The notes under the pieces are model-generated. The model ran no database searches, was not told the DNA's origin, and saw only the letters and a program-made list of their open reading frames with translations. A DNA stretch of 64,000 nucleotides from Cupriavidus agavae (GTDB lineage Bacteria > Pseudomonadota > Gammaproteobacteria > Burkholderiales > Burkholderiaceae): NCBI RefSeq assembly GCF_004217045.1, contig NZ_SGXM01000001.1, forward strand, positions 1,550,001-1,614,000. Direction: 5' to 3'. The position numbers and the translations under genes are program-made. Numbering within the stretch: position 1 is the first letter of the stretch; every line of letters begins with the position of its first letter. Shown here piece by piece: positions 1 through 64,000 of the stretch.

Positions 1-1358
1 CCCCCCAGCGCCTGATACAACATCATCCGCACCCGTAGCCGGTTCAGCCGGTTGCGTTCCACCGCCGCCTGCGCCGTGCGCAGCGCCTGCCGGTCCTCCA
101 GCCAGAACCGGATGGTCTGCTTGCCGGCCCGATAGCGGGCCGCGCCAGCCTTTTCCGCCGCCTGCGCCGCCCGGCGGGCATCGAGCAGTGGCGCCGCTTC
201 GCGCAGCAGGCTTTCGCGCTGGCCCAGCGCTTCGCTGACCTCGGCGAACGCCTGATACAGCGTCTTGCGATACAGCACGACCGATTCCTCGTACTCCGTG
301 CGCGAGATTCCCACGTTCAGCCGCACCGTATTCCACTGCAGGAACGGCAGCGCCAGGCCCGCCCCGAGCGTGCCGATCGGGTTGGTCAGCACGTGGCCGA
401 GATCGCGGTGCGCGGTGCCGACCGTGCCGGTCAGCGACAGCGTCGGAAAAAATCCGGCCTTGCTGGCATCGTGCGCCGCCAGGCTGGCACGGATGCGCGC
501 CTGCGCGGCGGCCACGTCGGGCCGGGCCTGCAGCACGCTGGCGGGCAGGCCGGGCCGGACGTCCGGCTCGGGCCCGTCGGGCAGGACAAACCCGGCGATC
601 TCGTCGAGCGGCACGGCTTCGTCGAGCAGCGTCGTCAGCGTCCTGCGCTGCGCTTCGCGCTGCTGCAGCAACTGCTCGTAGGCGGCCTCGTTTCCGGCCA
701 TCGCACGGCGGGCCAGCGCCAGTTCGGCCATCCCGTCCGCGCCGGCCCGGTAGCGTGCCGCCACGAGCGCCTCGATGCGGCGGGCGTCGCGGATATCGGC
801 CTGCGCATCGGCAAGCCGGGCGTTCAGCTCGGCAATCGTCCAGTACGTCGACGCCGTGGCGCCGATCAGCGACAGCCGCGCGCTGTCCAGGTCGAAACGC
901 GACGCTTCCGACGCCCAGGCCGCCGCATCGCGGGTCCGCGCCAGCTTGCCCCACAGGTCCAGTTCGTAGCCAAGCTGGAAGGTCAGGCCGTACTCGCGCT
1001 GGCTCGGATTGTCGTGCCGCAGCGCCTTGCTGACCGATGACTGGCCGCCCAGGCTGGCGTCGGGCGTCAGGTTGGTGTCCGCCAGTCCCGCCTGCATGCG
1101 CGCCCGTTCGAGCCGGATGGCGGCAAGCGCCAGATCGGCATTGCGCGCGAGCGCCCGGTCGATCAGGCTGTCCAGCCGCGCGTCGCCGAACGCCTGCCAC
1201 CAGTGGTCGGCTTCGCCCTCGCTGGCCGCGCTGCCGCCGCGTGCCTCCCAGGCGTCCGGGAGTTCGACCTCCGGTGCCCGATACGGGGTTTCGAGCAGCG
1301 CGCCGCAGCCGGCCAGACTGGCGAGCGCGGCGGCGAGCAGGCAGTTTCGGATCGTCAT
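1..1358 (-). CDS. Outer-membrane efflux lipoprotein, NodT/TolC family (C-terminus beyond window)
   Basis: This is the outer-membrane channel of a tripartite efflux or secretion pump. The N-terminus is a lipoprotein signal (MTIRNCLLAAALASLAGCG) with lipobox LAGC, so Cys18 is the likely acylated residue. It is followed by PYRAPEVELPDAW, typical of the NodT/OprM/CusC branch. The two long helical repeats of the family follow, with ARPDVAAAQARIRA in the second half. The ATG at 1356-1358 lies 5 nt after the stop of the MacB-like gene, so it is the last visible gene of the peptide-export operon. About 452 codons are present and the C-terminus is off the window edge. Most likely it is the exit duct for the MacA-type adaptor upstream. 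Which inner-membrane transporter it docks with cannot be seen. Confidence 0.9.
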   Translation of the reverse strand, partial: MTIRNCLLAAALASLAGCGALLETPYRAPEVELPDAWEARGGSAASEGEADHWWQAFGDARLDSLIDRALARNADLALAAIRLERARMQAGLADTNLTPDASLGGQSSVSKALRHDNPSQREYGLTFQLGYELDLWGKLARTRDAAAWASEASRFDLDSARLSLIGATASTYWTIAELNARLADAQADIRDARRIEALVAARYRAGADGMAELALARRAMAGNEAAYEQLLQQREAQRRTLTTLLDEAVPLDEIAGFVLPDGPEPDVRPGLPASVLQARPDVAAAQARIRASLAAHDASKAGFFPTLSLTGTVGTAHRDLGHVLTNPIGTLGAGLALPFLQWNTVRLNVGISRTEYEESVVLYRKTLYQAFAEVSEALGQRESLLREAAPLLDARRAAQAAEKAGAARYRAGKQTIRFWLEDRQALRTAQAAVERNRLNRLRVRMMLYQALG

Positions 1359-1363
1359 CGTCG

Positions 1364-3323
1364 TCACCCTCGCGCCAGCGCCGCCACCGGATCGAGCTTC
1401 GACGCATTGCGCGCCGGCACGAAGCCGAAGCCGATGCCCGTGGCAGCGGCGGTCGCGCAGGCGCCCAGCACGGCCAGCGGCGAGAGGTACATGGCAATGG
1501 CGTCCTGCAGCCAGCCGAACACGATCCCGATGGCCCACGCCATGACCACGCCGAGCACCCCGCCCACCAGGCAGATCAGCACCGCCTCGATCAGGAACTG
1601 CTGGCGGATATCCGATGGCCGGGCGCCCACGGCCATGCGGATGCCGATCTCCCGGGTGCGCTCGCTGACCGACACCAGCATGATGTTCATCACGCCGACC
1701 CCGCCCACCACCAGCGACACCACGGCAATGGCCGACACCATCAGCGTCAGCGCATTGGCGGTGCCCTCGATACTGCGGATGAAGCTGTCGTTGGTCGTGA
1801 CGAAGAAGTCCTTGCGGCCATGGCGCCTGGCCAGCAGCCGCTCCACGTCGGCCACCTGCCACGCCCCGCCGCCCGGCTTGAGCCGGAGCTTGATGCCCTG
1901 GAAGTAGTCCTGCGGCGCCAGCCGCGACATGTGCGTGGTGTAAGGCAGCCAGATCCAGAGCGTATCGTCGCCATCCAGTAGCGACTTGCGCGAAACCGCC
2001 ACGCCCACGATGCGCAGCGGCACCTGCCCCACCAGCACGATCTCGCCCAGCGGGTCGCCGTGAGCACCGAACAGCCGCGTCCTGAGGTTCTCGTCGATCA
2101 CGGCCACCTGGGCGCGCCGCGCCACATCGTCCGCGGAGAACCACGTGCCCGCCGCCAGCCGGGTATTGCTGGCCCGCGCATAGGCGTGGCCGACGCCCAG
2201 CGTCGAGACGTCGAGCCGGCGGTTGCCGCGCCGCAGGGCAGGCGTTCCGTAGGTCACCGGGCTGAGGCTGTCGACGTACGGCTGGGCGGCCAGCACCGGC
2301 AGGTCGGCCTCGCGCAGCGACTGCAGCGCGCGAGGGTCTTCGCCGCCGCGCTCGGCCCCCGGGTAGATGTCCATGGTGTGCGAGCCCATCGCATGGAAAT
2401 CCGCCACCACCCGGCGCTTGGCGCCCTCGCCCAGCCCCACCACGGCGATCACCGAGGCAATTCCGATCACGATCCCGAGCATCGTCAGCAAGGCGCGCAT
2501 CCGGTGCGTGAGCATGGCGTGCCAGGCCGTGCCCAGGCCGGCACGCAGCGTGGCAAACGGAAGCGCCCGGCGCGCGCCGCCAGCGGCCGGCGGCTCCGGC
2601 AGCCTGGCCGGCTGGCTGGTCCGGGCCGACGGGCACGCGCCGGTACGCCGGTCGGCAACGATGGCGCCATCCTGGATCTCGATGATGCGGTCGGCACTGG
2701 CCGCCACCTCGGGATCATGCGTGACGATGACGATCGTATGGCCCTCGCGGTGCAGCGCCCGCAGTTGCGCGAGCACGTCATGATGGCTGGCCCGGTCGAG
2801 CGCACCGGTCGGCTCGTCGGCCAGGATCACGGCCCCGCCGTTCATCAGCGCCCGGGCGATGCTCACGCGCTGCTGCTGCCCGCCCGAGAGCTGCGCGGGC
2901 CGGTAGTCGAGCCGGTGGCCCATGCCGAGCCGCTCCAGCAGCGCGCGCGCCCGCTGGTCGCGTGCGGCACGCTCCATTCCCGCGTAGAGCGCCGGCATGC
3001 CGGCATTGTCGAGCGCGCTCAGGTGCGGCAACAGGTCATAGCGCTGGAAGATGAAGCCGAAGTATTCGCGGCGCAGCGCCGCCAGCGCGTCGGGGCCGAG
3101 CAGGCTGGCATCCTGCCCGGCGATGCGGTACGCCCCGGCACTCGGCCGGTCGAGGCAGCCGAGGATATTGAGCAGCGTCGACTTGCCCGACCCGGAGCGG
3201 CCGATGATGGCCACCCTCTCCCGCGTCGATGCGCAGGTCGATGCCCGACAGCACCGTGGAGGTTTCCCGGCCGTTCCGGTACACGCGCGACACGCCACGC
3301 AGTTCGAGCAGCGGGCCGGTCAT
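1364..3323 (-). pseudogene. macB: MacB-type ABC transporter (ATPase plus permease), frameshifted near the N-terminus
   Basis: MacB proteins couple ATP hydrolysis to expulsion of peptides or lipopeptides from the periplasm through MacA and TolC. The ATG at 3323 overlaps the macA-like stop (ATGA) and codes MTGPLLELRGVSRVYRNG up to IDAGE, where the frame breaks at about 3220-3223. The other frame then gives [16 protein letters not shown] (Walker A), the signature [15 protein letters not shown], Walker [12 protein letters not shown], and a FtsX/MacB permease with four membrane segments ending VPARNASKLDPVAALARG. The frames are offset as by loss of 2 nt or gain of 1 nt, and no slippery run is present. 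The downstream frame has only a GTG without a clear ribosome site at 3298. It may be a real inactivating mutation or a sequencing error; everything else is intact and under normal codon use. Confidence 0.85.
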
Positions 3324-4483
3324 GGCTGGCCTCCGTCGTCCGGGGACCGGGCGCCCACCACCACGCGCTCGCCCTCCGCCAGCCCGCCCAGCACCTGCAC
3401 CGAGACGTGGTCGCTGACCCCGGTCTCGATCTGCCGGGATTCCACCCCCGCACCGTTGCCGCCGGACAGCACATCCACGCTGTACCGCCCTGCCCGATCC
3501 GGGCCGCGTACCGCCGCGGCCGGCACCACCAGCGCCTGGCTGGCCCGGCCGAGCACGATCGACACCTGCGCCGTCATCGACGGCCTGAGGATGCCGTCTT
3601 CGTTCGCCACTTCCAGCAGCCCGTTGTAATAGACCGCACCGGCCGCGCCCGACTGCCCCGGCATACCGTCCTGCGACGCCTGCTCGACCGGCGGCGCCGG
3701 TTCCACGCTCTTGAGCCGCGCGTGGAACTTCCGCTGCGCGGCGCCGAGGATCGTGAACCACGCCTCCTGCCCCGCCCGCACGCGCACCACATCGGCCTCC
3801 GAGATGCGCGCCTTGACCAGCATCTGGTCGAGTTCCGCCAGCACCAGGATCGTGGGCGCCGCCTGTGCCGACACCACGGTCTGGCCCTCCTGCGTCACGA
3901 TGGCGATCACCTGCCCGTCCATCGGCGCCGAGATGCGCGTATAGGCCAGGTTGGCGCGCGCCGTCTCCACCGCCGCCCGGCCCTGCCTGAGCTGCGCGTC
4001 GAGCGCGGCAATGTTGGCGCGCGTGGTATCGGCCTGGCTTTGCGCCAGTTCGAGATCGGCCACGGCGTTGGCATCGTCGGCGCGCAGTGCCTGCTCGCGC
4101 CGCAGCGCCAGTTCGTGCTGCCGCCGCAGCGCCACCTGCGCGGCGCGCTGCGCCTTGAGGTTCTGCAAGGCGGCTTCGGCCTGCAACAGCTCGTTCTGCT
4201 GCAGGATGGGATCGATCTCGGCCAGCAACTGGCCCTTGACCACGCGCTCGCCCAGCGCCACCTTCAGCGACTTCAACTGGCCGCTGACCTGGGCGCCGAC
4301 ACTGACCTGCCGGACCGGCGTCAGCGTGCCCGAGGCCAGCACCGCCTCCTCGATGTCGGCGCGCGCCACCGGCACGGTATCGAATTCGGCAGGCGCCGGC
4401 TGCAGCAGCCACCCGCCGCCGGCCGCCAGCAGGCCAGCGGCCCCCAGCGCCGCCAGCCATCGCGCATGACGCAACCCGCTCAT
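3320..4483 (-). CDS. macA: MacA-type periplasmic adaptor (membrane-fusion protein)
   Basis: Periplasmic adaptor joining an inner-membrane ABC transporter to a TolC-type channel. The 387 residues begin with a single N-terminal membrane anchor (LAALGAAGLLAAGGGWLL). A lipoyl/barrel-sandwich half follows (LTPVRQVSVGAQVSGQLKSL), then a long alpha-hairpin rich in Ala, Gln, Leu and Arg (about residues 95-180), the second lipoyl half (ARANLAYTRISAPMDGQV) and a beta-barrel and membrane-proximal domain. Domain order and length match MacA. The start overlaps the C39 exporter stop (ATGA) and its own stop overlaps the MacB ATG, so all are translated from one message. It could serve the MacB-like protein, the C39 exporter, or both; the sequence does not decide. 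Confidence 0.92.
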   Translation of the reverse strand: MSGLRHARWLAALGAAGLLAAGGGWLLQPAPAEFDTVPVARADIEEAVLASGTLTPVRQVSVGAQVSGQLKSLKVALGERVVKGQLLAEIDPILQQNELLQAEAALQNLKAQRAAQVALRRQHELALRREQALRADDANAVADLELAQSQADTTRANIAALDAQLRQGRAAVETARANLAYTRISAPMDGQVIAIVTQEGQTVVSAQAAPTILVLAELDQMLVKARISEADVVRVRAGQEAWFTILGAAQRKFHARLKSVEPAPPVEQASQDGMPGQSGAAGAVYYNGLLEVANEDGILRPSMTAQVSIVLGRASQALVVPAAAVRGPDRAGRYSVDVLSGGNGAGVESRQIETGVSDHVSVQVLGGLAEGERVVVGARSPDDGGQP

Positions 4484-6573
4484 GAGGTGGCTCCGTCCCC
4501 GGCGGGGACCACGCGCACCAGCACGCCGTCCGCCAGTTCATAGACGGTATCGAACATCGGCAGGTACGTCCGGTCATGGGTCACGACCACCGCCGCCTGG
4601 CGCCCCGCCGTGATCGCCGCCATCACCTGGCGGGCGCTTTCGCCATCGAGATTGGCCGTGGGTTCGTCGAACAGGCCGATGCTGCGCCGCGCGTACAGTG
4701 CCCGCGCCACCATCAGCCGTTGCCGCTCGCCGGAAGACAGCGACGCCGTGGCCTCGCTGACGACCGTGTCGATGCCGGCCGGCAGCGCGCCAATGCGCTC
4801 CCCGAGCCCGACGTCATCGATCAGCCGCAGCGCCGCCAGCCGGTCGGGCCGCGCCGCGAACATCGTCACGTTGTCGAGCACCGAGCCGCCGAACAGGATA
4901 TCGGCCGAGGTCTGCAGGTACATATGGCGGCGCAGCGCCGGCCACGGCGCCTCGGCCCCGTCGATCCACAGCACGCCGTCATCGGGCAGGTCGAGGCCGG
5001 ACAGCAGCGTCAGCAAAGTGGATTTACCGGCACCCGAAGCACCAAGCAGCGCGATCTTCTCGCCGGGCCGGATGCCGAGTTCGATCTCTGAGAGCGCCAC
5101 CGGGCTGCTCTCGTGCTGGAACACCAGATGCTCGACCCGGATCGCGTCGTGCCACGGTGCCGGGTCAGGCAGGTCCGCGTCGCGCTCCTGCTCGAAGAGG
5201 TCGCGCGCCCGTTCGTTCGCCACATGGTTGGAACGCGCCGCCAGCCAGGCGCCGTAACCGGCCGTGGCCGCGCCAAAGGCGATCTGCCGCAGGAACACGA
5301 ACGCGTAGAAGGCACCGAACGATAGCTGGCCGGCCAGCATGGCCGACGCGGCCACCCCCAGCATGACCAGCAACTCGATATTGCCGAGCAGCATGTAGCT
5401 GGTTTCCTGCCGTATCAGCAGGTTGGCCTTGCGCCGCCAGGTGTCGGTGATGCGCAGGCCATGGTCGCCGTAGTCCGCGGCCCGGCGGTGCGTGGCGAGC
5501 GCCGATTTCCAGGCCGTGATGCCGAGCACGGTTTCCAGCAGGAACTGCTGCTGGTCCGCCGCCGCCTGCTCCGATTCCAGCCTCAGGCCCTGCTCCTCGC
5601 CCTTGAAGCGCTGCGTCAGCAGGCCCGACACGGCGATGCCCGACACGCTGACCACCGCCAGCCACGGCTGCAGCCAGGCCATCGCCGCAATCGCCACGAC
5701 CGACACCACGACCGAACACAGCATCGTGTTGGAGAGCCTGACGCGGTCGAGCGCCGCGAAGCCATAGGCGGTAAAGCGCTCGACGATCTCGCCCGGAAAG
5801 CGCCGCGAGAAGTAGCGCAGCCGGTTCTCCACCAGCAGGCCGAACCCGTTGTCGAGCGCCCGCATGCCCGTCATGGCGCAGCGCAGGTACATCAGCCGGG
5901 CGGCCAGGCGCATGAAGAAGAACGCCGCCACCGTGGCCAGCAGGAAGGCCACCCCGATGCGCAGGTAGGCCGCCATGCCGTCAGCCCCGAGCATGCGGTC
6001 CACGGCTGGCCCGACAAACAGCGGCGTCACGAACGACAGCAACGACACCAGCAGCGTCAGGCCAATCAGCCCGGTACCGCCGGCACGGTCGACCAGCGAA
6101 GCCAGCGCATGGGACCGGGGTGCGGCATGCGGGTGCGGGTGCACCGATTCGTCAAGGATCAGCGCGTAGCCCGAGGCGGAGGCGGCAAGCACGCCAGCGG
6201 GCAGCATCTGCTCGCCCATCGCCGGATCGTAGACCTGGAACAGGTCGCCGCCAGCCCGCATCACCAGCACGAAATGATTGCCGCCGACGTGGAGAATGGC
6301 CGGCAACGGCAGTTCCGCCAGCGCACCACGCCCGAACCGGACCGGATCGGACGCAATGCCGTAGCCGGCCAGCACTTCGGACAGGTCGGCCAGTGACATG
6401 CCGAGCTGCGGCGCGCCGTAGCGGGCTCGCAGTTCCGCCAGATCGGCGGGAATGCCAAGGGAACCGAGCAGCATGGCCAGGCAGGCCAGCCCGCATTCGG
6501 ACGTCTCGCCCTGGTAGACCGGCTCGATATCGTGCAGGCCCCGCAGGGTATGGGGAAAGATCGTCTGGAGCAT
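4480..6573 (-). CDS. Peptidase-containing ABC exporter (C39 double-glycine leader peptidase, PCAT/CvaB-like)
   Basis: A bacteriocin-type exporter that removes double-glycine leaders and pumps the peptide across the inner membrane. The N-terminal C39 peptidase is complete: Gln21 and catalytic Cys27 in QGETSECGLAC, His100 in HVGGNHFVLV and Asp116 in VYDPAMG. A six-helix ABC membrane domain spans about residues 160-440. The nucleotide-binding domain has Walker A GASGAGKST (511-519), signature LSSGERQ (about 612-618) and Walker B LFDEP (about 634-638). The 697-residue length is normal for the family. Start and acyltransferase stop overlap as TAATG. The nearby 56-residue peptide with LSPQQAMAVVGG is its obvious substrate. 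Family assignment is secure; the substrate is inferred from the context. Confidence 0.95.
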   Translation of the reverse strand: MLQTIFPHTLRGLHDIEPVYQGETSECGLACLAMLLGSLGIPADLAELRARYGAPQLGMSLADLSEVLAGYGIASDPVRFGRGALAELPLPAILHVGGNHFVLVMRAGGDLFQVYDPAMGEQMLPAGVLAASASGYALILDESVHPHPHAAPRSHALASLVDRAGGTGLIGLTLLVSLLSFVTPLFVGPAVDRMLGADGMAAYLRIGVAFLLATVAAFFFMRLAARLMYLRCAMTGMRALDNGFGLLVENRLRYFSRRFPGEIVERFTAYGFAALDRVRLSNTMLCSVVVSVVAIAAMAWLQPWLAVVSVSGIAVSGLLTQRFKGEEQGLRLESEQAAADQQQFLLETVLGITAWKSALATHRRAADYGDHGLRITDTWRRKANLLIRQETSYMLLGNIELLVMLGVAASAMLAGQLSFGAFYAFVFLRQIAFGAATAGYGAWLAARSNHVANERARDLFEQERDADLPDPAPWHDAIRVEHLVFQHESSPVALSEIELGIRPGEKIALLGASGAGKSTLLTLLSGLDLPDDGVLWIDGAEAPWPALRRHMYLQTSADILFGGSVLDNVTMFAARPDRLAALRLIDDVGLGERIGALPAGIDTVVSEATASLSSGERQRLMVARALYARRSIGLFDEPTANLDGESARQVMAAITAGRQAAVVVTHDRTYLPMFDTVYELADGVLVRVVPAGDGATS

Positions 6574-7517
6574 TACTGGCCCCCGTCATTGAAATAGAAC
6601 AGCGACGGAAAATGCCAGAGCAGCCATTGGTCGCCATGCTCCCGCAGGGCCTGCTCAAGACAGCGTGCGACGTCGTTGCCATCCACACAAGGAGGAAAAA
6701 CGCGGATCGCAAGCCGTCCGCCCTCCCAGAACACATAAAAGGGAATCAACCGGCCGCCCACCAGCCGGGCCAGCTCCCCGGCGCCGCCATGCAGCCGGGC
6801 CGGACGGCCGAACAGCGTCACCGGATGCGTGCGCATGGCTCGCCCCAGATGGGCCTCGGTGAATTGCGGCAGGATGTCCGGAAAAATGGCGAGATTGGCG
6901 TGGTTTGCACGCATCTCGCGCAACATGGCCCGGCGCGCGGCGGCCGGCTCGTCCGGGTGATGCTGGATCATCACCGCATCGCGCCGCGCAAAGGCGGCGG
7001 CCTCGTCGGCGCCGTAGTGCCCGGCCGCGTAAATGGAAATGGTGTGGGTGCGCCGGGGCGGCACCAGGGAAATGACCGCTACGGCCAGCGCGTCGGAGCA
7101 GACATGGAGCGGCGCGAAAACCGGCGTGAAACCCTGCGCGACCATGTTTTCGCGCGCCATCGCCAGTTCGGCGGCGCAGGCTTCGAGCATGCCCACCAGC
7201 CCGGACTCGGTGTGGTACATCGCCGATTCCAGCACGAGGCGGCGGCGCACCAGCGCGGCATAGCCCTGGCGCGGCGCCACGCCAAGCAGTTTGCGCTGGT
7301 TCTCCCGCCAGGTCCGGGCGCGCGCCCGGTCGCGGGCCGCCTCCCGGCCAATCCGCCAGGGCAGCCGGGCCAGCGACGCCGCCAGCCGGACAGGCATGCA
7401 GGACCAGAACGCCGCACCAAGGGCCGCGCTCAGGCGAGCCGCCAGCCGGCTGCGGGCGCGTGCGAGCGCGGCCGCGATACCCGCCCTGCCGAGCGAAATG
7501 GCAATGGATAGCTGCAT
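6573..7517 (-). CDS. LpxL/HtrB-like acyltransferase (LPLAT family) in peptide-export operon
   Basis: A 314-residue protein of the lysophospholipid/lipid A acyltransferase type, which moves a fatty acyl chain from a thioester donor to an acceptor at the inner membrane. An Arg/Ala-rich N-terminal helix (residues 1-60) may act as a membrane anchor. The second half follows LpxL closely: LFGRPARLHGGAGELARLVGGRLIPFYVFW, then LAIRVFPP and the terminal WLLWHFPSLFYFN. The catalytic HX4D/E of LpxL is not evident. The best equivalent is His138-VCS-Asp142 (HX3D), so the active site may be altered. Its position between a double-glycine peptide and the leader peptidase exporter suggests a peptide acceptor instead of lipid A. 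That is inference; a lipid-modifying self-protection role is an alternative. Confidence 0.75.
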   Translation of the reverse strand: MQLSIAISLGRAGIAAALARARSRLAARLSAALGAAFWSCMPVRLAASLARLPWRIGREAARDRARARTWRENQRKLLGVAPRQGYAALVRRRLVLESAMYHTESGLVGMLEACAAELAMARENMVAQGFTPVFAPLHVCSDALAVAVISLVPPRRTHTISIYAAGHYGADEAAAFARRDAVMIQHHPDEPAAARRAMLREMRANHANLAIFPDILPQFTEAHLGRAMRTHPVTLFGRPARLHGGAGELARLVGGRLIPFYVFWEGGRLAIRVFPPCVDGNDVARCLEQALREHGDQWLLWHFPSLFYFNDGGQ

Positions 7518-7568
7518 GATGAGGACCTGCGAATGGGAGGAGAAACCAGAAAGCCGTTGCCAGGAGAA

Positions 7569-7589
7569 ACGGCCGGAATATCCGGCCGT
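7569..7589 (-). terminator. Hairpin between peptide gene and export genes (possible attenuator)
   Basis: A perfect 9-bp GC-rich stem (ACGGCCGGA with TCCGGCCGT) around a 3-nt loop lies between the peptide stop and the acyltransferase start. On the minus strand it is followed by TTTCTCC, a short and imperfect U tract. That would let part of transcription pass, giving more peptide mRNA than exporter mRNA, as is common in bacteriocin operons. The structure is seen; the function is inferred. Confidence 0.55.
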
Positions 7590-7654
7590 CCTTCGTGAGT
7601 ATTCCTTCCGACGGGAATAATCACGGGTAAAACACCAATCTCGAGAACCGACGA

Positions 7655-7825
7655 TTATTTACCAGGGGTATTGGCGTACCACTGGCCGGTCTTCGAGTCC
7701 TTCTTGCATTGGGCATAACGGCTGCGGCAGCCTTCGAACGTCTTGAACATCTGACGTTTTCCGCCAACCACCGCCATGGCCTGCTGCGGACTGAGCTTCT
7801 GAATCCTGGCTTGGGTGTCTGACAT
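7655..7825 (-). CDS. Small cationic peptide precursor with double-glycine leader (putative bacteriocin/microcin-like)
   Basis: A 56-residue precursor starting at the ATG at 7825; an in-frame TTG at 7840 would add five residues. The leader MSDTQARIQK plus LSPQQAMAVVGG fits the double-glycine consensus LSxxELxxIxGG at -12 Leu, -11 Ser, -4 Val, -2 and -1 Gly. Cleavage would release a 34-residue core beginning KRQMFK and ending TPGK. The core has six Lys, three Arg, one Glu and one Asp (net about +7) and two cysteines spaced CX6C (GCRSRYAQCKK) that could form one disulfide. No known bacteriocin was recognised by eye. It is the first gene of the operon with the C39 exporter. A signalling peptide is another possibility. 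No immunity gene was identified. Confidence 0.8.
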   Translation of the reverse strand: MSDTQARIQKLSPQQAMAVVGGKRQMFKTFEGCRSRYAQCKKDSKTGQWYANTPGK

Positions 7826-7935
7826 TTTCTTCGAGTGCAAAATCGCGCCTGTTTATCTGATGGGTACCGGCTTGCGGCGCATGCAAGACCGCCCCATCGT
7901 CCGGAGCCCGTTGGAAAACACTCCGGATAACCGGA

Positions 7936-7964
7936 ATACTAGGCAGACGGCAGAGACGTGAAAA
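7936..7964 (-). promoter_or_regulatory. Candidate promoter and operator for the peptide operon
   Basis: On the minus strand TTTTCA (7959-7964) and TAGTAT (7936-7941) are separated by 17 nt, each matching 4 of 6 sigma-70 consensus bases. Directly downstream, at 7922-7935, is an inverted repeat (TCCGG, 4 nt, CCGGA) where a repressor could sit near the transcription start. The AT-rich stretch 7590-8000 is unlike the GC-rich neighbours. The exact start site is unknown. Confidence 0.4.
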
Positions 7965-8031
7965 TCGAAGAAAGCTTAAATTACAGCGCTGCAATCAAGT
8001 AGCCGCGATACTTCTGATATTGCAGGCTCTG

Positions 8032-8724
8032 CTACGCCAGATATTCGCGCCCGTTGAAAGTCAACACCCAGTGCGGACGAAACACGACGAATATCGCCAC
8101 CAACATGCCGGTCAGGAACGCGTCGCCAAAGGCCATGATGACGACCCCGGTCAGCCGGTCCGCCACACTCAGTCCGGCCCCGCCGGGCGCCGAGGTCTGC
8201 ACCAGCCACGCCACGCGCAGGCCGCCTGCCACCATGGACGCCAGCAGCGCCGCGAAATAGCCATGCCCGAGGATGAAGACGAACAGGTGCCGGGGCAGGC
8301 GGCGGCGCAGCACCGCCTGCAGCGCCGCCGTGACGAGCGCGGGCACCGCCGCCATCCAGATGAAGCGCGGCGCCAGCGCCACCCAGCCGATGTCCGGCCA
8401 CGCCTGCCCTGACAAGTAGGCCAGGCCGAGCAGCGAGACCACATTGGCCAGCGCCAGCGAGATCAGCGCCAGCGGCAGGCCGAACATCGTCACGGCCAGC
8501 GTGGCGCCGGTCAACTGGATCACCACGTCGTGGCCCACCGTGGCCCGCGCGGACCACAGCAGCGTCAGCAAGACCAGCGATCCCAGCCACGCATGCTGGA
8601 TCGGCTCGCGCTGCAGCACTTGCCACGGCCGTTGCATCACTGCCCAGAGCAGCACGCCCACCGCCAGCGTGGGCAGCGGCCAGACCGCCAGGAACTCCAG
8701 AATTGAAGATTTTTCGATGTGCAT
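8032..8724 (-). CDS. CbiM-like energy-coupling-factor permease / integral membrane protein
   Basis: A 230-residue protein made almost entirely of hydrophobic helices. It starts MHIEKSS, recalling the MHI start of CbiM/NikM cobalt and nickel transport components, whose His2 binds metal. The core segment QLTGATLAVTMFGLPLALISLALA resembles the CbiM pattern H-L-x-G-x-x-L-A-x-L-L-G-P, but the usual His is Gln here. The C-terminal GDAFLTGMLVAIFVVFRP also fits the family. No ATPase or CbiN/CbiQ partner lies beside it, so it may act alone or with remote partners. It is divergent from folD. The family call is moderate and the metal is unknown. Confidence 0.6.
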   Translation of the reverse strand: MHIEKSSILEFLAVWPLPTLAVGVLLWAVMQRPWQVLQREPIQHAWLGSLVLLTLLWSARATVGHDVVIQLTGATLAVTMFGLPLALISLALANVVSLLGLAYLSGQAWPDIGWVALAPRFIWMAAVPALVTAALQAVLRRRLPRHLFVFILGHGYFAALLASMVAGGLRVAWLVQTSAPGGAGLSVADRLTGVVIMAFGDAFLTGMLVAIFVVFRPHWVLTFNGREYLA

Positions 8725-8808
8725 GGGCGGATGCTAGCAGCCCGCCCGCCGCGGCCACTTGCATGCGATCAAGCGCGCCGGGATGCCGTCGCGCCGCGCC
8801 GGAGCCTT

Positions 8809-8814
8809 TATAAT
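8809..8814 (+). promoter_or_regulatory. Likely -10 element of folD
   Basis: A perfect TATAAT lies 66 nt before the folD start, in the gap between divergent folD and the CbiM-like gene. No good -35 is visible at the usual spacing (CCGTCG there). Support is the hexamer alone. Confidence 0.4.
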
Positions 8815-8879
8815 CCCGGTTTCGCGCCGCCGCCCCCGGCCCGGCGCCCGCCTTTCCAGTCATTCCAGCCACGTATCCC

Positions 8880-9737
8880 ATGTCCGCACAACTGATCGAC
8901 GGTAACGCCCTCGCCAAACATATCCGTGCCGAAGCCGCCCAGCGCGCCGCCCGCCTGACCGCCGCCGGCCACCAGCCCGGCCTGGCCGTGGTGCTCGTGG
9001 GCGAAGACCCGGCCAGCCAGGTCTATGTGCGCAACAAGGTCAAGGCCTGCGAGGACAACGGCTTTCATTCGTCGCTGGACCGCTACCCGGCCGACCTTTC
9101 CGAAGCCGACCTGCTGGCCCGCATCGACGCGCTGAACCAGGACCCGAAGATCCACGGCATCCTGGTGCAATTGCCGCTGCCGAAGCACATCGACAGCCAC
9201 AAGGTGCTCGAAGCCATCGCCCCCGGGAAGGACGTCGACGGCTTCCACGTGGCCAACGCGGGCGCGCTGATGACCGGCGCCCCGCTGTTCCGCCCGTGCA
9301 CGCCGTATGGCTGCATGAAGATGCTGGAGTCGGTGCAGTTCCCGCTGCGCGGCGCGCGTGCCGTGGTGGTGGGCGCGTCGAACATCGTCGGCAAGCCGAT
9401 GGCGATGATGCTGCTGCAGGCCGGCGCCACCGTCACCATCTGCAACAGCAAGACGCGCGACCTGGCCGCCCATACCCGTGACGCCGACGTGATCGTGGCC
9501 GCGGTGGGCCGCCGCAACATCATCACGGCCGACATGGTCAAGCCCGGCGCCGCCGTGATCGACGTGGGCATGAACCGCGACGATGCCGGCAAGCTGTGCG
9601 GCGACGTGGACTTTGCCGGCGTGCGCGAGGTGGCCGGCTACATCACCCCGGTGCCGGGCGGCGTGGGTCCGATGACGATCACGATGCTGCTGGTCAACAC
9701 GCTGGAATCGGCCGAGCGCGTGGCCGGGCTGGGCTGA
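8880..9737 (+). CDS. folD: FolD, methylenetetrahydrofolate dehydrogenase/cyclohydrolase
   Basis: Cytoplasmic bifunctional enzyme that oxidises 5,10-methylene-THF with NADP and hydrolyses the methenyl product to 10-formyl-THF, feeding purine and fMet-tRNA synthesis. The 285 residues match the usual family length. Visible motifs are the catalytic-Lys region [17 protein letters not shown], the substrate segment [10 protein letters not shown], the nucleotide-binding [18 protein letters not shown] and the signature [15 protein letters not shown] near the C-terminus. The start ATG follows a divergent intergenic region with a TATAAT. It stands alone, with prlC following after about 140 nt. Confidence 0.97.
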
Positions 9738-9746
9738 GGCCCGCCG

Positions 9747-9767
9747 GAGGCGCCCTGCCGGCGCCTC
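9747..9767 (+). terminator. Hairpin after folD (weak terminator)
   Basis: A perfect 8-bp stem GAGGCGCC/GGCGCCTC around CTGCC lies 10 nt after the folD stop. No U tract follows, so termination would be weak or factor-assisted. Confidence 0.4.
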
Positions 9768-9877
9768 AATCGCACCCATAGCAAAGTCGTACTGGATATT
9801 TGGGCCCAAAGGCCTCATCTTGCACAGGTAACGTGCCGCGCCGTCCCAGTCGCGCGGCCCACCAGCCGGGAATTGCC

Positions 9878-11980
9878 ATGACTGATACCACCGACCGCGC
9901 CAACAATCCGCTGCTCGATTTCTCCGATCTGCCGCGCTTCGCCGAGATCCGCCCCGAGCACATCGGCCCGGCACTGGACGTGCTGCTGGCGCAGGCGCAG
10001 GCCGCCGTCGACCGCGCCGAAGACCCGGCCACGCCGGCCACCTGGAACACCGCCGTCGAGGCGCTGGAAACCGCCACCGAGCCGCTGGGCCGCGCCTGGG
10101 GCGTGGTGGGCCACCTGAGCGCCGTGGCGGACACGCCCGAACTGCGCAAGGCCCATGCGGACAACCTGCCGCGCATGACCGAATTCTGGTCGTCGCTGGG
10201 CCAGAGCCTGGCGCTGTACGAGAAGTACAAGGCCGTGGCCGCCGGCCCCGAGTTCGCCGGCCTGAGCCCGGCGCGCAAGCAGTTGCTCGAAAACGAGCTG
10301 CGCGGCTTCCGCCTGGGCGGCGCCGAACTGGCCGAAGACCGCAAGCCGCGCTTTGCCGAGATCCAGGAAGAGCAGGCCCAGTTGTCGAAGGCGTTCTCCG
10401 ACCACGTGCTCGACGCCACCAACGGCTACGCCCTCTATATAGAAGATGGCGCGCGGCTGGCCGGCATCCCGGCCGATGCCCAGGAAGCCGCCAGGCTGGC
10501 CGCCGGGAAGGACGGCAAGCCGGGCTACAAGTTCACGCTCCATTTCCCGTCGTACTACCCGGTGCTGCAGTACGCCGACGACCGCGCGCTGCGCCGCACG
10601 ATGTACGAGGCCAGCGTCACGCGCGCCTCGGAACTGGGCCCGCAGTACAACAGCGGCCAGGCCGACTGGGACAACACCGCCAACATGCGCGACCAACTCG
10701 CGCTGCGCCGCGAGGAAGCCCGGATGCTGGGCTACGCCAACTACGGCGAGGTCTCGCTGGTGCCGAAGATGGCCGAATCGCCGGCCGACGTGCTGAAGTT
10801 CCTCGATGAACTGGCCGTCAAGGCCCGCCCCTACGCCGAAGCCGACTGGAAGGAACTGCAACAGTTTGCATCAAGCGAACTGGGCCTCGACAGGATCGAA
10901 CCGTGGGACGTGGCCTACGCCTCGGAGAAGCTGCGCCAGAAGCGCTACGCGTTCTCCGACGACGAGGTGAAACAGTACTTCCAGGAGCCCAAGGTGCTGG
11001 AAGGGCTGTTCGGCGTGGTCGAGAAGCTGTTCTCGGTCAGCATCCGGCCGGACACCGCCCAGACCTGGCACCCGGACGTGCGCTTTTTCCGCGTGGTGTC
11101 GCCGCAGGGCGCGCTGCTGGCGCAGTTCTATATCGACCTGTACGCCCGCGAAGGCAAGCGCGGCGGCGCCTGGATGGACGACGCCCGGGGCCGCAAGGAA
11201 CGCGGCAACGGCACCGTGCAGACGCCGGTGGCCTATCTGACGTGCAACTTCACGGCGCCGGTCGGCGGCAAGCCGGCGCTGTTCACGCATGACGAGGTCA
11301 TCACGCTGTTCCACGAGTTCGGCCACGGCCTGCACCACATGCTGACGCAGGTGGGCGACCTCGGCGTCTCGGGCATCAACGGCGTGGAGTGGGATGCCGT
11401 GGAACTGCCGTCGCAGTTCATGGAGAACTTCTGCTGGGAATACGAGGTGCTGGAAACGATGACGGCCCACGTGGAAACCGGCGCCCCGCTGCCCCGCGCG
11501 CTGTTCGACCGGATGCTGGCGGCCAAGAACTTCCAGAACGGCATGATGACGCTGCGCCAGATCGTGTTCTCGTCGTTCGACATGCACCTGCACACCGATT
11601 TCGATCCCCAGGGCACGGTCTCGGTGCTGGAACTGTCGCGCCAGATCAACGACAGCAAGCACGTGGTGCCGCAGTCGGCGCTGTCGCGCTGGCCGAACAC
11701 GTTCAGCCACATCTTCGCGGGCGGGTACGCGGCCGGCTACTACAGCTACAAGTGGGCCGAGGTGCTGTCCGCCGACGTCTACGCGGCGTTCGAGGAAGCC
11801 GGCAACCTGTCGGGCAGCGTGCTCGACAGCGCGGTGGGCGAGCGGTACCGGCGCGAGATCCTGTCGGTGGGCGGCAGCCGGCCGGCCATGGAATCGTTCG
11901 TCGCATTCCGCGGCCGCGCCCCGCAGATCGACGCGCTGCTGCGCCACGGCGGCATGGCCGAGACGGCTGCGGCGGCCTGA
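9878..11980 (+). CDS. prlC: Oligopeptidase A (M3 family zinc peptidase)
   Basis: Cytoplasmic thimet-type oligopeptidase that degrades short peptides, including cleaved signal peptides. The zinc site HEFGH is at about residues 479-483, within ITLFHEFGHGLHHML, and a second helix carries the Glu ligand (VELPSQFMENFCWEYE). The length of 700 residues and the sequence FAGGYAAGYYSYKWAEVLSAD near the end are typical of OpdA/PrlC. The ATG at 9878 was chosen because MTDTTDRANNPLLDFSDLPRF begins as in relatives; upstream in-frame sequence from 9800 does not look coding. A short tandem repeat starts over its stop codon. Confidence 0.96.
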   Translation: MTDTTDRANNPLLDFSDLPRFAEIRPEHIGPALDVLLAQAQAAVDRAEDPATPATWNTAVEALETATEPLGRAWGVVGHLSAVADTPELRKAHADNLPRMTEFWSSLGQSLALYEKYKAVAAGPEFAGLSPARKQLLENELRGFRLGGAELAEDRKPRFAEIQEEQAQLSKAFSDHVLDATNGYALYIEDGARLAGIPADAQEAARLAAGKDGKPGYKFTLHFPSYYPVLQYADDRALRRTMYEASVTRASELGPQYNSGQADWDNTANMRDQLALRREEARMLGYANYGEVSLVPKMAESPADVLKFLDELAVKARPYAEADWKELQQFASSELGLDRIEPWDVAYASEKLRQKRYAFSDDEVKQYFQEPKVLEGLFGVVEKLFSVSIRPDTAQTWHPDVRFFRVVSPQGALLAQFYIDLYAREGKRGGAWMDDARGRKERGNGTVQTPVAYLTCNFTAPVGGKPALFTHDEVITLFHEFGHGLHHMLTQVGDLGVSGINGVEWDAVELPSQFMENFCWEYEVLETMTAHVETGAPLPRALFDRMLAAKNFQNGMMTLRQIVFSSFDMHLHTDFDPQGTVSVLELSRQINDSKHVVPQSALSRWPNTFSHIFAGGYAAGYYSYKWAEVLSADVYAAFEEAGNLSGSVLDSAVGERYRREILSVGGSRPAMESFVAFRGRAPQIDALLRHGGMAETAAAA

Positions 11981-12014
11981 TCGCCTGAACGCCTGAACGC
12001 CTGATCGCCTGATC
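11975..12014 (+). repeat. 8-nt tandem repeat over the prlC stop codon
   Basis: Five consecutive units of GCCTGAWC with an exact 8-nt period run from the last prlC codons into the 3' spacer. Because 8 is not a multiple of 3, slippage would change the prlC C-terminus and its stop position by only a few residues. Confidence 0.8.
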
Positions 12015-12033
12015 CCGCCACCGGCGCCCGGCC

Positions 12034-12432
12034 ATGGACCTTCCTTTCCCGATTCGCAAGGAATGTCCGCCGGGCGCCTGCGTCTGCAACCGCGAGGCGC
12101 TGCTGGCCGACCCCGGCGCCGACCTGCGCATCCTGCAACTGACGCAGCAGGAAGAGAAGAAGCTCGTCGAAAGGCTGGAGAACGTGGCGTCGCTCGACGA
12201 ACTGCTGCGCATGCAGGCGCGCATGCGCGACCTGCTCGGCATGGAGATTTCGATCACGCCCAGCGACAATGTCGTGCGCACCACGCGCGGCTTCCGCATC
12301 GAAATGGCCGACCAGCCGGGCCTGTGCCGCAAGACGCGGCAGGCCATCCCGGCGGCCATCCGGCGCAGCATGGACAACCATCCGGAAATCGCTTTCGCTA
12401 TCCTGAACCAGCGCGACCTGCTGGGCGGGTAG
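12034..12432 (+). CDS. Conserved hypothetical protein with N-terminal cysteine motif
   Basis: A 132-residue soluble protein of unknown function. The N-terminus has ECPPGACVCNRE, three cysteines close together (CX5CXC) that could bind metal. A charged helical stretch follows (LTQQEEKKLVERLENVASLDELLRMQARMRDLLG), then a mixed region ending IPAAIRRSMDNHPEIAFAILNQRDLL. It lies between prlC and xthA on the same strand with short gaps, so it may be cotranscribed. No family was recognised. Codon use matches the neighbours and the reading frame is clean, so it is probably a real gene. Confidence 0.8.
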   Translation: MDLPFPIRKECPPGACVCNREALLADPGADLRILQLTQQEEKKLVERLENVASLDELLRMQARMRDLLGMEISITPSDNVVRTTRGFRIEMADQPGLCRKTRQAIPAAIRRSMDNHPEIAFAILNQRDLLGG

Positions 12433-12481
12433 CATGCTGTCCGGGCCGGACAACCCCCGAAGAATAAAACCAGAGCCACCG

Positions 12482-13279
12482 ATGAGAATTGCCAGCTGGA
12501 ACGTCAACTCCCTGAAGGTCCGCCTTCCCCAGGTCTTGCAATGGCTGGCCGCCCAGGACGCCGCCGGCACGCCCGTGGACGCGCTGTGCCTGCAGGAACT
12601 GAAGCTGCCCGACGACAAGTACCCGCTGGCCGAACTGGAAGCCGCCGGCTTCCACAGCGTCTACACCGGCCAGAAGACCTATAACGGCGTGGCCATCGTG
12701 GCGCGCGACGGCACCATGCCGGCGCCCACCGACGTGGTGCGCAACATTCCCGGGTACGAGGACGCGCAGCAGCGCGTGGTGGCCGGCACCTATGGCGACG
12801 TGCGCCTGATCAGCGCCTACTTCCCGAACGGCCAGGCGCTCGACTCCGACAAGTTCGTCTACAAGCTCGACTGGCTCAAGGCCATGACCGACTGGCTGCG
12901 CGCCGAGATGGCCAGGTACCCGAAGCTGGCGCTGCTGGGCGATTTCAACATCGCCCCCGAAGACCGCGACGTGCACGATCCCGCCAAATGGGAAGGCCAG
13001 AACCTGGTCTCCCCGCAGGAGCGCGATGCGTTCAAGGCACTGATCGCCATGGGTTTCGTGGATTCGTTCCGGATGTTCGAGCAGCCCGAGAAGACGTTCT
13101 CCTGGTGGGATTACCGCATGATGGGCTTCCGCCGCAACGCGGGGCTGCGCATCGACCATATCCTGCTGTCGCCGGCGCTGGCCGGGCGCTGCAGCACCTG
13201 CATGATCGACAAGGAACCGCGCCGCTGGGAGCAGCCGTCCGACCATACGCCGGTCGTGGCCTCGCTCGACCTCGCCTGA
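12482..13279 (+). CDS. xthA: Exodeoxyribonuclease III (AP endonuclease family)
   Basis: Base-excision repair enzyme with 3'-5' exonuclease and AP-endonuclease activity on double-stranded DNA. It belongs to the Mg-dependent endonuclease/exonuclease/phosphatase fold: MRIASWNVNSLKVRLPQ at the start, LCLQELKLPDD with the metal-binding Glu, YFPNGQ, LLGDFNIAPEDRDVHDP with the Asp-Asn pair, and the terminal catalytic SDHTPVVASL. The 265 residues suit XthA. The ATG at 12482 was preferred to the in-frame 12434 ATG because homologues begin MRIASWNVNS. The SulP gene starts 13 nt downstream. Confidence 0.96.
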   Translation: MRIASWNVNSLKVRLPQVLQWLAAQDAAGTPVDALCLQELKLPDDKYPLAELEAAGFHSVYTGQKTYNGVAIVARDGTMPAPTDVVRNIPGYEDAQQRVVAGTYGDVRLISAYFPNGQALDSDKFVYKLDWLKAMTDWLRAEMARYPKLALLGDFNIAPEDRDVHDPAKWEGQNLVSPQERDAFKALIAMGFVDSFRMFEQPEKTFSWWDYRMMGFRRNAGLRIDHILLSPALAGRCSTCMIDKEPRRWEQPSDHTPVVASLDLA

Positions 13280-13292
13280 CCGCGGCCCACCG

Positions 13293-15122
13293 ATGAGCGT
13301 CGCCGCCCGCGCCCACCCCCCTGCCCTGCAACGCTGGTTCCCCTGGCTGCGGCGCGTGACACCGCTGACGCTGCGCGCCGACGCGATTGCCGGGCTGCTC
13401 GGCGCCGTGCTGGTGCTGCCGCAGGGCGTGGCCTTCGCCACGCTGGCGGGCCTGCCGCCGCAGTACGGCATCTACACGGCCGTGGTGCCGTGCATCGTCG
13501 CGGCGCTGTTCGGGTCGAGCTGGCATGTGATGTCGGGGCCAACCAACGCCAACTCGCTCGCGCTGTTTGCGATGCTGAGCCCCGTGGCGTTCGCCGGCAG
13601 CCCCGCCTACATCGCGCTGGCGCTGGCCGTGACGATGCTGGTGGGCGTGCTGCAACTAGCCGTGGGGGCGCTGCGGCTGGGTTCGCTGGCCAACTTCATC
13701 TCGCCCTCGGTGCTGCTCGGCTTTACCTGCGGCGCCGCCACGCTGATCGGGCTCTACGCGCTCAAGGACCTGTTCGGCCTGGCCGTGCCCACGGGCACCA
13801 GCGCCTTCGGCGTGGTGCGCTTCCTGTTCGACAATGTGGATACGGTCAATGCCAGCGCGCTGATCGTGGGCGCCGTCACGCTGGCGGTGACCATCGCCAT
13901 CAAGCGCGTGTGGCGCCGGCTGCCGTTCATGCTGCTGGGCCTGCTGGCCGGCTACGGCACCGCGATGCTGCTCAACCATAGCGGCTGGGCCGCCGCGCAG
14001 CACGTCAACGTGGTGGGGCCGATCCCCTCGGCCATCCCGCCGTTCCACGTGCCCGACATCAACTGGCGCACGGTGCCCGACCTGCTCGGCATTGCCGCCG
14101 CACTGACCATCGTGGCGCTGGGCCAGTCGATCTCGATCGCCAAGGCCGTGGCGCTGCGCTCGGGCCAGCACGTCGACGCCAATCGCGAGTTCATCGGCCA
14201 GGGCCTGTCGAACATCGCGGGCGGCCTGTTCTCGGGCTATATCTCGTGCGGCTCGCTGAACCGCTCGATGCCGAACTTCGAGGCCGGCGCACAGACGCCG
14301 CTGGCCAGCGTGTTCTCGGCACTGCTGCTCGTGGTGCTGGTCATGGTCAGCGCGCCGCTGCTGGCACAGATTCCGCTGGCGGCCATTGCCGCCATGCTGC
14401 TGCTCGTGGCCTGGGGCCTGTTCGACTTCAAGCGCCTGGGCCGCATTGCCCGGCTGTCGCGCACCGAGTTCGCCATCGCGGTGGGCACCTTCGTCGCCAC
14501 GCTCGTGATCCGGCTGGAGATGGCCGTGCTGCTCGGCACGATCCTGTCGCTGGTGGCCTACCTGTACCGCACCTCGCGCCCGGCCGTGCGCAGCCTCGTG
14601 CCCGACGCCGACGACCCGGGCCGCCGCTTCACTCCTCTGGACGAATTACGACGTCCGCAGCCAGAATGCCCGCAGCTGAAACTGCTGCGCATGGAAGGTG
14701 CCATCTACTTCGGCGCGGTGCAGTACGTGACCGACCGCCTGCACTGGCTGCGCACCGTCGACGCGGACCAGAAACACCTGCTGGCGATGACCAAGAGCAT
14801 GAATTTCATCGACCTGGCCGGCGCTGAAATGTGGGAGGCCGAATTGGCCGAGCGGCGCGCCGAAGGCGGCGACCTCTACTTCCACCGGCCGCGCACGCAG
14901 GTGCTGGAAACGTGGACGCAGACCGGCTTCGCCGACAAGCTCGGGCCGGACCATATCTTCCCGACCAAGCGACAGGCGCTCCGCACGATCATCGCCAGGC
15001 TCTCGCCCGAGATCTGTGCGCAGTGCCATGTGCGCATCTTCGAGGAATGCGCAGCCCGTCCGGGCGGCCCCGACCATCGCGGCACGACGCAAGCGGACGC
15101 ACAAACGCGTCACCCGGCCTGA
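13293..15122 (+). CDS. SulP family inorganic anion transporter with STAS domain
   Basis: Inner-membrane transporter of the SulP family, which moves sulfate, bicarbonate or other anions with H+ or Na+. The N-terminal half shows the SulP start (RADAIAGLLGAVLVLPQGVAFATLAGLPPQYGIYTAVVP) and FGSSWHVMSGPTNANSLALF, and hydrophobic segments continue to about residue 430. The cytoplasmic C-terminus carries a STAS domain (LLRMEGAIYFGAVQYV, MTKSMNFIDLAGAEMW) in which a pseudosubstrate-like Ser/Met area is visible. The tail has an unusual Cys cluster, ICAQCHVRIFEEC. Substrate cannot be assigned. It follows xthA closely but the functions are unrelated. Confidence 0.92.
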   Translation: MSVAARAHPPALQRWFPWLRRVTPLTLRADAIAGLLGAVLVLPQGVAFATLAGLPPQYGIYTAVVPCIVAALFGSSWHVMSGPTNANSLALFAMLSPVAFAGSPAYIALALAVTMLVGVLQLAVGALRLGSLANFISPSVLLGFTCGAATLIGLYALKDLFGLAVPTGTSAFGVVRFLFDNVDTVNASALIVGAVTLAVTIAIKRVWRRLPFMLLGLLAGYGTAMLLNHSGWAAAQHVNVVGPIPSAIPPFHVPDINWRTVPDLLGIAAALTIVALGQSISIAKAVALRSGQHVDANREFIGQGLSNIAGGLFSGYISCGSLNRSMPNFEAGAQTPLASVFSALLLVVLVMVSAPLLAQIPLAAIAAMLLLVAWGLFDFKRLGRIARLSRTEFAIAVGTFVATLVIRLEMAVLLGTILSLVAYLYRTSRPAVRSLVPDADDPGRRFTPLDELRRPQPECPQLKLLRMEGAIYFGAVQYVTDRLHWLRTVDADQKHLLAMTKSMNFIDLAGAEMWEAELAERRAEGGDLYFHRPRTQVLETWTQTGFADKLGPDHIFPTKRQALRTIIARLSPEICAQCHVRIFEECAARPGGPDHRGTTQADAQTRHPA

Positions 15123-15251
15123 GCGGCGATCGGTTCAACCAGACAAATTTGAAGTTATTACGAGATACGGTAGGAATGTAGCGCGCCGGCCGGCCTGTCG
15201 TGACAACAGGACCAGAACCGGCGGCGGAGGGTTGCTGCCGTCGGTCGGTCC

Positions 15252-15518
15252 TCAGACCGGCGCTACGTGCGCGCGCTTGACCACGACCGGCTGGGGCACG
15301 CCCTGCTCGATCAGCACCACGGCCGCGCGTTCGATCGTGTCACGACCGGCGCGGAACGCCTCTTCCAGCGACAACACCTGGTCGGCACTGAAGCCTTCCC
15401 AGAGCGCTTCGCGCGTTACCACACAGGTCACTTGTTCACCATTGACCACCGCGTGGAACAGCAAACCCTCATTGTTGATGTCGTAGCGGTCTTGCTCCTG
15501 GAATTTGATTTCCATCAT
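15252..15518 (-). CDS. DUF1488-type small protein
   Basis: An 88-residue soluble protein of the DUF1488 type common in Burkholderiaceae; function unknown. The start MMEIKFQEQDRYDINNEGLLFHAVVNGEQVTCVVTREAL and the acidic helix DQVLSLEEAFRAGRDTIERAA fit that family. The ATG at 15518 is supported by a strong GGAGGG ribosome site 5-6 nt upstream; a second ATG follows at once. The in-frame extension to 15590 is not needed. It stands alone, convergent with the SulP gene. Confidence 0.8.
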   Translation of the reverse strand: MMEIKFQEQDRYDINNEGLLFHAVVNGEQVTCVVTREALWEGFSADQVLSLEEAFRAGRDTIERAAVVLIEQGVPQPVVVKRAHVAPV

Positions 15519-15763
15519 CACAGCCCTCCATATGCAAGTGGAGAAGCATCCTAACATGGCTTTGCGGAAATCGTCTGTGATCCCCTGCACAAGCCATGCC
15601 GAATGCGATTCGTCTCATTCGTCGCGGTCATCGACCCATCGGATCTCGTTTGCCGCGAGCATGACGCACGCATGTGTCAGCGTGATGTGCCCGATCGTTT
15701 CGATCACGCGGACGGTTGCCGCGCGCAGTCGGACCACCACTTTCGGGGCCTTTCACGAAACGT

Positions 15764-15791
15764 TTGACAACGCGGAAAATCCTGCTAGAAT
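15764..15791 (+). promoter_or_regulatory. Sigma-70 promoter of first tRNA-Lys
   Basis: TTGACA (15764-15769, perfect -35) and TAGAAT (15786-15791) are 16 nt apart, and the tRNA begins 13 nt after the -10. The same GCTAGAATCT box occurs before the second tRNA-Lys copy. Confidence 0.8.
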
Positions 15792-15804
15792 CTCGGTCTT
15801 CGTC

Positions 15805-15880
15805 GGGGCGTTAGCTCAGTTGGTAGAGCAGCGGACTCTTAATCCGTAGGTCGAGTGTTCGAGTCACTCACGCCCCACCA
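15805..15880 (+). tRNA. tRNA-Lys (anticodon CUU), copy 1
   Basis: A 76-nt tRNA including encoded CCA. The acceptor GGGGCGT pairs with ACGCCCC, the D arm is TTAGCTCAGTTGGTAGAGC, the anticodon loop CTCTTAA gives CUU (reads AAG), and the T arm contains GTTCGAGTC. It is identical to the copy at 18470-18545. Confidence 0.97.
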
Positions 15881-15888
15881 GACACAAG

Positions 15889-15925
15889 AAAGGCCGGAAG
15901 CAGCGATGCTTCCGGCCTTTTGCTT
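15889..15925 (+). terminator. Rho-independent terminator after tRNA-Lys copy 1
   Basis: A 12-bp stem (AAGGCCGGAAGC with GCTTCCGGCCTT) and a short loop are followed by TTTGCTTT, starting 9 nt after the tRNA. It also faces the end of the convergent amidohydrolase gene. Confidence 0.8.
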
Positions 15926-15948
15926 TCCGGCGCCAGGCTTTTCCGCCC

Positions 15949-17334
15949 CTACGCCGCCTGCGAGCGCTCGAACAGCGTGCGCGCGAGGCGCCGGTGATCG
16001 GCCAGCACATGCGGCAGATCGGCCGTCAGCAGCACACCGTCGCGCACCACCGGCCGGCCATTGATGATGCTGGTCGACACATTGGCCGGCGTGCAGAACA
16101 CCAGCGCCGCCACGGGGTCATGCCCGGCCCCCGCAAATCCGACGTCCGACATGTCGAACGCGACGATGTCAGCCGACATGCCCGGCGCCAGCGCGCCAAT
16201 ATCATCACGGTTCAGCACCCGCGCGCCGCCGAGCGTGGCAATCTCCAGCGCCTCGCGCGCACTCATCGCCGCCGGGCCGAAGCCCACGCGCTGCAGCAGC
16301 ATTGCCTGCCGCGCTTCGCCGAGCAGATGCGCGCCATCGTTGGAGGCGCTGCCGTCCACCCCCAGCCCCACCGGCACACCGGCGTCGCGCATGCGGCGGA
16401 TCGGCGCGATGCCCGACGCCAGCCGCATGTTCGAGCACGGACAATGCGCCACGCCGGTACCGGTGCGCGCGAACAGCGCCACGCCCTCCTCGTCAAGCTT
16501 CACGCAATGCGCGTGCCAGACATCGTGCCCGACCCAGCCCAGGTCCTCGGCGTACTGCGCCGGCGTCATGCCGAACTTTTCCCGCGAATAGGCGATGTCG
16601 TTGTCGTTCTCGGCCAGATGGGTGTGCAGCGACACGCCGTAGTGGCGCGCCATCACCGCCGACTCGCGCATCAGGTCGCGCGATACCGAGAACGGCGAGC
16701 ACGGCGCCAGCACCACGCGCAGCATGGCGTGGCGCGAGGCGTCGTGATACTGCTCCACCAGCCGCTGGCTGTCGCGCAGGATGGCCGGCTCGGTCTCCAC
16801 CACCACATCGGGCGGCAGCCCGCCCTGGCTGCGCCCCACGCTCATCGAGCCGCGTGCGGCGTGGAAGCGCATGCCGATCTGTCGCGCGGCGTCGATCGAA
16901 TCGTCGAGGCGGGAGCCGTTCGGGTACAGGTAGAGGTGGTCGCTCGTGGTCGTACAACCGGACAGCATCAGTTCGGCCATCGCGGTCTGGGTCGAGACGC
17001 GGATCATCTCGGGCGTCAGGTGCGACCAGATCATGTAGAGATTGGTCAGCCAGCCGAACAGCTCGGCGTCCTGCGCGGCCGGCACGGCGCGCGTCAGGCT
17101 CTGGTACATGTGGTGGTGGGTATTGACCAGGCCCGGCGTGACCACATGGCCGCGCATGTCGATGACCTCGGCGCCGCCTTCGTCGACCAGGCGGCGGTAC
17201 TGCGGGGGCAGCTCGGCGGTAGGCCCCACCCACTCGATGGCCGGACCATTGGCGACGAGCGCACCATCGGCAATCTCGCGGCGCTGGGCGTCCATGGTGA
17301 CCAGGACGTCGGCGTGCTGGAGGATCAGGGTCAT
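15949..17334 (-). CDS. 8-oxoguanine deaminase-type amidohydrolase
   Basis: A 461-residue amidohydrolase of the TrzA/AtzB/8-oxoguanine deaminase group. The metal site is complete: NTHHHMYQ with the paired His, the third His in LHTHLAEND, HAHCVKLD, and the Asp in LGVDGSASNDG. The family swap of GTPGLVNTHHH and CPCSNMRLASGIAPI is present. The spacing and LYMIWSHLTPEM favour 8-oxoguanine deaminase, which converts 8-oxoguanine to uric acid; triazine or other deaminase activity is not excluded. A LysR regulator lies upstream on the same strand. Together they occupy the segment between two identical tRNA-Lys genes. Confidence 0.85.
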   Translation of the reverse strand: MTLILQHADVLVTMDAQRREIADGALVANGPAIEWVGPTAELPPQYRRLVDEGGAEVIDMRGHVVTPGLVNTHHHMYQSLTRAVPAAQDAELFGWLTNLYMIWSHLTPEMIRVSTQTAMAELMLSGCTTTSDHLYLYPNGSRLDDSIDAARQIGMRFHAARGSMSVGRSQGGLPPDVVVETEPAILRDSQRLVEQYHDASRHAMLRVVLAPCSPFSVSRDLMRESAVMARHYGVSLHTHLAENDNDIAYSREKFGMTPAQYAEDLGWVGHDVWHAHCVKLDEEGVALFARTGTGVAHCPCSNMRLASGIAPIRRMRDAGVPVGLGVDGSASNDGAHLLGEARQAMLLQRVGFGPAAMSAREALEIATLGGARVLNRDDIGALAPGMSADIVAFDMSDVGFAGAGHDPVAALVFCTPANVSTSIINGRPVVRDGVLLTADLPHVLADHRRLARTLFERSQAA

Positions 17335-17453
17335 GGTTGTCTTCCGTCTCGGATGTGTACGAGCCGAAGTCTACTTGCCGCCCGCAGGCCGCCCAAAGCG
17401 CAGAATTCCGCGCCGGGTGTGCGCAAATTGTGGACACCCGGCGCGCCGCAGCC

Positions 17454-18353
17454 CTAGCGGAACAGGTTGGCCAGCGCCGCCCCCATGGCCTCGGCCATCA
17501 GCTCGGCCGCCGGCGTCAGCGCACTGCGCCCGCGCGCCACCAGCCGCAACGTCTGGCGCTGCAGCCCGGCGTCCTGCAGCGGCACGAAGACCACCGAGCC
17601 GCGTGCGCGGTCTTCCATCACGTCGAGCGGGTTGAGCAGCGCCACGCCACCGCCAGCCGCCACGAGCCGCTGGATCAGCACCACCGACGTGGATTCCACC
17701 GCCGGCGCCACCTCGATAGCCTGGCGCGCGAACGCATCGTCCACCAGTGCGCGGATCGACAGCGACGGCGCCGGCAGGATCAGCGGGTAGCCGGCGCACT
17801 CGGCCAGCCGCGCGGAAGTCTGCGCCGCCAGCGGGTGCCCGGGCGCCACCACCGCGCCGATCGACCACTCGCGGCTCGCCACCACGCGAAAGGCGGCCAC
17901 CTCTGGCAGGTCGTAGCCCAGGCCAAGGTCGGCATCGCCCTGCTCCACCGCCGCCACGATACCGCTGACGGGCAGATCGGCCACGCGCACGACAATGCCC
18001 GGATGGTGTTGACGGAAGTCATGCACCAGCGACGGCATCAGCGCCCCGGCCAGCCCCGAGGTGGTGGCCACCGTCACCATGCCGCGCCGCGCACCCCGGA
18101 TCTCGGCCACGCGCGCCTGCAGCGCCTCGTGCTCGCGCAGCGTCTGCCGCACATGGGCCAGCACCATCTCGCCGAGCGGCGTCAGTTGCAGACGCCGGTT
18201 GATGCGGTCGAACAGCGGCGCCCCCAGCGAAGCTTCCAGATCGAGGATCTGGCGGTTGATCGCCGTGGGCGCCACGTGCAGGACTTCCGCCGCGCGCCGG
18301 ATCGATCCGCGCCGGACAACCTCGTCGAGATAGCGAAGCACGCGCGCATGCAT
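17454..18353 (-). CDS. LysR-family transcriptional regulator
   Basis: A 299-residue LysR regulator. The N-terminal winged helix reads MHARVLRYLDEVVRRGSIRRAAEVLHVAPTAINRQILDLEASLGAPLFDR, the standard LysR DNA-binding domain. A type-2 periplasmic-binding fold follows as effector domain (about 90-295), with VTVATTSGLAGALMPSLVHDF opening it. It lies 119 nt upstream of the deaminase gene on the same strand, so it may regulate that gene in purine catabolism. This is inferred from neighbourhood only. Confidence 0.92.
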   Translation of the reverse strand: MHARVLRYLDEVVRRGSIRRAAEVLHVAPTAINRQILDLEASLGAPLFDRINRRLQLTPLGEMVLAHVRQTLREHEALQARVAEIRGARRGMVTVATTSGLAGALMPSLVHDFRQHHPGIVVRVADLPVSGIVAAVEQGDADLGLGYDLPEVAAFRVVASREWSIGAVVAPGHPLAAQTSARLAECAGYPLILPAPSLSIRALVDDAFARQAIEVAPAVESTSVVLIQRLVAAGGGVALLNPLDVMEDRARGSVVFVPLQDAGLQRQTLRLVARGRSALTPAAELMAEAMGAALANLFR

Positions 18354-18427
18354 GGCGGGGAGCGGTTGTTTGGGACCGGCGCATTGTAATGCCGGCCAGT
18401 CTTCGACAAAAAAATCGCAAAAGGGGC

Positions 18428-18456
18428 TTGCGCGGTACTCGATGGCTTGCTAGAAT
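18428..18456 (+). promoter_or_regulatory. Promoter of second tRNA-Lys
   Basis: TTGCGC (18428-18433) and TAGAAT (18451-18456) are 17 nt apart, 13 nt before the tRNA. Compared with copy 1 the -35 is weaker. Confidence 0.7.
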
Positions 18457-18469
18457 CTCTTTCTTCGTT

Positions 18470-18545
18470 GGGGCGTTAGCTCAGTTGGTAGAGCAGCGGA
18501 CTCTTAATCCGTAGGTCGAGTGTTCGAGTCACTCACGCCCCACCA
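18470..18545 (+). tRNA. tRNA-Lys (anticodon CUU), copy 2
   Basis: The same 76-nt sequence as 15805-15880, including CCA, with anticodon loop CTCTTAA. Flanking DNA differs beyond the tRNA apart from the -10 box, so only the gene and its immediate promoter are shared. Confidence 0.97.
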
Positions 18546-18557
18546 GCGAATTCCTCG

Positions 18558-18590
18558 AAAGCCCGAAGCGCGCAAACGCTTCGGGCTTTT
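18558..18590 (+). terminator. Rho-independent terminator after tRNA-Lys copy 2
   Basis: A stem AAAGCCCGAAGCG with CGCTTCGGGCTTT around CGCAAA, ending in TTTT then GTCATTT. It starts 12 nt after the tRNA. Confidence 0.85.
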
Positions 18591-18688
18591 GTCATTTCCG
18601 GGCCACCTCGCTAGTGGTCTGACCTCCGCGGGTTCGCCCCAATGTTCGCCCGTACGCTTTCGCGGTTGAATGCTCTCGACGCACATCA

Positions 18689-18714
18689 CGGAACGAAGTT
18701 CCGTATTGCGGAAC
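18689..18714 (+). promoter_or_regulatory. Inverted-repeat operator before the Bug protein gene
   Basis: GTTCCG-TATTG-CGGAAC (18698-18714) is a perfect 17-nt palindrome of the type bound by IclR-family regulators. A further CGGAAC at 18689 forms a second overlapping dyad with the same centre half-site. It lies about 30 nt before the TTG start at 18744. No IclR gene is in the window. Confidence 0.5.
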
Positions 18715-18743
18715 ATAGAAGAGCAACACCTCGGAGGCATCTC

Positions 18744-19724
18744 TTGAAAGCAGTTCTGAAAGCGGGCGCGATGGGCGCCCTTGCGGCGTTCGGCCTGAGC
18801 GCGGCCGGCGTGGGTCACGCACAGTCCTACCCCACCAAGCCGATCCGCCTGATCGTGCCGTTTGCCGCGGGCGGTACCACCGATATCGTGGGCCGCGCCG
18901 TTTCCGAGGCGCTGGGCCGCGAGCTGGGCCAGCCCGTGGTCGTCGAGAACAAGGGCGGCGGCGGCGGCGCGATTGGCGCCGACGCACTGGCCAAGTCGGC
19001 TCCGGACGGCTACACGCTGGGCATCGCCACCGTCAGCACGATGGCCACCAACCCGGCCACCAATGCCAAGAACCCCTACGATCCGATCAAGGACTTCGCG
19101 CCGATCACGAACCTGGTGAACGTGCCGAACGTGCTGACCGTCAATCCGAAGGTGCCGGCCAAGAACCTCAAGGAATTCGTGGCGCTGATCAAGGCCAATC
19201 CGGGCAAGTACAGCTACGCCTCGGCCGGCAAGGGCAGCATCTCGCACCTGGACGGCGAACTGTTCAAGTTCATGACCAAGACCGACATGGTCCACGTGCC
19301 CTACCGCGGCTCGGGCCCGGCGCTGAACGACACGCTGGCGGGTCAGGTCAACGCGCAGTTCGACAACCTGCCGTCTTCGATGCCGTTCATCCAGAGCGAT
19401 CGCCTGCGCGCGCTGGCCGTGGCCGCGCCCAAGCGCGTCGAGGGCCTTCCCAACGTGCCGACTTTTGCCGAGGAAGGCATGAAGGAAATGAACAACATGG
19501 CCTGGTACGGCCTGGTGGCACCGGCCGGTACCCCGCCGGCCATCGTCGCCAAGGTGCACGACGCCGCCGTCAAGGCGCTGCAGGACCCGGCCGTCAAGAA
19601 GCGCCTGCACGATGCGGGCGCCTATCCGGACGGCAACACCTCGCAGCAGTACGCGGCCCAGATCAAGCGCGAGCTTGACCTGCGCAAGAAGATTGCCGTG
19701 GATCAAAACATCACGCTGGAGTGA
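18744..19724 (+). CDS. Bug-type (TctC) tripartite tricarboxylate transporter solute-binding protein
   Basis: Periplasmic binding protein that captures small carboxylates for a TTT transporter or for signalling. The mature part begins QSYPTKPIRLIVPFAAGGTTDIVGRAVSEALGRELGQPVVVENKGGGGGAIGADALAKS, the Bug signature. The start is set at TTG 18744 because GGAGG lies 6 nt before it and the product starts MKAVLKAGAMGALAAFGLSAAGVGHAQ, a clean signal peptide. The longer frame from 18642 runs through the operator palindrome. Length is 326 residues. No TctA/TctB permease genes adjoin it, as is common for Bug genes. Confidence 0.92.
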   Translation: MKAVLKAGAMGALAAFGLSAAGVGHAQSYPTKPIRLIVPFAAGGTTDIVGRAVSEALGRELGQPVVVENKGGGGGAIGADALAKSAPDGYTLGIATVSTMATNPATNAKNPYDPIKDFAPITNLVNVPNVLTVNPKVPAKNLKEFVALIKANPGKYSYASAGKGSISHLDGELFKFMTKTDMVHVPYRGSGPALNDTLAGQVNAQFDNLPSSMPFIQSDRLRALAVAAPKRVEGLPNVPTFAEEGMKEMNNMAWYGLVAPAGTPPAIVAKVHDAAVKALQDPAVKKRLHDAGAYPDGNTSQQYAAQIKRELDLRKKIAVDQNITLE

Positions 19725-19880
19725 TGCAACGATAACCCAGCGAGTGGCGCGCCCGTCTCAGGCAGTGTTGCCGGTACAACACCCCGGTCTGCGGGCCGCC
19801 ACAATCCCCGGTACAGTGTCAGGATCCAATGATCCATGTTCAGGCCGGAGACCCATCCCCGGCCGTCTCTCGAGAGGAAG

Positions 19881-20255
19881 ATGATGCTGAAGAAGACCGT
19901 ACCGACGCTGATCGTTGCCGCACTGACTGCCCTCGGCGCCGTGCAACTGGCCCACGCGCAGCAGAAGAACTACACCGAAGGCGGCGACCTCTACAGCGGT
20001 AGCCGCGCCAAGGACAAGGCCAATCCGAACCAGAATCCGGCCAAGTCCGGCAAGTTCGATCCGTACACGGACGGTGCCAGGAAGTCCACCCGCACCGACC
20101 TGGCACCGCGCAAGGCCGATCCGTACACCGACGGCGCCCGTGGCGGCACGCGCGACCCGTACCTGGACGGCGCCCGCACCGGCGCGCGCGACCCGTACAC
20201 GGACGGCGCCAAGACCGGCAAGCCCGATCCGTACACCGACGGCGCCAAGAAGTAA
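19881..20255 (+). CDS. Secreted DPYTDGA-repeat protein of unknown function
   Basis: About 124 residues starting MMLKKTVPTLIVAALTALGAVQLAHAQQ, a clear signal peptide with AHA cleavage site, preceded by GAGAGGAAG (start 19881 or 19884). The mature part is short and basic. It contains five DPY(T/L)DGA(R/K) units spaced 11-20 residues apart, the last ending at the C-terminus DGAKK. The motif is rich in Asp, Pro and Tyr and may be a disordered metal- or wall-binding repeat. No function was recognised. It stands alone between the Bug gene and a convergent lipoprotein gene. Confidence 0.85.
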   Translation: MMLKKTVPTLIVAALTALGAVQLAHAQQKNYTEGGDLYSGSRAKDKANPNQNPAKSGKFDPYTDGARKSTRTDLAPRKADPYTDGARGGTRDPYLDGARTGARDPYTDGAKTGKPDPYTDGAKK

Positions 20256-20327
20256 TCCACGCCCCGCGCTGGCCGGATCACCGGCCGGCACGCCCGTCCC
20301 AGGCAACCTCGCCCGGGACGCGCCGCT

Positions 20328-20633
20328 TCACCTTGCCACCGCCTCCGGGGTGCCGACCACCTGAAGTCTCGGCAGCCACGTTGCAGGTCCGGGCGGCACG
20401 ACCACCTTCCCCTTTGCCTCGACCCGCCGGCCGGCCAGCTCCCGCGCCTGGGCCTCGCCCATGCCCGATAGCTCCCAGGTGCCACGGTCCGCCGTTTCGA
20501 GCATGACCACGGGAAAAGGCGCGCTGCCCTTGATCCGCAGGTCGCCGACCAGGGTTTCCAGTTCCGGGGCCGCCGAGGTGGCGCACGCCACGATGCCGAG
20601 CGCCGCGACGGCGCACGCAAGAATTGCCTTCAA
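20328..20633 (-). CDS. Small putative lipoprotein
   Basis: A 101-residue protein with signal MKAILACAVAALGIVACATS, where IVAC is an acceptable lipobox. The rest (LVGDLRIKGSAPFPVVMLETADRGTWELSGMGEAQARELAGRRVEAKGKVVVPP) looks like a small beta-barrel, OB-fold-like domain. The start is a TTG at 20633 with GGAG 8 nt upstream; no ATG fits. It is followed on the same strand by no close partner and lies 78 nt downstream of the M30-like lipoprotein gene. Function unknown. Confidence 0.75.
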   Translation of the reverse strand: MKAILACAVAALGIVACATSAAPELETLVGDLRIKGSAPFPVVMLETADRGTWELSGMGEAQARELAGRRVEAKGKVVVPPGPATWLPRLQVVGTPEAVAR

Positions 20634-20711
20634 CTTACAGTCTCCGAAAACAGGACGGGGCAGCCTTCGCCGCCCCGCCCTGCTGCCATATGGCGTGGTT
20701 GCCGAACGGCC

Positions 20712-22430
20712 TTATTGGATCACGACCGACAGCGTTGAGCCAGCCGGCACCTTGACCGTCTCGCTATACGTGCCCGTCACGGCCTTGCGGACCACCGGCA
20801 GGCTCGCGTACGGCTGGAGCGTGGCCGGCACGGCCTGCGTCAGCGTACGGCTCGGCAGCTGCTGTTGCGGGTCGATGACCGGCAGCACGAAGCCGCCCTC
20901 GCTGCGCGCCGGGAAGCCGAAGCCGCCCGGGCTCGGCGCCTTCATCAGCGCGCCCGAGGTGGCCGCAAAGCGGCGCAGTTGCTCGCCCAGGCTCGACGTG
21001 GGCGCCACGGCGCGGATCGCGTTGTCGAGGACCACGACCGAATCCGTGCTGCTCACGTTCGCCAGCAGGCCCTTGTAGAACGTCAGGCCGAGCTGGCGGT
21101 CCAGGAAGCCGCCCAGCGAACCGGACACCGAGTAGCTGTCGCAGGTGGCGCCGAATGCGGTCCAGTCCAGCAGGTTGCAGTTGTACGAACCGGCCTTGTA
21201 CCCGATGTAGTTCGGGAAGCGGACGTCGCGGATGGCGTTGTACGTGGGCTCGATCGACTGGCTGGCGAAGTCCTCCATCATCATCGCCGAGGCTTCTTCG
21301 AGCCAGGTGTCGAACTGCTTCGTCGGTCCGGCCACCACGCCGCGGCGATAGAAGTTCTGCATGTGCATGCCTTCGTGCGCCATGGTCAGGAGCATCGACT
21401 TCATGCCTTCCGGGCCGCCCAGGTACAGCGTCTCGGCGTCCAGGTACAGCGACACCGAGTCGTTGCCGTACGGGTTCTCCGTCGGGTCGCTCTTCACGGC
21501 ATTGCGCGAGTAGAAGTAGCCGATCATGCCGAACGGCGTGCCATCCTGGTCGAAATTCAGGATCACGATATCGATCGGCTGGCCCGTGCCGGAGATCAGC
21601 TCGGAATAGCCGTGCGCCCCCCAGAGCGGACCGCCCACGGACTTCAGCATGTCGTAGATCTTGCCGGTCGGGGAGAATCCTGCCGCCAGCGTGTTGACGA
21701 TGGCCGGGGTGACCTTCCCGGTCATGTTCTCGGCCGTTTCCACCCAGAAATTGATGACGGTGCCGTCGCTGGCCGTGTCCTGGCGCACCAGCGTCGCGGG
21801 GCGGGCGCTGTTGTCCTCGTGATAGAAGACGCGGGTGTCGTTGACCACCGAGCGGGTCGGGGCACCGATCATCGAGGCGCTCGGGCTGCCCGTACGGGAA
21901 CCGGCCTTGGCCACCCAGCCCGTATGGTTGAAGTCCGAGATGCGGCGCTTCGCCTCTTCCACGCCATTGCGCCACCGCACTTCGCTGGCCGCCACGTTCG
22001 GGTAGTACGACGCGGTCAGCGGGATCGTCGGCATGGTCTGCGCGGTGCCGGTCTGGTTCGTGAAGACCAGCGTCACATCCTGGCCGGTCAGGCCGGCGAT
22101 GCTGACGGGCATCTCCACGGCCGAGGCCGTCGCATTGATGTTCTGCCAGACACCCACGCCGGAGCCGGCATAGGTATTCGCATCGACGGCACCACAGCCG
22201 CTGCAGGCCGGCGAGACGACGCTGGTAGGCTTGGCCGCCGGATCGGACGACCCCGTGTTGCCGGTATTGCCAGTCGTGCCGGTAGCGCCGGCCGTGCCGC
22301 CCGAGGCCGTGGTGGCCTGCGTGGCCGGGGTGCCGCCGTCACCGCCGCCTCCGCAGGCGGCCAATACGGCTGATGTCAGGACTGCCAGAGCAAGGGACCC
22401 CGGGAAAGACAATGTGCGCTGTTTGCGCAT
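20712..22430 (-). CDS. M30-like zinc metallopeptidase lipoprotein
   Basis: A 572-residue surface or periplasmic protein. The signal ends in lipobox LAAC (Cys26), followed by a Gly/Thr/Asn-rich linker (about 27-75). The zinc motif HEGMH is at about residues 352-356 (LLTMAHEGMHMQNFYRR), followed by a Glu-rich helix WLEEASAMMMEDFASQ, as in M30 hyicolysin-type peptidases. The second half carries NYIGYKAGSYNCNLLDW and a cysteine pair that could form a disulfide. The C-terminal region PAGSTLSVVIQ looks beta-rich. Substrate unknown; it probably degrades extracellular protein. The family call is from motif and layout. Confidence 0.8.
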   Translation of the reverse strand: MRKQRTLSFPGSLALAVLTSAVLAACGGGGDGGTPATQATTASGGTAGATGTTGNTGNTGSSDPAAKPTSVVSPACSGCGAVDANTYAGSGVGVWQNINATASAVEMPVSIAGLTGQDVTLVFTNQTGTAQTMPTIPLTASYYPNVAASEVRWRNGVEEAKRRISDFNHTGWVAKAGSRTGSPSASMIGAPTRSVVNDTRVFYHEDNSARPATLVRQDTASDGTVINFWVETAENMTGKVTPAIVNTLAAGFSPTGKIYDMLKSVGGPLWGAHGYSELISGTGQPIDIVILNFDQDGTPFGMIGYFYSRNAVKSDPTENPYGNDSVSLYLDAETLYLGGPEGMKSMLLTMAHEGMHMQNFYRRGVVAGPTKQFDTWLEEASAMMMEDFASQSIEPTYNAIRDVRFPNYIGYKAGSYNCNLLDWTAFGATCDSYSVSGSLGGFLDRQLGLTFYKGLLANVSSTDSVVVLDNAIRAVAPTSSLGEQLRRFAATSGALMKAPSPGGFGFPARSEGGFVLPVIDPQQQLPSRTLTQAVPATLQPYASLPVVRKAVTGTYSETVKVPAGSTLSVVIQ

Positions 22431-22753
22431 CGCGATTTCTCCAAATTGTTAGCCAGCCGACACCTGTCGCGGCGTCTTCTGCTAACGGCAGCCCCGGCAT
22501 GCCCTGCACCCGACTTCAGAGGGATTCCCCGTCCCTGCGATCCCTGCGGCACCTCCACCAAAAGATTGACTAGGACATACCCGACCTGTCATGCAATTGT
22601 CTCGACATTGCTGCTAGTGTTGCGCCTACCGAATTTTGTCGTTCCGCGACCGGCCCGGATGAGGCTGGCGCCCAAGCCGCCCGGGCCGGCCAATGCACCG
22701 GCCCAAGAAGTGTCACAGGCGGCAAGAAAACCCTGATAGGGAGACCTGAGCCA
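22431..22753. other. Divergent intergenic region, no gene seen
   Basis: About 320 nt between the M30-like lipoprotein and the MarR regulator, lower in GC than the flanks around 22560-22640. It must contain both promoters. A TTGACT occurs near 22566 but no convincing -10 is paired with it. No RNA gene or repeat was recognised. Confidence 0.6.
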
Positions 22754-23275
22754 ATGCAGCCAAAAGCACTCGAGATTCACGAACCCGTAGTCCTGTCGCT
22801 CGTCGATGCGGTCACCGCATGGCAGGACGCGCTGGACCGCACCCTGAACGTGTCGGGGCTGACCTATCCGAAGTGGCTCCTGCTGCGGGCCATCAAGCAG
22901 GACCAGTTCACGCGCGGCCAGCCGTGCCCGGGTGCCATCCTCCTCGATGTGCCACAGACCGAACGCCTGCTGCGCGAACTGCACGCCGACGGCTGGCTGG
23001 AATTCCCGGCCGACGGCTCGCCGCGCATCGCCGCCAGCGCCGAGCGGCGTATCGAGCGCGCCGCCCAAGGCGTGCGCGCGCTCCATTCGGTCTCGGTCTG
23101 CAACCTGAACGCCGCCGAGCGCGCCGCGCTGACCGGCCTGCTGCACCGCATGACGGCCACGCTGGAGGACCACTCGGCCCGCCACGCCCGCCATGCCGCG
23201 TGGGATACCCATCCGCTGTCGATCGTGGTGCCCGACGACGCCGGCCACGGCACCCGGCACGCCCTGGCCGCCTGA
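22754..23275 (+). CDS. MarR-like winged-helix regulator
   Basis: A 173-residue protein with the MarR layout: helical N-terminus (VVLSLVDAVTAWQDALDRTLNVSGLTYPKWLLLRAI), a central winged-helix region (AILLDVPQTERLLRELHADGWLEFPADGSPRIAASAERRI) and a helical C-terminal dimerisation part (LNAAERAALTGLLHRMTATLEDH). The recognition helix is more divergent than usual, so DNA binding should be tested. It is divergent from the lipoprotein gene and 156 nt before the NAD-GDH gene, so either could be its target. Confidence 0.75.
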   Translation: MQPKALEIHEPVVLSLVDAVTAWQDALDRTLNVSGLTYPKWLLLRAIKQDQFTRGQPCPGAILLDVPQTERLLRELHADGWLEFPADGSPRIAASAERRIERAAQGVRALHSVSVCNLNAAERAALTGLLHRMTATLEDHSARHARHAAWDTHPLSIVVPDDAGHGTRHALAA

Positions 23276-23431
23276 GCCCGGCGCTTTCTGCCTTCCGCGC
23301 CTTCCCTGCCTTCCCGGCAGCCCGACGCCCCGCCCTGTGCGGGGCGTCGCCGTTTTGTCGCCCGGCGCGCGCAAATCTTGCCTACAGTGTGAGAGCACCG
23401 GCACATGGCCGGGCGCCACCGTGGAGAAGCC

Positions 23432-26400
23432 ATGCCCCCGGAAAACGAAGAAAAGGTAGCGCAGCTGCTTGAAGACCTGGTCGCCTTCGCGCGCGAGCGG
23501 CTGCCCGACGCCACGTTCGCCATCGTCGAGCCACTGCTGCGCCACTACTACGACCTGGCCGATGCCGAGGACCTGCTGGCCCGCAACGTGGCCGACCTCT
23601 ACGGCGCCGTGATGGCGCACTGGCAGACCGCCCAGAAGTTCGTGCCCGGCACGGCGCGGCTGCGGGTCTACAACCCCAATTTCGAGGAGCACGGCTGGCA
23701 CTCGGACCACACCATCGTCGAGATCGTCAACGACGACATGCCGTTCCTGGTCGATTCGGTGACCATGGAGATCAACCGGCACGGCATGACGCTGCATTCG
23801 GCGATCCACCCGGTGTTCCGCGTCTGCCGCGACGGCCGGGGCGCGATCGAAAGCCTGGGGCTGGGCGGCAGCGAATCGGGCACCGAGACCTGCCGGCTCG
23901 AATCGTTCATCCACTTCGAGATCGACCGGACTGGCGAAAGTACGAGGCTCGACGCGCTCCGCTTCGGCATCGCCAGCGCGCTGGGCGATGTGCGCGCCGC
24001 CGTGGAGGACTGGCCGCGCATGCGCCAGATCGCGCAGGAGACCGTGGCCGGCATGGCCCAGGCCCGCGACGCCGGCTCGCCCGACGCGCTTGAGGCGCGC
24101 GCCTTCCTCGAATGGATGCTCGACGACCATTTCACGTTCCTGGGCCACCGTGACTACGAACTGATCGCCCGCGACGGGCAGTTCTTCCTGCGCGGCGTGG
24201 CCGGGTCAGGCGCGGGCATCCTGCGCGAGGCGCTGCGCGATCCGGGCTCGGACGACCTCACGCCACTGCCGGCCGCCGCGCGCGCCATCATCGAGGGCGC
24301 CTCGCCGATCTTCGTGACCAAGGCCAACTCGCGCGCCACCGTGCACCGGCCCGGCTATCTGGACTACGTGGGCGTCAAGCTGCTCGATGCCGACGGCAAG
24401 CTGTTCGGCGAGCGGCGCTTCGTGGGGCTGTACACGTCCACGGCCTACATGGTCAGCGCCAGCGAGATTCCGATCGTGCGGCGCAAGTGCGCCAATATCC
24501 TGGCGCGCGCCGGCTTCCTGACCAAGGGGCACCTCTACAAGTCGCTGGTGACGATCCTTGAGCAGTACCCGCGCGACGAGATGCTGCAGGCCGACGAGGA
24601 CGAGCTGTTCGGCATCGCGCTGGGCATCCTGCGGCTGCAGGAGCACCAGCGCACGCGGCTGTTCGTGCGGCGCGACCGCTTCGACCGCTTCATCTCGTGC
24701 CTGGTCTTCGTGCCGCGCGACAAGTACAACACCGACCTGCGCCAGCGCATCCAGAAGCTGCTGGTCCAGGCGTTCAACGGTACCAGTTGCGAGTTCACCC
24801 CGCTGCTGTCGGAGTCGCCGCTGGCCCGCATCCAGCTGACCGTGCGCGGCGAGCCCGGCACGATGCCCGAGGTCGATACCCGCGAACTCGAAGCCCGCAT
24901 CGTGCAGGCCACGCGGCGCTGGCAGGACGACCTGGCCCAGGCGCTGCACGACAACCGCGGCGAGGAACTCGGCAACCGGCTGCTGCGCCACTACGGCGAT
25001 TCGTTCCCGGCCGGCTACCGCGAGGATTACGCGGCGCGCACCGCCGTGCGCGACATCGAACTGATGGAACACGCGCGGCAGCACCCGGGCGGGCTGGCGA
25101 TGAACCTGTACCGGCCCATCGAGGCGGCGCCGGGCGCGTTCCGCTTCAAGGTCTACCGGGCCGGGCAGCCCATCGCCCTGTCGCTGAGCCTGCCGATGCT
25201 CGAACACCTGGGCGTGCGCGTGGACGAGGAGCGCCCGTACCTGATCGAGCCCGATGCCGGCGCGCCGGTGTGGATCCACGACTTCGGCCTGGAAATTGCC
25301 GCCGACCCGGACGGCCGCCCGCTCGACGTGGACCTGGAGAAGATCAAGCCGCTGTTCGAGGACGCCTACGGGCGCGCCTGGCACGGCGAGATCGAGAACG
25401 ACGACTTCAACCGGCTGGTGCTGCGCGCCGGGCTGGCCGCGCGCGACGTGACGATCCTGCGCGCCTATGCCAAATATCTGCGCCAGGTGGGCTCCACGTT
25501 CAGCAACGCCTATATCGAGCGGGCGCTGACGGCCAACCCGGAAATCGCCGCGATGCTGGTGTCGCTGTTCATGGCCCGCTTCGACCCGGCCCAGGCGGGC
25601 GCCGACCCCGCAGGGGGTGCCGAGGCGCGCAGCCGCAGATGGCTGGACCAGATCGACGCCGCGCTGGACAAGGTGCCCAACCTCGACGAGGACCGCATCC
25701 TGCGGCTGTTCCTGAACGTGATCAACGCCACGGTGCGGACCAACTACTTCCACCGGGGCGCGGACGGCCAGCCGCGCCCCTATGTCTCGTTCAAGTTCAA
25801 CCCGGCGCTGGTGCAGGGCCTGCCCGAACCGCGCCCGATGTTCGAGATCTGGGTCTACTCGCCGCGCGTGGAGGGCGTGCACCTGCGCGGCGGGCGGGTG
25901 GCGCGGGGCGGGCTGCGCTGGTCAGACCGGCGCGAGGATTTCCGCACCGAGGTGCTCGGCCTGATGAAGGCCCAGATGGTAAAAAATACCGTGATCGTGC
26001 CGGTCGGGTCGAAGGGCGGCTTCGTGGTCAAGCGCCCGCCGCCCGCCACCGACCGCGACGCATTCCTGGCCGAAGGCGTGGCCTGCTACCAGACCTTCCT
26101 GCGCGGCCTGCTCGACCTGACCGACAACCTCGTCTCCGGCGAACTGGTACCGCCGCCCGACGTGGTGCGCCTGGACGAGAACGACCCCTACCTGGTGGTG
26201 GCCGCCGACAAGGGCACGGCCACGTTCTCGGACTACGCCAACGCGATTTCGGCAGACTACGGCTTCTGGCTCGACGACGCCTTCGCCTCGGGCGGCTCGG
26301 TCGGCTACGACCACAAGAAGATGGGCATCACGGCGCGCGGCGCCTGGGAAAGCGTCAAGCGCCATTTCCGCGAGATGGGCACCGACATCCAGACCACGCC

Positions 26401-28309
26401 GTTCACCGTGGTGGGCGTGGGCGACATGTCCGGCGACGTGTTCGGCAACGGCATGCTGCTGTCGCCCCACATCAAGCTGCTGGCCGCATTCGACCATCGC
26501 CACATCTTCCTCGACCCCGACCCCGATTGCGCGAAAAGCCTGGCCGAGCGCCAGCGCCTGTTCGATTTGCCCCGATCGAGCTGGGCCGACTACGACACCA
26601 CGCTGATCTCGGCCGGCGGCGGCGTGTTTCCGCGCTCGGCCAAGACCATCGCGCTGTCACCGCAGGTGCGCGCCGTGCTCGGCGTCGAGGCGGCCACGCT
26701 GTCGCCGAACGAACTGATGCACGCCATCCTGTCGGCGCCGGTGGACCTGCTCTACAACGGCGGCATCGGCACCTACGTCAAGGCCAGCACGGAGACGCAC
26801 CTGCAGGCCGGCGACCGCTCGAATGATGCCATCCGCGTGAACGGCAGCGACCTGCGCTGCAAGGTGGTGGGCGAAGGCGGCAACCTCGGCTTCACCCAGT
26901 TGGGGCGCATCGAGTTTGCGCGTCACGGCGGGCGGATCAATACCGACGCCATCGACAACTCGGCCGGCGTCGACTGCTCCGACCACGAGGTCAATATAAA
27001 GATTCTGCTAGGTCTGGTGGTGGCCGACGGCGAAATGACCGAGAAGCAGCGCAACAAGCTGCTGGCCGAGATGACCGACGAAGTGGGCCTGCTGGTGCTG
27101 CACGACAACTACTACCAGACGCAGGCGCTGTCGGTGGCCGGACGCGAGGCACCCGCCCTGCTCGACGGCGAGGGCCGGCTGATCCGCTGGCTCGAACGCG
27201 CGGGCCGGCTCAACCGGCCGCTGGAGTTCCTGCCCTCCGAGGCCGAGATCGCCGAGCGCCGCGCGCTGGGCCAGGGGCTGGCTTCGCCCGAGCGTGCGGT
27301 GCTGCTGGCCTACAGCAAGATGTGGTTGTACGACGAGTTGCTGGCCTCGGACCTGCCCGAGGATGCGCTGGTGGCCGGACTGCTGCTCGACTACTTCCCC
27401 GAGCCGCTCCGGCAGCGCCATGCGGCGGCCATGACGCGCCATCCGCTGCGGCGCGAGATCCTGTCCACGCATCTGACCAATCTGCTGGTCAACCGGATCG
27501 GTGCCACGTTCGTGCACCGGCTGATGGAGGAAACCGACGCCCGCCCGGCGGACATCGTGCGCGCCTGCCTGCTGGCGCGCGACGTGTTCGGCCTGAGCGG
27601 CCTCTGGGCCCGCATCGACCAGCTCGACAACCGCGTGGACGATGCCGTTCAGGCGCGCATGTTCGGCGCGCTGGGGCGCCTGCTGGAACGCGCCACGCTC
27701 TGGTTCATCCGCTACCTGCGTGGCGGCGGCACCGTGGAACCGGGCGCGGCGCGCTTTGCCGAAGCGGCCCAGTGGCTGACGCCGCAGCTCTCGGCCCTGC
27801 TGCCCGAGGACGGCGCCAGGGAACTGGCCGAACGTGCCGCCGCGCTGACCGAGGCCGGCGTGGACGACGACCTCGCGCTGCGGGTAGCCGCCGGCGACCT
27901 CTCGGCCGCCGCGCTCGACATCGCCGAAGTGGCCGCCTCGTGCCAGCGCACCCTCGACGCCGTGGCCGGGGTCTACTTCGCGCTCGATACCGAGATGAAT
28001 TTCGCGTGGCTGCGCGAGCGCACGCTGTCGCTGCCGTCCGATACGCACTGGGACCTGCTCGCCCGCACCACCACGCTCGAAGACCTGGGCCGGCTCAAGC
28101 GCGCGCTGACCACGAGCGTGCTGGGCCAGGCGCACGACGGCGAAGCCGCGCCGGCCATGATCGAGCGCTGGCGCGGCCACCGGCAGGTGGCGCTGGAACG
28201 CTACGCGCAGATGCTGACGGACCAGCGCGCGTCCGGGGTGTCGGGCGCGGCGGCGTTGTCGATGCTGTCGGTGGCGGTCAGGGAGATTGGCCTGCTGGAA
28301 CGCGCCTGA
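23432..28309 (+). CDS. gdhB: NAD-specific glutamate dehydrogenase, large 180-kDa type
   Basis: Cytoplasmic enzyme that oxidises glutamate to 2-oxoglutarate and ammonium with NAD, chiefly in amino-acid catabolism. At about 1625 residues it is the L-GDH180 class. A long N-terminal regulatory half has ACT-like parts (for instance [19 protein letters not shown]). The catalytic core is central: [38 protein letters not shown] with the substrate Lys, then [18 protein letters not shown] of the dinucleotide fold, and [16 protein letters not shown]. The ATG at 23432 has GGAG upstream; the 23405 ATG lacks one. It is probably monocistronic, ending at a convergent hairpin near 28312-28340. Confidence 0.95.
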   Translation: [1625 protein letters not shown]

Positions 28310-28351
28310 CCGGAACGCGCCCGAAGTGCGGGGCGCGTCCGGCAGGCGGTG

Positions 28352-28738
28352 TCAGTCGTCGTCGATGACGTCGTCATCGTCCATGTCGCGCAGCGGCGGC
28401 GGGTCGTCACCATCTTCGGTGAGATCGTCGTCGCCGTCGCCACGGGCACGGAATTCGAGATTGAGGCGGAGGAAGAGGTCGAACGCATCGGCCAGCAGGT
28501 GTTTCTGGCGCGGCAGCAGGCTTGCGTAGGGCATGTCGTAGATGGACTGATGCGTGCCACGCGCGCCCTTGAGCCCGCGGTCGCGCGCGATGTCCGACAG
28601 CAACGCGGCAAAGCCCGAGAGATCCTGGGCCGCCAGCGCCGTGTTCAATACACGCGCGATGACTTGCGGGGAAGCACCCGACCATCCAATGACTTCGGCA
28701 TTGGAGGCGGAATCGTGGGAAAGATCGCTGATGTCCAT
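28352..28738 (-). CDS. Hypothetical protein with acidic C-terminus
   Basis: A 128-residue soluble protein starting MDISDLSHDSASNAEVIGWSGA, with AAGG just upstream of the ATG at 28738. The middle is helical (VIARVLNTALAAQDLSGFAALLSDIARDRG and LLPRQKHLLADAFDLFLRLNLEF). The last 30 residues are almost all Asp, Glu and Pro (ending DDDDVIDDD). Acidic tails often mediate binding to basic partners or mimic nucleic acid. No family was recognised. It lies convergent with the NAD-GDH gene and just downstream of a small zinc-ribbon gene. Confidence 0.7.
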   Translation of the reverse strand: MDISDLSHDSASNAEVIGWSGASPQVIARVLNTALAAQDLSGFAALLSDIARDRGLKGARGTHQSIYDMPYASLLPRQKHLLADAFDLFLRLNLEFRARGDGDDDLTEDGDDPPPLRDMDDDDVIDDD

Positions 28739-28829
28739 GATTGCCTTAACGGTCCGGCACCCGCCGCCTTGAGCGAACTTCGGCGACTTCACCCCTCGCA
28801 ACCGCCGTCGCCCCTCTTGAGGGGGGAGA

Positions 28830-29063
28830 TCAGGCGCGTTTGCCGCCACGCCGGCCGTCCGCGGGCCGGGCCGGTTTCGGCGATTCCTTGAGGCGGGCCA
28901 CCTGGCGGTACTTCTGCGTGCCGTCGGGCGCCTGCTTGACCTCGAGCGGATTGCGCGCGCCGCACTGGGGGCAGCGGAACAGCGGACCCTGGCCTTCGTT
29001 GCGGATTTCTACCTCGTCCTGCGCCCACTGGGCACCGCAAGGCTGGTTCTGACAGACAAACAT
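28830..29063 (-). CDS. Small zinc-ribbon protein
   Basis: A 77-residue basic protein with four cysteines in a zinc-ribbon arrangement: CQNQPC at residues 4-9 and CPQC at about 31-34, separated by a beta hairpin. The C-terminus is Lys/Arg/Pro-rich (RPADGRRGGKRA), suggesting nucleic-acid contact. Function unknown. The next gene downstream on the same strand, the acidic-tail protein, lies 91 nt away, so they may be cotranscribed. Confidence 0.75.
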   Translation of the reverse strand: MFVCQNQPCGAQWAQDEVEIRNEGQGPLFRCPQCGARNPLEVKQAPDGTQKYRQVARLKESPKPARPADGRRGGKRA

Positions 29064-29235
29064 CTATGGACTCCGATCGAGCGAGTCATCGTACCACGAG
29101 AGCAGGAAAGATCACCTGAGCGAGGCGCCCTACATCGGCGGGGTACGTGACTTGAGGTTATACCAATGGGGCGCGTACGCCAGGGAAGTCACAGCGCGTC
29201 GTGCAAACGCCAGACAACGGCGCGGCAAAGGCCGC

Positions 29236-29258
29236 TATACTACTGTACGTTTATACAG
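29236..29258 (+). promoter_or_regulatory. Promoter with LexA (SOS) box
   Basis: A -10 TATACT (29236-29241) is followed directly by CTGTACGTTTATACAG (29243-29258), which fits the LexA consensus CTGT-N8-ACAG exactly at the outer bases and is AT-rich inside. It lies 15 nt before the ATG at 29274. LexA bound there would block transcription of the small downstream gene. Confidence 0.75.
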
Positions 29259-29273
29259 TATCGGACCGATCCC

Positions 29274-29534
29274 ATGCCCGCCTATCAAGCCGCCGCGATC
29301 CTGCTGGAAGCCCACTACTTCGGCGACGACGCCGAGACCCTGCACCTGCCCTGCGACAGCGTGACCGTGCAAGGCGGCGCCATCCTCGTGGAGGGCGTGG
29401 AGATCAGGTTCCTGCGCGGCCTGCGCTGGACGCCGGATTATCTGTCATTCCAGTCCGGGGGTGACCATTATCGGTATCCGGTGGGCCGCCCGGCCGTGGT
29501 GGGCCCCCAGGCGGCGCGCTTCGGGATGCTGTAG
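29274..29534 (+). CDS. Small hypothetical protein, probably SOS-regulated
   Basis: An 86-residue soluble protein starting MPAYQAAAILLEAHYFGDDAETL and ending QAARFGML, probably mostly beta with a compact fold. No cysteine cluster, signal or membrane segment apart from one Cys. The ATG at 29274 is used because it follows the LexA box; the longer frame from 29166 would overlap the promoter. No function recognised. The SOS control suggests a role in DNA damage, cell-division arrest or a toxin-like activity, which is inference. Confidence 0.75.
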   Translation: MPAYQAAAILLEAHYFGDDAETLHLPCDSVTVQGGAILVEGVEIRFLRGLRWTPDYLSFQSGGDHYRYPVGRPAVVGPQAARFGML

Positions 29535-29553
29535 ATCGTGGAAGCGGGCAGGA

Positions 29554-30999
29554 CTATCGCGCCGCCCGCAACGCAAACGTCAGCCGCGTCCCCTGCCCGC
29601 CCTCCACCAGCCGCACCTGGCTGCCATTGAGTTGCAGCATGCGCTGCACGATCAGCAAACCCAGCCCGCCGCCGCGATGCGCCCCGCCTGACGGAAATGG
29701 CCGCTGGAAGATCGATTCCCGCAAGGCGGCGGGAATGCCGGGGCCGGTATCGCTGACCGTGACGGCGACCTTGCCGTCCTGGCTGGCAAGGTCGATTTCC
29801 ACGGTGCCGCCGGCCGGCGTATGGCGAATCGCGTTGTCGAGCAGGTTGGTCAGCACGCGCTCGATCATGCCGAGATCGGCCGAGACCGCCGGCAGCGCGG
29901 GCGGCACCCCGGCGCGGAGCTGGAGCTGCTTGGCCTCGGCGGACAGCGCGAACTTCTCCAGCACGTCCTGCGTGAGGTCGACCATCGAGAAGTCCTCGGG
30001 CATGGCCTGCACCATGCCGTGTTCGAGCCGCGCCAGTTCGAACAGCGATTGCGCCAGCCCACCCACCTTGGCGCTCTGCGCCAGCGCAATGGCCAGGTAG
30101 CGCTGGCGCTCCTCCACGCTCAGCGAATCGGCCTTGACCGACAGCGTTTCAAGATAGCCATGCAGCGAGGTCAGCGGCGTGCGCAGGTCGTGCGAGATAT
30201 TGGCGACCATCTCGCGGCGCTCCTGGTCCTGCTGGCGCAGCGCGCGCCATTGCGATTCGATGCGGCCAGCCATCTGGCGGAAGGCGGTCTGCAGCGCGGC
30301 AATCTCGTTGCGCGGCAGCGGCTCGGCCAGTTTGTCGGGCACGGCCGCCTGCCCGTCGCCCGAGTCGAAACGGCGAATGTCCTCGGTCAGCCGGCGCAGC
30401 GGGCGCGTGATCAGCCCGAACGCCACCAGGCCGGCAACGAGGCACAGCGCCGCCACCAGCCCCATCGACCAGAGCGTGGTGCGCATCACCGACAGCTCCG
30501 ACGCCTGCGCCGCCAGCTTGTCGTGCGCCTCGCCCATCAGCACCACGTAGATATAGCCGCCCTGACGCAGCGGCGCCGCGCTGAAGACCTTGCGGCCAGT
30601 GGCGCTGCGCGGGTCGTCGCCGAGGATGGGCAGCGCGCCGCCGTCGATCAGCTTCTTCACGGGCGCCAGGTCCACGCGGTCGCGCACGAGGTGCCCGCTC
30701 GGGGCGTCGTGGCCCCGGATGCGCCCCTGGTCGTCGAGCAGGTACACCTCGACGCTCGGGTTGACCACCATCAACTGGCCGAACAACTGCCGCAGCGCCT
30801 GCGGCGCGAGCGCGCTCTGGTCCTCCAGCAGCGCGTTGCGGGCGATATAGGCGGCCAGCCCGCGCGAGATGTCCTGGATCACCTCTTTCTCGTGCATCGC
30901 GTTGGCGCGCACCTGAAGCCAGGCCGAGGCGCCGCAGCAGGCCAGCAGCAGCGCGGCAAAGACCAGCGACAGCCGCTGGGTCAGCGAGAGGTTCTTCAT
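29554..30999 (-). CDS. Sensor histidine kinase
   Basis: A 481-residue membrane sensor kinase. Two N-terminal membrane segments (about residues 8-28 and 170-195) enclose a periplasmic sensor of about 140 residues. HAMP follows, then HisKA with the phospho-acceptor His270 (MVANISHDLRTPLTSLHGYLETL), and the HATPase_c with N box LTNLLDNAIRHTP, G1 DTGPGIP and G2 GLGLLIV. ATG overlaps the response regulator stop (ATGA). The pair is divergent from msrB-dipZ-msrA, so it likely senses oxidants that damage envelope methionines. Signal not visible. Confidence 0.93.
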   Translation of the reverse strand: MKNLSLTQRLSLVFAALLLACCGASAWLQVRANAMHEKEVIQDISRGLAAYIARNALLEDQSALAPQALRQLFGQLMVVNPSVEVYLLDDQGRIRGHDAPSGHLVRDRVDLAPVKKLIDGGALPILGDDPRSATGRKVFSAAPLRQGGYIYVVLMGEAHDKLAAQASELSVMRTTLWSMGLVAALCLVAGLVAFGLITRPLRRLTEDIRRFDSGDGQAAVPDKLAEPLPRNEIAALQTAFRQMAGRIESQWRALRQQDQERREMVANISHDLRTPLTSLHGYLETLSVKADSLSVEERQRYLAIALAQSAKVGGLAQSLFELARLEHGMVQAMPEDFSMVDLTQDVLEKFALSAEAKQLQLRAGVPPALPAVSADLGMIERVLTNLLDNAIRHTPAGGTVEIDLASQDGKVAVTVSDTGPGIPAALRESIFQRPFPSGGAHRGGGLGLLIVQRMLQLNGSQVRLVEGGQGTRLTFALRAAR

Positions 31000-31760
31000 G
31001 GCGCGGCTCCGGGCTCGGTGCCGTCCGCCGGCGGGTTTGCCGACAACTCGGCCTGCGGATCGGCCACGAAGCGGTAGCCCCGGCGCCAGACCGTCAGGAT
31101 GCGCCGCGGCGCGGCCGGATCGACCTCGATCTTGGTGCGCAGCCGGTTGATATGGGTGTTGACGGTGTGCTCGTACCCTTCGTGCTGGTAGCCCCAGACC
31201 GCGTTGAGCAGGTCCATGCGCGAGAACACCTTGCCGGGATGGCGCGCGAAGTAGTACAGCAGGTCGAACTCGCGCGGCGTCAGGTCAAGCCGGCGGCCAT
31301 CGAGCGTGACCACCCGCGCCAGCGGGTCGATCGTCAGGCCAGCCAGGTCGAGCGTGCCGGCATCGGACCGCACATCACGCGCCATGGCCTCCACGCGCCG
31401 CAGCAGCGCCTTGACCCGGGCCACGAGTTCGAGCACCGAGAACGGCTTGGCCAGGTAGTCGTCGGCGCCCAGTTCCAGGCCGAGGATGCGGTGCACCTCG
31501 CTGGAGCGGGCGCTGGTGATGATGATCGGGGTGTAGCGCGTCATGGCCCGGGCGCGGCGGCAGATCTCCAGGCCGTCGACGCCGGGCAGCATCAGGTCGA
31601 GCACCAGCGCGTCCCAGCCCCCCTGCTCCAGCAGCCGCAGCCCCTCGGCGCCGTCGGCGCTGTGCACCACCTCGTAGCGCTCGTCGCGCAGGTGCATCGC
31701 CAGCACATTGGCGATGCCGACATCGTCTTCGACCAGCAGGATGCGTTTGGCTTGTTCCAT
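30996..31760 (-). CDS. OmpR/PhoB-type response regulator
   Basis: A 254-residue response regulator. The receiver starts MEQAKRILLVEDDVGIANVLAMHL, with phospho-acceptor Asp55 in ALVLDLMLPGVDG and the Lys in DDYLAKPFSVLELVARV. The OmpR winged helix occupies the C-terminal half (DLTPREFDLLYYFARHPGKVFSRMDLLNAVWG and THINRLRTKIE). The ATG at 31760 was chosen over 31910 because the receiver starts there with GAGAGAAC upstream. Its stop overlaps the kinase start. It probably controls the divergent sulfoxide-repair genes. Confidence 0.93.
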   Translation of the reverse strand: MEQAKRILLVEDDVGIANVLAMHLRDERYEVVHSADGAEGLRLLEQGGWDALVLDLMLPGVDGLEICRRARAMTRYTPIIITSARSSEVHRILGLELGADDYLAKPFSVLELVARVKALLRRVEAMARDVRSDAGTLDLAGLTIDPLARVVTLDGRRLDLTPREFDLLYYFARHPGKVFSRMDLLNAVWGYQHEGYEHTVNTHINRLRTKIEVDPAAPRRILTVWRRGYRFVADPQAELSANPPADGTEPGAAP

Positions 31761-31927
31761 GTTCTCTCGGGCCGGGGCCGGGTGGCGCGGGGGTCGCCCC
31801 GGCATGCCGCTATTGTGCAGAAATCCGCGCGAGCGGGTGTTCACGAATTGTTTAAGGTTTGGCGAAGACTCCGGGACCGCCGCCTGCCTACGATTCGTCT
31901 CATCCCGCAATCGATCCGGAGACCATC

Positions 31928-32470
31928 ATGCGCATGACCCGTCGCTTTCTGCTGTCTGGCGGCACCCTGACCGCCGCGGTGGCCGCCGTGGGCGGCTGGC
32001 GGCTGCTGGCCGACAACCTGGCCAATGCCGCGTCCACCGCCTCGGCCGCCAAACCCGGCGCGCCCGCGCCCCAGACCTTCGCCGTCACGCTGACCGACGC
32101 CCAGTGGCGCGCCAGGCTGACGCCGGCCCAGTACGACGTGCTGCGCCGCGAAGGCACCGAGCGCCCGTACAGCAGCCCGCTCAACAACGAGCACCGCAAG
32201 GGCGTGTTCGCCTGCGCCGGCTGCGCGCTGGACCTGTTCTCGTCGAACACCAAGTTCGACAGCGGCACCGGCTGGCCCAGCTTCTGGGCGCCGCTGGCCG
32301 ATGCCGTGGGCACCACCAGCGACCGCACCTTCGGCATGCTGCGCACCGCCGTGCACTGCCACCGCTGCGGCGGGCACCTGGGCCACGTGTTCGACGATGG
32401 CCCGAAGCCGACCGGCCTGCGCTACTGCATGAACGGCGTGGCGATGACCTTCCGCCCGGCTTCGGCCTGA
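31928..32470 (+). CDS. msrB: Peptide-methionine (R)-S-oxide reductase, secreted (MsrB)
   Basis: Reduces the R epimer of methionine sulfoxide in proteins. About 180 residues. The N-terminus MRMTRRFLLSGGTLTAAVAAVGGW looks like a Tat-type signal or anchor, so the enzyme probably acts in the periplasm. Zinc ligands are CAGC and CHRCGGHLGHVFDDG. The catalytic Cys167 is in RYCMNGVAMTF. The shorter ATG at 31928 is preferred to a 31859 start because it begins the signal. The neighbours dipZ and msrA supply electrons and the S-specific partner. Confidence 0.95.
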   Translation: MRMTRRFLLSGGTLTAAVAAVGGWRLLADNLANAASTASAAKPGAPAPQTFAVTLTDAQWRARLTPAQYDVLRREGTERPYSSPLNNEHRKGVFACAGCALDLFSSNTKFDSGTGWPSFWAPLADAVGTTSDRTFGMLRTAVHCHRCGGHLGHVFDDGPKPTGLRYCMNGVAMTFRPASA

Positions 32471-32503
32471 CCCCGCGCTCCCACCCCTGACGAGGCCCTT
32501 GCC

Positions 32504-34294
32504 ATGTTGCTGCTGATTCTCTCCTATCTGGGCGGCGTGCTCACGATCCTGAGCCCGTGCATCCTGCCCGTGCTGCCGTTCGTGTTCGCCCGCGCCGACC
32601 AGCCGTTCAGGCGCTCGGGCCTGCCGCTGCTGGCGGGCATGGCGCTGACATTCGCCGGCGTGGCCACGCTGGCCGCCGTGGGCGGCGGCTGGGTGGCGCA
32701 GGCCAATGAATGGGGCCGCTGGCTGGCCATCGCGCTGCTGGCCGTGTTCGGCATCACGCTGCTGTTCCCGAGCGTGGCCGAGCGGCTGACCCAGCCGCTG
32801 GTGCGCGCCGGCAGCCGCCTGACCAACATCGCCCAGGCCGATGGCAAGCCGGCCAGTCCGGCCTCGTCGTTCCTGCTCGGCATCGCCACGGGGCTGCTCT
32901 GGGCGCCGTGCGCCGGGCCGATCCTGGGCCTGGTGCTGACCGGCGCCGCGCTGCAGGGCGCCAGCGTGGGCACCACGTTGCTGCTGCTGGCCTACGCGGC
33001 GGGCGCCGCAACCTCGCTGGCCGTGGCGCTGCTGATCGGCGGACGCGTGTTCGCGGCCATGAAGCGGTCGCTCGGGGCCGGGGAATGGGTGCGGCGCGGC
33101 ATTGGCGCCGCCATGCTGGTGGGCGTGGGCGCCATCGCGCTCGGCCTCGACACGGGCATCCTGACCCGCATCTCGACCGTGGCCACGGGCGGGCTGGAGC
33201 AGCGGCTGGTGGACCGGTTCGCCGGGCGGGCGGACGCGGGGGCTGCGGGCGGCGCGATGATGATGCAGGCCGGCGGCAACCCGGCCATGGCGATGGCCGC
33301 CAAGGCTGACGCCGGCAACCTGCCCGTGGAAGGCAAGTTCCCGGGCCTCGACGGTGCCGTGGCGTGGATCAACTCGCCGCCGCTGACCGCCGCCGAGTTG
33401 CGCGGCAAGGTGGTGCTGGTGGATTTCTGGACGTACTCGTGCATCAACTGCCTGCGCACGCTGCCCTATGTCAAGGCGTGGGCCGACAAGTACCGCGACC
33501 AGGGCCTCGTGGTCATCGGCGTGCACGCGCCGGAGTTCGCGTTCGAGCGCAATCTCGACAACGTGCGCAAGGCCGTCAAGGACCTCGGCATCACCTACCC
33601 CGTGGCCGTCGACAACAACTACGCCATCTGGCGCGCCTTCCAGAACAACTACTGGCCGGCGCACTACTTCATCGACGCCCAGGGACGCATCCGCTACCAC
33701 CATTTCGGGGAAGGCAACTACGCCAAGTCCGAGCAGGTGATCCGCGAACTGCTGGCCGAAGCCGGACACGCGGGCGCCGAGAAGCTGGCGATGACCGGCC
33801 CCGACGTCGCCCAGGGCGTGGAGATGGCTGCCGACAATGAGGCGCTGCGCTCGCCCGAAACCTACATCGGCTTTGCCCGCGCCGAGAATTTCGCGTCGCC
33901 GGGCGGACTGAAGCCCGATGCCGCGCAGGACTACCGCGCCCCGGCCGACCCGGCACTGAACCAGTGGGGGCTGGCCGGCGACTGGAAGGTTGGCCGGGAG
34001 CACGCCACGCTGGCCAAGGCTGACGGGCGTATTACCTACCGCTTCCACGCCCGCGACCTGCACCTCGTGCTCGGCCCCGGGGCGGATGGCAAGCCGGTGC
34101 GCTTCCGCGTGACCATCGACGGCCAGGCGCCCGGTGATTCCCACGGCACCGACGTGGCCGCCGATGGCACCGGCACCGTCACGGGCCAGCGCCTGTATCA
34201 ACTCGTGCGGCAGACCGGCGATATCCGCGACCGCACCTTCGACATCGAATTCCTGGACCCCGGCGTGCAAGCCTATGCCTTCACGTTCGGCTGA
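32504..34294 (+). CDS. dipZ: DipZ-type fusion: CcdA membrane electron carrier plus TlpA-like thioredoxin
   Basis: A 596-residue inner-membrane protein that moves thiol electrons from the cytoplasm to periplasmic partners. The first 220 residues form a CcdA/DsbD-like multi-helix channel with YLGGVLTILSPCILPVLPF and LLWAPCAGPILG, each with the conserved Pro-Cys. A long periplasmic part has a thioredoxin fold with WTYSCINCLRTLPYVKAW (Cys313/Cys316) followed by a C-terminal domain of the DipZ type (HARDLHLVLGPGADGKPVRFRVTIDG). It sits between msrB and msrA, so it most likely feeds electrons to them. Confidence 0.92.
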   Translation: MLLLILSYLGGVLTILSPCILPVLPFVFARADQPFRRSGLPLLAGMALTFAGVATLAAVGGGWVAQANEWGRWLAIALLAVFGITLLFPSVAERLTQPLVRAGSRLTNIAQADGKPASPASSFLLGIATGLLWAPCAGPILGLVLTGAALQGASVGTTLLLLAYAAGAATSLAVALLIGGRVFAAMKRSLGAGEWVRRGIGAAMLVGVGAIALGLDTGILTRISTVATGGLEQRLVDRFAGRADAGAAGGAMMMQAGGNPAMAMAAKADAGNLPVEGKFPGLDGAVAWINSPPLTAAELRGKVVLVDFWTYSCINCLRTLPYVKAWADKYRDQGLVVIGVHAPEFAFERNLDNVRKAVKDLGITYPVAVDNNYAIWRAFQNNYWPAHYFIDAQGRIRYHHFGEGNYAKSEQVIRELLAEAGHAGAEKLAMTGPDVAQGVEMAADNEALRSPETYIGFARAENFASPGGLKPDAAQDYRAPADPALNQWGLAGDWKVGREHATLAKADGRITYRFHARDLHLVLGPGADGKPVRFRVTIDGQAPGDSHGTDVAADGTGTVTGQRLYQLVRQTGDIRDRTFDIEFLDPGVQAYAFTFG

Positions 34295-34362
34295 TCCCGG
34301 CCCTTGCACCGCTGCTTTTTCGTAGAACTACTATTGCTGAACAGGTTGAAAAGGAAACGACC

Positions 34363-35133
34363 ATGACAACCAACAAGACCAATACCACCGCCACCGCCAC
34401 CGCCACCACCACCACGCTGCAACGCTGGATGCGTCCGACCACGCTCAAGATGATGGGGCTGGCGGTGCTGGCGGCCATCGCCACCACGTGGCGGGTGCCC
34501 GCGCTGTCGGCCGAGGACGCCGTGCGCATTCCCGCGCCCGTCGTGGACCAGAAACCGGGCGCGAGCCATGCGGAATCGGCCGTCTTCGCGGGCGGCTGTT
34601 TCTGGGGTGTGCAAGGGGTGTTCCAGCATGTGCGCGGCGTGACGCTCGTCACATCCGGTTACGCAGGCGGCGCCGCCAACACGGCGCAGTACGAGAAGGT
34701 GGGCACCGGCAACACCGGCCACGCCGAAGCCGTGGAGGTGCGCTACGACCCCACGCAGGTCAGCTACGGCAAGCTGCTGCAGATCTTCTTCTCGGTCGCC
34801 CATAACCCGACCCAGCTCAACTACCAGGGCCCGGATCGCGGCACGCAGTACCGCTCGGCCATCTTCCCGCGCTCAGCGGAGCAGCGCGCGGTGGCCGAAG
34901 CCTACATCGCGCAACTGGGCGCCACCAAGGCGTGGAAGGCACCGATCGTGACCACCGTGGAAAACGACAGGAAGTTCTATGCGGCCGAGAACTATCACCA
35001 GGACTTTCTGGTGAAGAACCCGAATTATCCGTACATCGTCATCAACGACCTGCCCAAGGTCAGCAACCTGAAGACGATGTTCCCCGATGTGTACCGGAAG
35101 GACCCGGTACTGGTGAATGCGAAGGGCGGGTGA
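34363..35133 (+). CDS. msrA: Peptide-methionine (S)-S-oxide reductase, secreted (MsrA)
   Basis: Reduces the S epimer of methionine sulfoxide. 256 residues, about 60 longer than cytoplasmic MsrA at the N-terminus. The extension has a Thr/Ala repeat (TTATATATTTT) then a hydrophobic anchor (MGLAVLAAIATTWRVPALSA), so it is exported. The catalytic Cys79 lies in GGCFWGVQGVFQHVRGV. The family continues with TSGYAGG, YDPTQVSYGKLLQIFFSVAHNPTQLNYQGPDRGTQYRS and NYHQDFL. AAGGAAACG precedes the ATG. It completes the msrB-dipZ-msrA operon. Confidence 0.95.
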   Translation: MTTNKTNTTATATATTTTLQRWMRPTTLKMMGLAVLAAIATTWRVPALSAEDAVRIPAPVVDQKPGASHAESAVFAGGCFWGVQGVFQHVRGVTLVTSGYAGGAANTAQYEKVGTGNTGHAEAVEVRYDPTQVSYGKLLQIFFSVAHNPTQLNYQGPDRGTQYRSAIFPRSAEQRAVAEAYIAQLGATKAWKAPIVTTVENDRKFYAAENYHQDFLVKNPNYPYIVINDLPKVSNLKTMFPDVYRKDPVLVNAKGG

Positions 35134-35390
35134 CACGTGCCTCCGCTGGCGGGCTTCAACTGGACAATCTGACTGCGACAGTCATGATCCAGCCCGCCAG
35201 CACGCAGGCGCCTACCCAGCCAATTCCGATTACAAGAACGTCACGCCAACTCATTGCCATTCCGGTTGCCTGGATTGGGGTTAAGGCTAGACGATCTCGC
35301 ACCCGGAACAATGTCCAAGATGTAAGGAATCGTTGCGATTTGCGACGATTACCGACCTCTTGAGACAGTTGCAATATTTACGATACCAAC

Positions 35391-36164
35391 TCAATACGCG
35401 CGGGCCAGGAAGTCCCGCGTCCGGGCATGCACCGATGCGCCGAACAGTTGCGCCGGCGCGCCCTCTTCCACGATCCGGCCGCCGTCCATGAACACCACAT
35501 GGTTGGCCACTTCACGCGCGAAACCCATCTCGTGCGTGACCACGAGCATCGTCATGTGCTCCTCGGCCAGTTGGCGCATGGTGCGCAGCACTTCGCCGGT
35601 CAGTTCGGGGTCGAGTGCCGAGGTGGGTTCGTCGAACAGCATGATGTCCGGTTCCATCGCCAGCGCGCGGGCAATGGCCACGCGCTGCTTCTGCCCACCC
35701 GACAGCCGCGACGGATAGTTGTCGCGCTTGTCGAACAGGCCGACCTTGCGCAGCAGCGCCTCGGCCGTGGCCACCGCCTGGGCGCGCGGCAGTTGCTTGA
35801 CCGTCATCGGCGCCTCGATCAGGTTTTCGAGCACGGTCAGGTGCGGGAACAGGTTGAACGACTGGAACACCATGCCCATCCTGGCGCAGATGCGGCGCAA
35901 GTGCTTCGCGTCGGCGTACTTCGCGCGCCCGTCGGTCGTGGCGGCCAGCACCTCGCCCTCGACCACGATCTCGCCGCTGTCGATGACTTCCAGATGGTTC
36001 AGGCAGCGCAGCAGCGTGCTCTTGCCGGAGCCGGACGGCCCGATGACCGCCGTCACATCGCCCTTGCGCAGCGACAGCGACACGCCCTTGAGCACTTCCA
36101 GCTCCCCGAACGACTTGTGGATGTCGCGGGCGCCGATCATCAGCTCACTGTTCATATCTTGCAT
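35391..36164 (-). CDS. Polar amino-acid ABC transporter ATPase (GlnQ/HisP type)
   Basis: Cytoplasmic energy subunit of an amino-acid importer. 257 residues with Walker [15 protein letters not shown], signature [15 protein letters not shown], Walker [21 protein letters not shown] and the switch His in [12 protein letters not shown]. The sequence [22 protein letters not shown] is typical of GlnQ. It overlaps the permease by 20 nt and the substrate-binding protein follows upstream, giving a complete three-gene importer. The amino acid cannot be read from the sequence. Confidence 0.95.
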
Positions 36165-36798
36165 AGCGCTTCTCCAGCCGCTGGAAGAACCACGTCAGGA
36201 CCAGCGTCATGACCAGGTAGAACGCCGCGGCCACCAGGAACGGGGTGGTGGTGAAATCGCGCTGCACGATGCTGCGGGCGGTGCGCAGGATGTCATTGAG
36301 CGCCAGCACGTAGATCAGCGAGGTGTCCTTGACCAGCGTGATGGTCTCGTTGCTGACCGGCGGCAGCACGCGGCCGATCATCTGCGGCAGCACCACGCGG
36401 CGCATGGTCTGCACGTAGCTCAGCCCCAGCACCTTGCTGGCCTCGTACTGGCCACGGTCCACGGACTGGATGCCGGCCCGGAAGATCTCGGCGAAGTACG
36501 CGGCATAGTTCAGCGCGAACGCCACCACGGCCGCCGGAAAATCGGGCAGCCGGATGCCCACATACGGCACGAACGGCAGCGCGAAGTAGATGAACAGCAT
36601 CTGCAGCATCAGCGGCGTGCCGCGCATCAGCCAGATATAGCCGTTGACGAGCTGGCTCAGCGGCCGCCAGGCCGAGATGCGCATCAGCGCCAGCGCCAGC
36701 CCCAACGGCACGGACAGCGCCAGCGTGATGGCGAACAGGGTCAGTGTGACCTTGGCCCCTTCCATCATCGGGGGCAGCAGTGATAGTACGTAGTCCAT
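36145..36798 (-). CDS. Polar amino-acid ABC transporter permease
   Basis: A 217-residue inner-membrane permease of the HisM/GlnP type. It begins [40 protein letters not shown], the usual start of this family. The EAA loop is [21 protein letters not shown]. Five or so membrane segments are visible. Only one permease gene is present, so it probably forms a homodimer. Upstream is the solute-binding gene after 50 nt. Confidence 0.95.
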
Positions 36799-36848
36799 GC
36801 GGGAGCGTCAGGGCCAGGGCGGCGCCGGTTGCGTGATGACTGCCTGTC

Positions 36849-37637
36849 TTATTTCGTGATGTCCGAGCCGAACCACTGCGCCGAGATCTTCGCGGCCGTG
36901 CCATCCTGCTTCATCGCGGCCAGCGTCTTGTTGAGCTTGTCGAGCAGCTCCGCGTCGTCCTTGCGCACGCCCACGCCGTAGTCCTCGGTGCCGAAGTTCT
37001 CGTCCAGCACGCGGTACTCGCCGGTGCGCTTGCTCGCCAGGTAGCGGCCCACCACTTCGTCCACGACGATCGCATCGAGGCGGCCTGCCGACAGATCCAT
37101 CAGCGCCGTCACGTTGTCGCCGAAGGTCTTCACTTCCTTCAGGCTGGCGGCGGTCTTCTCGTCCTTCCTGATCGCGTCCACGGCGCTGCTGCCGTCCTGC
37201 GCACCCACGATCTTGCCGGCCAGGTCGGCCTTGGCCTTGATCGGCGAGTTGGTGGTCACCATGATGATCTGGTGATTGGTCATGTACGGCGCCGTGAAGC
37301 TGATGTTCTTCTTGCGCTCTTCGGTGATCGTCAGGCCGTTCCAGAGCACGTCCACGCGCTTGCCGTTCAGCTCGGCTTCCTTGGCGCTCCAGTCGATCGG
37401 CTTGAACTCCACCGCCATGCCCAGGCGGTTGGCCGCTTCCTTCGCCATGTCGATGTCGAAGCCGACCAGCTGGTTCTTGTCATCCCGGAAGCCCATCGGC
37501 GGGAAATTGTCGTCAAGGCCAACCACCACGGCGGTGGCGGCGCCAGCAGCCGGCTTGGCCGGCTCGGCGTCCTTCTTGCCACAGGCGGCCAGCGTGACGA
37601 GACCGGCGATCATCAGGAGAGCTGCGATTTTCTTCAT
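36849..37637 (-). CDS. Amino-acid ABC transporter substrate-binding lipoprotein
   Basis: A 262-residue periplasmic type-2 binding protein. It starts MKKIAALLMIAGLVTLAACGKKDAEP, with lipobox LAAC. The fold signs are VVGLDDNFPPMGFRDDKNQLVGFDIDMAKEAANRLGM, then WNGLTITEERKKNISFTAPYM, both diagnostic of polar amino-acid binding proteins. The ATG at 37637 was chosen as the lipoprotein start, with the 37718 extension unsupported. It is the first gene of the transporter operon. Ligand unknown; the Asp/Glu-lined sequence suggests a polar amino acid. Confidence 0.93.
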   Translation of the reverse strand: MKKIAALLMIAGLVTLAACGKKDAEPAKPAAGAATAVVVGLDDNFPPMGFRDDKNQLVGFDIDMAKEAANRLGMAVEFKPIDWSAKEAELNGKRVDVLWNGLTITEERKKNISFTAPYMTNHQIIMVTTNSPIKAKADLAGKIVGAQDGSSAVDAIRKDEKTAASLKEVKTFGDNVTALMDLSAGRLDAIVVDEVVGRYLASKRTGEYRVLDENFGTEDYGVGVRKDDAELLDKLNKTLAAMKQDGTAAKISAQWFGSDITK

Positions 37638-37721
37638 GGGTTCTGCACTAGAGTCGATTTCAACGGCGATACGATACCAGCGGAGCATGCGCCCCGACTC
37701 GCACCACAAATGACACAAATG

Positions 37722-37758
37722 AAAAAACCCGCCTGGCTTTGAGCCAGGCGGGTTTTTT
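37722..37758 (-). terminator. Bidirectional terminator between tRNA-Pro and the ABC operon
   Basis: A stem AAAAAACCCGCCTGGC with GCCAGGCGGGTTTTTT around TTTGA, strongly AT-flanked on both sides. It would stop tRNA-Pro transcription on the minus strand and is also readable on the plus strand. Confidence 0.9.
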
Positions 37759-37764
37759 GATTTC

Positions 37765-37841
<77 letters not shown>

Positions 37842-37898
37842 AAGAAGAACGAGAGTATATCAGAGCCATCGCCGATGGCTAGAGGTTTGCGTGCATTT

Positions 37899-38327
37899 TT
37901 ATGCGCGCCGCGTGATCTCGCCGAGCTGGGCGAGCAGGTTCTGCACGTCGAGCAGTTCGCCGCGCAGCGTGGCGAGGTCGACGGACAGCGCCGGCGACGT
38001 CTTTGTCTGCGCCGGTTGAGCTTCGTCAAGCTCGGCGGCCAGGCCGGCGTGGTGCCGCACTTCGTCCAGCCGATTGCGGGCGCCATTGATCGTGAAGCCC
38101 TGCTCGTACAGCAGTTCGCGGATGCGGCGGATCAGCAGGACTTCGTGGTGCTGGTAATAGCGGCGGTTGCCGCGGCGCTTCACCGGCTTGAGCTGCGTGA
38201 ACTCCTGCTCCCAGTACCGCAGCACATGCGGCTTGACGGCGCAAAGCTCGCTGACCTCACCGATGGTGAAGTAGCGCTTTGCGGGAATCGGCGGCAACGC
38301 GATGCGCTCGCTGGCTTTGTCCGTCAT
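37899..38327 (-). CDS. MerR-family regulator next to ihfA
   Basis: A 142-residue MerR-type regulator. [59 protein letters not shown] is the winged-helix domain. The second half is helical ([26 protein letters not shown]), without metal-binding cysteines. The order pheS-pheT-ihfA-merR is conserved in betaproteobacteria, but the target is not known. Start ATG 38327 was used because the helix-turn-helix begins there. Confidence 0.9.
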
Positions 38328-38531
38328 GCGATGGAGGTGCTGGTATCCGGGCCAGGGGCCCATGAGCGGTTGGCGCGACGCGCGCGCGGCATTGCAGGAT
38401 ACAGATTGCCAACCCCTCGGGCAATCCACATGGCGGGGGTCGCGGGGGTGACTGTATGGTGGCCGCTACGCCCGGGACGGGCAGCGGCGCCGGAGGCGGG
38501 CTCCGGCGGCCGGGTCGGCGTCAGATTCGGT

Positions 38532-38948
38532 TCAGCCGGGCAGCGCCAGGTCGGCACGCTCCTCGACCAGGCTCTTGAGCTTCTGGCTGGCGTGGAACGT
38601 CACCACGCGGCGCGCGGTAATCGGGATGATCTCGCCGGTCTTGGGGTTGCGCCCGGGACGCTGCGCCTTGTCGCGCAGCTGGAAGTTGCCGAAGCCGGAC
38701 AGCTTGACGCTGTCGCCCTGCTCCAGGGCTTCGCGGATCACGTCGAAAAATGCCTCGACCATGTCCTTCGATTCGCGCTTGTTCAGCCCGACCTGGTCGA
38801 ACAGCATTTCTGCGAGTTCGGCCTTGGTCAGCGTGGGCACCTCGGTCGCGCGGGCTTCCGGCGATGCATCGTCGAGGGAGGCAGCGTGCCGGTCGCTCAC
38901 CTCGCCCAGGTCTGCAGCATTCATGGAAATCGCGTCTCGATCGTTCAT
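38532..38948 (-). CDS. ihfA: Integration host factor alpha subunit
   Basis: Nucleoid protein that bends DNA with IhfB, helping recombination, replication and sigma-54 promoters. The core [86 protein letters not shown] is a standard IHF arm and intercalating Pro ([10 protein letters not shown]). About 40 extra acidic residues precede it ([24 protein letters not shown]). The start is uncertain; 38948 is the ATG nearest to a GATCTAGG, and 38924 is an alternative. It follows pheT. Confidence 0.9.
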
Positions 38949-39024
38949 CCTAGATCGCTCTGTCAAATCTGTCTGGCGATCCGCCCGGAAGCTGTGTCCG
39001 GGCGCTCCTGATGCGGGTTACCGC

Positions 39025-41472
39025 TCAACCGCGCAGGCGGGCGTCGAAGCCTGCCGTCAGCGCATCGACCATGCAGCGTACCGCGCTGTCGACGGTCTCG
39101 TCCTGGAGGGTCGCCCCAGTATCTTGCAAGGTCAGGCGGAACGCAAGGCTTTTCTCGTCGGCGCCGATCGAGGCCGAAGCGGCCTTCGGACGGAACTCGT
39201 CGAACAGCACCAGCCCCTGCACGAAGTGGCCCAAACCGGCCTTGTCCAGCGCCGCGCGCATCGCGTCGGCCATGTCCTGCACACGCACCGACTGCCTGAC
39301 CACGACGGCCAGATCGCGCACGGCCGCCGGGAACTTCGACACTTCCGTGTACGCGGGCAGGCCCACGTCGCGCAGTGCGTCCAGTTCCAGTTCGAACACC
39401 ACCGGGGCGTTGACCAGTTCGTACTCCTGCAGCCAGCGCGGGTGCAACTCGCCCACCACGCCCACCGGCTTGCCGTCGACGATCACGCGGGCGGCGCGGC
39501 CCGGGTGCAGCGCCGGGTGCGACACCGGCTCGAAGCGCGGCGTGCGCGGATGGAACAGCGCCTCGACGTCGCCCTTGACGTCGAAGAAGTCGACCTGGCG
39601 CGTCGCCACGCCCCACTGCTCCTCGAACGCCGGGCCGTAGGCGATGCCGGCGGCCATCATCGGCTGGCGATAGCCGGCCACGGTCAGGCCGCCGTCGGCT
39701 ACGCTGGCGTCGCGGTGGAACACGCGGCCGACTTCAAACAGCCGTACGCGCGCCGCCTTGCGGTTGAGGTTGTAGCGGACCTTGTCCACCAGCCCGCCGA
39801 TCAGCGTCGAGCGCATCACGGCCAGTTGGCTGGCGATCGGGTTCAGCAGGCGGATCGGGTTGTCGTTGGCCGCGAAGTCGCGCTCCCACTGCTCCTCGAC
39901 GAACGCGAAGTTGATGACCTCGTGGAGGTCGCGGGCCGCCAGCGCGTGGCGCACCACGTGCTGCGAGCGGCGGGCCTCGTTGGTCGGACGCATCTCGCTC
40001 TCGGCGATCGGCGGGCGAGCCTGGATGCGCTCGAAGCCGTAAATCCGCGCCACTTCCTCGATCAGGTCTTCCTCGATCTCGATGTCGAAGCGGTAGCTCG
40101 GCGGCGTCACCTCGAACACCTCGCCCTCGGCACCTTCCGAACGCGTGAACGGCAGCTTGAGACGCAGGAACACATCGGCGATTTCCGCCGAAGACAGTTC
40201 GATACCCAACACACGCTCGGCACGCGCCACGCGCAGCTGCACCGGGGCGCGCTGCGGCAGGTTGACCACGTGATCGTCCACCGGACCCGCCTGGCCGCCG
40301 CAAATTTCAAGAATCAGCGACGTGATGCGTTCGATATGCTCGACCGTCGTCGCGTAATCCACACCGCGCTCGAAGCGATGCGCGGCATCGGTCGAGAAGT
40401 TGTAACGGCGCGCACGGCCCTGGATGGCGTTCGGCCACCAGAAAGCGGCTTCCAGATAGATGTTCGTCGTGTCGAGTGTCACGGCGGTGCTGTCGCCGCC
40501 CATGATGCCGGCCAGGCTCTCGATCTCCTTGTCATCGGCGATCACACCCACCTGCTCATCCACCTCGACCGTGTTGCCGTTCAGCAGCTTGATCTGCTCG
40601 CCCTTGCGGCCCCAGCGGACGTCCAGCCCGCCGTGGATCTTGTCCAGGTCGAACACGTGCGACGGACGGCCCAGTTCGAGCATCACGTAGTTCGAGATAT
40701 CGACCAGTGCCGAGATGCTGCGCTGGCCCGAGCGCTCCAGGCGCTGGACCATCCAGCCCGGCGTGGCCGCGCGGGCGTTGACGCCGCGGATCACGCGGCC
40801 CGAGAAACGGCCACACAGGTCCGGTGCCGAGATCCTGACCGGCAGCTTGTCCTGCAGCGTGACCGGCACCGGCGCCATCGCGGGCAGCGTCAGTTCGGCG
40901 CCGGTCAGTGCCGACACCTCGCGCGCCACGCCATGGATCGACAGGCAGTCCGCCTTGTTCGGCGTCAGCTTGATCGTGAAAACCTGGTCATCCAGGTCAA
41001 GATAGCTGCGGATATCCTGGCCGACCGGCGCATCCTCGGGCAGCACCAGCAGGCCGCCGGCGTCCTCGGACAGCTTCAGTTCGCGCGCCGAGCACAGCAT
41101 GCCGTAGCTTTCCACGCCCCGCAGCTTGCCCACCTTGATCTCGAACGGCTTGCCGCCCGCCTCGGCCGGCGGCAGCACCGCGCCCACCAGCGCGCACGGC
41201 ACCTTGATGCCTGGCTTGACGTTGGGCGCGCCGCACACGATCTGCAGCGTCTCGCCCGTGCCCACATCGACCTGGCAGACGTTGAGACGGTCGGCATCGG
41301 GATGGCGCTCGGTGGCCAGCACGCTGGCCACCACGATCTTGCTGAACGGCGGCGCAACCGGGCCCACCTCTTCGACTTCGAGCCCGGCCATGGTCAGGGC
41401 GTGCGAAAGCGCGTCGGTGGAGATCTTTTCAGGATTGGCGAAAGTACGAAGCCAGGATTCCGAGAATTGCAT
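39025..41472 (-). CDS. pheT: Phenylalanyl-tRNA synthetase beta chain
   Basis: Large subunit of the alpha2-beta2 enzyme that charges tRNA-Phe; the beta chain binds tRNA and edits misacylated Tyr-tRNA. Length is 815 residues. Visible domains are the N-terminal EMAP-like tRNA-binding region ([24 protein letters not shown]), the B3/B4 editing domain ([13 protein letters not shown]), B5 ([15 protein letters not shown]) and the C-terminal ferredoxin-like anticodon domain ending FDARLRG. The start [14 protein letters not shown] is standard. It is between pheS and ihfA on one message. Confidence 0.96.
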
Positions 41473-41552
41473 GGCGCTTCTGATCCGGTAGGTATTCTGT
41501 GATGTCTTTGACGATGCGGGCTGGGTGTTCCGGCGCTTTGGCGATCAGGCGC

Positions 41553-42584
41553 TCAGGCGAACTGGCGCAGGAAGCGCACGTCGCCCTCGAAGAACAGCCG
41601 CAGGTCGTTGATGCCATAGCGCAGCATCGTCAGGCGCTCCAGGCCGGAGCCGAACGCGAAGCCGATGTAGCGCTCGGGGTCCAGCCCCATGTTGCGCAGC
41701 ACGTTCGGATGCACCTGGCCCGAGCCCGAGATTTCGAGCCACTTGCCGTTGCCGAACGCCATGTCGATTTCCGCCGACGGCTCGGTGAACGGGAAGTAAG
41801 ACGGGCGGAAGCGCACCTGGATATCGTCGCGCTCGAAAAACTTGCGCAGGAAATCGGTGTAGACGCCCTTCAGGTCGGCAAAGCTCACGTCCTCGCTGAT
41901 CCACAGCCCTTCCACCTGATTGAACATCGGCGAATGGGTGGCGTCGCTGTCCACGCGGTAGGTGCGGCCGGGGCAGATCACCTTGATCGGCGGCATGGCG
42001 CGGCCGGCGTACTTCTGCACGTGCATGCGCGCGTAGCGGACCTGCATCGGGCTGGTATGGGTGCGCAGCAGCAGGAGCTTGTCGTCGCTGTCGCGGCCGT
42101 CCACGTAGAACGTGTCCTGCATCGAACGTGCCGGATGGTTGTCCGGGTTGTTCAGCGCCGTGAAATTCATCCAGTCGGTCTCGATCTCGGGGCCATCGGC
42201 CACGTCGAAGCCGATCGAGCCGAAGATCTGTTCCACGCGCTCCCAGGTGCGCATCACCGGATGGACGCTGCCGCGCGCCACGGCTCGGCCGGGCAGCGTC
42301 ACGTCGATGGCCTCGGCGGCCAGGCGGGCGTTCATCAACGCGTCTGCCAGCGCCTGGCGGCGGGCCTGCAACGCGGCTTCCACCTGCTGCTTGACCTGGT
42401 TGATGCGGGCACCCTCGGTCTTGCGCGCCTCCGGGTCCAGCTTGCCCAGGCCCTTGAGCAGTTCGGTCAACGCGCCGGTCTTGCCCAGGAAGCGGGCTTT
42501 TTCGTTTTCCAGCGTGGCGTTGTCGTTGGCACCCGCGAAGGCGGCCTGTGCGTCGGCGACGATTTGTTCCAGATCCAGGGACAT
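41553..42584 (-). CDS. pheS: Phenylalanyl-tRNA synthetase alpha chain
   Basis: Catalytic subunit of Phe-tRNA synthetase. 343 residues with the class II motifs: motif 1 [37 protein letters not shown], motif 2 [26 protein letters not shown], motif 3 [26 protein letters not shown]. The N-terminus [47 protein letters not shown] is the coiled-coil tRNA-binding part. The ATG at 42584 was chosen by homology; the 42716 extension lies in the rplT-pheS spacer. Confidence 0.96.
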
Positions 42585-42717
42585 GACGGCAATACGTGGA
42601 CAGTACGTGGAAGGGTGGCCAGCCCCGCGCGGCAGATCACGCGCGGGATGGCTTCGGCATTGCGAATGGCGTTTCGACGATTGACACGGGTGCCAGGATC
42701 GACACGGCATTCGCAAT

Positions 42718-42748
42718 GAAAACGGGGCTCGGTAAGGAGCCCCGTTTC
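42718..42748 (-). terminator. Terminator-like hairpin between rplT and pheS
   Basis: A stem GAAACGGGGCTC with GAGCCCCGTTTTC around a short loop (CTTACC), followed on the minus strand by TTTTCATT. It may stop or attenuate transcription before pheS. No Phe-rich leader peptide like pheM was found here. Confidence 0.75.
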
Positions 42749-42808
42749 AGCGGACCTTGCGGTCGGTGCTTGCCCGGAAGCGCCTTTCAGCGCGTCCGGC
42801 AGCCGGCA

Positions 42809-43165
42809 TCAGGCAACGGTGGCTTTCACCTGGTTGACGATGGCGGCAAAGGCAGGCTTGTCATGGATAGCCATGTCCGACAGCACCTTGCGGTCCAGCT
42901 CGATCGAAGCGCGCTTCAGACCGTTCATGAACACGCTGTAGGTCATGCCATGCTCACGCGTCGCGGCGTTGATACGTGCAATCCAGAGGGCGCGGAACAC
43001 GCGCTTCTTGTTGCGACGATCGCGGTACGCGTACTGGCCAGCACGCATGACCGCCTGCTTGGCGATACGGTAGACATTATTGCGACGGCCGCGGTAACCC
43101 TTGGCAGCGTCGATGACTTTCTTGTGACGGGCCCGTGCAGTGACCCCACGTTTTACTCGAGGCAT
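42809..43165 (-). CDS. rplT: 50S ribosomal protein L20
   Basis: Large-subunit assembly protein and translational repressor of its operon in some bacteria. The 118 residues start [55 protein letters not shown], typical of L20, and end VNQVKATVA. It follows rpmI by 28 nt, as in the standard infC-rpmI-rplT order. Confidence 0.98.
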
Positions 43166-43193
43166 ATGAAGCTCCTTTCGTTATCGTTGAGGG

Positions 43194-43391
43194 TTATGCG
43201 TAGGGCATCATGGCGCGAACCGACTTCAGGTTCGTCTCATGGACGTCCTGGGTGCCGCGCAGCTGACGCTTGTTCTTGGTGGTCTTCTTCGTCAGGATGT
43301 GACGCTTGAAGGCCTGGCCACGCTTGAACGAACCGTTCGGGCGTGCCGTAAAGCGCTTGGAGGCGCTTTTCTTGGTCTTCATCTTAGGCAT
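43194..43391 (-). CDS. rpmI: 50S ribosomal protein L35
   Basis: Small basic protein of the large subunit, 65 residues, [46 protein letters not shown], a clear L35. The ATG at 43391 follows CTGGAG. It sits 172 nt downstream of infC, which is longer than typical coupling, and directly upstream of rplT. Confidence 0.97.
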
Positions 43392-43563
43392 GAATAACTC
43401 CAGCTCTATGACATGCATGCAGGTGGACGGCTGACGCCATCGCTTGCAAGACCCGCATCCACTTGTTTTTGTACGCCGCACCCCGCAAGGCGCCGCGCAC
43501 GGCTTCCGCACGAGGCGACGCCGGGATGCGCATGGCATCCCGGCCGTCCTCCCCGCACAGGAA

Positions 43564-44085
43564 TTACTTCTTCTTCTTGGGCGCGATGACCATCACCATC
43601 TGGCGACCTTCCATCTTCGGCATCTGCTCTACCTGACCCAGTTCGTCCAGGTCAGTCTTCAGACGCTCCAGCACGCGCGCGCCGATTTCCTGGTGAGCCA
43701 TCTCACGGCCGCGGAAACGCAGCGTGATCTTGGTCTTGTCACCCTCTTCCAGGAAGCGCTTCAGGTTGCGCAGCTTGACGTTGTAGTCGCCATCATCCGT
43801 GCCAGGACGGAATTTCACTTCCTTGACCTGGATGATCTTCTGCTTGAGCTTGGCCTCATGGGCGCGCTTGGCTTCCTCGTACTTGAACTTGCCGTAGTCC
43901 ATGATGCGGGCCACGGGCGGAGCCGCGTTGGGCGCGATCTCCACCAGATCCAAGTCCTTGTCCTCGGCCATGCGCAGTGCGTCCATGAACTTGACGATGC
44001 CGAGCTGCTCGTTATCAACCCCTACCAGGCGCAGCTCAGGCGCGCTGATCTCACGGTTGATACGGTGACCTTTGTCTGTAGCGAT
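43564..44085 (-). CDS. infC: Translation initiation factor IF-3 with ATC start
   Basis: IF-3 blocks premature joining of ribosomal subunits and checks the start codon. The coding sequence reads [29 protein letters not shown] before [20 protein letters not shown], and the C-terminal domain ends [11 protein letters not shown]. Total 173 residues. There is an in-frame stop just 5' of the ATC at 44085-44083, so no ATG/GTG/TTG can be used upstream. A rare start codon is known for infC, where IF-3 represses its own synthesis (AUU in E. coli). GAGG lies 9 nt before. It follows thrS by 47 nt. Confidence 0.95.
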
Positions 44086-44132
44086 GTTCCGTTACCTCAA
44101 GAAGACAAAAAAACAAGCCGTGCTTCACACCC

Positions 44133-46043
44133 TCAGGCTTTGCTGGAGACGTCGTTCTGAAGACGCTCCACGAACGCGGAGACGGGCATCACACCCAGAT
44201 CCACGTTGCCTCGGGCACGCACGGCCACTTGATTGGCGTCCCGCTCCTTGTCGCCTACCACCAGCAGGTAAGGGATCTTCTGAAGCGAGTGCTCGCGGAT
44301 TTTATACGTAATTTTCTCGTTACGCAAATCTGCCTTTGCCCTAAACCCTTGTTTTTGCAAGAGTTGCACAACGCTCTCGGCATATTCCGATTGCGATTCC
44401 GCAATGTTCATCACCACCACCTGCTCCGGCGCCAGCCAGGCGGGCAGCGCACCTGCGTGGTTTTCCAGCAAGATGCCCAGGAACCGCTCGAACGAACCGA
44501 GAATGGCCCGGTGCAGCATGACCGGACGCTTCCGGGCGTTGTCGTCGGCGACGTATTCGGCACCCAGGCGCTCCGGCAGCACCAGGTCGAGCTGCAGCGT
44601 GCCGCATTGCCACGAGCGGCCGATCGCGTCCTTGATGTGGTACTCGACCTTCGGACCATAGAAAGCGCCCTCGCCCGGCAATTCTTCCCACTCCACGCCG
44701 CAGGCACGCAGTGCCAGGCGCAGGCCCTCCTCGGCGTGGTCCCAGACCGCGTCCGAGCCGGCGCGCTTTTCGGGGCGCAGCGACAGCTTGACCTTGACAT
44801 CCTTGAAGCCGAAATCGTCGTAGACCGAGAAGGCCAGTTCGTTGAACGCCTTCGCTTCCTCGACGATCTGCTCTTCCGTACAGAAGATGTGTGCATCATC
44901 CTGCACAAAACCGCGCACGCGCATCAGGCCGTGCAGCGCGCCCGAGGGCTCATTGCGGTGGCAGGCGCCGAACTCGGCAAAGCGCAGCGGGAGGTCGCGG
45001 TACGAGCGCAGGCCGTGGTTGAAGATCTGGACATGGCCCGGACAGTTCATCGGCTTGATCGCGTAGTCGCGCTTCTCCGACTCCGTGACGAACATGTTTT
45101 CCTTGTAGTTCTCCCAGTGGCCGGACTTCTCCCAGAGAGAACGATCCATCACCTGCGGCGTGCGCACTTCCTGGTAGCCACCTTCCGTCAGGCGGTTGCG
45201 CATGTACTGCTCCACGGCCTGCCAGACGCTCCAGCCCTTCGGGTGCCAGAACACCATGCCCGGCGCCTCTTCCTGCAGGTGGAACAGGTCCAGCGTCTTG
45301 CCGAGGCGGCGATGGTCGCGCTTTTCGGCTTCTTCGAGCATCGTCAGGTAGGCTTCCTGGTCTTCCTTCTTCGCCCAGGCCGTGCCGTAGATGCGCTGGA
45401 GCATCTCGTTGTTCGAGTCGCCGCGCCAGTAGGCGCCGGCCACCTTCATCAGCTTGAAGACTTTGAGCTTGCCCGTCGACGGCACGTGGGGGCCGCGGCA
45501 CAGGTCGACGAAGTTGCCTTCGCGGTAAAGACCGATTTCCTGGTCGGCGGGAATCGACGCGATGATCTCGGCCTTGTACTTTTCGCCCATCGATTCGAAC
45601 AGCGCCACCGCCTCGTCGCGGTTCCAGACCTCGCGCGTGACCTTCTCGTCCTTGCGGGCGAGTTCCGTCATCTTCTTCTCGATGGCGGCCAGGTCTTCGG
45701 GCGTGAAGGGGCGCTTGTAGGCGAAGTCGTAATAGAAGCCGTTGTCGATGACCGGGCCGATCGTGACCTGGGCGTCCGGATACAGCTCCTTGACCGCGTA
45801 GGCCAGCAAGTGGGCCGTGGAGTGGCGGATCACGTCGACACCATCGGCGTCCTTGTCCGTGACGATGGCCAGCGCGGCATCGCGGTCGATGCGGTAGCTC
45901 GTGTCGACCATCTGGCCGTCAACCTTGCCGGCCAGCGCGGCCTTGGCCAGGCCCGAGCCAATGCTCTGCGCCACTTCGGCCACCGTGACGGGGCCGGGAT
46001 ATTCACGGCGGGAGCCGTCCGGCAGCGTGATTGCGATCATCAT
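44133..46043 (-). CDS. thrS: Threonyl-tRNA synthetase
   Basis: Charges tRNA-Thr; class II. About 636 residues. The N-terminal TGS domain starts [29 protein letters not shown]. The N2 editing domain carries [34 protein letters not shown]. The catalytic core has [57 protein letters not shown] and zinc ligands in that region. The anticodon domain ends with [25 protein letters not shown]. Two adjacent ATGs (46043 and 46040) follow AGAGG; either is possible. It heads the operon with infC. Confidence 0.97.
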
Positions 46044-46235
46044 TGCACCTCTTGTGGAATCCGCCGCGCCGGCGTCGGGCGCCATGGCGAGCGGAGCAAA
46101 GCAACTTTTGTGGCGCCGGCCCGTCACGTCAGATGCGGACAAACCGGCTACTGGATTCTTCTGGCCGACGCGCCGCCGGAACCTCACGGACACGGGCGAC
46201 GCGGCAGCATAGCAGCACGCTGGCAGGCGACAGAC

Positions 46236-46266
46236 GAAAAAAAACGCGGCCAAGGCCGCGTTTTTC
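46236..46266 (-). terminator. Terminator of tRNA-Val
   Basis: A stem CGCGGCC-TT-GGCCGCG with eight U-coding bases after it on the minus strand (TTTTTTTT). It stops tRNA-Val transcription 120 nt after the gene. Confidence 0.85.
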
Positions 46267-46385
46267 TGTGTTTCCCCGCATCCGCTGCGGGTCGAAGGCG
46301 CACCTCGACTACTGTCGCTAACCAGCGGTAGTAGTTCGAGTTGTCATGTTCATGATGCGCTTCCGGCGTTGTACTGCATGTGCGT

Positions 46386-46462
46386 TGGTAGGCTCGATTG
46401 GACTCGAACCAACGACCCCCACCATGTCAAGGTGGTGCTCTAACCAGCTGAGCTACGAGCCT
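46386..46462 (-). tRNA. tRNA-Val (anticodon GAC)
   Basis: A 77-nt tRNA with CCA, on the minus strand. The acceptor AGGCTCG pairs with CGAGCCT, the anticodon loop TTGACAT gives GAC (reads GUC, GUU), and the T arm contains GGTTCGAGTCC. It lies 21 nt downstream of relA. Confidence 0.96.
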
Positions 46463-46483
46463 AGCGAAGCGCAGAGTATAACC

Positions 46484-48724
46484 TTATTTCCGGCGCGCGT
46501 GCAACACCCCCTGCACTTCCTCGATCAACGACACGGCGCGCTGCAGTTGCGTGGCCTCCGCCACTTCGGCCGTGAACTGCATGCGCGCCACGCCCTTGCT
46601 CGACAGGGTCTTGACGCCGGTCACGTTGATCTTCTCGCGCGACAGCACTTCGGAGATATCGCGCAACAGCCCCTGGCGGTCCACCGCTTCCACGTGGATG
46701 TCCACCGGGTAGACGGAATCGCTGCGCTTGCCCCATTCGGTCTGGATCACCCGCTCCGGCGCCCGCGACGACAGTTGCTGGAACGTGCTGCAGTTGCGCC
46801 GGTGGATCGACACCCCGCGCCCGCGCGTGACGAAGCCGACGATATCGTCGGGCGGCGCCGGCTTGCAGCAGCGCGACATCTGGGTCATCAGCGAATCCAC
46901 CCCCACCACCAGCACGCCGCTCTTGGCGCCGCGCGCCACGCTGGTGGCGCGGCTCTTCTTGGTGACGGCCTCTTCCTCGTTGAACTGCGGCTGGACATCG
47001 CCCTCGGGGTGGCGCAGCGCGTGCTCCACGTGCCGCAGGCTGAACTCTTCCTTGGCCACCGCGGCAAACAGGTCATCGGTGGTCTTGAAGTTCAGGCGCG
47101 TCGCCAGGTCGTCGAGGGCAACGGCGGTCTTGCCCTCGCGCTGCAGCGTCTTCTCGATCAGGGTCCGGCCCTGCGCGATGGTTTCCTGCGAGTCGAGCGC
47201 GTTGAACCACGCCCGCACCTTGGAGCGCGCCCGGCTGCTGGCCAGGTAGCCGAGATCGGCGTTCAGCCAGTCGCGCGACGGCCCGCCCTGCTTGACCGCC
47301 ACGATCTCCACGGTCTGGCCGTTCTTGAGCGGCGTGTTCAGCGGCACCATGGCGCCGTCCACGCGGGCGCCCCGGCAGCGGTGGCCGAGATCGCTGTGGA
47401 GGTAGTAGGCAAAGTCCACCGGCGTGGCGCCCTGCGGCAGCGCCACCACGCGCGCCTGCGGCGTCAGCACATAGATATGGTCGTCGATGGCCGCATGCTT
47501 GAGCTGCTCCCATGGCGAATCCTCGTGGGCCACCGTGTGGTCGGCCTCGTCCTTCCAGGCCAGCAGCTGGCGCAGCCACGCGATCTTCTCGTCGTAGCTG
47601 TCGTCCGCCGTGAACTGGCCCGAGTAGCCCTTGCCGCCCGCCTCCTTGTAGCGCCAGTGCGCCGCCACGCCGTATTCGGCAAAGTGGTGCATCTCCTGCG
47701 TGCGGATCTGCACTTCGAACGCGCGGCCGTCGTCGCCAATCACCACCGTGTGCAGCGACTTGTAGCCGTTGGCCTTGGGCCGCGAGATATAGTCGTCGAA
47801 CTCGCGCGGGATCGGCTGCCAGATATGGTGCACGATGCCGAGCACCGTGTAGCAGTCCTTGATGTCGTCCACGATCACCCGGAACGCGCGCACGTCATAC
47901 AGGTCGGCGAAGTCGAGCTCCTTGCCGCGCATCTTCTTCCAGATGCTGTAGATGTGCTTGGGCCGCCCCGACACCTCGGCGCGGATGCCGGCGGCGTCCA
48001 GCTCGGCGCGCAGCCGCTCGATCGCGCCCGCGATGAAGCTTTCGCGCTCGATGCGCTTCTCGTCGAGCAGCCTGGCGATGCGCTTGTACGTATCGGGCTG
48101 TTCGAAGCGGAAAGCCAGGTCCTCCAGCTCCCACTTGACCTGCCAGATCCCGAGCCGGTTGGCCAGCGGCGCGTAGATGTCGAGCGTTTCGCGCGCCACG
48201 CCGGGCAGCGGCAGCGTCTTGGTCTGGGCCAGCCAGCGCAGCGTCTGCAGCCGCGAGGCCAGCCGCACCAGCACCACGCGGATGTCCTGCGCGAAGGCCA
48301 GCAGCATCTTGCGCAGCGCCTCCACCTGCTCCTGCCGCGCGGCCGCCTGGGACTTCGACGATTCGGAAACGTCCGCCTGGCTCACGGCAATCGCGCCGAT
48401 CCGCAGCAACTGCCGCACGCCGCGTTCGAGCCGGCACACTTCCTCGCCGAACCGTTCGGCCACGCCGGCCTCGGCGCCGGGCACGAACGCCGACACCGCG
48501 AACAGGCAGGCTGCGGCGCGCGCGGCATCGTCCACGCGCAGGCCGTCGAGGATGCGCAGCATGCCCTCGGCATGCGACAGCACGCTCTCGCCGGTGGGCA
48601 GCAGCGCGGGCTGGCCGTCTTCCTCGCCGCCCGCCACCTCGCGCACATACGCCAGCGCGCGCTCGACGAGCCCGGCGTCCGGTACCCCGGCCGTCTGCCC
48701 CGTCAACTCCGTGGACGTCACCAT
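46484..48724 (-). CDS. relA: RelA, (p)ppGpp synthetase
   Basis: Makes (p)ppGpp from GTP/GDP and ATP when uncharged tRNA enters the ribosome. 746 residues. The N-terminal HD region keeps the fold but lacks the HD metal pair (VLSHAEGMLRILDGLRV), so hydrolysis is unlikely and RelA fits better than SpoT. The synthetase has GRPKHIYSIWKKM, YDVRAFRVIV, EFDDYISRPKANGYKSLHTVV and EYGVAAHWRYKE. TGS (VLTPQARVVALPQGATPVDFAYYLHSD) and ACT (IHVEAVDRQGLLRDISEVLS) domains complete it. It is on the same strand as ridA. Confidence 0.93.
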   Translation of the reverse strand: MVTSTELTGQTAGVPDAGLVERALAYVREVAGGEEDGQPALLPTGESVLSHAEGMLRILDGLRVDDAARAAACLFAVSAFVPGAEAGVAERFGEEVCRLERGVRQLLRIGAIAVSQADVSESSKSQAAARQEQVEALRKMLLAFAQDIRVVLVRLASRLQTLRWLAQTKTLPLPGVARETLDIYAPLANRLGIWQVKWELEDLAFRFEQPDTYKRIARLLDEKRIERESFIAGAIERLRAELDAAGIRAEVSGRPKHIYSIWKKMRGKELDFADLYDVRAFRVIVDDIKDCYTVLGIVHHIWQPIPREFDDYISRPKANGYKSLHTVVIGDDGRAFEVQIRTQEMHHFAEYGVAAHWRYKEAGGKGYSGQFTADDSYDEKIAWLRQLLAWKDEADHTVAHEDSPWEQLKHAAIDDHIYVLTPQARVVALPQGATPVDFAYYLHSDLGHRCRGARVDGAMVPLNTPLKNGQTVEIVAVKQGGPSRDWLNADLGYLASSRARSKVRAWFNALDSQETIAQGRTLIEKTLQREGKTAVALDDLATRLNFKTTDDLFAAVAKEEFSLRHVEHALRHPEGDVQPQFNEEEAVTKKSRATSVARGAKSGVLVVGVDSLMTQMSRCCKPAPPDDIVGFVTRGRGVSIHRRNCSTFQQLSSRAPERVIQTEWGKRSDSVYPVDIHVEAVDRQGLLRDISEVLSREKINVTGVKTLSSKGVARMQFTAEVAEATQLQRAVSLIEEVQGVLHARRK

Positions 48725-48740
48725 GTCACTACGCCTGCCA

Positions 48741-49103
48741 TCAGTTGAGGGCGGCGGTCACCACCACTTCGATCAGGTAGTCGGGGTTGGCCAGCCTGGC
48801 CTCCACCGTGGCGCGCGGCGGCGTGTTGCCCTGCGGCACCCAGGCGTCCCAGACCTCGTTCATCTCGCCGATGCGCGTCACGTCGGTCAGGAAGATCTGG
48901 CACATCAGGATGCGGGTCTTGTCGCTGCCGGCCTCGGCCAGCAGGCGGTCGATATGGCCCAGCACCTCGCGGGTCTGGCCGCGCAGGTCGGCCTTGGGAT
49001 CGACCTCGGGCACCTGGCCGGCCAGGTAGACCACGCCGTTGAAGACCGCGTATTCGGACAGTCGCTGGCCCACGTGGGCGCGCTTCAGGGTGTTGGTGCT
49101 CAT
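48741..49103 (-). CDS. RidA-family protein
   Basis: A 120-residue Rid/YER057c protein. Such enzymes hydrolyse reactive enamine/imine intermediates from PLP enzymes. The catalytic Arg lies in NTPPRATVEARLANPDYLIEVVVTA. The motif GVVYLAGQVPEVDPKADLRGQTREVLGHIDRLLAEAG is normal. It sits 17 nt upstream of relA, the next gene downstream of the hydrolase on this strand. Confidence 0.93.
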   Translation of the reverse strand: MSTNTLKRAHVGQRLSEYAVFNGVVYLAGQVPEVDPKADLRGQTREVLGHIDRLLAEAGSDKTRILMCQIFLTDVTRIGEMNEVWDAWVPQGNTPPRATVEARLANPDYLIEVVVTAALN

Positions 49104-49136
49104 CGCAATTTCTTTAAATTGATGGAATCAGATTGT

Positions 49137-50018
49137 TCAGGTGCCCAGGAAGAAACGCCGGGCGATGTCGACCTGGGCGGCATCGACAAAGGTCGGTGCG
49201 TGGCCCACATCGGGAATGTCGATGGTCGTGACCTGCTTGCCACGCGCGACCATGTCGGCGGCCGTCTCGCGCAACAGCAGGTCCGACTGCGCGCCGCGCA
49301 CCACCAGCGTCGGTCCCGGCGCGGCTCCGAACAGGTGCCAGAGCGCGGCCTCGCCAGCCTGGACCACCTCGGGCGTCGTGTTCCGGAACGGCACGGCCAG
49401 CGCGGGATCGTAGTGCAGGCCCCACTCCAGGCCCTCGGCGCCCTGCACCGGCTTCAGGATGGCCCCGTTCAGTTCGCGCCATTGTTCCGGCGTGTGCCGG
49501 CCGAACGACGCGCTGATGGTCTGCAGGTAGGCCAGCCCTTCCTCGAACGTCTTGAAGCGGACCGGCAGGCCCAGGTAGGCGCCGATGCGCTCGATGGCCT
49601 GTGCCGTGATGCGCGGGCCTACGTCGTTGAGCAGCAGCTTGCGCACCGGCGATTTCGGCAGTCCGGCCAGGCTCATGCCGATCAGGCCGCCCATCGACGT
49701 GCCGAACCAGTCCACCTGCTCCACATTGAGCCGCGCGATCAGCGTGACCATGTCCGAGACATATTGCGGCAGGATGTACTGCTTCGGATCGGCCAGCCAC
49801 TCGGAGCGGCCACGCCCCACGACATCGGGGCAGACCACGCGATACTCGTCAGACATCGTACGCGCGAAGACGTCGAAATCGCGGCCGGTCCGCGTCAGGC
49901 CGTGCACGCACATCAGCACGCGCGGATTGGCCGGATCGCCCCACTCGTGATAGGCCATGCGGTGCAGCCCCGCGGGACTGATGCATTGAACGAAGCCGAG
50001 GCGCGGGCTGGAGGTCAT
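49137..50018 (-). CDS. Alpha/beta hydrolase
   Basis: A 293-residue alpha/beta-fold hydrolase. HEWGDPANPRVLMCVHGLTRTGRDFDVFAR holds the oxyanion and cap entry (HGLTRTGRD), the nucleophile Ser is in VDWFGTSMGGLIGMSLAG, and the His in IPDVGHAPTFVD. The Asp is probably in VVRGAQSDLL. Substrate unknown; it may be an esterase or lactonase. It lies on the same strand as ridA and relA, 33 nt upstream of ridA, and divergent from the hydroxybutyrate dehydrogenase. Confidence 0.88.
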   Translation of the reverse strand: MTSSPRLGFVQCISPAGLHRMAYHEWGDPANPRVLMCVHGLTRTGRDFDVFARTMSDEYRVVCPDVVGRGRSEWLADPKQYILPQYVSDMVTLIARLNVEQVDWFGTSMGGLIGMSLAGLPKSPVRKLLLNDVGPRITAQAIERIGAYLGLPVRFKTFEEGLAYLQTISASFGRHTPEQWRELNGAILKPVQGAEGLEWGLHYDPALAVPFRNTTPEVVQAGEAALWHLFGAAPGPTLVVRGAQSDLLLRETAADMVARGKQVTTIDIPDVGHAPTFVDAAQVDIARRFFLGT

Positions 50019-50133
50019 CGGGACTCCTGTGGGAAGGCCGCCGCATCCCCTGCGGCGTGCAGTTTTTCAGGAACAGCTGCGCGCGATCAAATGATGCGCG
50101 GACGTGGGCAACCAGGCAAAAGACCAAAGCCGG

Positions 50134-50156
50134 ATTGTACGCCCTGCGGGTACAAT
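50134..50156 (+). promoter_or_regulatory. Palindrome with TACAAT before bdhA
   Basis: ATTGTAC (50134-50140) and GTACAAT (50150-50156) are a 7-bp inverted repeat with 9 nt between. The TACAAT end can act as the bdhA -10 (38 nt before the ATG at 50194). A related dyad lies before scoA. Confidence 0.4.
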
Positions 50157-50193
50157 GCCGCAGCACATCCTGACACTCCCGACGGAGGCTTCC

Positions 50194-50970
50194 ATGCTCA
50201 AAGGCAAGACGGCACTGGTCACGGGCTCGACCAGCGGTATCGGACTCGGCATCGCACAGGCATTGGCTGCGCAAGGCGCCAATATCATCGTCAACGGTTT
50301 CGGTGACGCCGACGGCGCAAAGGCGGAGATCGCCAGCGCGGGCGGCGGCATCCAGGTGGGCTACCACGGCGCCGACATGAGCAAGGCGGCCGACATCGAG
50401 GACATGATGCGCTACGCCGAGAAGGATTTCGGCGGCGTGGACATCCTCGTCAACAACGCCGGCATCCAGTTCGTGGCGCCGATCGACGAATTCCCGGCCG
50501 AGCGCTGGGACGCCATCATCGCCATCAACCTGACCTCGGCCTTCCACACCACGCGGCTGGCGCTGCCGTCGATGAAGGCGAAGAACTGGGGCCGCATCAT
50601 TAACGTGGCCTCCACCCACGGGCTGGTGGCATCGGCCAACAAGTCGGCCTACGTGGCCGCCAAGCACGGCATCGTCGGCTTCACCAAGGTCACCGCGCTG
50701 GAAACCGCGCAGACCGGCATCACGGCCAACGCCATCTGCCCGGGCTGGGTGCTGACCCCGCTGGTACAGAAACAGGTCGAGGCGCGCGCCCAGAAAGAAG
50801 GCATTCCCGTGGAACAGGCCAAGCGCGAGCTGGTGCTCGAAAAGCAGCCGTCCGGGCAGTTCGTCACGCCGGAAGAACTGGGCGCGCTGGCCGTCTTCCT
50901 GGCCGGCGACGCGGCGCGCCAGGTGCGCGGCGCGATCTGGAACATGGACGGCGGCTGGGTGGCCCAGTAA
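50194..50970 (+). CDS. bdhA: 3-hydroxybutyrate dehydrogenase
   Basis: Oxidises (R)-3-hydroxybutyrate to acetoacetate with NAD. SDR of 258 residues: MLKGKTALVTGSTSGIGLGIAQALAAQGANIIVNGFGDAD is the Rossmann start, DILVNNAGIQFVAPIDEFPAERW the NNAG motif, and STHGLVASANKSAYVAAKHGI the Ser-Tyr-Lys triad. CPGWVLTPLVQKQVEARA matches BdhA from Ralstonia-type genomes. GGAGG precedes the ATG. With the CoA-transferase at 51.5-52.9 kb it can convert hydroxybutyrate, including PHB products, to acetoacetyl-CoA. Confidence 0.93.
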   Translation: MLKGKTALVTGSTSGIGLGIAQALAAQGANIIVNGFGDADGAKAEIASAGGGIQVGYHGADMSKAADIEDMMRYAEKDFGGVDILVNNAGIQFVAPIDEFPAERWDAIIAINLTSAFHTTRLALPSMKAKNWGRIINVASTHGLVASANKSAYVAAKHGIVGFTKVTALETAQTGITANAICPGWVLTPLVQKQVEARAQKEGIPVEQAKRELVLEKQPSGQFVTPEELGALAVFLAGDAARQVRGAIWNMDGGWVAQ

Positions 50971-50979
50971 GGAGTGGCG

Positions 50980-51453
50980 ATGATGAAGACGCGTCGCGAT
51001 GCATTGCGGACGCTGGGCGCCGGGGCCTTGATGCTGTCACCGCTGCTGGCGGCAGCACAGGCCGCCAGGCCGCTGGCCATCACCGTCTACAAGACGCCGA
51101 CCTGCGGCTGCTGCGGCGCGTGGGTCCAGCATCTGCAGGACAACGGCTTCACGGTGACCACGCACGATGTGGACGACACCGGCCCGTATCGCCAGAAATA
51201 TGGCATTCCGGAGCGCTTCGGTTCCTGCCATACCGGCGTGATCGACGGTTACGGCATCGAGGGCCATGTGCCGGCGGCGGATATCCGGAAACTGGTGGCG
51301 ACCAGGCCGAAGGCGACGGGGCTGGCCGTGCCGGGCATGCCGGTCGGATCGCCGGGCATGGAGGTTGGATCGCGCAAGGATCCGTTCGACGTGCTGCTGG
51401 TGAAGGCCGATGGGGCGGCTTCGGTGTTTGCGAGCTACAACAGGAAGGGGTAG
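50980..51453 (+). CDS. DUF411 metal-binding protein, exported
   Basis: A 157-residue DUF411 family protein. The N-terminus MMKTRRDALRTLGAGALMLSPLLAAAQAA looks like a Tat signal (RRDALRTLG). The core has YKTPTCGCCGAWVQHLQDNGF, the CXCC metal site, and GSCHTGVIDGYGIEGHVPAADIRKL, the usual DUF411 copper-associated pattern. ATG 50980 has AAGGAG 5 nt upstream; a GTG two codons earlier is in-frame. It is 9 nt after bdhA so may be read through, but the function, probably metal handling, seems unrelated. Confidence 0.88.
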   Translation: MMKTRRDALRTLGAGALMLSPLLAAAQAARPLAITVYKTPTCGCCGAWVQHLQDNGFTVTTHDVDDTGPYRQKYGIPERFGSCHTGVIDGYGIEGHVPAADIRKLVATRPKATGLAVPGMPVGSPGMEVGSRKDPFDVLLVKADGAASVFASYNRKG

Positions 51454-51504
51454 GACTTGTTGCTTCCCTCTCGCGCCATGCGGGAGAGGGAAGCAAACCC
51501 AGAC

Positions 51505-52143
51505 TTAAACCAGCTCCGCGCCGGTCTTGGCCTGGACTTCCTCACGGGTGACGCCGGGCGCCGTTTCGACGAGCTTCAGCCCTTGCGGCGTCACGTCGAT
51601 CACGGCCAGGTCGGTGATGATGCGATTCACCACGCCCACACCGGTCAGCGGCAGGTTGCAATCCTTGAGGATCTTGAGGTCCTCGGTGCCATCCTTTTTC
51701 TTGGCGGTGTGCTCCATCAGCACGACCACGCGGCCCACGCCGGCCACCAGGTCCATCGCGCCGCCCATGCCCTTGACCATCTTGCCCGGGATCATCCAGT
51801 TGGCCAGGTCGCCGCGCTGGCTGACCTGCATCGCGCCGAGGATGGCCAGGTTGATCTTGCCGCCGCGGATCATTGCGAACGAATCGGCCGACGAGAAGAT
51901 CGAGGAGCCGCGCAGCGTCGTCACGGTCTGCTTGCCGGCGTTGATCATGTCGGCGTCCACCTCGTCCTCGGTCGGGAACGGGCCGATGCCGAGCAGGCCG
52001 TTTTCGGACTGCAGCCACACCTCCATGCCCTGCGGCACGTGGTTGGCAACCAGCGTCGGCAGGCCGATGCCGAGATTCACATAGAAGCCGTCCTGCAGCT
52101 CGGCGGCCGCGCGCGCGGCCATTTCATCACGTGTCCATGCCAT
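51505..52143 (-). CDS. scoB: 3-oxoacid CoA-transferase subunit B
   Basis: Beta subunit of a CoA transferase that activates acetoacetate with succinyl-CoA or similar. 212 residues. The catalytic Glu47 lies in [35 protein letters not shown]. The fold continues [29 protein letters not shown] and [27 protein letters not shown]. It is 11 nt downstream of scoA on the same strand. With bdhA it forms a ketone-body style route. Confidence 0.95.
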
Positions 52144-52154
52144 GATCTGTCTCC

Positions 52155-52853
52155 TTACTTGGCACGCACGGTGCGCTGTTCGATGCGTTTCTCGGGATTC
52201 GTGTTCAGCACGATGCGGTGCACGAAGATGCCCGGCAGGTGGACGTCGTCCGGATCGATCTCGCCGGTCTCGACGATTTCCTCGACCTCGGCCACGGTGA
52301 TCTTGCCCGACATCGCACAGACCGGGTTGAAGTTGCGCGCGGTGCGGCGGAACACGAGGTTGCCGGCCTTGTCAGCCTTCTGGGCCTTGACCAGTGCCAC
52401 GTCAGACACCAGCGATTGCTCCATCACGTACTGTTCGCCGTTGAACTCGCGCACTTCCTTGCCCTCGGCCACGATCGTGCCCACGCCGGTCTTGGTGAAG
52501 AAGGCCGGGATGCCCGAGCCGCCGGCGCGCAGCTTCTCGGCCAGCGTGCCCTGCGGGGTGAATTCGAGTTCGAGTTCGCCGGCCAGGTACTGGCGCTCGA
52601 ACTCCTTGTTCTCGCCCACGTACGACGAGATCATCTTGCTGATCTGGCGCGTGGCCAGCAGCAGGCCCAGGCCGAAGCCGTCGACGCCTGCGTTGTTCGA
52701 GATGCAGGTGAGCTGCTTCGCGCCACTGTCGCGCAGCGCGGCGATCAGTGCCTCGGGGATGCCGCACAGGCCGAAGCCGCCCACGGCGATCGTCTGGCCG
52801 TCGCGCACGACGCCCGCGAGCGCCTCGGCGGCACTGGCGTAGACCTTGTTCAT
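52155..52853 (-). CDS. scoA: 3-oxoacid CoA-transferase subunit A
   Basis: Alpha subunit of the CoA-transferase, 232 residues. [88 protein letters not shown] is the standard start with [33 protein letters not shown] is diagnostic. It precedes scoB by 11 nt and is divergent from a PAS-LuxR regulator. The specific acid cannot be read, but acetoacetate is most likely. Confidence 0.95.
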
Positions 52854-52906
52854 GTTTGCTCCTTCCTCGGTAGTCCCGCTGCGCGGCCGGGCGGCCCCGC
52901 GCGGAA

Positions 52907-52922
52907 ATTGTAACGGTACAAT
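52907..52922 (-). promoter_or_regulatory. Dyad with TACAAT upstream of scoA
   Basis: ATTGTA-ACGG-TACAAT on the plus strand. On the minus strand its TTACAAT can act as the scoA -10. The half-sites match those before bdhA, though the gap differs (4 against 9 nt). Confidence 0.35.
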
Positions 52923-52968
52923 CGGCGGTCAGGCGCCGCCGTTGACGACCCAAAGCATACGTCAACGC

Positions 52969-52984
52969 ATGGCGAAAACGCCAT
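52969..52984 (+). promoter_or_regulatory. Inverted repeat before the PAS-LuxR gene
   Basis: ATGGCG-AAAA-CGCCAT, a 6-bp perfect dyad, with flanking TACGT and ACGTA that extend it. It lies 24 nt before the ATG at 53008 in the gap shared with scoA, so an autoregulator or the divergent pair may use it. The protein bound is unknown. Confidence 0.4.
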
Positions 52985-53007
52985 TACGTAAAAGTACATA
53001 AGGGATA

Positions 53008-53553
53008 ATGCCCGCCATCGATTACCAGACCGCTTTCCAGCTGGCCCCGGTCGGCCTGGTGCTTTCGCGCGCCCGCGTGATCGAGGATTGCAACGACGAG
53101 GTGTGCCGGATCTTCGGCACCACGCGCCAAGCGCTGATGGGCCAGTCGTTCCAGGTGCTCTACCCCACCGCCGACGAGTTCGAGCGCACCGGCGCGCGGA
53201 TCGTTCCCGTGATGAACACGAAGGGGCTGTATTCGGACGAGCGGATCATGAAGCGCGCCGGCGGCGAGCTGTTCTGGTGCCACGTGACGGGCCGCGCGCT
53301 GGACCGCAAGGACCCGCTCGGCGCGGGCATCTGGACGTTCGAGGACCTGTCCCAGAAGCGCCCGGTCACGGCCGAACTGACCGCGCGGGAGCGGGACATT
53401 GCCGCCCAGCTCGTGGAGGGCCGGACCAGCAAGCAGATTGGCAAGCTGCTGGCGATCAGCCCGCGCACCGTGGATATCTACCGGGCGCGGCTGATGAAGA
53501 AGTACGGGGCCCACACGGCGGTGGACCTCGTGCAACGGCTGGTGAACCACTGA
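53008..53553 (+). CDS. PAS-domain LuxR-type regulator
   Basis: A 181-residue protein with a PAS sensor (FQLAPVGLVLSRARVIEDCNDEVCRIFGTTRQALMGQSFQVLYP) then a C-terminal LuxR/GerE helix-turn-helix (ELTARERDIAAQLVEGRTSKQIGKLLAISPRTVDIYRARLMKKYGAHTAVDLVQRL). There is no receiver domain, so it may bind a small ligand or cofactor through PAS. It is divergent from scoAB and lies beside the TRAP transporter, so these are likely targets. Confidence 0.88.
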   Translation: MPAIDYQTAFQLAPVGLVLSRARVIEDCNDEVCRIFGTTRQALMGQSFQVLYPTADEFERTGARIVPVMNTKGLYSDERIMKRAGGELFWCHVTGRALDRKDPLGAGIWTFEDLSQKRPVTAELTARERDIAAQLVEGRTSKQIGKLLAISPRTVDIYRARLMKKYGAHTAVDLVQRLVNH

Positions 53554-53575
53554 GGCCACCGGCCGCCCGCTGGCT

Positions 53576-54604
53576 TCAGCGCTTGGCGATCGACGCTTCG
53601 GCCTTGCCGACCAGATCGGCGCCGATCTGCTTCTTCCACTTGTCGTAGACCTTGGCCGTGGCCTTCTTGAACGCGTCGTGCTCGGCCGGGGTCAGCTGCG
53701 TCACTTTCACGCCGTGCTGCTCCATGTCCTTCCAGGCCGGGGCGCCGGCCTCGACCAGCCCCTTGCGGGCCAGCGCGATTTCCTGCTTGCCGGCGTCGAT
53801 GGCGGCCTGCTTCACGATCTCTCGGTCAGCCGGGGTCCAGCTTTCCCAGATCTGCTTGTTGACCACGAAGATCAGCGGATCGGCCACGTAGCCCCAGGTC
53901 GTCACGTACTTCTGGCCCACCGTGTACAGCTTGGCGGCGGCGAACACGCTTTGCGGGTTCTCCTGGCCGTCCACGGCGCCAGACGCCATGGCGGGCTGGG
54001 CGTCGGCCCAGCTCATCTGCGTCGGGTTGGCGCCGAGCGCGTTGAACGTCTCGATGTAAAGTGGCGAACCCACCACACGCAGCTTCAGGCCCTTGAGGTC
54101 TTCGGGCTTGCGGATCTCATGCTTGGAGTTCGACACCTCGCGGAAGCCGTTCTCGCCCCAGGCCAGCGGCACCACGCCCGCCTTCTCCAGCGTGGTGAAC
54201 AGTTGCTTGCCCACCTCGCCCTGCGTCAGGGAGTCCAGGGCCTTGTAGTCGGGCATCAGGAACGGTAGCGAGAACAGGTTCAGTTCCTTGACCTGCGGCG
54301 ACCAGTTGATGGTCGAACCCACGGCCATGTCGATCACGCCCTGGCGGATGGCCGAGAACTCGCGCGTCTGGTCGCCGGCCACCAGCGAGGTGCCGGGGTA
54401 GAGCTTGATGTTGATCCGGCCATTGGTCCGCTGGCGCACCAGGTCGGCCCAGATCTCGCCGCCCTTGCCCCACGGGAAGGCGGGGCCGAGCACCAGCGAC
54501 ATCTTGTATTCGGACTTGTAGGTCTGGGCCGAGGCGGCCGCCGGCAGCAGCGCGGCGGCGGCGATCGAGGCGGCAACGGACAGCATCAGGGCACGGCGTT
54601 TCAT
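53576..54604 (-). CDS. TRAP transporter solute-binding protein (DctP)
   Basis: A 342-residue periplasmic binding protein. The signal is MKRRALMLSVAASIAAAALLPAAASAQ. DctP features include WADLVRQRTNGRINIKLYPGTSLVAGDQTREFSAIRQGVIDMAVGSTINWSPQVKELNLFSLPF, then GLKLRVVGSPLYIETFNALGANPTQMSWAD, where Arg and Asp form the carboxylate site. AAGGAG precedes the ATG at 54604. It is the last of the DctQ-DctM-DctP set. Confidence 0.94.
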   Translation of the reverse strand: MKRRALMLSVAASIAAAALLPAAASAQTYKSEYKMSLVLGPAFPWGKGGEIWADLVRQRTNGRINIKLYPGTSLVAGDQTREFSAIRQGVIDMAVGSTINWSPQVKELNLFSLPFLMPDYKALDSLTQGEVGKQLFTTLEKAGVVPLAWGENGFREVSNSKHEIRKPEDLKGLKLRVVGSPLYIETFNALGANPTQMSWADAQPAMASGAVDGQENPQSVFAAAKLYTVGQKYVTTWGYVADPLIFVVNKQIWESWTPADREIVKQAAIDAGKQEIALARKGLVEAGAPAWKDMEQHGVKVTQLTPAEHDAFKKATAKVYDKWKKQIGADLVGKAEASIAKR

Positions 54605-54647
54605 GCGGGAATCTCCTTGAGTCGGTTTTCTTGTCACTGTTGTTGAA

Positions 54648-55952
54648 TCAGTAGCCCAGATAGTCGGGCAGCCACGTTGCCAGCGGCGGGTAGGCCAGCA
54701 CCATCAGCATGGCGATGAACATGGCCAGCAGCATCCAGATCACCCACGGCACGGTTTCCTCCATGCGTACCCTGGCGATGCGGCACGACACCATCAGGTT
54801 CACGGCCAGCGGCGGCGTGAACTGGCCGAGCGCCACCTTGAGGGTCAGGACCACGCCAAACCATACCGGATTCCACTGGAAGGCGTTGGCAATCGGCAGC
54901 AGCAGCGGCACGAAGATCAGGAAGATCGAGATCCCGTCCAGGAACATGCCCACTGTCATCAGCAGCAGCACGATCAGCGCCAGCACGCCGTACTCGCCCA
55001 GCCCGGAGTTGGCGATGGCATGGGCCAGCGGGTCGATCACGCCGAGCGTGGACAGCGCGTAGGCGAAGATGCCGGCCAGCGCCACCACGAGCAGGATCAC
55101 CGCCGAGGTCTCGGCCGCCTCCTGGAAGATCGTGAACAGGTCGCGCATGCCGATGCTGCGGTAGATCACCATGCCCACGAACAGCCCGTAGACCACGGCC
55201 ACCACGGCGGCCTCGGTGGGCGTGAACCAGCCCGCGCGCATGCCGCCGAGGATCAGGAACGGCGCCACCAGGCCCCAGGCGGCCTCGCGCAGGCTCTTCC
55301 AGAACGGCGGACGCGGCAGCGCGGCTTCCACCGCGCCCATGTTGTGCTTGCGCGCCAGCCACACGGCCGGCACGATCAGCGCCACGCCGGCCAGGATGCC
55401 GGGGATCAGGCCCGCGGCGAACAGCGCCGGCACCGAGGCGCCCGGCACCAGCACGCTGTAGATGATGAATGCCACCGAGGGCGGGATCAGGATGTCGGTG
55501 GCCGCAGCCGCGCCCACCACCGCCGCGCTGTACGAGCCCGGATAGCCGGCCCGCGACATCGCCGCGATCATCACGCCGCCCACGGCCGCCGCGTTGGCCG
55601 GGCCCGAGCCCGAGATGCCGCCCAGGAACATCGCCACCAGGATGGCCACCAGCGGCAGCATGCCCGGCCCGCGCCCCACCACGGCGATGGCGAACGTGAC
55701 CAGCCGCGCCGCCACGCCCGAGCGGTCGAAGATCGACCCCACGAGCACGAACATCGGAATGGCCAGCAGCGGGTACTTGGCCAGCCCCGCGTAGAAGTTC
55801 TGCGGCACGGCCAGCAGGCCGAACATCTGGGTGTCGAGGTTGGACAGGCCGATGGCCACCAGCCCGCCCAGGCCCAGCGAGACGCCGATCGGCACGCCCA
55901 GCAGCATCAGGCCGATGAAGATGACGAAGAGAATGATGGCGACCAGGGTCAT
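54648..55952 (-). CDS. TRAP transporter large permease (DctM)
   Basis: The large membrane subunit, 434 residues, many helices. MTLVAIILFVIFIGLMLLGVPIGVSLGLGGL is the usual DctM start, and FLGGISGSGPANAAAVGGVMIAAMSRAGYPGSYSAAVVGAAAATDILIPPSVAFIIY is its signature. It carries the Na+-coupled transport step. Start 55952 overlaps DctQ by 4 nt. Confidence 0.95.
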   Translation of the reverse strand: MTLVAIILFVIFIGLMLLGVPIGVSLGLGGLVAIGLSNLDTQMFGLLAVPQNFYAGLAKYPLLAIPMFVLVGSIFDRSGVAARLVTFAIAVVGRGPGMLPLVAILVAMFLGGISGSGPANAAAVGGVMIAAMSRAGYPGSYSAAVVGAAAATDILIPPSVAFIIYSVLVPGASVPALFAAGLIPGILAGVALIVPAVWLARKHNMGAVEAALPRPPFWKSLREAAWGLVAPFLILGGMRAGWFTPTEAAVVAVVYGLFVGMVIYRSIGMRDLFTIFQEAAETSAVILLVVALAGIFAYALSTLGVIDPLAHAIANSGLGEYGVLALIVLLLMTVGMFLDGISIFLIFVPLLLPIANAFQWNPVWFGVVLTLKVALGQFTPPLAVNLMVSCRIARVRMEETVPWVIWMLLAMFIAMLMVLAYPPLATWLPDYLGY

Positions 55953-56542
55953 GGCGCGCCCTCCCCGCCTTGCCGGCGCAGCGCCTTCAGCGCGCGGAGG
56001 TTGCGTCCGGCCAGCGCCAGCGCCCGCAGCGCGATGGCTACCGACAGCACCGGCAGCCAGACCGAATACCACCAGCTCGGCACCCCGATGCCCGGCGAAG
56101 TCTCGCCGAACGTGTATTCATCCCATGTGATCCGTACGCCCAGTACGGCCAGCGCCAGGAACATGGCGGCCACGGCCAGCGCCGAGAGCACCGCCAGCCG
56201 CTTCTGCCGGGTGGCGCTGCCGCGCTCGAAGAAGTACTCGATGCGGATGTTGCGGTCGCGCGCCACGGCGGCGCTGCCAGCCACCAGCGCCAGCACGATC
56301 ATCAGGAAGACCGAGAATTCCTCGGTCCAGGCGAACGATTCATCGGTGAAGTAGCGCACGACCACATTGGCGAACGTGATGCCGACCAGCAGCACCATGA
56401 CGATCACGCCGATCCAGTCCTCGATACGTGGGGAAATGCGGAATTCGCTGTCGCGCGCCTCGTCGGCCGCTTCGGGGATGACCGCCGAATCGACGAGATG
56501 CTGCGGCCCGGCGTCGCGCCGTGCCTGTTTGTCTTGATCCAT
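55949..56542 (-). CDS. TRAP transporter small permease (DctQ)
   Basis: The four-helix small membrane subunit, 197 residues. The N-terminal 30 residues are charged, then VMVLLVGITFANVVVRYFTDESFAWTEEFSVFLMIVLALVAGSAAVARDRNIRIEYFFERG, the DctQ signature. The last helix ends RALALAGRNLRAL. It heads the TRAP operon, 106 nt downstream of the SDR gene on the same strand. Confidence 0.9.
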   Translation of the reverse strand: MDQDKQARRDAGPQHLVDSAVIPEAADEARDSEFRISPRIEDWIGVIVMVLLVGITFANVVVRYFTDESFAWTEEFSVFLMIVLALVAGSAAVARDRNIRIEYFFERGSATRQKRLAVLSALAVAAMFLALAVLGVRITWDEYTFGETSPGIGVPSWWYSVWLPVLSVAIALRALALAGRNLRALKALRRQGGEGAP

Positions 56543-56648
56543 TTTTGCTACCCGGCCTCCGGTTCCGGGCCGCCCGGGGGCCTTGCCGGCCGCCGGGGCG
56601 TCTCATTCTTATGTTTCTTCGCGGCCTGTCTCCTCCCGGGGGCGGAGT

Positions 56649-57434
56649 TCAGACCATGCCATCGTCGGCGGTGACCACCGCGCCGTTGATGAAGCGCGAT
56701 GCATCGGACGCCAGCAGCAGCAAGAGGCCATCGAGGTCTTCGGGTTGGCCCAGGCGCTTGCGCGGCAGCATCTGGATCAGCTTCTGCCCCGCGTCGGTAT
56801 CCCAGTGGTGGTGGTTGATGTCGGTATCGATGTAGCCCGGGCAGATCGCGTTCACGTTGATACCGTGGCGCGCCCACTCGAGGGCCATGGCCTTGGTCAT
56901 GTGAACCACGGCGGCCTTGCTCATGCAATAGACACCAATCTGCGACAGTACCTTGAGACCGGCCACCGACGCAATATTGATGATGCGTGCCTGGGGCAAT
57001 GGATTGCCCTGTTTTTCGGCGCCCTTGGCCCGCGCGATCATGCGCTTGGACACTTCCTGGGCCACGAAGAACGCGCCCCGGGTGTTGGTATCGAACACGA
57101 AATCGAAGTCGTCCGGGGTCACGTCGGTGAGCTTCTGCGTGGTGGACACGCCCGAATTGTTGACCAGGATATCGATGGAGCCAGCCTCGGTCTCGGCATG
57201 CGCCACGGCGGCGCGGATGCTGTCGGGGTCGGTCACGTCGAGCCGCACCACGTGGGCGCTGCCGCCATCGGCCTCGATCGCCGCGCGCAGCTCCTTGAGC
57301 AGTTCCACCCGGCGCGAAGCCAGTATCACCTTGGCGCCGGCGGCCGCCAGCACATGGGCGAACCGCGTGCCCAGCCCGCTCGAGGCCCCGGTCACCAGCG
57401 CGACCTTGCCTTCCAGATTGATCGACAAACCCAT
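56649..57434 (-). CDS. Short-chain dehydrogenase/reductase
   Basis: A 261-residue SDR. MGLSINLEGKVALVTGASSGLGTRFAHVLAAAGAKVILASRRVELLKEL is the NAD(P) Rossmann fold, DILVNNSGVSTTQ, then IINIASVAGLKVLSQIGVYCMSKAAV with the Ser-Tyr-Lys triad. The late loop GYIDTDINHHHWDTDAG is unusual, His-rich. Substrate unknown; an acyl-CoA-derived or hydroxyacid alcohol is plausible, since ETF-QO is divergent. ATG 57434 selected by homology. Confidence 0.9.
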   Translation of the reverse strand: MGLSINLEGKVALVTGASSGLGTRFAHVLAAAGAKVILASRRVELLKELRAAIEADGGSAHVVRLDVTDPDSIRAAVAHAETEAGSIDILVNNSGVSTTQKLTDVTPDDFDFVFDTNTRGAFFVAQEVSKRMIARAKGAEKQGNPLPQARIINIASVAGLKVLSQIGVYCMSKAAVVHMTKAMALEWARHGINVNAICPGYIDTDINHHHWDTDAGQKLIQMLPRKRLGQPEDLDGLLLLLASDASRFINGAVVTADDGMV

Positions 57435-57874
57435 AGTTACCTCGGTATTGGTGCCCTCCGGGCAGGGCCGGACGGCGCGTTCGTGTTCCGCTCCGCGGGC
57501 GCCGGGCACGCGCTCCGGCGACCCTTCGAAAAAAAAGAACGGTCGTTCCAAAAAATTGCTTGCCTGAGGGTGTCGAGTCCCGGACAATGCCGAAGATTCT
57601 AAGAACTTGGTCCCCAAAGGGAAAGAGGAAAAACGCCTAGTTCAGGCCCGGTGATCCGCCGGCAGCCCTGTTCGCAGCGCCTTGTCCGCGTGCGCAAGCA
57701 CCCACCGGCGCACAAGGACGCGCCCGCCGCCCGCCTCGCTCCCCGCCCGTTCCCGGTTCCGCAGAGCACGCTCACCGCATCCCACAAACCGCAGTTCCGC
57801 GTCACGCGCTGCAAGTTACGCGCTGCAACCATGCGGCAGTATTGCCGCCCAGAAGAAACAGAGGGTTAGAGACA
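57435..57874. other. Divergent intergenic region (SDR / ETF-QO), 440 nt
   Basis: Long non-coding gap with both promoters. A palindrome GAACGGTCGTTC (57537-57548) within an A-rich stretch is a likely TetR-type operator. Further toward ETF-QO no convincing promoter or structured RNA was recognised. Apparent open frames here lack start signals and family features. Confidence 0.6.
57537..57548. promoter_or_regulatory. TetR-type operator candidate
   Basis: GAACG-GT-CGTTC is a perfect 12-bp palindrome (ACGnnCGT core), flanked by A-rich runs on both sides. Such sites are often used by TetR-family repressors of fatty-acid and acyl-CoA genes. It lies about 100 nt upstream of the SDR start. No TetR gene is in the window. 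Confidence 0.45.
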
Positions 57875-59554
57875 ATGGATCAGCAACAGCTCGTCGAGCA
57901 GTTCGGACCGCGCGAAGCCATGGAGTACGACGTCGTCATCGTTGGCGGCGGCCCCGGCGGCCTGGCCACGGCCATCCGCCTGAAGCAGCTGGCGGCGGAA
58001 AAAGGCAGCGACGTCAATGTCTGCGTGCTCGAAAAGGGCTCCGAGCCCGGCGCGCACATCCTGTCGGGCGCCATCATGGACCCGATCGCGCTCAACGAAC
58101 TGATCCCGAACTGGAAGGAACTCGGCGCGCCGCTGAACCAGCCCGTCACCGAAGACAAGTTCCTGTTCCTGGACGCCAACGGCTCCAAGGGCGCCCCGCT
58201 GCTGCCCGAGTGCTTCCACAACGAAGGCAACTACATCGTCAGCCTGTCGAACTTCGTGCGCTGGCTGGGCCAGCAGGCCGAGGCGCTGGGCGTGGAAATC
58301 TTCCCGGGCTTCCCGGCCGCCGAAGTGCTCTACAACGAGGACGGCTCGGTCAAGGGCGTGGCCACCGGCAACCTCGGCATCAACAAGGAAGGCGAGCCCA
58401 CCGAGAACTTCCAGCTCGGCATGGAGCTGCACGCCAAGTACACGATCTTTGCCGAAGGCGCCCGTGGCCACCTGGGCAAGCAACTGATCGCCAGGTACAA
58501 GCTCGATGCCGGAAAGGACCCCCAGAGCTACGGCATCGGCCTCAAGGAACTGTGGGAAATCGATCCGGCCATGCACCAGCCGGGCCTGGTCGTCCACACG
58601 GCCGGCTGGCCGCTGGACCCTGCCACCTACGGCGGCTCGTTCCTCTATCACATGGAGGACAACAAGGTGGCCGTGGGCTTCGTGGTGGGTCTCGACTACA
58701 CCAACCCGTGGCTGTCGCCGTTCGAGGAATTCCAGCGTTTCAAGACCCATCCGGAAATCCGCCAGTATTTCGAGGGCGGCAAGCGCATTGGCTACGGCGC
58801 CCGCGCCATCACGGCCGGCGGCCTGCTTTCGCTGCCGAAGACGGTGTTCCCGGGCGGTGCGCTGGTGGGCTGCGATGCCGGCTACCTGAACGCCTCGCGC
58901 ATCAAGGGCAGCCACGCCGCGATCAAGACCGGCATGCTGGCCGCCGAGGCCGCGTACGACGCGCTGCAGGCCGGCCGCCAGCACGACGAACTGGGCGCCT
59001 ACCCGGCCGCCTTCGAGCAAAGCTGGCTGCACAAGGAACTGCTGCAGGCCAAGAACTTCAAGCAGTGGTTCAAGAAGGGCCGCACCACGGCCACGCTGAT
59101 GACCGGTATCGAGCAGTGGCTGCTGCCGAAGCTCGGCATCCGCAACCCGCCGTGGACGATCCACCGCGAGAAGCCGGACCACGTCTACCTGAAGCCGGCC
59201 GCCGAGTGCCAGAAGATCGAGTATCCGAAGCCGGACGGCAAGCTGACCTTCGACCGCCTGTCCTCGGTATTCATCAGCAACACGAACCACGAGGAAAACC
59301 AGCCGGCGCACCTGACGCTCAAGGACGCCAGCGTGCCCGTGAACATCAACTGGGAAAAGTACGCCGGCCCCGAGGCCCGCTACTGCCCGGCTGGCGTGTA
59401 CGAGTTCGTGCAGAACGACGAGGGCAAGGAGCGCCTGCAGATCAACGCGCAGAACTGCGTGCACTGCAAGACCTGCGACATCAAGGACCCGACCCAGAAC
59501 ATCGTCTGGGTCACGCCGGAAGGCGGCGGCGGCCCGAACTACGTGGGCATGTAA
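57875..59554 (+). CDS. Electron-transfer flavoprotein-ubiquinone oxidoreductase
   Basis: Inner-membrane FAD and 4Fe-4S enzyme that passes electrons from reduced ETF (acyl-CoA and amino-acid dehydrogenases) to ubiquinone. 559 residues. YDVVIVGGGPGGLATAIRL is the FAD motif. RARTITAGGLLSLPK-type sequence (RAITAGGLLSLPKTVFPGG) follows, and the cluster Cys are in NCVHCKTCDIKDPTQNIVWVTPEGGGGPNYVGM at the C-terminus. ATG 57875 is preceded by a purine-rich GAGGGTTAGAGAC. A strong terminator follows. Confidence 0.96.
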   Translation: MDQQQLVEQFGPREAMEYDVVIVGGGPGGLATAIRLKQLAAEKGSDVNVCVLEKGSEPGAHILSGAIMDPIALNELIPNWKELGAPLNQPVTEDKFLFLDANGSKGAPLLPECFHNEGNYIVSLSNFVRWLGQQAEALGVEIFPGFPAAEVLYNEDGSVKGVATGNLGINKEGEPTENFQLGMELHAKYTIFAEGARGHLGKQLIARYKLDAGKDPQSYGIGLKELWEIDPAMHQPGLVVHTAGWPLDPATYGGSFLYHMEDNKVAVGFVVGLDYTNPWLSPFEEFQRFKTHPEIRQYFEGGKRIGYGARAITAGGLLSLPKTVFPGGALVGCDAGYLNASRIKGSHAAIKTGMLAAEAAYDALQAGRQHDELGAYPAAFEQSWLHKELLQAKNFKQWFKKGRTTATLMTGIEQWLLPKLGIRNPPWTIHREKPDHVYLKPAAECQKIEYPKPDGKLTFDRLSSVFISNTNHEENQPAHLTLKDASVPVNINWEKYAGPEARYCPAGVYEFVQNDEGKERLQINAQNCVHCKTCDIKDPTQNIVWVTPEGGGGPNYVGM

Positions 59555-59571
59555 GCCCTCGATGTCGACAC

Positions 59572-59598
59572 GACGCCGGCCCCGCGCCGGCGTTTTTT
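59572..59598 (+). terminator. Rho-independent terminator after ETF-QO
   Basis: A GACGCCGGC/GCCGGCGT-type stem with a short loop, then TTTTTT, directly after the ETF-QO stop and facing the end of the torA-like gene. Confidence 0.85.
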
Positions 59599-59604
59599 CA
59601 TGGT

Positions 59605-62100
59605 TCAGGCGCTGCTGCCGGGCGGGGGCCGGAAGACCTGCACATCGGGCGGCGTTCCGTGGAATTTCTCCGCCTGGGCCATTGCCGTATGGCCACAGTT
59701 GCCATTGGCCAGCTTCGAGGTGGCAATGTTCGACGTGAGGTTGTTCACGTCGCCGTACCGGCACAGCGTGCCGGGCTTGCCGGGTTCGACCGGATCGTAC
59801 CAGCCCCCTTCCGAGACCCGGATGGCGCCGCGCCGGATCTGGTCGGTCAGCCGCACCCCCACCAGCATCTGCCCGCGATCGTTGAACACGCGGATCACGT
59901 CGCCGTCGACAATGCCGCGCGCCCGGGCGTCCTCGGGATGCATCAGGCACGGCTCGCGCCCGTGGATCGCGTAGGTTTCGCGCAGCACCGTGCCGCATAG
60001 TTGCGAATGCAGCCGCCCCGCCGGGTGGCTGGACACGACGTGGAGCGGGTACTTGGTGCCCGTGCCGCCCAGCCGTTCGAGCGGCTCCATCCAGGTGGGA
60101 TGCGGCGGGCAGTCGTCGTACTTCATGTGCGCGATGTTCGAGGAATAGATCTCGATGCGCCCCGACGCCGTGCCCAGCGCGTTGAGCAGCGGATCGTCGC
60201 GGAACTCCTTGTGACGGATATACCCCTTGGCTTCCTCGCTGATCGGGAACGCCAGTGGCTTGTTGCTGTTCCAGAACACGTCGAAGACCGGCATCTCCAT
60301 GCGCTTGCCGCGTGCCTGGATGCGCGCGGCCTCGTAGAAGACCCGGATCCAGCCCATCTCGTCGCGCTCCTCGGTAAAGGCCGAGCGGGTGCCCATGCGC
60401 TCGCAGATCGCCGTGAAGATGTCGTAGTCGTTGCGCGCCTCGAATAGCGGATCGACGACCTTGCGCATCGGCAGGATATGGCTCATCGCATAATCGCCAA
60501 TTCCCTCGATATCGTTGCGCTCGTACGAGGTGGTACACGGCAGCACGATATCGGCATGGCGCGCCGTGGCGGTCCACTGGTAGTCATGCACGATGAAGGT
60601 GTCCAGCTTCTGCCAGGCCTTGATCATCCGGTTGCGGTCCTGGTGGTGCATGAACGGGTTGCCGCCCACCCAGTACGCCAGGCGGATGTCGGGATAGGTC
60701 TCGCGCTTGCCGTTGTGGTCGTAGGCGCCGCCGGGGTTCTCCAGCATCTCGACGATGCGCGAGACGGGAATCGTCTCGGTGCCGCCCGCTTCGAGCCACT
60801 CCGAGCCCGGCGGCGGCTTGGCGCCGGCCGAAATGCCGGGCAGCACCGGGCCGGTGGCCGTGGGACTGCCACCATTGGCATAGTGGTACGTGAACCCGTA
60901 GCCCCCGCCGGGCAGGCCGATCTGGCCCAGCATGGCCGCCAGCGTCACCAGCATCCAGTGGGCCTGCTCGCCGTGGTGCTGGCGCTGGATCGACCAGCCA
61001 GCCGCCAGCATGGTGCGCTTCGACGCAAAGCGCCGTGCCAGCGCCCGGATCGTGTCGGCGGGAATCTCGCAGATATCCGATGCCCACTGGGCGTCCTTGG
61101 GCTTGCCATCGGACTTGCCGGTCAGGTACGGCACGAACTGATCGAAGCCGGTGGTGTAGCGTTCCAGGAACTTGGCGTCGTGCAGGTTCTCGGTGTAGAG
61201 CGTGTGGGCGATGCCGAGCATCATCGCCACGTCGGTCTGCGGGCGCGGGGCCAGCCATTCGGCGCCGAAGAAGCGGCACGTCTCGGTTTTCTGCGGATCG
61301 ATGCAGATCACCTGGACGCCCCTGCGCCTGAGTGCCTCCATGCCGGGATAGGCACCGTGGTCCGGCACCTGCCAGCCGATCTGGTTCGTGACCATCGGGT
61401 TGGCGGCCCAGAACACCATCAGCTCGGTATGCTCGGCCAGCACCGGCCAGACCGTGGGCTGCTCGTAGACATCGATCGATCCCACCACGTAAGGCAGGAT
61501 CACCTGCGCCGCGCCGGTCGAATAGTCGCCGCTGCGGCTCACAAAGCCGCCATTGACCGTCAGCGCGCGGGCCAGCAGCGTCTGGCAGTTGTGCAGCTTG
61601 CCCGGGCTCTTCCAGCCATACGAACCACCGAAGATCGAGGTGGGCCCGTAGTGCTTGCGTACCCGCGTCAGTTCGTTGGCCACCAGGTCGAGCGCCTTGT
61701 CCCAATCCACCCGCACGAAGTCGCCCTTGCCCCGCCCTGCCTTGTCGCTGCCCGGTCCGTGTTCGAGCCAGGCGCGCCGCACCATCGGATAGCGGATGCG
61801 GGTGGGCGAATAGATCGAATCGCGCACGCCCGGCAGTTGTGGCGAAGGGTGCGGATCGCCTTCCCACGGCCGGATGCCCGTCACATGACCGCGCTCGGTG
61901 CGCATGTAGAACGCGCCCCAGTGCGAGCCGGTCAGGACTTCGGCCGGCCCCGGCGGCGCCGCCCGGGCGCCCGGCACCAGCAAGCCGGGGCGTACGGCGC
62001 CGAGCGCCCCCATCGCCAGCCCGGCCTGGATCAGGCGGCGGCGCGTCAGCTTCGCGCCATGGTCGCCATGGTCGTCATGGTCGTTGGAATCATTCGGCAT
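59605..62100 (-). CDS. torA: Molybdopterin oxidoreductase, TMAO/DMSO reductase type (TorA-like)
   Basis: Periplasmic bis-MGD reductase of the TorA/DorA/BisC family, which reduces N-oxides or sulfoxides as electron acceptors. 831 residues with a Tat signal (LTRRRLIQAGLAMGALGAV). No N-terminal 4Fe-4S site, as in TorA. The Mo-ligand Ser194 is in SGDYSTGAAQVILPYVVGSIDVYEQPTVWP, and FGGSYGWKSPGKLHNCQ and CGTVLRETYAIHGREPCLMHPEDARARGI fit as well. Its substrate is not fixed by the sequence. The TorD-like chaperone gene overlaps the start by 11 nt and the cytochrome gene is upstream. Confidence 0.88.
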   Translation of the reverse strand: MPNDSNDHDDHGDHGAKLTRRRLIQAGLAMGALGAVRPGLLVPGARAAPPGPAEVLTGSHWGAFYMRTERGHVTGIRPWEGDPHPSPQLPGVRDSIYSPTRIRYPMVRRAWLEHGPGSDKAGRGKGDFVRVDWDKALDLVANELTRVRKHYGPTSIFGGSYGWKSPGKLHNCQTLLARALTVNGGFVSRSGDYSTGAAQVILPYVVGSIDVYEQPTVWPVLAEHTELMVFWAANPMVTNQIGWQVPDHGAYPGMEALRRRGVQVICIDPQKTETCRFFGAEWLAPRPQTDVAMMLGIAHTLYTENLHDAKFLERYTTGFDQFVPYLTGKSDGKPKDAQWASDICEIPADTIRALARRFASKRTMLAAGWSIQRQHHGEQAHWMLVTLAAMLGQIGLPGGGYGFTYHYANGGSPTATGPVLPGISAGAKPPPGSEWLEAGGTETIPVSRIVEMLENPGGAYDHNGKRETYPDIRLAYWVGGNPFMHHQDRNRMIKAWQKLDTFIVHDYQWTATARHADIVLPCTTSYERNDIEGIGDYAMSHILPMRKVVDPLFEARNDYDIFTAICERMGTRSAFTEERDEMGWIRVFYEAARIQARGKRMEMPVFDVFWNSNKPLAFPISEEAKGYIRHKEFRDDPLLNALGTASGRIEIYSSNIAHMKYDDCPPHPTWMEPLERLGGTGTKYPLHVVSSHPAGRLHSQLCGTVLRETYAIHGREPCLMHPEDARARGIVDGDVIRVFNDRGQMLVGVRLTDQIRRGAIRVSEGGWYDPVEPGKPGTLCRYGDVNNLTSNIATSKLANGNCGHTAMAQAEKFHGTPPDVQVFRPPPGSSA

Positions 62101-62749
62101 CGTGGCTCCCTTGTCGTTGTGGGGCCGGGGCTCCCATCCCCAGCAGGCTTTCGAGACATTGCGCAAGTCCGCCGTAGAAGCCGCCGGCATCGTGCCGGCG
62201 GCAACCGGCGACAAACGCCGGCATCCAGCCCGCCAGCCGCGTGCGCAGCAGCGCCACGCCTTCGGCATCGCCATCGCGCAGCAACGCCGCGTAGAAGGCC
62301 AGTTCGATGGCCGCGTGGTCCGGCGGCTCGCGGCTGTCACCCACGGACAGGTCGTAGCGGCCTAGCAGATCGGCCATTTCGTGGGCGGCCGGGCCGAACA
62401 GCTGCGGCGTGGGCTGGCCCGTGGCAGCCGGGCCCGTGGCATGGAAACTCTCGTAGAGCGATACGGCCGGCGGCCCCGCCACGCCTTCGAACAGCCGGGT
62501 GTAGGCCACGGAAACATCGAGCGCCACGGTCTCGACGGATCGCTCCGTCCCCCCGTCCAGCCCCCGCCACAGTTCGCGCATGGCGTCGTGGCAGCCCAGT
62601 TCGTCGGCCATCGCCTCGCAGACCCGGCGCCCTTCTGGCGTGCGCAGCATCGCCACCTCGGTCACCCCGGGCGGGGCCGCCAGCAGGCCCGCCATCCATT
62701 CGAGCATCGAGGCCTGCAGGCTGGCGGCGTCGGCGTCGGCGGTCATCAT
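62090..62749 (-). CDS. torD: TorD-like molybdoenzyme chaperone
   Basis: A 219-residue all-helical chaperone of the TorD/DmsD/NarJ family, which binds the Tat signal and helps insert the cofactor. LEWMAGLLAAPPGVTEVAML begins the first helix, and the family region SVAYTRLFEGVAGPPAVSLYESFHAT is clear, together with DHAAIELAFYAALLRDGDAEGVALL. It starts at the ATG at 62749, overlapping the cytochrome stop (ATGA), and ends within torA. Confidence 0.9.
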   Translation of the reverse strand: MMTADADAASLQASMLEWMAGLLAAPPGVTEVAMLRTPEGRRVCEAMADELGCHDAMRELWRGLDGGTERSVETVALDVSVAYTRLFEGVAGPPAVSLYESFHATGPAATGQPTPQLFGPAAHEMADLLGRYDLSVGDSREPPDHAAIELAFYAALLRDGDAEGVALLRTRLAGWMPAFVAGCRRHDAGGFYGGLAQCLESLLGMGAPAPQRQGSHDAE

Positions 62750-64000
62750 GGCTTCGCTCCCCGGGCGGCGGCGCCCACGTCCTTGGCGTGGTACTGCAGC
62801 CACGACAGCAGGAGCCGGTACTCGGCATCGTCGAGCGACGTGTAGCGCTTCATCGCCCCGAGCGTGCCGATCCACTGGTTGGCGAGGAAATCCTCGGGAT
62901 GCGGCAGCGCGTGGCAGGTGGCGCAGGTAGCGCGGAAGGTCTCGTCGCTGTGGCGCCACAACTGGGCCAGATCGGCGGAAAGACCCTTCTGGGCGATCCA
63001 TACCGTCAGCCGCACCTCATGCCACGACTGGTCCGCGTGTTCGGGCTTGACGGTACGCAAGCGCTGGACCGAGGCAATCGCCTCGGCGGACAGCACCGCC
63101 TGGAGGATGCGCTGCCCCGGCAGCGCGTAGATCACGCTGTCCGAGCCCTCCACCTGCCAGCCATCGACCCGCACCTGCAACCAGCCCTCCTGCCGCGACA
63201 GCACCGTTACCCTGGTGGCGCCAAGCAGCTTGCCGTCCTCGCCCGTGTGCTGCGGGGCCTGGGCGAGCACGAATGGCGTGGGCGAAATGACATAGAGCGC
63301 CTGCGCCCTGGCCTGCTGGTCGGGCGACGCCGCGAGCGCGTCGAGCCGCGACGGCCCGGCGGCCGCGTGTGCCGCTGGCAGCATCACGATCTCGTCGGTC
63401 CGGTTCGGCTTCGGCTGGCCGGCGTTGGGCGCGTCCACCGGCGGCAGCGATTTCAGGTACTCGGCCATGGCGAGCCGGTCGTCGGCATGCAGCCGCGAGG
63501 TGTTGGCGATCACCTCCTTCATGTCGCCGCCCGCCTTCATGGCGATCGGGGTCACGCCTTCGGCCAGATAGCGCGCGATGTCGTGCACCGACCAATACCC
63601 AATGCCGGTCTCGTCGGGCGTGATGTTGGGGATGTAGCCGGTGCCTTCCACATTGGGCCCGCCCGAGAAGCGCCGTCCCAGCGGCACGGCACCCATGGCG
63701 TTGCGCGGCGAGTGGCACTCCACACAGTGTCCGGGGCCCTCCACCAGCGCGCGGCCCCGGTGCCACGCGGCGCTCTTGTCCGGCACGGATGCGTCGAGCG
63801 GCTTGCCATCGAGGAACATCAGCCGCCACAGGCCCACGCCGCGCCGCATCGAGTACGGGAAGTGCAGGTCGTGGTCGGGCGCCGCGCCGACCTCCGGCGG
63901 CAGCGTCTGCAAGTATCCGAACAGATCGCGCAGGTCGTTGGCGGACATGCGCTGGTACGAGGTGTACGGGAACGCCGGGTACGCGTGCCCCTTGTCGGGC
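62746..64000 (-). CDS. Multi-heme cytochrome c, TorC-like C-terminus (N-terminus beyond window)
   Basis: Periplasmic electron donor to the TorA-like enzyme. At least 418 residues are in the window, and the frame stays open off the right edge; the ATG at 63948 is internal. The first part resembles the diheme cytochrome subunit of alcohol or aldehyde dehydrogenases: GHAYPAFPYTSYQRMSANDLRDLFGYLQTLP, heme site CVECH, and NITPDETGIGYWSVHDIARYL. After a Pro/Asn linker comes an SH3-like segment (GATRVTVLSRQEGWLQVRVDGWQ) and a terminal heme domain CATCHALPHPEDFLANQWIGTLGAMKRYTSLDDAEYRLLLSWLQYHAKD, as in TorC. It may be a fusion of two types. Confidence 0.85.
   Translation of the reverse strand, partial: PDKGHAYPAFPYTSYQRMSANDLRDLFGYLQTLPPEVGAAPDHDLHFPYSMRRGVGLWRLMFLDGKPLDASVPDKSAAWHRGRALVEGPGHCVECHSPRNAMGAVPLGRRFSGGPNVEGTGYIPNITPDETGIGYWSVHDIARYLAEGVTPIAMKAGGDMKEVIANTSRLHADDRLAMAEYLKSLPPVDAPNAGQPKPNRTDEIVMLPAAHAAAGPSRLDALAASPDQQARAQALYVISPTPFVLAQAPQHTGEDGKLLGATRVTVLSRQEGWLQVRVDGWQVEGSDSVIYALPGQRILQAVLSAEAIASVQRLRTVKPEHADQSWHEVRLTVWIAQKGLSADLAQLWRHSDETFRATCATCHALPHPEDFLANQWIGTLGAMKRYTSLDDAEYRLLLSWLQYHAKDVGAAARGAKP

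What the first reader, a model, noticed from the sequence alone, without database searches (positions are those of the whole stretch)
1..7840. Possible new lipopeptide/microcin export operon: double-glycine peptide + acyltransferase + C39 exporter + MacA + MacB + TolC-like
Seen: six minus-strand genes run in the order peptide, LpxL-like acyltransferase, C39 ABC exporter, MacA, MacB (frameshifted) and an outer-membrane factor. Four junctions overlap or are within 5 nt (TAATG, ATGA, ATGA, 5 nt). Known: C39 exporters cut at GG and export bacteriocins; MacAB-TolC expels peptides and lipopeptides; acylated ribosomal peptides exist. Inference: the peptide is acylated, cut, moved to the periplasm and then pushed out by MacAB plus the outer-membrane factor. 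A two-stage exporter with its own acyltransferase is not a standard arrangement.
Basis: partly seen in the sequence, partly recalled or inferred. Interest (0 to 1): 0.92.

Follow-up and report, generated by a model that had tools for sequence, protein, structure and literature searches.

The report
Lipidated peptide making-and-export operon
A Cupriavidus bacterium carries a compact gene cassette that looks built to attach a fatty acid to a small ribosome-made peptide and ship it out of the cell, and related cassettes in other bacteria, including some E. coli plasmids, suggest a family of peptide products that still has to be characterised.

Summary
The operon is real: a roughly 8-kb Cupriavidus cassette between folD and a FixJ-type regulator gene, absent (empty site) in 12 of 12 cassette-free relatives checked. 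Order: GG-leader peptide, LpxM/PatA-fold acyltransferase, C39 peptidase-exporter, MacA, MacB (frameshifted here), outer-membrane factor. It is not unique: of 46 acyltransferase loci opened, 45 hold the C39 exporter gene (three of them damaged) and 46 a GG-leader ORF. Conversely, 48 of the 50 best C39 matches in 398 family genomes lie beside the acyltransferase. Seven loci use MacA-MacB-OMF, 39 a HlyD-type adaptor with TolC. Seven of seven enterobacterial loci read (three unnamed, order inferred) add ketosynthase, MaoC-like, ACP and reductase genes, probably an acyl supply. In the HlyD form lysine is at core position 3 in 57 of 60 peptides. Best reading: the enzyme acylates the peptide, probably on lysine; the C39 exporter cuts it and moves it into the periplasm; MacAB-OMF expels it. 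Acylation, order of steps and biological role are inferred. Seven full-text searches aimed at it found no description. A new variant of lipidated ribosomal peptide.

The parts
7655..7825 (-). GG-leader precursor peptide gene, 56 aa: 22-aa leader ending AVVGG, 34-aa core with two Cys
   Evidence: leader shared with L009, L010, L011 whose cores differ; leader-type ORF in 46 of 46 loci
6573..7517 (-). Acyltransferase of LpxM/PatA fold (LPLAT-like), 314 aa; H138, S141, F212, D214, P217, A240, H243, G245 identical in 46 of 46 loci
4480..6573 (-). C39 peptidase-containing ABC exporter, 697 aa, with Q21, C27, H100, D116 and Walker A K517
   Evidence: Pfam Peptidase_C39 7.5e-22 and ABC_tran 6.6e-22; residues conserved
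3320..4483 (-). MacA-like periplasmic adaptor, 387 aa
   Evidence: NCBIfam MacA model 3e-94, 316 bits against cut-off 342
1364..3322 (-). MacB-like ABC transporter gene, frameshifted near 3216-3220 in this sequence
   Evidence: NCBIfam MacB model 6.6e-227, 755 bits against cut-off 966 (open piece only); two-frame match
1..1358 (-). Outer-membrane factor (OEP family); last codons lie just outside the window
   Evidence: Pfam OEP 2e-30; complete ORF in L088
8032..8724 (-). Neighbour, not counted as part of the cassette: small membrane protein, also beside folD where the cassette is absent
   Evidence: found in 10 of 12 empty-site loci
8880..9737 (+). folD, flank of the insertion site

Best explanation
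The cassette makes and secretes a fatty-acylated ribosomal peptide. The precursor is made in the cytoplasm; the LpxM/PatA-fold enzyme transfers an acyl chain (from acyl-ACP or acyl-CoA) to the core peptide, most likely to a lysine side chain; the C39 exporter cuts after GG and moves the lipopeptide across the inner membrane; the MacA-MacB-OMF pump takes it from the periplasm, or from the outer face of the inner membrane, to the outside. In the other form a HlyD-type adaptor and TolC do the last step with the C39 exporter. Shown: gene content, conservation, fold, retained C39 active site, two-way linkage of acyltransferase and C39 exporter. Inferred: acylation of the peptide, the residue, the order of steps, two-stage export, and the role of the product.
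For: Linkage: the C39 exporter gene is in 45 of 46 acyltransferase loci, and 48 of the 50 C39 places of 650 bits or more in 398 family genomes lie beside an acyltransferase match, the next C39 scoring 520 bits (the profile was built from cassette members and two candidates per genome were scored). GG-leader ORF in 46 of 46 loci. Acyltransferase fold with invariant His. Enterobacterial loci: KAS, MaoC-like, ACP and SDR in 7 of 7, DsbA-like gene in 4 of 7. HlyD form: K at core position 3 in 57 of 60 peptides, K among core 1-4 in 60 of 60, against 5.4% K from core position 5 on. C39 Q, C and H kept in 42 of 43, D in 40 of 43. Distances of acyltransferase and C39 exporter agree, Mantel r 0.97, 0 of 999 permutations as high, 43 loci; shared ancestry alone can give this. 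Own genome has four PF03279 acyltransferase places elsewhere. Precedents: Aat acylates and exports CexE (PMC7943197); PvdE then PvdRT-OpmQ for acylated ferribactin and pyoverdine (PMC6206403 passages).
Against: No peptide, mass or activity data. The LpxL-type HX4(D/E) acid is absent in 46 of 46; at +4 there is Q in 38, D in 7, E in 1. Both solved relatives act on lipids (titles). In the MacAB form no lysine position is universal: (D/N/S)-K-x-G in 7 of 9 cores, not in L010 and L011, whose only K-x-G is the last three residues; any K-x-G is expected by chance in 6-68% of shuffled cores. The 43 loci outside the enterobacterial group lack the acyl-supply module; four have a lone distant KAS or SDR match. 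MacB is frameshifted in this genome. No immunity gene recognised. Two genomes with an acyltransferase match lack a 650-bit C39 (G564, a broken piece beside it; G596, none at 1e-100).
Confidence: 0.62

Rival explanations
1. The acyltransferase acylates a lipid (lipid A or a phospholipid), giving self-protection against an otherwise unmodified peptide; the C39 exporter and MacAB export and clear that peptide.
For: Best solved fold matches are a lipid A acyltransferase and mycobacterial PatA. No immunity gene seen. On one E. coli plasmid cptA and an lpxM pseudogene lie 3-5 kb past the cassette.
Against: ACP, ketosynthase and reductase in 7 of 7 enterobacterial loci; lysine at core position 3 in 57 of 60; PF03279 not matched and its HX4(D/E) acid not kept; the genome already has four PF03279 places.
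Confidence: 0.2
2. Export is one-step: MacA and the outer-membrane factor serve the C39 exporter directly, as HlyD and TolC would in the other form, and MacB is a side pump or immunity efflux.
For: 39 of 46 loci have a HlyD-type adaptor with the same C39 family. MacB is broken here while the other five genes are open.
Against: The adaptor is MacA-like, not HlyD-like; MacB is full length in all six other loci of this form that I opened.
Confidence: 0.2
3. The product is a lipopeptide, but a signal, surface coat or surfactant rather than an antibacterial.
For: Up to four short, often Ser/Thr-rich peptides per locus in the HlyD form; Aat displays its lipoprotein on the cell surface (PMC7943197 abstract).
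Against: Patchy occurrence (5 of 60 genus genomes, one of these the distant form), fast divergence at a fixed site (48-72% identity against 93-98% for folD, regulator and kinase) and plasmid carriage fit competition but do not prove it; the neighbouring small membrane gene also diverges, 58-75%, without any cassette.
Confidence: 0.35
4. In this particular strain the cassette is inactive because MacB is frameshifted, as opposed to the frameshift being an assembly error.
For: Frame change near 3216-3220; damaged copies occur elsewhere: L012 lacks the C39 peptidase domain, L049 has a frame break, L085 a stop in C39, G565 a split cassette.
Against: Five other genes are open; the genome is a draft of 19 contigs.
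Confidence: 0.4

Closest known systems
Aat secretion system (AatPABCD) of CexE/Aap in E. coli (PMC7943197: abstract, section 8 and passages seen)
   Same: Dedicated acyltransferase with a MacAB-related pump, adaptor and TolC-like channel; substrate is acylated and exported in a second step
   Different: AatD is Lnt-like (C-N hydrolase) and acts in the periplasm; substrate enters by Sec, is about 12 kDa, and is acylated on an N-terminal Gly. Here: LpxM/PatA fold, GG-leader peptide, C39 exporter
Selidamides and nostolysamides (PMC13060382: passages seen)
   Same: Ribosomal precursor with Gly-Gly cleavage site, peptidase-containing exporter, acyl chain on a Lys or Orn side chain
   Different: Maturase is a GNAT, in the described cases with a lanthionine synthetase
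Pyoverdine route PvdE, then PvdRT-OpmQ (PMC6206403: passages seen)
   Same: Acylated peptide most likely moved to the periplasm by one ABC exporter, product then exported by PvdRT-OpmQ
   Different: Non-ribosomal peptide; acyl chain is removed in the periplasm; no C39 cleavage; PvdRT-OpmQ is not the only exit
Class II microcins, colicin V type (gene set recalled; C39 exporters in PMC8277102 passages)
   Same: GG leader, C39 exporter, adaptor, TolC
   Different: No acyltransferase and no MacAB in the set as I recall it
Lipid A acyltransferase LpxM and mycobacterial PatA
   Same: Fold
   Different: Not matched by Pfam, HX4(D/E) acid not kept, linked to a peptide exporter

Membership tests
LpxL/LpxM lipid A acyltransferases (PF03279) | Matches the family model | tested here: not met
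   No Pfam family at E 0.1; NCBIfam LpxL model 19.9 bits against cut-off 540
LpxL/LpxM lipid A acyltransferases (PF03279) | HX4(D/E) catalytic pair (motif recalled) | tested here: not met
   His invariant; no D or E at +5 in 46 of 46
LpxM/PatA acyltransferase fold | Overall fold | tested here: met
Peptidase-containing (C39) ABC exporters | C39 domain with Q/C/H/D plus ABC exporter | tested here: met
   ABC_membrane just under its cut-off, 27.8 of 28 bits
MacAB-TolC type pumps | MacB_PCD, FtsX and ABC domains; MacA-like adaptor; outer-membrane factor | tested here: met
   Pfam hits over cut-off; MacB is frameshifted in this sequence
MacA and MacB equivalogs | NCBIfam curated cut-off | tested here: not met
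   316 of 342 and 755 of 966 bits
GG-leader peptides (class II microcin type) | Leader ending GG beside a C39 exporter | tested here: met
   Window and 46 of 46 loci
GG-leader peptides (class II microcin type) | Antibacterial activity and immunity gene | not testable with these tools
   No immunity gene recognised; activity needs the bench
DUF4762 peptides (PF15959) | Pfam model over cut-off | tested here: not met
   Window peptide: no match; relatives of L084 and L086 match, L085 is below cut-off
Selidamide-type lipidated RiPPs | GNAT maturase | tested here: not met
   The candidate maturase has the LpxM/PatA fold
Aat lipoprotein secretion system | Lnt-like AatD and Sec-exported substrate | tested here: not met
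   Acyltransferase has another fold; precursor has a GG leader

The most novel reading that the evidence does not exclude
A widespread, uncharacterised class of ribosomal lipopeptides in Pseudomonadota, in which an LpxM/PatA-fold enzyme acylates a lysine of a GG-leader peptide, in Enterobacterales with its own acyl-ACP synthesis module, and in which either a HlyD/TolC or a MacAB/OMF channel finishes export; the MacAB form would be a relay of two ABC transporters for a lipidated ribosomal peptide.
Probability: 0.55. Interest if true: 0.87.

Novelty: new variant of a known kind. Interest (0 to 1): 0.77.

Why it matters
The lipidated ribosomal peptides described in the passages I saw are acylated by GNAT enzymes (PMC13060382), and Aat substrates by an Lnt-like enzyme (PMC7943197). 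A structurally different acyltransferase dedicated to peptides would open a class of lipopeptides that can be mined by a simple gene pair, and it would give a natural cargo to a set of MacAB-like pumps. The enterobacterial operons, with ACP and ketosynthase, make the acylation hypothesis directly testable.

Tried and rejected
Considered and dropped: (1) the 230-aa membrane protein at 8032-8724 as an immunity gene: it sits beside folD in 10 of 12 genomes without the cassette. (2) The E. coli operon as etsABC of ColV plasmids: the passages seen of the pAPEC-1 paper hold no mention of acyltransferase, C39 or acyl carrier (0 occurrences each), and only 9 of 5,426 E. coli genomes hold the acyltransferase at megablast sensitivity; I did not compare the sequences, so this stays open. 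(3) Leader patterns: the first was mis-specified, the second found 4 of 7 MacAB-form peptides sought by me but few others, a later one was too narrow (24 of 46 loci); the one was written after seeing the peptides. (4) K-x-G as a shared acceptor motif of the MacAB form: too weak. (5) A profile search of PDB sequences with the acyltransferase found nothing.

Limits: of 50 family genomes with an acyltransferase match, 42 were opened, one locus each (G481 has two); 8 were not opened. The genome searches score only the best few candidates per genome (five, two). C39 residue counts use 43 of 46 loci; L049 (frame break), L085 (in-frame stop) and L077 (no C39) were left out. The empty site was checked in 12 genomes chosen by me out of 55 genus genomes without a match. 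GG-leader ORFs were found in 2 of 4 named enterobacterial plasmid loci; the Salmonella records were not opened. Ten full-text searches were run; seven aimed at this system, three at precedents. Searches had 692 and 105 papers, of which 15 each were listed. The library lacks most subscription papers.
Full report
What is there. Six minus-strand genes fill window 1-7825: a GG-leader peptide (7655-7825), an acyltransferase-like protein (6573-7517), a C39 peptidase-ABC exporter (4480-6573), MacA (3320-4483), MacB (1364-3322, frameshifted) and an outer-membrane factor (1358 to just beyond the window start). MacB is in two frames, changing near 3216-3220; the six other MacB copies of this form that I opened are full length.

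Where it sits. The window is from Cupriavidus: two of the relatives carry the names C. pauculus CCUG 12507 and C. pampae LMG 32289, and the genome is of the same genus as theirs. The acyltransferase has close relatives (48-54% identity) in 3 other of 60 genus genomes, plus one distant match. In all four carriers the cassette lies between folD, or a small membrane gene beside it, and a FixJ-type regulator gene; in the 12 genomes I checked out of 55 without a match, those neighbours are contiguous. Cassette proteins are 48-72% identical between the window and the other carriers; folD, the regulator and the kinase beside it 93-98%. The small membrane gene, however, is also only 58-75% identical where found. 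So the cassette is an accessory insertion at a fixed site.

The family. A profile of six members found matches in 50 of 398 family genomes and 6 of 398 phylum genomes, two of these shared. I opened 46 loci: 42 family genomes and 4 others. The C39 exporter gene is present in 45 of 46; L012 has lost the peptidase domain, L049 has a frame break, L085 an in-frame stop. In the exception, L077 (G565), a C39 relative lies about 710 kb away in the same contig, apparently a split cassette. In reverse, 50 C39 places in the 398 family genomes score 650 bits or more and 48 of them lie beside an acyltransferase match; the others are G565 and a fragment in G546; the next C39 scores 520 bits. The profile was built from cassette members and two candidates per genome were scored, so the gap, not the exact number, is the point. 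Two acyltransferase genomes, G564 and G596, have no C39 of 650 bits. Seven loci have MacA-MacB-OMF (four Cupriavidus and L084-L086); 39 have a HlyD-type adaptor, two of them damaged (L012, L077). In five loci (L012, L067, L072, L073, L083) the acyltransferase gene comes last.

The peptides. Each of the 46 loci has one to four GG-leader ORFs upstream, none on the reverse strand. In the HlyD form 60 peptides have a 17-residue leader in 60 of 60, K at core position 3 in 57 of 60 and K within positions 1-4 in 60 of 60; K is 5.4% from position 5 on. Over 600 random pairs leaders are 64% and cores 33% identical on average. In the MacAB form the leader is I(Q/R)K(L/M)xxxQAxxVxGG in Cupriavidus; the L084 and L086 peptides match DUF4762, L085 is below its cut-off. 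Seven of nine MacAB-form cores hold (D/N/S)K-x-G; L010 and L011 do not, and any K-x-G is common by chance. The L010 and L011 cores end in an NTTxVNVYV stretch that resembles five HlyD-form peptides picked by eye out of 60.

Enterobacterial relatives. Matches lie on plasmids of Escherichia (10 records), Salmonella (2), Chimaeribacter (1) and Serratia (1); in E. coli in 9 of 5,426 complete genomes, all on plasmids, where 5 of 9 annotations say LpxL/LpxP family acyltransferase. The seven loci I read (L084, L085, L086, two E. coli plasmids, Chimaeribacter, Serratia) all carry ketosynthase, a MaoC-like protein, ACP and an SDR reductase, and four of seven a DsbA-like gene. L084-L086 are unnamed; their order is inferred from their flanks (clear for two of three). 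None of the 43 other loci has the module; L057 and L061 have a lone distant KAS match and L079 and L080 a lone SDR match. I take the module as a supply of acyl-ACP and DsbA as the oxidant of the peptide's cysteines; both are inference.

How it most likely works. Cytoplasmic precursor; acylation by the acyltransferase, probably on lysine; GG cleavage and inner-membrane passage by the C39 exporter; uptake of the lipopeptide by MacA-MacB and exit through the outer-membrane factor. The relay has two partial precedents seen here: Aat (PMC7943197) and PvdE with PvdRT-OpmQ (PMC6206403). MacAB-TolC is also reported to secrete enterotoxin II from the periplasm, and a MacB-family pump a cyclic lipopeptide (PMC8277102 passages). 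In this strain the frameshift leaves the MacB step in doubt.

Verdict. The chemistry is inferred. I rate it a new variant of a known kind: lipidated ribosomal peptides, with a different acyltransferase fold and, in one form, a relay of two ABC transporters.

Noticed in passing
window 3216-3220: MacB reading frame changes; intact copies exist in relatives. Lesion or assembly error.
   Followed up: partly
L077 (G565:C4): Acyltransferase with an adaptor fragment and no C39; a C39 relative lies about 710 kb away in the same contig, as if a rearrangement split the cassette.
   Followed up: partly
L012 (G312:C27), 6504-8612: C39 exporter ORF without its peptidase domain, its N-terminal part matching the start of the adaptor: looks like a deletion fusion.
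   Followed up: no
L011 13215-15188: MacA with a C-terminal extension of about 270 residues made of short repeats rich in M, R, A, E and D.
   Followed up: no
L098 18870-23661 (E. coli plasmid p1): Polysaccharide deacetylase, glycosyltransferase, CptA and an lpxM pseudogene past the end of the cassette.
   Followed up: no
L013 7772-8197; also upstream in L048, L052, L054: Conserved small protein with a signal-like start and the ending NGCNLQCPKDE upstream of several HlyD-form cassettes.
   Followed up: no
window 15805-15880 and 18470-18545: Two tRNA-Lys(ctt) genes about 2.6 kb apart on the same strand.
   Followed up: no
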